DNA from: a virus
Strand: one strand, 5' to 3'
DNA length: 27,086 nt
Virus record (IMG/VR): IMGVR_UViG_3300031524_000073
Coordinates: 1 to 27,086 of that record
Shown: in pieces, positions 1 through 27,086 of the stretch
Numbering within the stretch: position 1 is the first letter of the stretch
Layout of the letters: each line of letters opens with the position of its first letter
Program-made: the position numbers and the translations under genes
The notes under the pieces: generated by a model
Database searches by the model: none
What the model was told of the DNA's origin: nothing
The model's input: the letters and a program-made list of their open reading frames with translations, nothing else

Positions 1-20
1 ATTCAGGTAGCACATTGACA

Positions 21-72
21 CAGTGCAGCGCAAAACACGAAGTCCGTTTTAATGCAGTGCAACACAAAAATC
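21..72. repeat. imperfect direct repeat upstream of the first gene
   Basis: Two related 18-bp stretches, 21-38 and 55-72, both begin CAGTGCA and continue into a CA/A-rich tail (GCGCAAAACAC and ACACAAAAATC). They repeat at a 34-bp interval, about three helical turns, which would suit a regulator-binding pair in front of the gene at 149. The similarity is imperfect and no known site is recognised. The rest of 1-148 holds no gene that I can support. Confidence 0.3.
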
Positions 73-148
73 AGTAATGATTTCAACTTCTGACATTTTC
101 AGGCGATCAGCTCGATGGTGTTCTGTTAAACACAAGGGGATATAGAAA

Positions 149-607
149 ATGGAAAAACAAGAAATTATGCAAGCATTGGAAAAAATCGCAATCAAGCACA
201 GCACACCATTTTGCTATGGATGCTACGCAAAAGCTCCATCGGGAACATGCAAACGCTGCATGTCAGATGACTTAATGAGAATTACAGAAGATAACGGGCC
301 TGAATATGGCTTAGATTGGATTATCTCGGATGTTGTTAGACGAGAGTTAACAGTCATTAACGTTGAGGAGGCTTTCGAAAGTTCCATGGAGGGTTGTTAT
401 GAGGAGACGACGAAAATAGGCTGGCTCGAATATGATACGATCAGTGCCATAAAAGAGCTTGACCCTCTATCCTGGAAAATTGCCCGTGATGAGTGGGTTG
501 ACTTTGAGATGTCCGATGACCGGATTATTGAAATCGAGGGCGAATATTTTTGGATGGATGATGTCGAATCGTTTATCAAGCGAGAATTAAAAGACGATGA
601 GAGTTAA
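149..607 (+). CDS. conserved mobile-element-type hypothetical protein with a four-Cys zinc-binding motif
   Basis: A 152-aa acidic soluble protein with no signal peptide or membrane segment. Near the N-terminus it has a CYGC pair (residues 22-25) and a CKRC pair (34-37), spaced like a small zinc ribbon. The remainder is rich in Asp/Glu and Trp, with segments such as GWLEYDTISAIKELDP. From memory this resembles hypothetical proteins carried on plasmids and integrative elements; I cannot name a function. The start has a GGGG-type ribosome-binding site about 9 nt upstream. It is the only clear plus-strand gene at this end and faces the leftward phage late operon, so it is probably host or neighbouring-element DNA outside the phage. 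No promoter is obvious beyond the AT-rich leader. Confidence 0.6.
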   Translation: MEKQEIMQALEKIAIKHSTPFCYGCYAKAPSGTCKRCMSDDLMRITEDNGPEYGLDWIISDVVRRELTVINVEEAFESSMEGCYEETTKIGWLEYDTISAIKELDPLSWKIARDEWVDFEMSDDRIIEIEGEYFWMDDVESFIKRELKDDES

Positions 608-615
608 AGGCAAGA

Positions 616-669
616 GCTAACAAAACCCCGCGAAGGTTGCCCCTCATGGAAGAGGGGCGCTCTGTTAGC
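616..669 (+). terminator. nested hairpin after the first gene
   Basis: Two nested perfect inverted repeats follow the stop codon at 607. The outer arms are GCTAACA (616-622) and TGTTAGC (663-669). The inner arms are GCCCCTC (639-645) and GAGGGGC (652-658) around a 6-nt loop. No T-run follows on the plus strand, so it may be a factor-dependent terminator, an mRNA-stabilising structure or a regulatory RNA element; the terminator call is tentative. Confidence 0.4.
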
Positions 670-990
670 CCTTCAAAAGATGCTAAGATAATTTATAAAA
701 AACTAAATGGGAATACAAGAAAATAAACGATTGAGTATCGTTTAAATTATTTAAATGTAATATAAATAATGATAACGTAGTGCATATATAGTATGCTTTG
801 CGTCAGTATTATTTTTTATTTTTTTCTTGCATGTGCCCTGAGTCATTCGATACGAAGTATTCAGAGGAAGTGTGGGCTCAAATTTGAAAAAAGTCCGAGC
901 TTCCCATCCTCTCGCCGGTTGGTGGGGGCTACCCACAAACTCAATTCATCAAACGACTCGCAGCGTATGCAAGAAAAAAAATAATATTTT
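670..990. other. intergenic stretch between the flanking gene and the phage lysis genes
   Basis: This 320-bp AT-rich stretch has no supported gene; the short plus-strand reading frame at 793-984 lacks any recognisable feature. It contains a small inverted repeat, AAACGAT/ATCGTTT (725-731 and 737-743), and the larger inverted repeat described at 819-980. Because it separates a non-phage-like plus-strand gene from the phage lysis cassette, one phage/host junction (att site) may lie here. Only one end of the phage is visible, so the repeat needed to prove that cannot be seen. Confidence 0.4.
819..980. repeat. 14-bp perfect inverted repeat flanking 134 bp
   Basis: TTTTTTTCTTGCAT at 819-832 is the exact reverse complement of ATGCAAGAAAAAAA at 967-980. 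The similarity continues outward imperfectly (TATTAT on the left, ATAATA on the right, with a short offset). The repeat encloses 134 bp with local G+C-richer hairpin potential near 920-940. It could be the termini of a small non-autonomous element or a long-range RNA stem. No clear target-site duplication is visible. Confidence 0.5.
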
Positions 991-1001
991 TCAAATTATT
1001 T
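974..1001 (-). terminator. possible late-operon terminator
   Basis: On the minus strand, AAATAAT (1001-995) can pair with ATTATTT (985-979), and a run of T follows (982-974 region, eight T on the minus strand). It begins at the stop codon of the endolysin gene. The stem is all A-T and therefore weak, so this is only a candidate intrinsic terminator for the leftward late operon. Confidence 0.3.
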
Positions 1002-1401
1002 CTGAATTCATTTCAAAATGATCCGCATCAACGAGTCTTCTGAATTTTCCGCCCCATAGGATGGGATATCCTCGCTGCTGGTTGAACCTGTGAATTTTAC
1101 AAAAAAACTTAGGCTGAAATAAAGCTTTCCCCTCGTCGAGTTGGAACACATCCAAAGCTAAAGAGCAGGGTTTGCCGTCTTTTTCAAAGTTATGCTTCGA
1201 ATGTGGCCAAAGCGCCTTGGTTTTACCCTCATGAAACGCTTTTTCCTGATCCTCTTTATCTCTCCAGCTGCAAGAGATGTGAACATCTTTAAATTCATTT
1301 CTCATCTCTAAAAACCAGATTTGAAGCGTTTCATGAGCAAACCTAAGCTTGTCTTCACATAAGAGGCAATCGCCGTTATTGTTTGGAGTGTGGTGGTTCA
1401 T
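991..1401 (-). CDS. phage endolysin, M15-family (VanY-like / L-alanyl-D-glutamate) peptidase
   Basis: A 136-aa soluble zinc peptidase predicted to cut the peptide part of peptidoglycan at the end of infection. The M15 zinc-binding pattern is present: His70 in HSKH, Asp84 in SLALDV and His128 in DADHFEM, plus the upstream SWRDKEDQ segment (about 45-52) that matches the conserved S-x-R/Q region of phage L-Ala-D-Glu peptidases. There is no signal peptide, so it needs a holin to reach the wall; the 59-aa protein at 2283-2462 is the candidate. The start overlaps the preceding gene by 26 nt and has a GAGGAAG ribosome-binding site. It is the last gene of the late operon. Family assignment is firm; the exact bond is inferred. 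Confidence 0.85.
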   Translation of the reverse strand: MNHHTPNNNGDCLLCEDKLRFAHETLQIWFLEMRNEFKDVHISCSWRDKEDQEKAFHEGKTKALWPHSKHNFEKDGKPCSLALDVFQLDEGKALFQPKFFCKIHRFNQQRGYPILWGGKFRRLVDADHFEMNSEII

Positions 1402-1651
1402 GGATGTGTTCTTCCTCGTTGATGAGATCTTGAAGGTGGTTTGTCTCTGTGTCTTTTGGAGCTGAGTACCTGATTTTTTGCTCGAATGCGGTAGCCAAAG
1501 TCTCTAATTTTTCCTGAGCTTCTTTGATATGAACAAGTGCCTTCTCATGTTCATCTTCTTTTGAGAAATAGGCACGCAGTAAGAGCAAAATAATTTGAAG
1601 GACAATTGCAAGTATTCCAGTCATAATTTTGAAAAATCGTGAAGTTCGCAT
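1376..1651 (-). CDS. small lysis-region membrane protein, inner-membrane spanin-like
   Basis: A 91-aa protein with one N-terminal membrane segment (about residues 10-27, MTGILAIVLQIILLLL) followed by a charged, heptad-like helical region (about 32-65, with KEAQEKLETLATAFEQK) and an acidic His/Pro-containing tail. This is the topology of an i-spanin (Rz-type) or of a holin-associated protein. It lies between a lipoprotein gene and the endolysin gene and overlaps both (31 and 26 nt), so it is translationally linked to the lysis cassette. An AGGA ribosome-binding site lies about 9 nt before the ATG at 1651. No sequence-level homologue is recognised; the spanin idea rests on topology and position. 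Confidence 0.55.
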   Translation of the reverse strand: MRTSRFFKIMTGILAIVLQIILLLLRAYFSKEDEHEKALVHIKEAQEKLETLATAFEQKIRYSAPKDTETNHLQDLINEEEHIHEPPHSKQ

Positions 1652-2274
1652 GGGCTCGTTTCCTGAGTGGAGACATAGACCCTAAATCCAGTGGTCATTT
1701 TGATAATTTGAGTCAGTCGGTTGAATCGATTTTTTACACTCCAGGTCCATGCAAATTCCTCAGCTTCTGGATTTTCAAGCAAACTGGTATAATTCTTTTT
1801 GACGAGATGAACGATGAGATAGCCATCGGCGAATGTTTTTCTCTCTACCCCATCAGAAGTAAGGTAGTTCATTGAAACACTGACTGCGTACACTCCTCTT
1901 GTCGTTTGATCAAAGGTATTTGAATCAATGATCTGAGATAATGGAACCTTGGCGTAGCTCTCTCCTTTTTTGACATTCCCCTCGTAGGTGGGTCTGCCAT
2001 CAGGAAAAAATATTTTGAAATAGACGCAAGCTTTTTCATTTTCACATTGAACTTGTGGTGGAGCGTGAACAAAGAGATATTCCGATTCTGCGCTGGTTCC
2101 TTCTATTTCTCGACACACGAGCCAGCCTACGGACACTTGCGCCTGATTGCAGGACATGAGCGCAGTTAAATCATTTCCTAGAATCGCACTCTGAGAATCT
2201 AAGACTTTGGGAAGTCTGCTACAAGACCAACTCGCCAATAGAACTAAAGACGCAAACAAAGTGACTTGGTACAT
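1621..2274 (-). CDS. predicted lipoprotein in the lysis cassette
   Basis: A 217-aa protein with an N-terminal hydrophobic signal (VTLFASLVLLASWS) and Cys18 at a lipobox-like LASWSC; Trp at -2 is atypical. The mature part is mostly beta-like and polar, with several further Cys residues, and no recognised domain. It would be exported and probably lipid-anchored. Between a holin-like gene and an i-spanin-like gene, an outer-membrane lysis partner (o-spanin function) is conceivable, but 217 aa is far longer than usual o-spanins. A lysogenic-conversion or entry-exclusion lipoprotein is an equally valid reading. It shares the late-operon orientation and overlaps the next gene by 31 nt. Confidence 0.55.
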   Translation of the reverse strand: MYQVTLFASLVLLASWSCSRLPKVLDSQSAILGNDLTALMSCNQAQVSVGWLVCREIEGTSAESEYLFVHAPPQVQCENEKACVYFKIFFPDGRPTYEGNVKKGESYAKVPLSQIIDSNTFDQTTRGVYAVSVSMNYLTSDGVERKTFADGYLIVHLVKKNYTSLLENPEAEEFAWTWSVKNRFNRLTQIIKMTTGFRVYVSTQETSPCELHDFSKL

Positions 2275-2282
2275 CGTTTGCC

Positions 2283-2462
2283 CTATGAGTTAGATTTTTC
2301 AATTTTTTCTTTATATACTTTTGAAATGAGATTCCTAAACAATCCAAAAATGGAATTACTTTTGATCGTGGGAATATCTGCGAGTAACTCACTGATAAAA
2401 AAAAGAATAGTTGCAATCACAGCCCAGTTTTTAGAAATAAAATCAAATGCAGATTGAATCAT
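2283..2462 (-). CDS. 59-aa single-TM protein, holin candidate
   Basis: A short reading frame, MIQSAFDFISKNW at the start, then one hydrophobic segment (about residues 13-30, WAVIATILFFISELLADI) and a basic C-terminal tail ending KEKIEKSNS. GAGG lies about 5 nt before the ATG, a good ribosome-binding site. It is the first gene of the lysis cassette, 45 bp downstream of a 17-bp palindrome. Small one-TM proteins with a W-x(n)-hydrophobic-E..P..K pattern are common next to phage endolysins and are usually called holin-like. A short membrane protein with a basic tail preceding the endolysin fits; biochemical holin activity is inference. Confidence 0.55.
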   Translation of the reverse strand: MIQSAFDFISKNWAVIATILFFISELLADIPTIKSNSIFGLFRNLISKVYKEKIEKSNS

Positions 2463-2507
2463 AAATCCTCTGCCTCAGCTTTTATCTGTTTGAGCATCAG
2501 TTTCCTA

Positions 2508-2524
2508 TTGCACAAAATGTGCAA
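2508..2524. promoter_or_regulatory. 17-bp palindrome TTGCACA-AAA-TGTGCAA, copy 1 (lysis cassette)
   Basis: A perfect 7-bp inverted repeat with a 3-bp spacer. It lies between the stop of the last tail-fibre gene (2527) and the start of the holin candidate (2462). The same sequence occurs before two plus-strand TA-like operons (20152-20168 and 20974-20990). It is a candidate operator for a shared regulator; the binding protein is unknown. Confidence 0.6.
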
Positions 2525-2526
2525 AA

Positions 2527-2838
2527 TTAAGAATTTTCAAACTGTTTGATTATCGATTCGAGTGGAACTCGGATTAATGCAGGTTGTGTGTCTGGGCTTT
2601 CAAAAAACTTAGGATTTCTCTCAAACAATCCGTATTTGAGCCGATCGAGTGCGTGCGCTAACTGAGGCTGATTTTGAGGTTGAAAGTGGCACTCAGTGAT
2701 GACTTGCAGGATTTCTTCTTGCAAGGAATTTAAAAACTCTGGAGTAGGCCTTGTTGCTGGAATATGATGGACCTCATCTTCTGGGTGAAACTGGGTGTCT
2801 CCATTTCTAAAAATATCATGATTTTTTTTAAGCGCCAT
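2527..2838 (-). CDS. short tail-fibre-type protein, paralogue 3
   Basis: A 103-aa protein whose central motif IPATRPTPEFLNSLQEEIL (about residues 26-44) matches the N-terminal region of the 182-aa protein encoded two genes upstream (IPATRITDKWLNSVQEELI). That motif is typical of phage tail-fibre or tail-spike attachment domains that sit next to Mu gp48-like genes. The C-terminal part (HALDRLKYGLFERNP) also follows the same pattern as the paralogue. There is no receptor-binding domain, so it may be a truncated fibre, an adaptor or a decoration of the baseplate. The start has an AGG 8 nt upstream. It ends 3 bp before the palindrome at 2508-2524. Confidence 0.6.
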   Translation of the reverse strand: MALKKNHDIFRNGDTQFHPEDEVHHIPATRPTPEFLNSLQEEILQVITECHFQPQNQPQLAHALDRLKYGLFERNPKFFESPDTQPALIRVPLESIIKQFENS

Positions 2839-2842
2839 AAAA

Positions 2843-3361
2843 TTACCTGTGAATCACTCTTACATTTTTAAAAAATAAGCTAAATTGACTTAAGTTTCGA
2901 TCAATTGAACTTAAATGAGGCCACGCAGCGTTCCACTTCATTTGAAGAGTTTTTGAGTCCCATTGAAAAAGGATAGGAAACTCAGAATTGCAAAGAATGA
3001 TCCAGTCATTTTTTACAGAATTGAAATAACAAAAGAGGGTTGTTTTTTCGCAGTTTTCTGCTCCTGTCCATAGAAATTCCACATCAGAAAATACCCCGAC
3101 TGCTAAAAGGGGATCGGGTATTTCAAACAGAGTAAAAAATTCAGAACGATAGAAAATCTCTCCCTTGGAGTCTGTAGAAAATTCACCCCCTCCGCCGAAT
3201 GAGGGTATAAACTCAGAGAGAAACAAAACTGTATTAATTAAGGAGCCAAACTGCATTTCAGCATTTGTGATTTCTTCCTGAATGGACTGAAAGAACAAGG
3301 CTCTTTGATTTAAGGAGATGGGATTATTTTCGTCTAACCCTTCCATTCTCAGGACGTACAT
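2843..3361 (-). CDS. tail-fibre-region protein, paralogue 2
   Basis: A 172-aa protein of no named family. Residues about 15-34 (ISLNQRALFFQSIQEEITNA) share the LN..x..QEE core with the two flanking tail-fibre-type proteins, and the remainder is aromatic- and Gly-rich (FIPSFGGGGEFSTD, many Phe and Trp), as in beta-structured fibre tips. Start and stop are tightly packed: its ATG overlaps the preceding TAA as TAATG. It sits between two clear paralogues, so a role in the distal tail or host contact is likely. That role is inferred from position and the shared motif only. Confidence 0.55.
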   Translation of the reverse strand: MYVLRMEGLDENNPISLNQRALFFQSIQEEITNAEMQFGSLINTVLFLSEFIPSFGGGGEFSTDSKGEIFYRSEFFTLFEIPDPLLAVGVFSDVEFLWTGAENCEKTTLFCYFNSVKNDWIILCNSEFPILFQWDSKTLQMKWNAAWPHLSSIDRNLSQFSLFFKNVRVIHR

Positions 3362-3909
3362 TAGGCCCTTTCTCGTTTGGTGTAGCTCAAGTAGAGTCTT
3401 CCTTGATGAGGTTCTTCTTGGGGTTCTGAAGTGTACTGAATTTCTCCATCTGCTGTGACTGAGAGTTGAAAGCTTAAGCCTTTCTGATCGGGGCTAAAGG
3501 GCTTAAAACTTGAAAGCCAGATGGGGCCTTCTGATGGGTGTTTTTTATAACAAACAAACTCAAAAACTTCCTGAGTACTGGGATGAGTTCCTGCAAAACG
3601 TTCACAAACCCCATGAAAGAGACAAAATTCAAGATCCTTTTCTAAACTGACTCCAAGAGGTCTGGGCGTTTTTTGATGATTGAGAAGTTCTGCTTTGATA
3701 GGAGGAATTCCATTTTGAAAATAAGTTAAAATCGCCGTTCTCAGTTGGGTATTGTCTTTTTCATCAGGGGTGAGATTCGCCAGTTTTAAAACTGAAATCA
3801 GTTCTTCCTGAACCGAGTTGAGCCATTTGTCGGTAATTCGAGTCGCTGGAATGTCATTTTCCGGCTGTGCTTCGTGAAATAAACCATCTGCAGTATCAAT
3901 TCTTTGCAT
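3361..3909 (-). CDS. tail-fibre protein with conserved N-terminal attachment motif
   Basis: A 182-aa protein starting MQRIDTADGLFHEAQPENDIPAT, then TDKWLNSVQEELI. This N-terminal pattern (MQRIDT...TPAT..x..WLN.VQEEL) is common in tail-fibre proteins of Mu-like and P2-like tails. The C-terminal half has WLSSFKPFSPDQKGLSFQLS, which may form a small beta domain. It is much shorter than a classical tail fibre (usually several hundred residues). It follows the gp48-like gene directly, as fibre genes do in Mu-type tails. An AGGAAG ribosome-binding site lies 6 nt before the ATG. Fibre identity is good; receptor is unknown. Confidence 0.7.
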   Translation of the reverse strand: MQRIDTADGLFHEAQPENDIPATRITDKWLNSVQEELISVLKLANLTPDEKDNTQLRTAILTYFQNGIPPIKAELLNHQKTPRPLGVSLEKDLEFCLFHGVCERFAGTHPSTQEVFEFVCYKKHPSEGPIWLSSFKPFSPDQKGLSFQLSVTADGEIQYTSEPQEEPHQGRLYLSYTKRERA

Positions 3910-3918
3910 ATATCTTCC

Positions 3919-4410
3919 TTAGCTTTTTATGTAATAAATATGAACTTTGCAATGCGCAGGTACCATTTCAAAAAGGAGAGATTCCAACTTCTGATCTTTC
4001 CAGGAAGTCAGAGGTAGACCAATGGGATCTCCTACTGAAAAGTGTTTGATCTTTTGAATAGGAATTTTAAAATAAATCTCATTCGTTTGACCAGGCTCAG
4101 GATGATTTCCAGCGACTCTGACTTCTGGATATCCATGAAATTTAAGTTGATCTAAAATCGATTGTAACGAAAGGCTGAGGGGTCCCCCTGATGTTTTCAT
4201 AAAAGAAACACGGAAATCTCCATTCCAATGGCTTTGATCTGAATTAGGATAACTTTTTTCTTCGAGTGCATCTAAACGCTCTTGAATTCCGGCATAACTT
4301 TTCGCTAAAGCCCAAATGATCTTGGCAAATTTAGAATTTCTCTCAGTGATCCAGCAATCTCCTTGAGGTAAGAGCGATTGAATCAGAGCTGCGTATTTTT
4401 CTATTTCCAT
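3919..4410 (-). CDS. Mu gp48-like (YmfQ/DUF2313) tail/baseplate protein
   Basis: A 163-aa protein with the family hallmarks: N-terminal YAALIQSLLPQGDCW (about 6-20), a helical middle (AKSYAGIQERLDALEE) and a C-terminal segment ending in MVPAHCKVHIYY, equivalent to the P-A-H-x-x-x-x-x-Y/F motif near the end of Mu gp48/YmfQ proteins. In Mu the protein completes the periphery of the baseplate and precedes the fibre gene. Here too it lies between the baseplate J-like gene (10-nt overlap) and the fibre gene. GGAGAAAT before the ATG supports the start. Confidence 0.85.
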   Translation of the reverse strand: MEIEKYAALIQSLLPQGDCWITERNSKFAKIIWALAKSYAGIQERLDALEEKSYPNSDQSHWNGDFRVSFMKTSGGPLSLSLQSILDQLKFHGYPEVRVAGNHPEPGQTNEIYFKIPIQKIKHFSVGDPIGLPLTSWKDQKLESLLFEMVPAHCKVHIYYIKS

Positions 4411-5435
4411 CTGATTTCTCCTAAAACCCCGACTTCTCCTTTTTGAAATTCAATGTCTTGTGTGGGTTCATGCAGCTCATAACGCTCATCCCTCACGGTT
4501 TGTGCTAGAATCTGATGAATCTTCGATCGATAAATGGGTTTGCCAGGCTGAGAAAAAAGCATTTGTTTGAGTGATTTTTGAATTGCCTCTCTGAATTGTT
4601 GAGTTTCAGTCCAAATCGTAAACGTGATCCGTTTTTCAATGGGTGCATAGACATCAATTCGAGTCCCTATGGGTTTTTTCAGATCTAAATGAGCTTGGAG
4701 TGTGGCTACATTTTCTTGTGAAGGGATAGGAGTATTGAGATCAGTCGTTAAAAAGGAAATACCGATGGAGCCTGGGCCTTGATAAGCGGGTTCAATCCAA
4801 ATCGTTCCTACAAAACTTTTTTCTTTGGCCCATAAGATGTAATCCGACTGAGTTCCTCCTCTAGGGGGATGCTTGAGGCGAAACAAGAGAGTTTGCCTAA
4901 GTTCTTCATCGGACTGCAAGGGCGAGCCTCCGACAATGCCTGGCTCCACCAGCTGAATTTCTGCTTTGAGATTTTTATCTACAGAAAAAAGTTTTGAATT
5001 TGCAGCGATATTCGATTCAAACCCACTTTCTTTTGCTAAACAGGTATAGTTTTTTCCATTAGGTTGCGCTTGGTAGAGTTTTCCATTCGAAGATAAAAAT
5101 TCTAATGTGGACTGAGTTTTTAGAAGCTTTAAGGATTCATCATCCAGGGGATGAATGCCGATCTGCCCTTTGGCAGTGCTTGCCGGTGCGCGAGTGATTT
5201 CAAAAAGATGAGCCCATCTTTCTAATTCCTCCCCTTGAGCGGTATCAGGTAAGAGCTGATATTTTCCCACATGATCGATATGGGTATGAAGCATGAATGC
5301 AGCACCGGAAAGCGCATAACTCAATCCATAAAGGGGACTTCCAGGTAGGAAAAACCTGGGATCTGCGATTTCCTCTTTCAAATCTCCTAAAATCTGTTCA
5401 GATAATTCTTTAAGTGTGGGGTAATTGAAAGACAT
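4401..5435 (-). CDS. baseplate wedge protein, Baseplate_J family (Mu gp47-like)
   Basis: A 344-aa protein of the J/gp47 family that forms the baseplate wedges of contractile tails. Recognisable segments are the N-terminal MSFNYPTLKELSEQI, the central AQGEELERWAHLFEITRAPASTAKGQI (about 70-97), the RLKHPPRGGTQSDYILWAKE region (about 188-207) and PIGTRIDVYAPIEKRITFTI (about 257-276), all characteristic of Mu gp47. Length is near the family norm. It overlaps the gp46-like gene upstream by 26 nt and the gp48-like gene downstream by 10 nt, the conserved Mu order. AAGGA lies about 9 nt before the ATG. Confidence 0.92.
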   Translation of the reverse strand: MSFNYPTLKELSEQILGDLKEEIADPRFFLPGSPLYGLSYALSGAAFMLHTHIDHVGKYQLLPDTAQGEELERWAHLFEITRAPASTAKGQIGIHPLDDESLKLLKTQSTLEFLSSNGKLYQAQPNGKNYTCLAKESGFESNIAANSKLFSVDKNLKAEIQLVEPGIVGGSPLQSDEELRQTLLFRLKHPPRGGTQSDYILWAKEKSFVGTIWIEPAYQGPGSIGISFLTTDLNTPIPSQENVATLQAHLDLKKPIGTRIDVYAPIEKRITFTIWTETQQFREAIQKSLKQMLFSQPGKPIYRSKIHQILAQTVRDERYELHEPTQDIEFQKGEVGVLGEIRWK

Positions 5436-5796
5436 TTTTAATCGTCCTTTGGATCATTTGAGGTTCATGAATTCCGTGAAGTTCAACATCCAGGATTAAA
5501 GAATCTCCTTTGGGGTAAGTCGTGATTTTAATATCAGACGTAATTACTTTTTCGACTAACCATTTTAAAGCTTCCTCACTTAATTCCTGGGATAATTCTA
5601 AAACCTCCTCTGATAATTTTTCTCTTTTCAGTCTGTGAAGCGTAGACCCAATGGGTGTTGAAAGCTCTTCAGCCCACCAACTGGGTGATTTTGTTTTGTA
5701 GGTGAAAAGGCTTGAAATCACTGCACTTGAGATCCAGTTTTTCACATCAAAAGAAAGATCAAAAGCCCTGAGTTTTGGATCATAGGTGAAAAACAT
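5410..5796 (-). CDS. Mu gp46-like baseplate protein (gp25/W-like)
   Basis: A 128-aa protein matching the GP46 family. It opens with FDLSFDVKNW and continues with AVISSLFTYKTKSPSWWAEE, then GSTLHRLKREKLSEEV (about 50-65), equivalent to the G-S-x-L-W-x-L-x-R-E-K motif of gp46. The C-terminal half (SDIKITTYPKGDSLILDVELHG) is the expected beta region. It acts as the lysozyme-like gp25/sheath-initiator in the baseplate. Its start overlaps the stop of the gp45-like gene as TAATG, so the two are translationally coupled. Confidence 0.85.
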   Translation of the reverse strand: MFFTYDPKLRAFDLSFDVKNWISSAVISSLFTYKTKSPSWWAEELSTPIGSTLHRLKREKLSEEVLELSQELSEEALKWLVEKVITSDIKITTYPKGDSLILDVELHGIHEPQMIQRTIKNVFQLPHT

Positions 5797-6323
5797 TATT
5801 TGAACCTCTGAATTGAGGTTTTGAGATCTTCCCTGTTTTTTAGCTCCAGGGTATCTAAAGGGTGGGTAACGGCAGTCCCTGGAGCTCCGGACAAGAAATA
5901 ACCAGGACTGCTAATCGCCTGAATCATCTCCAGTAATTGAGATAAAATCTCACCTAAACTGTCTTTGCTTTGAAGTTTTAAGCTCTTCTCTCCTAAAACT
6001 AATTTATTTTGATCGTTTTGTGTGAGTACGGTTTCATTTTTATTCGCAAGTGCTTGCGTGTCAATGACAGCAAGAATAATCGCAAGCCTGGGATCTCCTT
6101 GAGGACAAAATACTAAAACTAAATCCTCTGGATTGGGAGATTTTTGAAGACCATTGATACTAAGCACCCTCACTTCAGGCAAAATCTCTTGTTTAGAAAA
6201 AAATACTTTCACTAAGAGCGGAGACTGACATTCTAAGACTCTTCCAATACGTAAGAGCTGGGCAATCTGCCGTCTCATGGGTCTCAGTTGTGAATTCGTC
6301 CATTTAATAAAATCTTGGGTCAC
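5796..6323 (-). CDS. Mu gp45-like baseplate spike protein
   Basis: A 175-aa protein of the Mu gp45 family, which forms the membrane-piercing central spike of the contractile tail. It has the N-terminal RPMRRQIAQLLRIGRVLE (an OB-fold start), then LVKVFFSKQEILPEVRVLSINGL and EDLVLVFCPQGDPRLAIILAVID (about 85-107), and a triple-helix-like C-terminal region with AISSPGYFLSGAPGTAVTHP. The order relative to gp44- and gp46-like genes is as in Mu. The start is coupled to the upstream gene by a 4-nt overlap (6320-6323). Confidence 0.88.
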   Translation of the reverse strand: MTQDFIKWTNSQLRPMRRQIAQLLRIGRVLECQSPLLVKVFFSKQEILPEVRVLSINGLQKSPNPEDLVLVFCPQGDPRLAIILAVIDTQALANKNETVLTQNDQNKLVLGEKSLKLQSKDSLGEILSQLLEMIQAISSPGYFLSGAPGTAVTHPLDTLELKNREDLKTSIQRFK

Positions 6324-7363
6324 TGAGCATCCCTTCTCATTAAATCAATGAATGCGTTCATTCGCATCTCAGCAGCAGGATCTGCAAAGAAAGCTTGCGG
6401 GGGAGTCAGGGTTAACGTGGTGGTATAACCCTCCTCTTCAGAAATCGTAAATTCCACGGCTGCAATTAGAAAAATTTTGTGAATCCCCATTGAATCCACT
6501 CTCAAATCAGCCAAAGTATTAGGCTCGTAAAGTTCCCCTTTTTGATTCACCCACTCGGGTACCTTGACTTGAATGGAGTTTGCTCTTGAGTATCTCATTT
6601 CTTTTTCCCACTGAGCCCGTTCTTTTGCTCTGCTTGAAAATCCCTGAGCGTCAATGATCAGGGGCCGGTAACGCGTGATGCGCTCATCTGGGACTGTAGC
6701 TAGGCTTTGGGTACTATTTCCTAACTCTTCAGAATAGGCTAGTACCTGATAGCTTGAGTAAAGGGACTTTGACCCAAACTGATAATTGAATTCCATCAGA
6801 TTTTCTTTTTCATAGATCTGAGAATAAGAATCTGAGTTTAAAGTTGGTTTTGATAAAACCAAATCCCCGATTTCATTGGTCATGAGGAGGCAATTTTCAA
6901 TCTGCGCTGCTCGTTCTAGGCATTCAAAAACGGTTTCACCGAAGTGAATGAACCAGGATGGATAATGATGAGGATTATTTAATTTTGAAATGACTTTAAT
7001 TCCAAACGGAAATGATAGCTCTTTAGCTATCGCTTCCAATGTCACAGACTTTTCAAATCCCATTGGATCTTTAATGGCTGCACAATCCACCAGGTCACTC
7101 GTTTTATCGCGAGCCCCAATTCGAAACGATTTTGAAGACGGCGAAAGATGATACCCCACAGTATCCACGTACCCATAAAAAAGAGGATTATAAATATAGG
7201 AAATAATGACTTCAGAACTGGTAGGAATATTTTTCAAATCTGCAAGATCTGGGTTACACTCGATGGATACACCAGCGCAAAGCGTGTCCAAGGATCTTTG
7301 AATCGAAACGGATCTAAAATCAGAATATTCTATTCCATTGATGGAAATAAAGAGATCAGCCAT
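6320..7363 (-). CDS. Mu gp44-like baseplate hub protein (gpP/gpD family)
   Basis: A 347-aa tail hub protein, equivalent to Mu gp44 and P2 gpD. It starts MADLFISINGIEYSDF and carries SVSIQRSLDTLCAGVSIEC and VIISYIYNPLFYGYVDTVGYHL, which resemble the conserved N-terminal hub domain, then IGARDKTSDLVDCAAI (about 93-108), the R-S-K-T-x-D-L-V-D-C-S motif of gp44. The middle contains LERAAQIENCLLMTNEIGDLVLSKP. The hub links the spike to the tube. It overlaps the gp43-like gene by 8 nt. Confidence 0.9.
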   Translation of the reverse strand: MADLFISINGIEYSDFRSVSIQRSLDTLCAGVSIECNPDLADLKNIPTSSEVIISYIYNPLFYGYVDTVGYHLSPSSKSFRIGARDKTSDLVDCAAIKDPMGFEKSVTLEAIAKELSFPFGIKVISKLNNPHHYPSWFIHFGETVFECLERAAQIENCLLMTNEIGDLVLSKPTLNSDSYSQIYEKENLMEFNYQFGSKSLYSSYQVLAYSEELGNSTQSLATVPDERITRYRPLIIDAQGFSSRAKERAQWEKEMRYSRANSIQVKVPEWVNQKGELYEPNTLADLRVDSMGIHKIFLIAAVEFTISEEEGYTTTLTLTPPQAFFADPAAEMRMNAFIDLMRRDAQ

Positions 7364-8501
7364 AGGGAAAGCAAGTGTGAATAAAGTGGTATTGGTTTGT
7401 GAGTTCTTTCAAGTATTCTAATCCTCCTAAATTCCAGGATTCAAGTAGTAAGCATTGTTTTTTGATCTCTGTTTCAGCTGGAGAGGCATTCCAAGTCATT
7501 CCAGATTCAAAAAGATCATGAATGCAAAGGGCTTGAATTTTCTTTAAAATAGAAAAAAGTTCTGGATCAAACTCAGCACTGACTAAGAGTCGATCGACAT
7601 TGGTTTTCAGTGCTTGAAGCTCCAGTCGTTTTTGTACGTCTGTCAAGGTGGGGTAGCGAGAGAAGACATGAGAGGCTTGATTTCCAATGATAAAAATTTG
7701 CTGTCCTAAAGACAGAATAATGATGGGATGAACATCAGCTCCGTTATACCGATCCGGTGGATAAAATAAGGTCCAGTTGTAAGGATCAATTGAATCAAAT
7801 CGACTTCCTGTGACCAATTTCCAAACATTCATGACGGATGCGTAAAGTCCACCCACGCCGTTAGTGTAAATCCCCTGAGCTGCGGATCTTAAAACACTGA
7901 GGGAACTTGCGAAATTATTTAAACTATCTTTTGCATGAAGTAGGGGTGAGAAAATCTGTTCCGTTTTTTCTGCAATCATTAAAATTCCATCATTAATCTG
8001 ATCTAGATATTCAACTCCCTGATTTCCATAGCGAATGCCCTGATCGAGAAATTCAGATGCTTTTTTAAGCGCATCATTGCCTAAGAGTGCTCCAGCAAAA
8101 GGAATGTTTTGGAGTCCGAACACTCCTTTTTGAGTCTCCTTGGTTTCCAGAAAGAGCATGCTAAAATAGACCACCCCTCCTTCAATACTGTTTTCACTCA
8201 TTTTGACACTTTTGCAAAACACCTCTCTTTCTCCATAGTAGGGATGAAATAACTTCCCTGATTTTGGGTCTTCACACGCTTTATTTAACCGCTCGGCATC
8301 TAATCTATAATTGGCACCAATGACAATGCCTTGAATAGAAATTTGCTGACCCTGTTTTCCTAAATCTTGAACAATGGGCTGATCTTGAAATGGAAATTGA
8401 TAGGAAAAAACACGACGGCCCGTATCGGTTGAAGTTTCATTGAGAAAAAACCAGGCATCTCTAAACCTGGCTCGTCTTAAGCGCTTTCTTTGAAAAATCA
8501 A
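7356..8501 (-). CDS. Mu gp43-like DNA-circularisation protein N family
   Basis: A 381-aa protein of the DNA_circ_N family (Mu gpN/gp43). The N-terminal part has ARFRDAWFFLNETSTDTGRRV and DLGKQGQQISIQGIVIGANY (about 45-64), followed by LNKACEDPKSGKLFHPYYGE (about 71-90), the L-H-P-x-x-G motif of the domain. The rest is helical and less conserved, as usual. In practice the protein is a baseplate/tail component; the historical name does not establish circularisation here. The start at 8501 is coupled to the tape measure stop by a 4-nt overlap. Confidence 0.88.
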   Translation of the reverse strand: MIFQRKRLRRARFRDAWFFLNETSTDTGRRVFSYQFPFQDQPIVQDLGKQGQQISIQGIVIGANYRLDAERLNKACEDPKSGKLFHPYYGEREVFCKSVKMSENSIEGGVVYFSMLFLETKETQKGVFGLQNIPFAGALLGNDALKKASEFLDQGIRYGNQGVEYLDQINDGILMIAEKTEQIFSPLLHAKDSLNNFASSLSVLRSAAQGIYTNGVGGLYASVMNVWKLVTGSRFDSIDPYNWTLFYPPDRYNGADVHPIIILSLGQQIFIIGNQASHVFSRYPTLTDVQKRLELQALKTNVDRLLVSAEFDPELFSILKKIQALCIHDLFESGMTWNASPAETEIKKQCLLLESWNLGGLEYLKELTNQYHFIHTCFPYG

Positions 8502-9937
8502 CTGCTACCTCCTAGGATTAAGCCTTGCTCTAAACGCGTGACTAGCCCTCCTTGCGTTTTTGAGATTTGAATGGGTGCAGGTGCGTTTTCAAACCTAAGC
8601 ACGATAAGATTTTGAGATTGTGTGATTTTGTCATCTTTATATTCCTTGGGGTTTTTTATGCTCTCTTGTACTTCTTGTGGCTGCATTTGAGGTGGACTGG
8701 GTTGCTTGGAAGCCGTTTTTTCCTTTCTTTCTTTAGCTTCTTCTTCTGCTAATTTCAGGGCGTATCCAGCTCCAAGTACTGTTGCGAAGCCACTGAGTCC
8801 AAGCACTGCACCGACCGGTGAACCTAGCATCCGAAACCCTATGCCTGCGGTTAATGCAACAAGGCTTGCATTGACCAGACCGATCGAGTCATCTAAGGCT
8901 TTTAGAAAAAGTAAAACGGGTTTACTGATCATGAGCAGTTGATCAAACGCTTTGGGTAGACGATTGGATAATTCATTTGAGAATTCAGTTATCGTGTCCT
9001 TATTTTCAAAAACTAATGTTTTCATATGCTCAAGCCAGCTTGTAAATGGCTTTAAAATATCAGGGCCAATAGCATATTTAAGATCTTCAAATTGTTTTCC
9101 AAAGTCAGTCATTGCAGCTAAATAATCCCTGGCTTTTTGTAAACTGTCTTTGGGTATGGGATCTACTTTAAATTGGCCAAAGAGTTTTTCAATTTGTGGA
9201 TTACTCATTTCAAGAAGCTTCAGTGGTTCTGTAGTTCCAAAAATACGTTGAGTCACTCTGCTTTTAAGCTCTGAATCATGAATCTTGCGCAAGGAATCTA
9301 AAGTGGATCTAAAACTTCCAATTAAATCTTTCCCGTAAATAGCATGAGATTTTGGAAGTGCATGCATTGCCTGAGTTGCATCCGTCATACGAAAAGATTT
9401 CAAATCAAACTGAACTTTTCTCAACGACTCTAAAGCAGAGTTCATCCCACTTGCTGAAATTCCTGCTGCTTTTGAAACGTAGGAAAGTTGTCTTATTTTT
9501 TCGATGGGCAAATTTAAATAATGACTAGCCGCACTTAAGTCAACCAAGTTTTGAGAAAGATCGGATGAAAATCGTTTAGCAAGGTAAGTGACTCCCCCTG
9601 ATCCAGCAAGCACAAAGAGGAAATTTTTTAATCCTGATGTAAGCTGAGATAACCCTTGATTCACATCTTCGATCAGTGTTTTAGGCTTTTTACCTTCTTG
9701 CTCATCTCTTTTTTTGCTGATTTCATGAGGCAAGTAAACCGTTTGCATGGGTTCTTGAAGTTTTGTGACTTCTGGAATTGGGTTTTGAAGCGTAGGCAAA
9801 GATCCCTTGACCTTTTGCTTAAGCTTATCAAATGAGCTTTGAACATGCTTAAGACTCGTATTGACGTGATCAATATCTTTGCTAGCATGATCTGTTGCAA
9901 CAACTGTAATACCTATTGGAATTTTATTTTCTGCCAT
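8498..9937 (-). CDS. tail tape measure protein
   Basis: A 479-aa helix-rich protein located immediately after the tail-assembly chaperone genes, the invariant place for the tape measure. It has a coiled-coil-like N-terminus (DHVNTSLKHVQSSFDKLKQK), hydrophobic segments at about 107-121 (FLFVLAGSGGVTYLA) and about 356-397 (LVNASLVALTAGIGF through VLGAGYALKL), and many Lys/Glu stretches. With the usual 0.15 nm per residue of tape measure, the length predicts a tail of roughly 70 nm, short for a contractile tail. Its ATG overlaps the end of the -1 frameshift extension of the chaperone. Confidence 0.85.
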   Translation of the reverse strand: MAENKIPIGITVVATDHASKDIDHVNTSLKHVQSSFDKLKQKVKGSLPTLQNPIPEVTKLQEPMQTVYLPHEISKKRDEQEGKKPKTLIEDVNQGLSQLTSGLKNFLFVLAGSGGVTYLAKRFSSDLSQNLVDLSAASHYLNLPIEKIRQLSYVSKAAGISASGMNSALESLRKVQFDLKSFRMTDATQAMHALPKSHAIYGKDLIGSFRSTLDSLRKIHDSELKSRVTQRIFGTTEPLKLLEMSNPQIEKLFGQFKVDPIPKDSLQKARDYLAAMTDFGKQFEDLKYAIGPDILKPFTSWLEHMKTLVFENKDTITEFSNELSNRLPKAFDQLLMISKPVLLFLKALDDSIGLVNASLVALTAGIGFRMLGSPVGAVLGLSGFATVLGAGYALKLAEEEAKERKEKTASKQPSPPQMQPQEVQESIKNPKEYKDDKITQSQNLIVLRFENAPAPIQISKTQGGLVTRLEQGLILGGSS

Positions 9938-10301
9938 GACTGAACTGCCTTTTGATTCCAGAACGTTAATTCTTTGACTTTAAAATTCCTTACTTCTGAG
10001 AGACTTAACCCAAAAAACAAAACTAACTCTGCAATGATATCTCTGGTGTTTCTTGGGTAGGCTCCAAAAAACGGATGGCAATCTTAATGACTGCATAAGT
10101 ATCTAAAACACTTAGCTGATCAAATACCGCTTTAGAATGACGGGTCAGTTTTCTTGCAAAATCTAAAAGATAAGCTTTCTGAGTGTATTTATCCCACTCC
10201 TCTAATATATGCCAAATATCTTTACACTTAGGCTCTCTAAACTCAATCTCTGTAATATATTCTTCAGCAAATTTAATCGGGGTTTTCAATTGATAAATCA
10301 T
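9913..10301 (-). CDS. tail assembly chaperone, long form made by -1 frameshift
   Basis: Translation that slips one base back at T-TTT-TTG (10071-10065) leaves the short frame and continues through a 50-codon open frame to a TAG at 9913-9915, giving about 129 aa. The added tail contains DIIAELVLFFGLSLSEVRNF and KVKELTFWNQKAVQSW. Its pattern (I-A-x..F..S..E......L..W...A) matches the E'/G-T-type extensions of P2- and Mu-like chaperones. This fills the otherwise unexplained gap between the short form and the tape measure gene and overlaps the latter. Such frameshifting is an established, conserved feature of dsDNA phage tail genes. Confidence 0.85.
10023..10301 (-). CDS. tail assembly chaperone, short form (Mu gp41-like)
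   Basis: A 92-aa protein starting MIYQLKTPIKFAEEYITEIE, of the E/41/14-type tail assembly chaperone group. It binds tape measure protein during tail assembly. Key segments are TEIEFREPKCKDIWHI and the C-terminal IKIAIRFLEP. I chose the ATG at 10301 because AGGAG lies 7 nt upstream; an in-frame ATG at 10325 would add 8 residues but has no such site and overlaps the tube gene. It is placed between tube and tape measure genes. Ribosomes that slip at 10065-10071 make the long form described next. Confidence 0.85.
   Translation of the reverse strand: MIYQLKTPIKFAEEYITEIEFREPKCKDIWHILEEWDKYTQKAYLLDFARKLTRHSKAVFDQLSVLDTYAVIKIAIRFLEPTQETPEISLQS
10065..10071 (-). promoter_or_regulatory. -1 ribosomal frameshift slippery heptamer
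   Basis: The minus strand reads CGT-TTT-TTG, giving the canonical X-XXY-YYZ heptamer T-TTT-TTG in the correct phase. Both tRNAs can re-pair after a -1 slip. The zero-frame stop (TAG, 10023-10025) lies 13 codons downstream, and the -1 frame stays open to 9913. Confidence 0.85.
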
Positions 10302-10305
10302 TATT

Positions 10306-10674
10306 TTACTCCTGTGCTTTGTCAAAGTGCATAGCTAACCCTTGAAAGGTGACATTCATCATCCCTTCTTCCGTTGATATTTCAGCCTCAGAAACCCAAG
10401 CTGATTGAAGGATGTACGTCTTTTTTCCCAGTGTCAGGGTAATCGTCATGCTGTCTGTTTTATAAAAAGAATCAATATCTAACTCAGGCATTAGAACCAT
10501 ATCGCCCTTAAACGAGGGGGCTGCGTCTAACACCTCTTTATAGCCTACGACTGTGCCTCCCGCTCCTAGAACCGCATCCCGCTTGGGTCTTCCAGGGTTG
10601 ACGGTCCAGTTCCCATGAGTTTCAATGGACTTTCCGTCTACTACAAAATGAATAATTCCTGCAATTCGATTCAT
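10306..10674 (-). CDS. tail tube protein (Mu gpM-like)
   Basis: A 122-aa protein of the contractile-tail tube family. It has RIAGIIHFVVDGKSIETHGN at the N-terminus (residues 3-22), PKRDAVLGAGGTVVGYKEVL (about 30-49), and the MTITLTLGKKTYILQSAWVS strand pair near 75-95, all as in Mu gpM. Many copies stack as hexameric rings inside the sheath. It lies just downstream of the sheath gene (12-bp gap) and upstream of the chaperone gene, the conserved order. Confidence 0.9.
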   Translation of the reverse strand: MNRIAGIIHFVVDGKSIETHGNWTVNPGRPKRDAVLGAGGTVVGYKEVLDAAPSFKGDMVLMPELDIDSFYKTDSMTITLTLGKKTYILQSAWVSEAEISTEEGMMNVTFQGLAMHFDKAQE

Positions 10675-10686
10675 AGATTACCTCTC

Positions 10687-11880
10687 TTAGAGAAGGAAAC
10701 TCACTTTTGCACCTAAGATGCAAAGCTGATTGACTAGTTTTGGACTCATGGAAATATCAAGCCTACTCGGATCTGTTTTATTAATTTCTGTGATCAATCC
10801 CTCTTGGAATAGGTCTATGTCTTGGACTAACCCTGCTTGTTCCCATTTTTTAAAAAGACAAATACACTCAGCTCGTGCAAGTCTTGGAGTCATGACCGCT
10901 CCTGAGCCTCGGTAATTGTCAGTGGCTAGCTTGTGGCGTGGGTATTTCAGCATGAAGTAGCGTTTTAAATCCCAGCGGATAAAAGATAAAACCAGGGGAA
11001 CATTGGGGCTAGAAAGACTTACGTCCACTGCTCCTGCATCATTTTGAGTATAGGTCGTCACCAATCTTTCAATTCGAACTCCCCCGCCTGCGTCAATACA
11101 AAAAGTAGAAATCCCCTGACTCAATGCTTTTTCTCGGTCGATTCGATCATCGATCTCCTCCAGTTTTGGCGCCTGAATCCCTAGCAGGGGAAGGGTATGA
11201 AATGGTCTGGCTGGATCAAGTTGCGCAGAGGAAGCAATCGCCCCTGCCAGCGCAGCTGACCACACGTGCGTTGATGAAGCACTATGACAGATAGGCATGA
11301 TGGCCACATAAGCAGAATTGATTTTCAGATTCATAGACTCTTGGCTGATCCCTGGAACACCTACCACTGCAAAGCAATCGAGTTGCCTCTTGGCGCTTGA
11401 TCTTTCTTTTAATTTTGAAGCAAGTAACTTTAAAGTGTCTTCATCAGAAAATGAGCAGGCAATCAGATTGAAATGATGATCCTTGATCGTACTAAAAATT
11501 GAATCAAGATCAATAGATGGTTTTGCTTTGTCTGGAGTGGATGGAGTTGCCCCTGGCACAACAGAAGCCAAACTAGGCTTATCCGAACTAGGTTTATCTG
11601 AAATCGCTTTTTTAAAATCGATACCCCAAAGTGGGACGTCTGAATTTTTGAAATAAACTTCTGCCATTTCAAAAAGAGTGCCGCTGCCAAATTCCTTTTT
11701 AGCCGTCTCAGGATTAAAAATCTGAACTAACTTATTTTTACTCTCGTTGTTACTTTCTCCAATCAAAAGCACTTTGTAGGGCTGCACACCTGTCAATCCT
11801 TCAGAGGCACGAGAAGAATCAAACTCGACATAAACGAGTGGAATTTTCACTTGCGATATTTCATTAAATTGGATTGTCAT
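10687..11880 (-). CDS. contractile tail sheath protein (Mu gpL-like)
   Basis: A 397-aa sheath protein. The N-terminal part contains IPLVYVEFDSSRASEGLTGV and YKVLLIGE, and the C-terminal part YRGSGAVMTPRLARAECICL and PSRLDISMSPKLVNQLCILG, all equivalent to Mu gpL. A low-complexity segment at about residues 91-122 (KAISDKPSSDKPS..., Pro/Ser/Lys-rich, with a duplicated S-D-K-P-S) interrupts the fold after LWGIDF; it probably loops out on the sheath surface. Length is less than that of Mu gpL (about 495 aa). It overlaps the U-like gene by 17 nt. Confidence 0.92.
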   Translation of the reverse strand: MTIQFNEISQVKIPLVYVEFDSSRASEGLTGVQPYKVLLIGESNNESKNKLVQIFNPETAKKEFGSGTLFEMAEVYFKNSDVPLWGIDFKKAISDKPSSDKPSLASVVPGATPSTPDKAKPSIDLDSIFSTIKDHHFNLIACSFSDEDTLKLLASKLKERSSAKRQLDCFAVVGVPGISQESMNLKINSAYVAIMPICHSASSTHVWSAALAGAIASSAQLDPARPFHTLPLLGIQAPKLEEIDDRIDREKALSQGISTFCIDAGGGVRIERLVTTYTQNDAGAVDVSLSSPNVPLVLSFIRWDLKRYFMLKYPRHKLATDNYRGSGAVMTPRLARAECICLFKKWEQAGLVQDIDLFQEGLITEINKTDPSRLDISMSPKLVNQLCILGAKVSFLL

Positions 11881-12358
11881 TCATCCTCCCTTTTACATCC
11901 ACACTGAGTCGCTCAAAATCAGTGACGTCTTCTCCCCTTCTAAACTCTTCAAAATAAGTCACATCACAAGAGAGAGTGGCGATTCCCAGTGGACGTTCCC
12001 CTTCAAAATAGGTTTCAATTTCCATTTGATGAGGCATAATTCTTGAGACAAGATCTCCCATCGAATCATCAGTAAAAAGAATGTGCTCCACCTCTGAAAT
12101 GATTTGATGGAGCACGTCTTCACTATTCTCCTCGCCTTCAATTAATATCTGAATAGTGAGTTCTGCTGTCTTTTTTAAGTTGAGAAAACTTGTATTGGAC
12201 ACAATCTCGGCTGTTTCACGAGAAATGCCAACCAGTGTACAAGGGAGTTGATCCAATTCCAGTGTTTTAACACGACTTAAAACAACTCTCCCGCAAAGGG
12301 TGACTTCCTCACTGAGTAGGTGACAAACGTAATGGATGATTTTATTTCTCTTAGACAT
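11864..12358 (-). CDS. tail terminator / minor tail protein (lambda gpU-like or Mu gp37-like)
   Basis: A 164-aa alpha/beta protein with an N-terminal helix (KIIHYVCHLLSEEVTLCGRV), the LPCTLVGISRETAEIV strand region and the typical pattern of alternating strands ending in LGIATLSCDVTYFEEF. The pattern matches tail-terminator proteins that cap the tube before head joining. It lies between the FII-like connector and the sheath gene. Sequence identity to lambda gpU is low, so assignment depends on pattern and position. It overlaps the FII-like gene by 8 nt and the sheath gene by 17 nt. Confidence 0.65.
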   Translation of the reverse strand: MSKRNKIIHYVCHLLSEEVTLCGRVVLSRVKTLELDQLPCTLVGISRETAEIVSNTSFLNLKKTAELTIQILIEGEENSEDVLHQIISEVEHILFTDDSMGDLVSRIMPHQMEIETYFEGERPLGIATLSCDVTYFEEFRRGEDVTDFERLSVDVKGRMNDNPI

Positions 12359-12689
12359 TTTTAAATTTCTTTTTTTGTAAAATCAGTCTGACTGATCCTG
12401 CTGAATCGGTTTTCACTTCTCCCACCTGATAGAGTTCTCCCTCCACTTGGATGCGGTCCCCCGCTTTAGGCAGTGCCACACGGTCATTTTGAAACTCAAA
12501 AGTCGAGGCAAAATTGGTAACCGTGGACTGACCTGCTTCCACCAGGAGGGTTGATTCTGAGAATAAGCCGTGGACAAGAGCAGGTGTTTTAAAGCCATCA
12601 GATTGATAAAACACGCTTGCGTCCTGACCAAAGGCCACACAGCATTGGTTAAATAAAGTCCCAAATAAGTCACGGTAGGGTGATTCCAT
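12351..12689 (-). CDS. head-tail attachment protein (lambda FII-like)
   Basis: A 112-aa protein with helical N-terminus (ESPYRDLFGTLFNQCCVAFG) and a beta-rich remainder: VHGLFSESTLLVEAG, RVALPKAGDRIQVEGELYQV (about 70-89) and GSVRLILQKK. The order and the RxLxxGDxLxxxGxxxxV pattern are those of lambda gpFII, the connector that completes the head and receives the tail. It sits next to the DUF2190-type gene (overlap 20 nt) and the U-like gene, as in lambdoid heads. Confidence 0.7.
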   Translation of the reverse strand: MESPYRDLFGTLFNQCCVAFGQDASVFYQSDGFKTPALVHGLFSESTLLVEAGQSTVTNFASTFEFQNDRVALPKAGDRIQVEGELYQVGEVKTDSAGSVRLILQKKKFKNV

Positions 12690-13041
12690 TGAGTCTTACC
12701 CTGACAGACGGATCTGCTTTTGCGGCGTCATGGGCAGATACTCCGATTAAAACGGTGTTCTCTGATTTTTGAGAAGTGACGACATAAAACTCTCGTGCCT
12801 CGGGATGATCTGTGTCTTTCTTGGGAGTTTTGTCAAAAAATACAGCGTCTCCCGCACTAAATTGACTTCCGTCTGATCTCAGCGCATACACGCCCGTCAA
12901 ATATAACTCAAACGAACCTCCTACATGAGCGGAGGTTGCAGGAATTCCAAAAAGTTTTCCAACAATCACAGGCTCGCCGCTCGTAATTTCCCGATCCGCA
13001 ATAACTGGGATAGACATCCCTTCTGATATGTAATTTTTCAT
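12670..13041 (-). CDS. DUF2190-type capsid protein (decoration or minor capsid)
   Basis: A 123-aa protein with MKNYISEGMSIPVIADREITSGEPVIVGKL-type start, FELYLTGVYALRSDG (about 45-59), AGDAVFFDKTPKK and NTVLIGVSAHDA near the C-terminus, characteristic of DUF2190 phage proteins. They are small beta-barrel capsid components found downstream of protease/capsid genes in many phages, in the position of lambda gpD. It follows the capsid fusion gene with a 15-bp gap. Confidence 0.85.
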   Translation of the reverse strand: MKNYISEGMSIPVIADREITSGEPVIVGKLFGIPATSAHVGGSFELYLTGVYALRSDGSQFSAGDAVFFDKTPKKDTDHPEAREFYVVTSQKSENTVLIGVSAHDAAKADPSVRVRLNGITLP

Positions 13042-13056
13042 TATTTTACCTCATTC

Positions 13057-15135
13057 TTATTTTTGTGGTGCAGCCCCTGAATTAAAGTGCATTCCTCTCC
13101 ATTCCAAAATGGAGCATCCAAAATCTAATCTCGCTTTCATGGATAGTCCGTCCGTTTTGAATTCCATTTGGGATTCGACATACACGGAATCTTGACCGTT
13201 TAAGAAACACACTTCCATCGTATCAAGCTGTGCTGGATCTATGATGTTGTAAAAGGCATAGGGGTTTTTACCTTGTTTTACATCAAGCAAGATATCGAGT
13301 CTTGGTTCAATAATGAGTTCCAACGCATTGACAAAAGGATTGATCTTTTGCTGAGTCGTAGCCTCAACCACACCAGCTAGATAATTTTGGGTGATAAACT
13401 GCATTGCCCTGATTTCATTTTGAGCCGTGGTTAAAAGGTATTTTGGCATCAGCCCCAAGGGCTGGCCTTTCATCGTGGTTTGGAGTCGCAGTGCTAAACG
13501 GGCTTCAGTGAGAGACTCAAGGCCCACTTCCTTAGCTTTTCCGATATTTCCGTGATCACTATCAAAACACCTCTTTTTATCTGTTTGCATCACAGGATTT
13601 GAAACGAGCTTTTCATACACCGTTTTTGAGATAAGGTCTGCTCCTGCTCTTGCAATGATGTCTGGAATTCTTGAAAAAGCATTCAAATCATCATTGATCA
13701 GTGCAGTTCGACTGATATTGATCAGCCTGCCGTATTCTTGAACCGTGACAGTTTCTGTACCTTCATCTAGGCTAGATGCTTTATATTCGCCTAGTTCATT
13801 TTTTGGCTCAAGCAGGTTCACATCCGACAGCATGATCCTAAACTGGGGCCTAAAATCCTTGGCAACACTCGTTCGGGTCCAACTCCTCCACGTTTGTGGA
13901 GCGGATTGAAATCCATCTCTAAGGAGTCGATTCATGAAGTTACCCAAAAGCATTGGAAAATCAGAGGAGCTTTGCATGGACCTTGTAATGATTTCACTGG
14001 GAGGAAGAAAATCGCCAGACACGCCTAGACACTTTCGAGCCATGTCTGGAATAGATAGATTTTGAAATTTCTTTCCTGCGTCGGTGGGTTCATATTTTTT
14101 AGGATTGTGCCTGCTTAAAAGAGCATCCACTACACCGCGGCTGATGATTTCTTTTTCATCATAGCTTCCAGGAGAAATAGAGACTTGAGCTTGAGTTTTG
14201 GAGCGTTCTGCTAATTTCTCTAAAATTTCCTGACTTGCTTTTCCAAGATCCACCCCCCTGACAATAAGGTCTTGCGATAACTCCTCGCCCAGACTGGCTG
14301 CCTTGACTGCTTTTGAAATTCCTAAAATCCGATTCCTTTCTTGGATTGCTATCTCTTGTGAATTGATTTCTTTCATTTTTAGTTCGTCCATTTTTATTTT
14401 TTCAGGGTCACTTAGTTTCATATCGTTCCTTTGTTTTCTAAATCCTGCTCTCGAATCCGCTCCGATCGGGCACAAACTCAGTTCAACGGGTTCCCAATTC
14501 GTAGCCAGTCGCATCGGAATTCCATCCTCGCTCGTCCCTTGGTCTTGATACTCATGCACGTAGTACCCAACGGATGCGTTTCTAATAATTCCAGCTTGAA
14601 AGTCTTTATAAATTCCTCTCTCTTCTGACCTGGGAGAAAACCGGATCTCCGCTATCCCCACACGTCCTCCTTCTTGATCCTCGATGTAGGCTTTCTCAAC
14701 GACTCCTAAAATCGCATCTACGGAGTCGTTGTTATGGGAATCAAGCAGTGGAGCATTACCCGAATTAAAATATTCAAGATCCACCTGACCCTCTTCCAGT
14801 CCCAAGATTTCAATAAACTTTCCGCTTTCATCTGAGCGCTCAACTTCAGAGCCTGATGTAAAAATGAGTTCCGCTCTCAGTTGAGAAGTGTCCTCACTGG
14901 TAGAGTCGGCTGAATGGGAATCTGTTTGACTTCCATCTGCTTCAGATGATCTTTTCTCATCCTTGTCATCTTTCTCGTCGTCTCCCTCGTCTTCTTTTTT
15001 TGTATCCTCTTTGCGTTTGTCCTTTTTGGGCTCGTCATTGCATTCACCTGGGGATTCATCCGGCTTCTTTTCCTCTCCATCCTCGCTCGTCCTTTTTCTG
15101 ATTTTGATTGGAATTTCCCGTCTGAGTATCTGCAT
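13057..15135 (-). CDS. prohead serine protease / major capsid protein fusion
   Basis: A 692-aa protein in one frame. Residues about 88-235 are the prohead protease, with likely catalytic His134 (LLDSHN) and Ser188 (RNASVGY) and the following PVELSLCPIGAD. Residues about 300-692 are the Mu/lambda-type major capsid shell domain (RPQFRIMLSDVNLLEPKNEL, INISRTALINDDLNAFSRIP). Between start and protease (about 15-85) is a strongly charged Glu/Asp/Lys linker, unlike anything else in the window. The first residues, MQILRREIPIKIRKR, are typical of this fusion family. Start supported by GGAG 7 nt upstream. A 264..300 helical stretch could act as scaffold. It overlaps the portal gene by 80 nt. Confidence 0.88.
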   Translation of the reverse strand: MQILRREIPIKIRKRTSEDGEEKKPDESPGECNDEPKKDKRKEDTKKEDEGDDEKDDKDEKRSSEADGSQTDSHSADSTSEDTSQLRAELIFTSGSEVERSDESGKFIEILGLEEGQVDLEYFNSGNAPLLDSHNNDSVDAILGVVEKAYIEDQEGGRVGIAEIRFSPRSEERGIYKDFQAGIIRNASVGYYVHEYQDQGTSEDGIPMRLATNWEPVELSLCPIGADSRAGFRKQRNDMKLSDPEKIKMDELKMKEINSQEIAIQERNRILGISKAVKAASLGEELSQDLIVRGVDLGKASQEILEKLAERSKTQAQVSISPGSYDEKEIISRGVVDALLSRHNPKKYEPTDAGKKFQNLSIPDMARKCLGVSGDFLPPSEIITRSMQSSSDFPMLLGNFMNRLLRDGFQSAPQTWRSWTRTSVAKDFRPQFRIMLSDVNLLEPKNELGEYKASSLDEGTETVTVQEYGRLINISRTALINDDLNAFSRIPDIIARAGADLISKTVYEKLVSNPVMQTDKKRCFDSDHGNIGKAKEVGLESLTEARLALRLQTTMKGQPLGLMPKYLLTTAQNEIRAMQFITQNYLAGVVEATTQQKINPFVNALELIIEPRLDILLDVKQGKNPYAFYNIIDPAQLDTMEVCFLNGQDSVYVESQMEFKTDGLSMKARLDFGCSILEWRGMHFNSGAAPQK

Positions 15136-16579
15136 TCTTGTTCTCCGAAAACCAAGCCAGATTTAAACCTAATGATTCAGCTAGTTTTTTATCACTTGCT
15201 AATTCTTTTAATTGCTGCTCGGGCTCATACCCTTGCTCTCTGATATAGTGAGAGAGGGAAAAAAATCCATTGCTGAGCCCCTCTGCCATGCTCTCGATCT
15301 CTGCTTTTGGATCAATCATCTCGCGCCTGGGAGGGGTGTAAGAGAGGGTCACATCTGAAGTATCCACCCCAAGGAGTGACACCATTTCTAGAAATTTATT
15401 CATGACGGGTTGAATCCAGCCTGGAATAAATGTAACCCATTGATAGCTTTGAACCGTCCGATGAAACTCAAGCCATCCCATCCTGGCGGATGAAAAATTT
15501 ACTTGAGAATAATCATTGCTCAGTGCCTCAAATGAAATCCCTAAACCTGCTGCAATTTCTCTGATGCAAGCCCTCATGTAATCAGGGTAATTGGGGGCAT
15601 CAGGAGGGTTATTAAAAACAATATCTTTCCCAAACGGCAGGTATTCAATCATTCCAGGCTGTACTTGCTCCAAATAATCTTCATCTTTGGAGGCAACACT
15701 GTCTAACTGTTCGTTTACGTCCCTGATAAAACCTGCGTAACATGCGCTGAGTTTCTGGCGGCTGAGCTGAGCAAAAGAATACTGATCCAGGTCACGTAAT
15801 TTTAAAGCCACACAAGTCAGTTTCGGAATTCCTCTCACCTGGCCAGGTCTTTCGACTTGAAAACAATGCACAATGTCTGAGGCTGGAATTCGAATCGAAC
15901 CTACGGTAAATCCATTAAATAAAAATCCTCCTGGATGATTGCGGTACAACCAGTAGGCTTGAGGTTTTCCAATCTCTTCGATTGTCGTTTGAGTTGGATC
16001 GTTAGGCTTAGCAAATTCAATTCCCTGACAAACTAATCCTGTTTCAAAATACCCCTCTTTGTAGGGGTCAATAAAATCAGCCTCCAGTGAATAAAGCTTA
16101 AGAGGCATCGGTTTACGGAGGTAAACAAACTTCATTAGAGATTCGCCTGCCTCAAGCATGGATCTAAAATGCAAAGCTTGAAGTCCGTAAAAATCCAGTC
16201 TTCCTGAATAATCACACTCATCGATAAACCTTTTTAAATGATCTTCAATCTTTTGCCTCTTTAATGTGCTCTCACAATGGATTTTAGGAACAATGCCTGC
16301 TCCAATTACATTACTCGTCAGAACATCCAGTCCACGCCTAGCAATGGCATTATTCCTGACTAGATCTCGGCTGCGGTCTCTCAAAGTGGAAAGATAAAGC
16401 TTAGTTTCTACAATAGAACTGGATTTAGGTGCGTACCATCCCTTCGTTTTATCCGAGAAGCTTGCAGCCTCATACCGCCTGGTCTGAAGTTTTTTACCCT
16501 GGAGCCTGGCGCGTGCTTCTTTACGATTCACCGCTTTTGAAAAAATTCCTGCTATCGAATCAAATGCACGCCCTATCAT
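15056..16579 (-). CDS. portal protein, lambda gpB family
   Basis: A 507-aa portal of the lambda type. Diagnostic stretches are YLSTLRDRSRDLVRNNAIARRGLDVLTSNVIGAGI (about 63-97, split here as RSRDLVRNNA and VLTSNVIGAGI), GESLMKFVYLRKP, DIVHCFQVERPGQVRGIP (about 233-250), and EALSNDYSQVNFSSARMGWLEF (about 346-367). The dodecameric portal is the DNA entry pore. It starts directly after the gpW-like stop (TAG-ATG), with AAGGG about 8 nt upstream, and its last 80 nt overlap the protease-capsid gene. Confidence 0.93.
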   Translation of the reverse strand: MIGRAFDSIAGIFSKAVNRKEARARLQGKKLQTRRYEAASFSDKTKGWYAPKSSSIVETKLYLSTLRDRSRDLVRNNAIARRGLDVLTSNVIGAGIVPKIHCESTLKRQKIEDHLKRFIDECDYSGRLDFYGLQALHFRSMLEAGESLMKFVYLRKPMPLKLYSLEADFIDPYKEGYFETGLVCQGIEFAKPNDPTQTTIEEIGKPQAYWLYRNHPGGFLFNGFTVGSIRIPASDIVHCFQVERPGQVRGIPKLTCVALKLRDLDQYSFAQLSRQKLSACYAGFIRDVNEQLDSVASKDEDYLEQVQPGMIEYLPFGKDIVFNNPPDAPNYPDYMRACIREIAAGLGISFEALSNDYSQVNFSSARMGWLEFHRTVQSYQWVTFIPGWIQPVMNKFLEMVSLLGVDTSDVTLSYTPPRREMIDPKAEIESMAEGLSNGFFSLSHYIREQGYEPEQQLKELASDKKLAESLGLNLAWFSENKNADTQTGNSNQNQKKDERGWRGKEAG

Positions 16580-16783
16580 CTAAAGGCCCTTCTCAACACG
16601 GGGATAAAATTGCCGTTTTGGTTCTTTAGATGATAGGTAGCGTGCAATTTGATTCCTGAGCTTGATCAGCTCATTTAAGGAGTGGAAAGAGATTGTTTTT
16701 TCACCAAAAGACACACTGCGGACACCGCTTGCTAAAGCTTGATCGAGTCGTTGCAGATTTTCTTTGGTAAACCCAATCTCCAT
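16580..16783 (-). CDS. gpW-like head-tail joining protein
   Basis: A 67-aa protein, MEIGFTKENLQRLDQALASG at the start and FHSLNELIKLRNQI at about 33-46. The L-x-x-L-x-x-A-L-A-S-G-x-x-x-V pattern followed by a strand pair and S-x-x-E-L-x-x-L-x-x-x-I helix is that of lambda gpW, a small alpha/beta connector needed to finish the head. Lambda gene order (terminase, W, portal B) is kept here, except that brnTA lies between terminase and W. No in-frame change or truncation. Confidence 0.8.
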   Translation of the reverse strand: MEIGFTKENLQRLDQALASGVRSVSFGEKTISFHSLNELIKLRNQIARYLSSKEPKRQFYPRVEKGL

Positions 16784-16854
16784 AATTTATGGTTACATCA
16801 AGAATAAAAAAGAGGGTATTCAACAAAATGTGAGACCCCCCTTATTATTTTTAC

Positions 16855-16883
16855 TTGCTATTGTATATACAATGCGGTATCCT
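16855..16883 (+). promoter_or_regulatory. brnTA promoter with a palindromic operator
   Basis: Candidate -35 TTGCTA (16855-16860), 17-nt spacer, -10 TATCCT (16878-16883). The spacer contains the perfect 12-bp palindrome TTGTATATACAA (16861-16872), well placed for autorepression by BrnA. A transcript starting 6-7 nt after the -10 would begin at about the ATG of brnT (16890), i.e. leaderless. The promoter match is only partial (4 of 6 in each box). Confidence 0.5.
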
Positions 16884-16889
16884 GTATTT

Positions 16890-17168
16890 ATGCATTTTGA
16901 ATGGGACGAAGCCAAGAATCTATTGAACTTTCAAAAGCATGGCATTTGGTTTGAAGAAGCTCAAACCACTTGGGCTGATCCCGCAGCTGAAGAAGTGTTT
17001 GATCCAGACCATAGCGATGATGAAGATAGGTTTTTACGAATCGGGTATTCAACAAAAAATAGGCTACTCATTGTGACGTTTTGTGAAAAGCGGATGAACA
17101 AGATTAGGATTATTAGTGCTAGAAAGGTCACACCTAAAGAGAGGGAGGATTATGAGGAAGGAATATGA
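16890..17168 (+). CDS. brnT: BrnT-family ribonuclease toxin
   Basis: A 92-aa toxin of the BrnT family (type II, RelE-like fold). It shows the family start MHFEWDEAKNLLNFQKHGI, then FEEAQTTWADP, a central DDEDRFLRIGYS and the C-terminal IRIISARKVTPKEREDYEE, which carries the R-x-I-S-A-R-x-A/V-x-x-x-E-R motif. BrnT cleaves RNA and is neutralised by BrnA. I use the ATG at 16890 because the conserved family sequence begins there; an in-frame ATG at 16872 and longer forms add unrelated residues. No Shine-Dalgarno is visible. It lies on the plus strand, opposite all surrounding late genes. Confidence 0.9.
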   Translation: MHFEWDEAKNLLNFQKHGIWFEEAQTTWADPAAEEVFDPDHSDDEDRFLRIGYSTKNRLLIVTFCEKRMNKIRIISARKVTPKEREDYEEGI

Positions 17169-17391
17169 TCTCAAAAGTCTAAAAAAGAGAAAGATTAAAT
17201 CCGATGCTGAAGCAAGTAAAATCGCTACCAGTATCAGACTTGACGGATCTGATGTGGCGGATCTTAAAACGGAGGCGCTCCGAATGGGGATTCCTTACCA
17301 AACCTTAATCGGCAGTATCTTGCATCGATACGTGACTGGTGAGCTCCTTGATCGAAAGCTGGCAACAGAACTGCAATCAGTTCATGGCTAA
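17152..17391 (+). CDS. brnA: BrnA-family antitoxin
   Basis: A 79-aa protein (from the ATG at 17152) with MRKEYDLKSLKKRKIK, then SKIATSIRLDGSDVADLKTEA, a ribbon-helix-helix-type DNA-binding region, and GIPYQTLIGSILHRYVTGEL at the C-terminal side, as in BrnA. It binds and blocks BrnT and represses the operon. The start overlaps brnT by 17 nt and has a GGGAGG site about 4-7 nt upstream, in contrast to the toxin. Its last 15 nt overlap the convergent end of the terminase gene. Confidence 0.9.
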   Translation: MRKEYDLKSLKKRKIKSDAEASKIATSIRLDGSDVADLKTEALRMGIPYQTLIGSILHRYVTGELLDRKLATELQSVHG

Positions 17392-19302
17392 AAGACTCTT
17401 TCTTGATTTTCTTTTGGGCTGAACTTCTTGGGGATCTTCTTTCTCTGGTTTTTGAGATGGGATCTTTAATCCCAGTTCTTCTCTCAGTTTATTCCAGTGC
17501 TCTTTTGAATATCGATCCAACCCATGAAGTGCAGCTGCGGCTCTGGCATAAATTCTGGCGTCCAGTGGTTCATTCCTGATCGATTGATTCCAATTAAACA
17601 CAATCCTGCGCTCTCCCTTAAAAATTTCCTCAACCATTGCTTCGGATGAAACCAGGCCCTTGAAATAGTTTTCCGTGTAATGATCTGGAAACAGGCAATA
17701 ACCAGGCGGTGAAGTTTCACTCGGAAGGGGTTGAGGAAGTTTAAGCCAGGAAAAAAGCTCACCCTTAGCAATGTTGACTCCTACCGGAAAATATTTAGCT
17801 CCACTGGCAACTTTTCCTTTTCTGAGTGTAATATCCACATGCTTGGGAAGTCCTACAATGCTTCTTTGATTTGGATTGCCTTTAACAGCTACCACCTTGC
17901 TTTTAAACTTTCGGCAAAAATTATAAACCACTTGCGTATTATAGCCGCTATCAATGGCTGAAAGAGAAATAGGGATTTGAGCGCCACTCTTTTTTAAGAT
18001 CCATGACCGATTTTGAATGATGTCCGTCAATTGGTTCCATACGTCAGGTTGAGTTGTGTCCCCCATGAGAACGTCGTAGGACAAAGAAAATGAATTTTTT
18101 TCAGATGACCATCCTACGCATTCTAATTCGATTCGATCTGCTTGAATATCCGCGCCTAGTGTGGCAAACAAAATATCATCAATCAGGATGGTTTTGCCCT
18201 CTAAATAGCGATTGGATCGGTTAGAAAGATAGACGTTCTTCCAATCTAAAACCTCTCCCAATGATGACTCAAAACTGAGGCCTAAGCTTGTATTGTGAAA
18301 CACACGCAACATTTCTTCATACTTTTCACAGCGCAAGAAATCTTCCACCACGTCTGAGAATCTCCGCCAAGGAGAATAGAGCTCGCTAATATGAAAACCC
18401 GCATTGCCGTTAAAAGGAGCTCTGGGTTGCCACTTTCCTAAACGCATGAGCTCCATTTTTAAATTTTCATTCCACTCCTTTTGACACTCGACACAGACAT
18501 AGCGAGTCGTGTTTTTAGGGTCCTCCCGCTCATACTTTAAACGCTCAAACTTAAGTTCCTGAAATGCCCCGCAGTGCTGGCAAGGTAAGAGAAAAACTCG
18601 CTGATCACTTTTTAAATATTCTCTTTCAATTCTAGAAATCCCTTTCACCGTGGGAGAACTTACAAAAACTAATTTTCGGTTCCAAAACGTGATCGTTCTT
18701 TTAATCGCAAGAGACAGGGGGTCGCCCTCTCCTTCTGATCCTCCTCCCCCTGCACTGACTGGAAAACGGTCAATTTCATCAGCGAGTAAAATTCGAATAG
18801 GCCTCGATGCTAATTGGGATGGGCTTTGGCTGGTGGAAAGTGTGAGATGACCTCCTGGAAACTTTTTATGCAGCAAGGTATTTGAAGATTCACGACGCCC
18901 TCTAAAGTCTCCAAACAATCGAGATAGAATTTCAGTATCTCGAATTAAAGGAGCCAGCCTGTCCTTGGATACAGATTCACACATGGCAAACGTGGGCTCT
19001 AAAAGCATGATGGGGCCTGCATCTGTAGCACAGAAGTAAGACAATAGATTGAGTTCGACTTCTGTCTTTCCCGTCTGGGAACTCGCTTGGACTGAGATTT
19101 GAGTGACATCTGGCAAGATAGCAACATCCATCATTTCCACTTGATAAGGAATATTCTTCCATCGACCAGGAAGGCTGGATGCTTCTGCGCTTAAGATTCG
19201 ATACTTCTCAGCCCATTCACTGGGCTTGAGAATTTCCGGTTTCTTCGATGTGTTCTGGAGTTTGCGTAAAAGGCTCTGCTGTAAGTTCATCAAGGGCCTC
19301 AT
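17377..19302 (-). CDS. terminase large subunit, lambda GpA family
   Basis: A 641-aa packaging motor/nuclease. N-terminal ATPase: adaptor segment WAEKYRILSAEASSLPGRW (about 30-48), Walker A SSQTGKTE (about 74-81) and Walker B ILLADEID (about 171-178). A CxxC...CxxC zinc-ribbon pair (LLPCQHCG and YVCVECQ) and a C-terminal nuclease region with AIDSGYNTQVVYNFC (about 453-467) and KGNPNQRS follow. All are typical of the GpA type, which makes cos ends. The 3' end converges on brnA (15-nt overlap), and the 5' end overlaps the small-subunit gene by 86 nt. Confidence 0.93.
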   Translation of the reverse strand: MRPLMNLQQSLLRKLQNTSKKPEILKPSEWAEKYRILSAEASSLPGRWKNIPYQVEMMDVAILPDVTQISVQASSQTGKTEVELNLLSYFCATDAGPIMLLEPTFAMCESVSKDRLAPLIRDTEILSRLFGDFRGRRESSNTLLHKKFPGGHLTLSTSQSPSQLASRPIRILLADEIDRFPVSAGGGGSEGEGDPLSLAIKRTITFWNRKLVFVSSPTVKGISRIEREYLKSDQRVFLLPCQHCGAFQELKFERLKYEREDPKNTTRYVCVECQKEWNENLKMELMRLGKWQPRAPFNGNAGFHISELYSPWRRFSDVVEDFLRCEKYEEMLRVFHNTSLGLSFESSLGEVLDWKNVYLSNRSNRYLEGKTILIDDILFATLGADIQADRIELECVGWSSEKNSFSLSYDVLMGDTTQPDVWNQLTDIIQNRSWILKKSGAQIPISLSAIDSGYNTQVVYNFCRKFKSKVVAVKGNPNQRSIVGLPKHVDITLRKGKVASGAKYFPVGVNIAKGELFSWLKLPQPLPSETSPPGYCLFPDHYTENYFKGLVSSEAMVEEIFKGERRIVFNWNQSIRNEPLDARIYARAAAALHGLDRYSKEHWNKLREELGLKIPSQKPEKEDPQEVQPKRKSRKSLLAMN

Positions 19303-19819
19303 GAATAAGATCCGTCAGGATGGATTGAATTTGACCTGGACTCTGAGTGCTGGTCAGTAAATGCGCTGCTTTGGTGGGAATGACAAGAAGCCTGGCTTTA
19401 AACTTTCCTACATAATCACAATAAACACTTTCTGCGTCTTCAATGGGAATGAGCTTTTTTTCTTTCTCTGCATTATCGAGCTCTACCTTTTTTGCGCGGG
19501 CTGAAGCGAGTCTCGTTTCCTCACGTTCACGATTGATCTTGAGTTCATCCAGATTATCATTCCCATAAACATAAACAGCATGAACTGCTTTTTTCAGTGG
19601 ATAGAGCAAGCTATTGAGTGGACCAGGTGTAGACTCAACACTTTCTAACTTTCTTTTCAACGTCACCATCGAAAGATCAGTCAGCACACTTAACTCGGTC
19701 ATGTTTAATTTAATATCTGAAACCCGAAGAAGTTTTGCACGATTCGGATGACCCTCAACACGCCGCTCTTCTGTAAAACTTTCTAAATTTGACACAAAAT
19801 TTAATTCCCTAATATCCAT
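19217..19819 (-). CDS. terminase small subunit, Nu1-like
   Basis: About 200 aa. It has an N-terminal segment with a possible helix-turn-helix (LNMTELSVLTDLSMVTLKRKL, about 37-57), a long coiled-coil-like helix with REREETRLASARAKKVELDN (about 99-118), then EDAESVYCDYVGKFKARLLV and PTKAAHLLTST. This is the layout of lambda Nu1 / phage DNA-packaging proteins that recognise cos and recruit the large subunit. The ATG at 19819 is preceded by an in-frame GTG (19822); the true start is uncertain by one codon and the Shine-Dalgarno is weak. It is the first gene of the late operon. Confidence 0.8.
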   Translation of the reverse strand: MDIRELNFVSNLESFTEERRVEGHPNRAKLLRVSDIKLNMTELSVLTDLSMVTLKRKLESVESTPGPLNSLLYPLKKAVHAVYVYGNDNLDELKINREREETRLASARAKKVELDNAEKEKKLIPIEDAESVYCDYVGKFKARLLVIPTKAAHLLTSTQSPGQIQSILTDLIHEALDELTAEPFTQTPEHIEETGNSQAQ

Positions 19820-19870
19820 CACTTCATGCAGCGCACTATTGCTGCGGTGTTTATTTTTTAACTAAAATAT

Positions 19871-19899
19871 AAAAATAATTATAATATCAACTCAGTCAA
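19871..19899 (-). promoter_or_regulatory. candidate late-operon promoter
   Basis: On the minus strand, TTGACT (19899-19894) and TATTTT (19877-19872) are separated by 16 nt, in a very AT-rich block upstream of the first late gene. An alternative TATAAT (19883-19878) has no good -35. A phage activator might be needed, so the call is tentative. Confidence 0.35.
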
Positions 19900-20151
19900 T
19901 TTAAATTCCTCTTTAACTACCGACACTTAACGTTCCGTATTAATCTATACTTTTTCAGTTCACTATCTACCCCTCGGGTCGTTCTTCCAACCGTGCGGCG
20001 CGTTATAGCGAGAAGGACCCAAGCTTTATTCCTATTTGCTTTGGGCCTGACTACATCTAATGAATGCAGCTTCCAGTTGTCGGTGTGGCTTAAGCCACGG
20101 GTTCAATTAGTCCATGCCAAGGACAGTACATGAACTTCAATCATCTGGGTA

Positions 20152-20168
20152 TTGCACATTTTGTGCAA
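20152..20168. promoter_or_regulatory. 17-bp palindrome TTGCACA-TTT-TGTGCAA, copy 2
   Basis: A perfect dyad; reverse complement of copy 1 in the spacer. The arms extend outward with GGGT on the left and ACCC on the right, giving a nearly 23-bp dyad with a one-base offset. It lies 13 bp upstream of the -35 of the DUF4160 operon. The location suggests regulation of that promoter or of the divergent late promoter further left. Confidence 0.6.
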
Positions 20169-20181
20169 CCCCTGATCGCTC

Positions 20182-20210
20182 TTGACAAGTAGTACCATAT
20201 AAGATACTAT
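20182..20210 (+). promoter_or_regulatory. promoter of the DUF4160/HTH operon
   Basis: TTGACA (20182-20187), 17-nt spacer, TACTAT (20205-20210): a consensus -35 and fair -10. The spacer holds TAGTA and the -10 holds TACTA, so an inverted repeat overlaps the promoter and could be an operator for the HTH partner. The predicted start at about 20217 is 4 nt from the ATG at 20221, so the mRNA would be leaderless. Confidence 0.6.
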
Positions 20211-20220
20211 CTTTATATCA

Positions 20221-20430
20221 ATGGGTAAGCACCGAAGAGGAAACTACGTGTTTGTAAGCTGGATCGGAGATCATGGCAATCATGTTCATGTGTACAAAGA
20301 TGGTCGCTTGTTGGTGAAATGGAATATTGATGCCTGGTGCGAGGAGCCTGGATCGGGCAAAGCATCGAGTCAAATTAAACGCTTGCTCAGAGAGTTGAAG
20401 GATGAAGGGAAAATCGGTTATGCGCATTAA
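20221..20430 (+). CDS. DUF4160-family small protein, probable toxin of a TA-like pair
   Basis: A 69-aa protein with the DUF4160 core: GNYVFVSWIGDHGNHVHVYKD (residues 7-27), where the His21-x-His23-x-Tyr pair and preceding acidic DH are the conserved features, then a helix with SSQIKRLLRELKDEGKI. DUF4160 genes are typically next to a DUF2442/HTH gene in toxin-antitoxin-like pairs, but the biochemical activity is not established. The ATG has no ribosome-binding site and lies close to the predicted transcription start. The downstream gene overlaps by 29 nt. Confidence 0.75.
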   Translation: MGKHRRGNYVFVSWIGDHGNHVHVYKDGRLLVKWNIDAWCEEPGSGKASSQIKRLLRELKDEGKIGYAH

Positions 20431-20887
20431 AAAAGTCATCGCTAACAATAAGAAAAAAGTTTTTGAAATCACTGTTGGCAAACAGGTCTACGAATTCCCT
20501 TACTCTCGTCTCACGCTTAAACCTAGCGATGTAGATGGAATTATCAAAGTCTATCCTGATCCTGAAATTGGATATAACGGATTTACCTATCAACTTGCCT
20601 CTAATAAAGAGAACACGATCGTGATGGATCAGGTCTTAGAATATCTCAAAGATCCTGAATATTATCGCAATATGATGCTTTTTAAAATGACGATTGAAGC
20701 TCAAAATCGAATGAAAAAGCTTGCTGTGAGTAAACGAGAAATTACTAGACGCATGGGTACCACTCCTACTCAGTTCTATCGTCTTATGGATCAGACCAAC
20801 ACCCATAAGACAATTGATCAGATGGTAAAACTTCTAGCTGCACTTGATTGCTCAGTACAGATTAAGTTTACTGATTGGGCGGCATGA
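20402..20887 (+). CDS. two-domain HTH protein, probable antitoxin partner of DUF4160 protein
   Basis: 161 aa (or 155 from the ATG at 20420). The N-terminal part (about 7-60) has KKVFEITVGKQVYEFPYSRL, resembling DUF2442-type beta domains. The C-terminal part has an XRE-like helix-turn-helix: VSKREITRRMGTTPTQFYRL (about 109-128), then NTHKTIDQMVKLLAALDC (about 132-149), a common layout for antitoxins. It is the likely repressor of its own operon. AAGGG about 10 nt before 20420 favours the later start. No terminator follows immediately. It could also bind the repeated 17-bp palindrome; untested. Confidence 0.75.
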   Translation: MKGKSVMRIKKVIANNKKKVFEITVGKQVYEFPYSRLTLKPSDVDGIIKVYPDPEIGYNGFTYQLASNKENTIVMDQVLEYLKDPEYYRNMMLFKMTIEAQNRMKKLAVSKREITRRMGTTPTQFYRLMDQTNTHKTIDQMVKLLAALDCSVQIKFTDWAA

Positions 20888-20960
20888 AATTAATAAAAGG
20901 GCCAAGGTTTCAACCGAGACCCTTTTCCTCATTGCACGAAAATGACAATATACAAACTTT

Positions 20961-20973
20961 AACCGTTTAGGTA
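20961..20973 (+). promoter_or_regulatory. MqsA-like operator upstream of mqsRA
   Basis: AACCG-TTT-AGGTA matches the known E. coli MqsA operator pattern AACCT-TTT-AGGTT at 8 of 10 half-site positions. It directly abuts the 17-bp palindrome copy 3. Operator function is inferred. Confidence 0.45.
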
Positions 20974-20990
20974 TTGCACAAAATGTGCTA
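20974..20990. promoter_or_regulatory. 17-bp palindrome TTGCACA-AAA-TGTGCTA, copy 3
   Basis: The same dyad as copies 1 and 2 with one change in the right arm (TA instead of AA at the end). Flanking GGTA and TACC extend the dyad. It lies 13 bp upstream of the mqsRA -35, the same spacing as copy 2. Confidence 0.6.
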
Positions 20991-21003
20991 CCATATTTAA
21001 CTA

Positions 21004-21033
21004 TTGACATCTAATTCATCATATGGTTAATAT
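21004..21033 (+). promoter_or_regulatory. mqsRA promoter
   Basis: TTGACA (21004-21009), 18-nt spacer, TAATAT (21028-21033). The predicted transcription start falls at about the ATG at 21040, so the message is probably leaderless. Confidence 0.55.
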
Positions 21034-21039
21034 ATGTAT

Positions 21040-21348
21040 ATGGTGAATTTACCATTAACTACCTTAAGCCAGATTCAAACCTGTGCGACTACTGGTAAGG
21101 TATCCTTCACCTACAAAGCATTAAGAGAACTGGCTTTGCTTGAGCTAGGCCTAGATGAAGCGGATGTCTGCGATATCCTAAAAAGCCTCAAAGCTTCTGA
21201 CTTCATCGAGCGAAAAAGATCCAAGCTCAGTGAGGAATGGCTTTATATTTTTAAGTTTTATGTTGATCGCACGCTTGTTTATTTGAAACTTATTTTAAGA
21301 GAGGATTGCATTATTATTTCATTCCACGAGGACCACCCCCATGACTAA
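21040..21348 (+). CDS. mqsR: MqsR-family mRNA interferase toxin
   Basis: 102 aa from the ATG at 21040 (an extra in-frame ATG is at 21034). The pattern follows E. coli MqsR: N-terminal TLSQIQTCATTGKVSFTY, LGLDEADVCDILKSLKASDF (about 37-56), then TLVYLKLILREDCIIISFHED (about 78-98), which matches the conserved V-Y-L-K-I...S-F-x-E end with the Tyr of the active region. MqsR cuts mRNA at GCU-type sites and is blocked by MqsA. The residue equivalent to the last catalytic Lys is His here. No Shine-Dalgarno is seen. Confidence 0.85.
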   Translation: MVNLPLTTLSQIQTCATTGKVSFTYKALRELALLELGLDEADVCDILKSLKASDFIERKRSKLSEEWLYIFKFYVDRTLVYLKLILREDCIIISFHEDHPHD

Positions 21349-21781
21349 GAAAACAAATAAAAAACTCAATTCCCCTTCAAACAAGTGCCCTGAGTGTGGA
21401 ACTTCTATGAAAGAAGCTACGGGTAAACTCAGCTTTCCAGTCAACGGGGAAGAGATTTCCGTTTCAGGACTTACTTTTCTTAAATGTCAGAAATGTCAGG
21501 AAATGATTCTAAGGCTGGATGAATCTAGAAAACTCAGGGAACAGGCGATTGAACTCTATCGGAAGAAATACCATCTTCTTTCAGGCGATGAGATCCGATC
21601 ATTGAGAGAAAGAAATGATCTGACTCAAGCTCAATTTGCTAGTCTCCTCCGCTTAGGAGTCAACACCATTTCTCGATGGGAATCAGGGAGAAATGTTCAA
21701 ACTTCAGCCATGGATGTATTATTAAGATTGATTCGTGATGTCCCTGGTACTTTAGCTTATCTTCAAGAATTGGCTGCTTAA
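21341..21781 (+). CDS. mqsA: MqsA-family antitoxin
   Basis: 146 aa. N-terminal zinc-binding Cys pairs C16-x-x-C19 (CPEC) and C49-x-x-C52 (CQKC), then a linker helix and an XRE helix-turn-helix at about 81-128 with NDLTQAQFASLLRLGVNTIS and WESGRNVQTSAMD. This two-domain layout is exactly that of MqsA: the N-domain binds toxin, the C-domain binds the operator. It overlaps mqsR by 8 nt and has a GAGG site about 9 nt upstream, unlike the toxin. A strong hairpin follows 12 bp after the stop. Confidence 0.9.
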   Translation: MTKKTNKKLNSPSNKCPECGTSMKEATGKLSFPVNGEEISVSGLTFLKCQKCQEMILRLDESRKLREQAIELYRKKYHLLSGDEIRSLRERNDLTQAQFASLLRLGVNTISRWESGRNVQTSAMDVLLRLIRDVPGTLAYLQELAA

Positions 21782-21792
21782 AATAATCAAAC

Positions 21793-21836
21793 ACCCCGTA
21801 AAACCTCGGATTTTTTGTCCCGAGGTTTTACGGGGT
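21793..21836. terminator. 17-bp-stem hairpin after mqsA
   Basis: ACCCCGTAAAACCTCGG (21793-21809) is perfectly complementary to 21820-21836, with a 10-nt loop rich in T on the plus strand. It follows mqsA by 12 bp and also lies at the end of the leftward early genes, so it may terminate transcription in both directions; T-rich sequence on the minus side (TTTGATTATTTT) supports that strand more than the plus strand. Confidence 0.65.
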
Positions 21837-21928
21837 ATGTGATGGATTTGAAAAATGGACTAGAGAATAAATGGGGTCCTCCCCATGAAAGACCCAATTC
21901 ACTAGCTCGATATTGGTCTAATGTTTCC

Positions 21929-22207
21929 CTAATCTCTTTCTCTTTCTCCGCTGTCAGATTGCCGATCCCTCCTGCATCGCTCACAAGACTCAGTTGTCGG
22001 AATCATGCACCTTGAAGTCTCTTCCCAGAATTCCAAGTAATGCATTTTACTTCCAAATGAATTACTCATATATTGTTTAATACCCTGGCGTCGTTGATGT
22101 ACCCTGTATCTCTCCAACCACACTCGATGTGTCCCCACACGGACCGGAAACCACGCGAATCGTTTCACATCCCTCTCTTCTCCTGTCGCTGGAATTCTGA
22201 ACCTCAT
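21929..22207 (-). CDS. small phage-type hypothetical protein
   Basis: A 92-aa basic protein with RDVKRFAWFPVRVGTHRVWLER (about 13-34, here quoted as VKRFAWFPVRVG and RVWLERYRV) and a later YLEFWEETSRC. The V-K-R-F-A-x-x-P-x-x-x...W-L-x-x-Y-x-V-x-Q pattern and a W-x-E end are familiar from small unannotated phage and prophage proteins. No function is known. It is the last clear gene of the early operon and ends before the hairpin at 21793-21836. Its ATG overlaps the TGA of a very short upstream frame. GGGAG lies about 9 nt upstream. Confidence 0.5.
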   Translation of the reverse strand: MRFRIPATGEERDVKRFAWFPVRVGTHRVWLERYRVHQRRQGIKQYMSNSFGSKMHYLEFWEETSRCMIPTTESCERCRRDRQSDSGERERD

Positions 22208-22336
22208 AACTCTGACTCCCGCTCATCTCGCATCATCAGCATACACACACCTTGTTTCCAGTCCCAACAAAAACGTATCCCAAGTTGGTCATGAATCGAT
22301 CAAAGTTCATAAATTAACCTTTTCTAAATTGAATAT
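22208..22336 (-). other. gap with a possible 24-codon microORF
   Basis: After the gpZ-like gene, the minus strand has AAGG, 7 nt, ATG (22310) and a 24-codon frame ending TGA (22236-22238), starting MNFDRFMTNLGYVF. Its stop overlaps a second ATG, which opens a 10-codon frame ending in the ATGA of the next gene. Coupling is suggestive, but the frames are too short for support as genes. Confidence 0.25.
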
Positions 22337-22945
22337 TTATTTTTCAAGTTTCGCTTTCATCTTGGCTACATAATTTTCTTCAAAGATTTGACTCACAGTC
22401 TTCTTCATTCCCCACTTAGGTTTATTTATGACATGCTGTTTAAATACAAAGAGCATATCGATCTGAGGTGGCGGAGAAACTGCCTTCTTTCCTGTGCGCT
22501 TTTTTCCCTTTTTTTTATAGATAAGAAAACTATTTCCTTTGTACTGGATCACATCATAGTTATTCCTTCTGATCAGGACAGAGGGATTGCCCTTCATTCG
22601 CGCTGCTGCTGTCTCAGTATTGATCCGCATCGGGATGCCAATAAACGGCCATTTTTTCCCGATGCGGTCTCCCCCATACTCGTGCCAATACATCGCCTTA
22701 AATTGACTCCCAATACGGGCCTTGAGTTTTGGCCACTGATCTTCAGTCACTTTTCGATACTGAATTTGTTTCAATACCCAAGATTTTTTAATTTTGAATT
22801 TTCCTGGCAACTCATCCACAAGCTTCTGCCTTGCTAAATAAGAGCAGGAATTCATGGCACTCACGGCTGCTTTTGGAATATTCTTTTCTGCTAACTCTTG
22901 AATGCGCTTCATCGCCTCCTTCGTGTTATGCTTGATGGTAATCAT
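22337..22945 (-). CDS. gpZ-like minor tail / neck protein in the early cluster
   Basis: A 202-aa basic protein. The N-terminal third (AEKNIPKAAVSAMNSCSYLARQ, about 19-40) resembles prophage minor tail protein Z, which also begins with a helix followed by P-x-A-A-x-x-A-x-N. The middle has YWHEYGGDRIGKKWPFIGIPM, resembling the H-E-Y/F-G-G...P-x-x-I-P region of phage tail completion proteins. It would join tail and head. It is odd that it lies among early genes, about 10 kb from the FII/U region where Z belongs. It overlaps the Fis-type gene by 20 nt. An alternative is an unrelated DNA-binding basic protein. Confidence 0.5.
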   Translation of the reverse strand: MITIKHNTKEAMKRIQELAEKNIPKAAVSAMNSCSYLARQKLVDELPGKFKIKKSWVLKQIQYRKVTEDQWPKLKARIGSQFKAMYWHEYGGDRIGKKWPFIGIPMRINTETAAARMKGNPSVLIRRNNYDVIQYKGNSFLIYKKKGKKRTGKKAVSPPPQIDMLFVFKQHVINKPKWGMKKTVSQIFEENYVAKMKAKLEK

Positions 22946-23129
22946 TCTTTTTATTTTCCCATGCGTAACGCTTAATCATACGAATCAGGTGGTACCGACT
23001 GATACCTAAGATTTGATACGCTTGATTTTTATTCCACTGACAAGCTTTAAGCACGGATAATGTGTAGGCCAGCTTGATCGAGTGGAGACTTGCTTTCTCT
23101 TTCATTAACTCCTGTATTGCCTGTTCCAT
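22926..23129 (-). CDS. Fis-type helix-turn-helix protein
   Basis: 67 aa. The C-terminal half, VLKACQWNKNQAYQILGISRYHLIRMIKRY (about 27-56), fits the Fis/HTH_8 pattern V-L-x-x-C-x-x-N-x-x-x-A-x-x-L-G-I-S-R-x-x-L-x-x-x-I-x-x-Y. Such domains bind DNA and are found at the C-terminus of NtrC-type regulators; alone and this short, it could be a phage transcription regulator. Position late in the early operon would suit a switch to late transcription (inference). It follows the 98-aa protein with a 36-bp gap and precedes the Z-like gene. Confidence 0.7.
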   Translation of the reverse strand: MEQAIQELMKEKASLHSIKLAYTLSVLKACQWNKNQAYQILGISRYHLIRMIKRYAWENKKNDYHQA

Positions 23130-23165
23130 ATCTTCCTCTCTGACGAGATCCCCTCTATTGCTAAT

Positions 23166-23462
23166 CTAACCGGTATAAATCTCACGCACTTCACTCATGC
23201 TCTCTGGAGTCACTTCAGGAAACTGCTGATCTAAAAATACCCGTGCTTGCTCTGCCCAAATCTGTCTTAAACTTTTTGGCTCAGCAAGCTTGAGCTCACA
23301 GACTCTCGCCCACCCTCCTTGATTTTCGACCACCTGAATCGAGATCTTGTCTAAATCTCGTTTAGCTAATTCAAAATTCTCACTCCCATAGAGCCGAATC
23401 GCTCGATCTATTTTTCTAGCCGTTGACCATGACCACGATAGGATAAGTTTATTGAAATCCAT
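23166..23462 (-). CDS. stand-alone homologue of the helicase-loader C-terminal domain
   Basis: 98 aa from the ATG at 23462, chosen because GGAGGAAAAA precedes it directly; a longer frame starts at 23489. Its core, AIRLYGSENFELAKRDL (about 21-37) and VVENQGGWARVCELKL (about 43-58), then LRQIWAEQARVFLD, aligns with the C-terminal third of the 199-aa protein at 24442-25041 (AIRSIGPYRLSDAKEKL, VVQSEGGWENLC, LRAQWRNLAKALL). It probably arose by duplication of that domain. Function unknown; it might modulate loader or helicase contacts. It overlaps the bet-like gene by nothing once the later start is used. Confidence 0.6.
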   Translation of the reverse strand: MDFNKLILSWSWSTARKIDRAIRLYGSENFELAKRDLDKISIQVVENQGGWARVCELKLAEPKSLRQIWAEQARVFLDQQFPEVTPESMSEVREIYTG

Positions 23463-23481
23463 TTTTTCCTCCACATCGTTC

Positions 23482-24174
23482 TCAAGCAACTAAAATCGCC
23501 TTCAGTTCATCAAACTGATCCTCGGTTAATTCGTCTGAATTTTTGACCTTGAATTTTGATTCCATCACTTGTGCAATACTTTTCAGGTCAAGTTTGTAGG
23601 CTTGAGCAAGATCAACGAGTTCCTCACGTCGTGATTTTTTTTCTTCAGAAATGCTCTGAGTTTCAACCATTCTAGGCTCTAAAGTTGCAATTTCTTCATG
23701 AGAGTAAGCACCTCCTAATTCATCAGGAAATGCCATTCGAAGTGCCTGACTCTCAGCCACTTTCTTAATCATTGTTTCTGGCATCCGTGCCCATAAATTT
23801 TTTCCTGTGTTGTACTCCGCTAAATTCACTTCTTCTCGGGCAGGATGATTCCAATCTTGCCTGTAAATCTCAGCCCATGCACCGACACATTCACCTCTTT
23901 GATTTCTTAATATTCCTCTCTTAATTCCTGAGAGTTTCCCTGTACTCATGGCTTTTGCTCGAAGACCATCGATCCCTACCACGATCGAACCAGGGGTATT
24001 TCCAAATTTAATGAAATGAATTTGTCCTGGCTTCAGTGGATCAAGACCCATATTTTTGCAACGATGTAAAAAAAGTTGCAATTCAAGATCAGTTGCTCCT
24101 TTGGCCACTACGTTTTTAATTAATTGAATTTGCTCATGAGTCCAAGTTGGATTGGACTGCGTTGTTACTTCCAT
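23482..24174 (-). CDS. bet: single-strand annealing protein, Bet/RecT family
   Basis: 230 aa. Clear Bet-family features: TWTHEQIQLIKNVVAKGATD (about 10-29), ELQLFLHRCKNMGLDPLKPG (about 32-51), QIHFIKF and PGSIVVGIDGLRAKAMSTGK (about 66-85), WARMPETMIKKVAESQALRMAFP (about 132-154), GGAYSHEE. The protein anneals complementary single strands during phage recombination. No exonuclease (RecE/Exo) is visible in the window, so the partner, if any, lies elsewhere. AAGG lies 8 nt before the ATG at 24174. It sits between an 80-aa ORF and the stand-alone loader-domain gene. Confidence 0.92.
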   Translation of the reverse strand: MEVTTQSNPTWTHEQIQLIKNVVAKGATDLELQLFLHRCKNMGLDPLKPGQIHFIKFGNTPGSIVVGIDGLRAKAMSTGKLSGIKRGILRNQRGECVGAWAEIYRQDWNHPAREEVNLAEYNTGKNLWARMPETMIKKVAESQALRMAFPDELGGAYSHEEIATLEPRMVETQSISEEKKSRREELVDLAQAYKLDLKSIAQVMESKFKVKNSDELTEDQFDELKAILVA

Positions 24175-24202
24175 ACGGACACCTTTCTTATTGTCAATCT
24201 AT

Positions 24203-24445
24203 TTATGCAATTTCTCTTTCCCGTGTCTGATACTCTTCAATCATTTTCATCATCTCTAAAAAGTAAGCATCACAAGTGATTTTTCCATGCTCTAGATCAT
24301 TAATCACTTGGTCATACCGATCCCCATGAAGTCTTCCGATTCTTCCCATCGCGGCTACGGGCTCCATGGGGGTACCGTCTTTGTATTTAATTCCTAACTT
24401 CGATACTTTCTTTTCAAGTGCGTTGATGGCTTCTAAAAAAGTCAC
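24203..24445 (-). CDS. 80-aa early-operon protein of unknown function
   Basis: A helical charged protein, MTFLEAINALEKKVSKLGIK at the start and EEYQTREREIA at the end, with a central basic GRIGRLHGDRYD. Starts with GTG at 24445, overlapping the loader stop by 4 nt (GTGA), with GGGAGGGG about 5 nt upstream. No known domain is recognised. Position between the loader and bet-like genes suggests a replication or recombination accessory role, which is inference. Confidence 0.6.
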   Translation of the reverse strand: MTFLEAINALEKKVSKLGIKYKDGTPMEPVAAMGRIGRLHGDRYDQVINDLEHGKITCDAYFLEMMKMIEEYQTREREIA

Positions 24446-25041
24446 ATTTCCCCTCCCATGGTTTGCTCATGCTTTTTCAAGTCTAAAAAAATACTTTGAA
24501 GCGAAACTAAAGAAGCCCCTTGCTGATTTTTTTTCTGAGTTGAATCACACAAAAGTTCCTGATCCATCCCTTGCTTTTGAGTCAACAAAGCTTTGGCTAG
24601 ATTTCTCCACTGAGCCCGAAGTGTGGGTAAGTTTTCATCGTCCAATGAAGTGCATAGATTTTCCCAGCCCCCCTCCGACTGAACCACTTGCCAAGCCAGA
24701 CTCCCTAATTTCTCCTTCGCATCCGAAAGTCGATAAGGACCAATGGACCGAATTGCTCCAATGATTTGACTTGCAATTAAGGCTGCTTGGTCCTCATGCG
24801 AAAGTTGAGGATTGGCTCGCCCTCGAATTTCTTTGAGCGAAGGGAAGGGATCTCGACTGCTTCGATTTTGAATGATCTCGTCAATCGCAAAACACAGTCT
24901 GGCATAGCCCATGGATTTTAGACTAGAGTCGTAAAGCGCAATGAGGCTTTGCGAAAGTTGGAATCCAGGAACTAAGCTAGCAAGACACATCAAGCGTTGG
25001 TAAAATCCCTGTTGTTCAGATTTTAACTGTGTGACGTTCAT
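24442..25041 (-). CDS. probable phage helicase loader (G39P-like N-terminal domain plus GGW domain)
   Basis: 199 aa. N-terminal half (about 10-75) has GFYQRLMCLASLVPGFQLSQ, LIALYDSSLKSMGYARLCFAI and DPFPSLKEIRGRANP, the layout of G39P-type loaders/inhibitors: helix, W/L-Y-x-x-L, and a terminal F-P-S/T-x-x-E-I. The C-terminal part (about 105-165) has AIRSIGPYRLSDAKEKL and VVQSEGGWENLC, a separate domain also found alone at 23166-23462. The gene follows the initiator, the position of lambda P. It is tightly coupled on both sides by 4-nt overlaps (25038-25041 and 24442-24445). Confidence 0.6.
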   Translation of the reverse strand: MNVTQLKSEQQGFYQRLMCLASLVPGFQLSQSLIALYDSSLKSMGYARLCFAIDEIIQNRSSRDPFPSLKEIRGRANPQLSHEDQAALIASQIIGAIRSIGPYRLSDAKEKLGSLAWQVVQSEGGWENLCTSLDDENLPTLRAQWRNLAKALLTQKQGMDQELLCDSTQKKNQQGASLVSLQSIFLDLKKHEQTMGGEM

Positions 25042-25175
25042 GAATCGCCTCTCAGAGAGACCATGAGACGCACAGAAAGCAGCCTAGAATTTATTTTCTC
25101 AAGCTCGGTAATATGTAACCATGCACTTAAGTGGAATGAGCCCCTTAAATCGAAAATAGAATCCTCTCGTTTCAC
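25038..25175 (-). CDS. 45-aa coupled small ORF between initiator and loader
   Basis: Starts with GTG at 25175, which overlaps the TGA stop of the initiator gene (GTGA); the same initiator end supplies GAGG 7 nt upstream. It stops with a TGA overlapping the loader ATG (ATGA). The sequence begins KREDSIFDLRGSFHLSAWLH and then ITELEKINSRLL. The double coupling suggests it is translated; a longer frame from 25295 runs inside the initiator gene and is less likely. No homologue recognised. Confidence 0.5.
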   Translation of the reverse strand: MKREDSIFDLRGSFHLSAWLHITELEKINSRLLSVRLMVSLRGDS

Positions 25176-26380
25176 GATGACACCTCGGCAAAAGATTTTT
25201 GGCTTTTCAAATAATTCTGCATGGCCTGCGTATTGGCATCGTTCCGTTCCTGCTGCGCAGTGTTCGAAGGTAAAATCCTGACCCCAGTCTTCCACTCAGT
25301 TCGTAGCTTCTCAGCATCTAGAAGCATCATTCCCACGGCATGACCTGAATTAACGTAGGAGCGATGGCTATGCGTGAGATAGAATTCAGCCACCCAAGGG
25401 GCTTCTATCGCTGGAATCCTAGAAACAAAATTTTTGAGCTGTCCCATGATCTTTTCGTTAGAAACAGGAGGAATCCCGTACCTCTGCTCGTACGCTGCCG
25501 CATAAGCCCTCCAAGTGATAGCAGTAGGTGAAGCACCCTCTTCGTTGACCTGCCGTTGTCTCGTGTCTTCCTCTGGCTGGTCTATGCCTGGAAGAGTCAT
25601 GCTGAGCTGAGGAGTTTGTTCCGTGATGGGAACGTCTGCACTGAATCCTTGTGTTTGAGACTGAACTGGAATTTCCACATGAGTCACTGACGCGTTGGCG
25701 TCCGATCTCTCGTGAGAGGTCGGCGCAACATTTCCCTTCCCTTCCAGTTCCCTTTCCAGTTCCCTTTCCAGTTCCCTTTCCAGTTCCCTTCCAGTTCCCT
25801 TCCCTTCCCCACGTGCATTACATTGCAACTTCACTGACGCGTCAGATTCATTGCACTGTAATTGCACTGACGCGTCAGTGTAACTACACTCACGCGTCAG
25901 CTGACGCGTGGAATCCTGATATAAGGATGTGTTAGAACAGGTTTCCACCGGAGTCGGGCGTGCAAATCTTTTTAAATCGGTCCCGAACTGGGTCAGGGTG
26001 GAGAGGAATTTCAGGAAGTCAGGTGGAGCAAGCAGTTGTCCTGATTCAGGTACTGGAATGGAAGACGCCCGCTCCCTGGGATTAATCACTTGATGAAGCT
26101 TCCACGATGGAATGTCACCATAGAACTTGCCCTTACATTTGTACTTCCTGACAAATCCCTTGGAATGGAAGGCATCCAAAATATCTTCAAAATTCAAATT
26201 GTCCCATGGCAGGATATCTAACTGGAGTGTTTTAGGTCTCCATTCAAATCGACCTTCCCGATCACAAACCGTAAATAAGCCACACCAGGAAAGTCGCATC
26301 GGTAGCTTTGTTCTTTGTTCAAGATCAAATAAATCCTCATGACGAAAAAGCTCTGGTTTAATGGTTCGAATTCTACTCAT
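25172..26380 (-). CDS. phage replication initiator (O-like), carrying internal origin
   Basis: 402 aa. N-terminal winged-helix-type domain (1-110) starts MSRIRTIKPELFRHEDLFDL and has LFTVCDREGRFEWRPKTLQL (about 35-54), ILDAFHSKGFVRKY, IPSWKLHQVINPRERASSIP (about 90-109), as in many phage replisome organisers. A low-complexity linker at about 165-230 is encoded by the iteron array and by a 12-bp tandem repeat (RELE units). The C-terminal part has WRAYAAAYEQRYGIPPVSNE and FVSRIPAIEAPWVAEFYLTH, a helical region seen in such initiators. GGAG about 9 nt upstream supports the ATG. Coupled by 4-nt overlap to the preceding ORF. Confidence 0.85.
   Translation of the reverse strand: MSRIRTIKPELFRHEDLFDLEQRTKLPMRLSWCGLFTVCDREGRFEWRPKTLQLDILPWDNLNFEDILDAFHSKGFVRKYKCKGKFYGDIPSWKLHQVINPRERASSIPVPESGQLLAPPDFLKFLSTLTQFGTDLKRFARPTPVETCSNTSLYQDSTRQLTRECSYTDASVQLQCNESDASVKLQCNARGEGKGTGRELERELERELERELEGKGNVAPTSHERSDANASVTHVEIPVQSQTQGFSADVPITEQTPQLSMTLPGIDQPEEDTRQRQVNEEGASPTAITWRAYAAAYEQRYGIPPVSNEKIMGQLKNFVSRIPAIEAPWVAEFYLTHSHRSYVNSGHAVGMMLLDAEKLRTEWKTGVRILPSNTAQQERNDANTQAMQNYLKSQKSFAEVSS
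25742..25800. repeat. 12-bp tandem repeat in the initiator gene
   Basis: Four exact tandem copies of TTCCAGTTCCCT (25742-25789) and a fifth 11-bp copy (25790-25800). On the coding strand the tract is purine-rich and encodes RELE repeats; the 11-bp copy is read in another phase as GTG/GKG. Copy-number changes of 12 bp would keep the frame. It lies 34 bp from the iteron array. Confidence 0.9.
25834..25910. other. iteron array, probable replication origin
   Basis: Four ACGCGT-centred sites in palindromic context: CTGACGCGTCAG (25834-25845), CACTGACGCGTCAGTG (25865-25880) and the 20-bp palindrome at 25891-25910 that holds two overlapping sites. Their centres (25839.5, 25872.5, 25894.5, 25906.5) are 33, 22 and 12 bp apart, near whole helical turns. 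A fifth half-site, CACTGACGCGT, lies at 25685-25695. Location inside the initiator gene parallels lambda ori within O. Origin function is inferred. Confidence 0.7.
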
Positions 26381-26622
26381 GCTGTAACTCCTCTTGTTGT
26401 TGATTTTTTGCTAAAATTGATTTTCTGAAAATTATTGGAACTGACTTGGTGGCACACTCTTCTGTAAAACCCTCCTAGACCTGATCGATTTGAACTCTCA
26501 TGCATTATAATGATGCGATGACCCTCTAAACTTTGAAGCACCTGGCTCTTTAGAAAAAGCTTCATGGTCTCAATTCCTTTGACTTGCGAGAAAGGAGTTT
26601 TTGAACAATTCCCTAATGTCAT
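26377..26622 (-). CDS. 81-aa early ORF of unknown function
   Basis: A basic protein starting MTLGNCSKTPFSQVKGIETM and containing LEGHRIIIMHESSNRSGLGG and FYRRVCHQVSSNNFQK. No domain is recognised. Both ends are 4-nt stop/start overlaps (26619-26622 with the upstream frame and 26377-26380 with the initiator), so it is part of the coupled early operon. An alternative start is MKLFLK at residue 20. Coding status is likely from the coupling, but not proven. Confidence 0.5.
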   Translation of the reverse strand: MTLGNCSKTPFSQVKGIETMKLFLKSQVLQSLEGHRIIIMHESSNRSGLGGFYRRVCHQVSSNNFQKINFSKKSTTRGVTA

Positions 26623-26996
26623 TTCAGCACCTCCCTATTAAGGATGGGTTTTGACTTTGCGGGAACTACAGCGAGGTAGCCCCACACAATGAGATTAAGA
26701 AATGGCACAAAGGCTGCTATGGCAAGCATGCAGGAATGAGTTCCCTCCCCGTAGATGTCTCTTGCTCGCTTGGAAAAATTGTGAAAATGCATGATCAGAC
26801 TTAAGCTCAAAAATGAGATCATGCTAAAGCCATACAAAACATGAAAAAGTATCGGTGAATTTGGACGTAGCACGCTGGAATCCAAGAACCCACATCCCAG
26901 TGCAACCAAGGATTGACTAATGGATAGAACTCCAAAATTAAATAGGAACTGTGCTCGACCGTACGACGTCTAAAGTATCGGTCTAAACAAATACAT
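26619..26996 (-). pseudogene. DUF805-like membrane protein interrupted by an in-frame TAG
   Basis: From an ATG at 26996 the frame reads MYLFRPIL, then TAG (26972-26970), then continues open for 116 codons: TSYGRAQFLFNFGVLSISQS, two or three membrane segments (VLYGFSMISFLSLSLIM, MLAIAAFVPFLNLIVWGYLA) and RARDIYGEG between them. The GRA..F..N start and R-A-R-D...P-x-x-N-L-I-x-x-x-x-L pattern resemble DUF805-type proteins, so the real protein probably begins before the stop. Without readthrough only a TTG at 26909 could start a shortened 96-aa form. Downstream end is coupled (ATGA) to the next ORF. Confidence 0.45.
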
Positions 26997-27086
26997 TCTA
27001 ATCCCGTAGAGTACAAAGTAAGTCAACCTGATCACTCAGCGGCCTAGCCAGAGTGACACCAAACAAGGGGGGTCGAGTGTGGACAT

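Follow-up and report, generated by a model that had tools for sequence, protein, structure and literature searches.

In-gene iterons are already known from phages: they are established for lambda and have been reported for P22 and phage L. Gene 18 of Salmonella phage L contains six imprecise 11-bp repeats, TGTCCAACGGA, which were proposed as its origin (PMC8022706), and a putative origin has been placed inside a replication gene of a Francisella phage (PMC7924643). In three mycobacteriophages, Miko, Rachaly and Jeeves, repA together with its flanking intergenic regions suffices for replication (Wetzel et al. 2020, PMC7157519). No repeats were found in the region examined in that study, which did not settle whether the origin lies within repA or upstream of it (PMC7157519), and homology of these RepA proteins to the initiator described here has not been shown. 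In iteron plasmids, the iterons bind monomeric initiators (PMC5043065). In such plasmids, the coding sequence of rep does not usually contain the iterons.

Here we analyse a viral DNA stretch of 27,086 nucleotides, hereafter the window (IMG/VR record IMGVR_UViG_3300031524_000073, positions 1 to 27,086), in which ACGCGT cores are clustered within the linker-coding part of an initiator gene. The arrangement resembles lambda ori, and also P22 gene 18, in its iterons in the middle of the initiator gene, its inverted repeats, a neighbouring loader gene and, by inference, a multi-site nucleoprotein complex (PMC7466680, PMC5043065, PMC8022706). With phage L it shares 11-bp repeats within the initiator gene, and in both cases each relative has its own iteron (PMC8022706).

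The initiator and its neighbouring genes

Membership of a replication initiator family was met by profile search, in which residues 1–115 matched PHROG 16167 “replication initiation protein” (E 1.6e-37), and the C-terminal part matched phrog_11527 (E 3.7e-18). The protein matched no family in Pfam or NCBIfam, a PDB sequence search returned no credible match, and no homology to lambda O was found (no Pfam match, the PHROG matches being to other initiator families). An AlphaFold2 model of the N-terminal domain (mean pLDDT 93.6, pTM 0.85) confidently predicts a winged helix. Structure matches to this model were weak (best Foldseek E 0.039; VIA Z ≤ 6.6), those to 2v79 (DnaD N-domain, Z 5.7), 4pql (Z 6.1) and the initiator 4pt7 (Z 5.7) being tied with Fur and other winged-helix proteins. 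As far as the model predicts, the solved structures matched represent a generic winged helix, with DnaD and plasmid initiator N-domains among them.

The position of the downstream gene (Table 1) is often occupied by a helicase loader or helicase in homologues. A P-like or DnaC-like loader follows the initiator gene in HK639 and F10, and ten downstream genes scanned from other loci included lambda-P-like (n = 2), DnaB-like helicase (n = 2) and primase-like (n = 1) genes. The initiator’s gene cluster also encodes a RecT-family annealing protein (23482–24174, minus strand; Pfam E 7.5e-36). Elsewhere in the window, an MqsA-type antitoxin gene (21341–21781, plus strand; Pfam E 1.9e-14) is preceded by a 104-aa ORF, and 21034–21781 (plus strand) is likely to be a toxin-antitoxin pair. 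At 16764–17391 (plus strand), opposite in strand to the structural genes, two overlapping ORFs of 134 and 91 aa may be a BrnT/BrnA pair, judging by resemblance alone.

Table 1. Positions of the initiator gene, its ACGCGT cores and associated features in the window.
Feature	Position	Strand	Description
Downstream gene, 199 aa	24442..25041	minus	phrog_10105; DUF6475 match weak, below cut-off
Initiator gene, 402 aa	25172..26380	minus	N-terminal winged-helix domain (predicted), iteron-bearing repetitive linker, C-terminal domain
Lone distal ACGCGT core	25690..25695		Gene offset 685; beyond purine tract
Purine-rich tract (purines on coding strand)	25732..25810	minus	Adjoins array; lengthened by 12-bp tandem repeat encoding ELER
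11-bp lattice, eight units	25810..25897	minus	ACGCGT intact in units 1, 3 and 6; other five decayed
ACGCGT core 4	25837..25842		Gene offset 538; within 12-bp palindrome 25834–25845
ACGCGT core 3	25870..25875		Gene offset 505; within 16-bp palindrome 25865–25880
ACGCGT core 2	25892..25897		Gene offset 483; lattice unit 1; also in palindrome 25891–25910
ACGCGT core 1	25904..25909		Gene offset 471; 12 bp to core 2; in 20-bp palindrome 25891–25910
N-terminal winged-helix domain, residues 1–118	26027..26380	minus	AlphaFold2 model
Array-1 place (about a third of homologues)	26158..26186	minus	Gene offsets 194–222, codons 65–74

ACGCGT cores cluster in the initiator gene of the window

The window contains seven copies of ACGCGT, compared with a mean of 1.22 (maximum 4) in dinucleotide shuffles, and five of the seven lie within approximately 220 bp of the initiator gene (Table 1). 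Two hundred Markov simulations of the window never placed more than one ACGCGT in a 226-bp stretch. When the codons of the gene were shuffled, keeping both protein and codon usage, the mean fell to 0.63 copies and five were reached in only one of 5000 shuffles.

A preliminary description, made from the sequence alone, had claimed five cores within the initiator gene, four of them in palindromes of 12–20 bp, with spacings of 33, 22 and 12 bp and no similar palindromic copies elsewhere in the window. All of this held: the five cores are borne out by the counts and shuffles, the spacings are as claimed, the palindromes measure 12, 16 and 20 bp (the last holding two cores), and in the copies at 6671 and 8534, as in the distal core at 25690, the palindrome does not extend past the 6 bp of the core. 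The reported coincidence of the 33-bp spacing with a repeated peptide unit (DASVQLQCN / DASVKLQCN) also held; 33 bp is, however, three 11-bp steps and is not set by the peptide. The term “strict palindromes” held only in part, as the long palindromes are local to the window and homologues share just the 6-bp core.

The decayed units of the 11-bp lattice generally retain parts of a spacer, (c/g)A(g/c/a)TG. Between gene offsets 471 and 571, exact 5-mer repeats numbered seven at lag 22 (0.38 in codon shuffles, 0 of 2000 being as high) and five at lag 11 (0.30 in codon shuffles, p 0.007). Spacings of 12, 22 and 33 bp bring the array within the definition of an in-gene ACGCGT array used for homologues below. 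It is degenerate: one step measures 12 bp, no pair lies at exactly 11 bp, a second array found in some homologues (array 1, below) is missing and the purine tract is interrupted, making it a worn member of the ACGCGT array family.

Core and phase are conserved while peptide and frame are not

The full-length protein found no relatives when used as a query against viral and genome contigs, whereas N-domain alignments did, and relatives were fetched from viral and genome contigs with N-domain queries. The gene was found in 301 loci, reduced to 242 by near-copy removal and to 239 complete genes once three running off contig ends had been left out. Also left out of the counts were L001 and L002, which are the window itself, and L060 and L061, which have no N-domain match. 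By tblastn, 152 annotated phage records match the initiator. Genes were assigned to the ACGCGT array family if the linker-coding part held at least two neighbouring cores at 10–12, 21–22 or 33 bp, and 158 of the 239 complete homologues, window included, did so.

ACGCGT occurred 792 times in the 239 homologues against 128 in codon shuffles (maximum of 100 shuffles: 147), and neighbouring pairs exactly 11 bp apart numbered 375 against 4.4 (maximum 11). A pair at 10–12 bp was present in 151 of the 239 genes, compared with 4.7 genes in codon shuffles (maximum 12). The most frequent spacing between neighbours was 11 bp (375 of 615), followed by 22, 10 and 21 bp. When hexamers were ranked by phased pairs, ACGCGT came first, with 150 genes. 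Its density was 4.01 per kb within the initiator gene and 0.11 per kb in 1199 kb of flanking sequence, 35 times fewer.

The linker cores of homologues were spread over the three reading frames (196/174/168), ACGCGT being translated as TR, DAS or RV according to frame, frequently within a single gene. As 11 is not a multiple of three, successive cores fall in different frames; selection acts on the DNA and not on the peptide. Genes with unrelated linkers still carry the array and the spacers between cores differ. Of the 534 linker cores, 297 are flanked by two bases that match symmetrically. These counts show an array with a phase of 11 bp that is conserved as DNA in rotating frames. In the comparison of palindromes and codons that had been proposed as a check, homologues keep the 6-bp core and the phase and keep neither the peptide nor the reading frame; the earlier suggestion of helically phased, lambda-like iterons within the gene is strongly supported.

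Two array places and an adjoining purine-rich tract

Two arrays were present in 73 of the 239 homologues, a linker array only in 85, array 1 only in six and no ACGCGT array in 75. Array 1, found in 79 homologues (73 + 6), is optional and does not define the family. The typical core positions of array 1 are offsets 194, 205 and 216 of the gene (codons 65–74), and the corresponding place of the window (Table 1) contains no ACGCGT. The array-1 codons correspond to helix 64–73 of the AlphaFold2 model, which we infer, by its position, to be the recognition helix of the winged helix.

A purine-rich tract adjoins the array in homologues. Of the 158 array genes, 149 had their longest purine run begin no more than about 60 nt past the last clustered core. 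The median length of the longest run was 36 nt in array genes and 33 nt over all genes, the latter compared with 16 nt in codon shuffles. The best 60-nt purine fraction was 0.85 over all genes against 0.80 in codon shuffles, and since this is barely above the shuffles, much of the purine richness simply reflects the coding of a charged linker. Of 156 homologues, 45 had a distal core no more than 60 nt beyond the purine run, compared with 10.6 (maximum 19) in codon shuffles. In the window the tract is interrupted, with a longest pure run of 16 nt and a best 60-nt fraction of 0.87, inside the codon-shuffle range, and its 12-bp tandem repeat, spanning 25737–25801, looks like slippage.

Base composition gave no lambda-like signal. 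GC content at 25250–25999 was 0.51–0.52 compared with 0.415 for the whole window, the purine tract was among the most GC-rich parts of its neighbourhood, and the criterion of a lambda-type A+T-rich region was not met. GC skew, suggested earlier as a check, was uninformative, with no sign switch at the array. We rejected it as evidence for the origin: the cumulative minimum, at 25893, is close to the end of the record and beside a C-rich tract, and the minimum in VvAW1 coincides with a switch in gene orientation.

Arrays found without reference to protein

A protein-blind scan of viral contigs for three ACGCGT cores at 11-bp steps gave at least 120 stretches, and 119 loci were examined; many of these contigs overlap the protein-derived homologue set. 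The array lay inside an ORF matching the initiator N-domain profile in 104 of the 119 loci (146 of 164 sites), showing it to be nearly exclusive to initiator genes. Of the 15 remaining loci, five sit in other initiator-type genes, four identified by family search and one by protein identity, and ten of the 119 are outside any gene recognised as an initiator.

Two of these other initiator-type loci (L359 and L379) have their triple arrays in genes matching other replication-initiation families, phrog_9474 among the matches, and two (L390 and L438) in genes matching DUF1376/primosomal families, while the triple array of L452 encodes the same protein stretch as that of L379. These loci suggest that ACGCGT arrays are shared by different initiator types or have arisen in them by convergence.

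The extended palindrome TGACGCGTCA was rejected as the shared unit. Two copies within 30 bp were found in 49 viral stretches, none encoding a relative (tblastn of the window protein against these 49 loci found none, best E 0.65), and three cores at 11-bp steps were present in none of the 19 that were looked at more closely. Steps measured 33, 33 and 32 bp in L042 and 12 and 23 bp in L040. Pairs of TGACGCGTCA 36–38 bp apart were seen in small viral contigs (L003, L005, L007, L009, L012, L019, L024, L048 and others), which are not relatives of the initiator.

Other iteron words at the same step

At lag 11, the 75 homologues lacking ACGCGT arrays still gave 299 5-mer repeats, spread over 51 of these genes, where codon shuffles gave 37 (maximum of 20 shuffles: 60). 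Alternative words included GGGGAAGCAAY at 11 bp, CCCGGGCATN at 10 bp and AATTCACCG at 10 or 11 bp, as well as GTGCA-type words in the RARNIKP clade. Words of the array-1 zone that were shared with the linker were weakly enriched in genes without an ACGCGT array (32 against 12.7, maximum 21; 10 of 75 genes). In three members of the RARNIKP clade (L056, L058 and L062; Acinetobacter, HK639 and yong1) a second repeat, TGATTCC, occurs further down the linker, where it encodes DSLNLIP units at 7-, 14- and 21-bp steps.

The N-domain closest to that of the window (61% identity) is encoded by an uncultured Francisellaceae contig (L154). Its phased word is CCCGGGCAT at 10 bp, at the same place (gene offsets 483–523), and a strong DUF6475 gene lies downstream, in the position of the window’s weak DUF6475 gene; the iteron has apparently changed between the two. 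AACTTC is the core word in the RepA-like gene of Gordonia phage Jablanski (L354, 1501–2400), where it occurs at 191, the place of array 1, and twice in the linker (415 and 425, 10 bp apart), the linker copies being followed by a GGAACAGGG repeat tract. The Jablanski RepA-like protein is matched by 491 phage records.

Protein positions 98–101 best separated the ACGCGT genes, with N at position 100 in 163 of 164. The post-winged-helix residues HQ-VINN-RE go with ACGCGT, an array being present in 92 of 97 HQ-VINN genes, and HQ-R(I/L)(T/S/G)G accompanies words of the GGGAAGCA or GAAACA type. An independent-pairs test of recognition residues against iteron word was not significant, with only seven supported pairs, and the link of the HQ-xINN-RE segment to the iteron word is confounded by kinship.

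A proposed origin and its alternatives

We consider it very likely that the cluster is a replication origin, lying within the linker-coding part of its own initiator gene, in the absence of any binding or replication data. Binding by the initiator and origin activity, both put forward in the preliminary description, remain inferences. In the proposed mechanism, the winged-helix domain of the initiator would bind the ACGCGT cores, about one per helical turn, so that a regular row of subunits would form along a single face of the helix. The complex of initiator and array may then strain or open the DNA at or beside the purine-rich tract, and the downstream loader would bring in the helicase. Binding, strand opening and helicase recruitment are inferred by analogy with lambda O and plasmid initiators (PMC7466680, PMC5043065); the role of the purine tract is also inferred, its presence beside the array in homologues being shown.

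The repeats might instead follow from codon bias and from a linker whose peptide is repetitive (DASV.LQCN, ELER), without any function at the level of DNA. The linker is indeed repetitive in protein, a spacing of 33 bp corresponds to exactly 11 codons and charged linker residues are encoded by the purine tract. Codon shuffles, however, preserve the protein but not the array, each step of 11 bp shifts the frame, one word thereby becoming TR, DAS and RV, and unrelated linkers retain the array, all of which leaves this explanation practically ruled out. Recent tandem duplication by slippage, giving unselected repeats, finds some support in the adjoining 12-bp tandem repeat (25737–25801), which resembles slippage. 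It too can be set aside almost entirely, as the cores stay while the spacers differ between homologues, and the same phase recurs among strongly divergent genes and, within the gene, at two distinct positions.

A further possibility is that some other protein binds the array, for example a repressor, a partition protein or a nucleoid factor of the host, and that the array has its role in partition or autoregulation and not in initiation. Arrays of short repeats are also found in partition sites (parS arrays, PMC7157519), there are no initiator-binding data, and arrays in other initiator families are what a shared host factor predicts. Against this, one gene, the initiator, holds the array in 104 of 119 loci, and the iteron word varies by initiator clade with place and phase constant, as expected from co-evolution with the initiator. 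We regard this alternative as very unlikely.

The reading we prefer, an origin within the gene of its own initiator, can be extended to a bolder one, which has in our view a slightly less than even chance of holding. A large superfamily of phage initiators, spread over many bacterial groups, may have an in-gene origin with one core per turn and a fixed layout. Its word may change by clade (ACGCGT, GGGAAGCA, GTGCA-type, CACGTG, CCCGGG, AACTTCC), and word and short segment (HQ-xINN-RE and variants) may change together, amounting to a protein-DNA code that can be read. Where a gene has two arrays, the second site would fall within the codons for the presumed recognition helix, and the same nucleotides would both encode the reader and be read. 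ACGCGT arrays in other initiator families might then represent convergence or array exchange.

Comparison with known systems

In the literature searched, which excluded most subscription journals, we recognised no report of initiator genes containing ACGCGT arrays. Four features are apparently new: the conserved phase code based on ACGCGT, its rotation through the reading frames, the layout with two arrays and the change of word from clade to clade. Those parts of the phage L account that bear on the present array contain no two-array layout, frame-rotation test or survey (PMC8022706). Its word also differs, and phage L is a single phage whose kinship to the present initiator is not shown. The RepA-like initiators of Gordonia and mycobacterial phages have an N-domain homologous to that of the initiator, though again with a different iteron word.

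These features provide a sequence-only rule for locating the origin in temperate phages and phage-plasmids that form a widespread group, and an example of two codes in one stretch, in which an 11-bp DNA signal passes through three reading frames. With the word associated with HQ-xINN-RE, origin specificity can be tested directly, and through it the compatibility and switching of replicons. Lambda differs in that its iterons are inverted repeats of approximately 19–20 bp beside an A+T-rich unwinding tract, whereas here the step is 11 bp, the core is 6 bp and the adjacent tract is purine-rich. With a neighbour that is purine-rich and not AT-rich, both the site and the mode of opening of such an origin call for an explanation.
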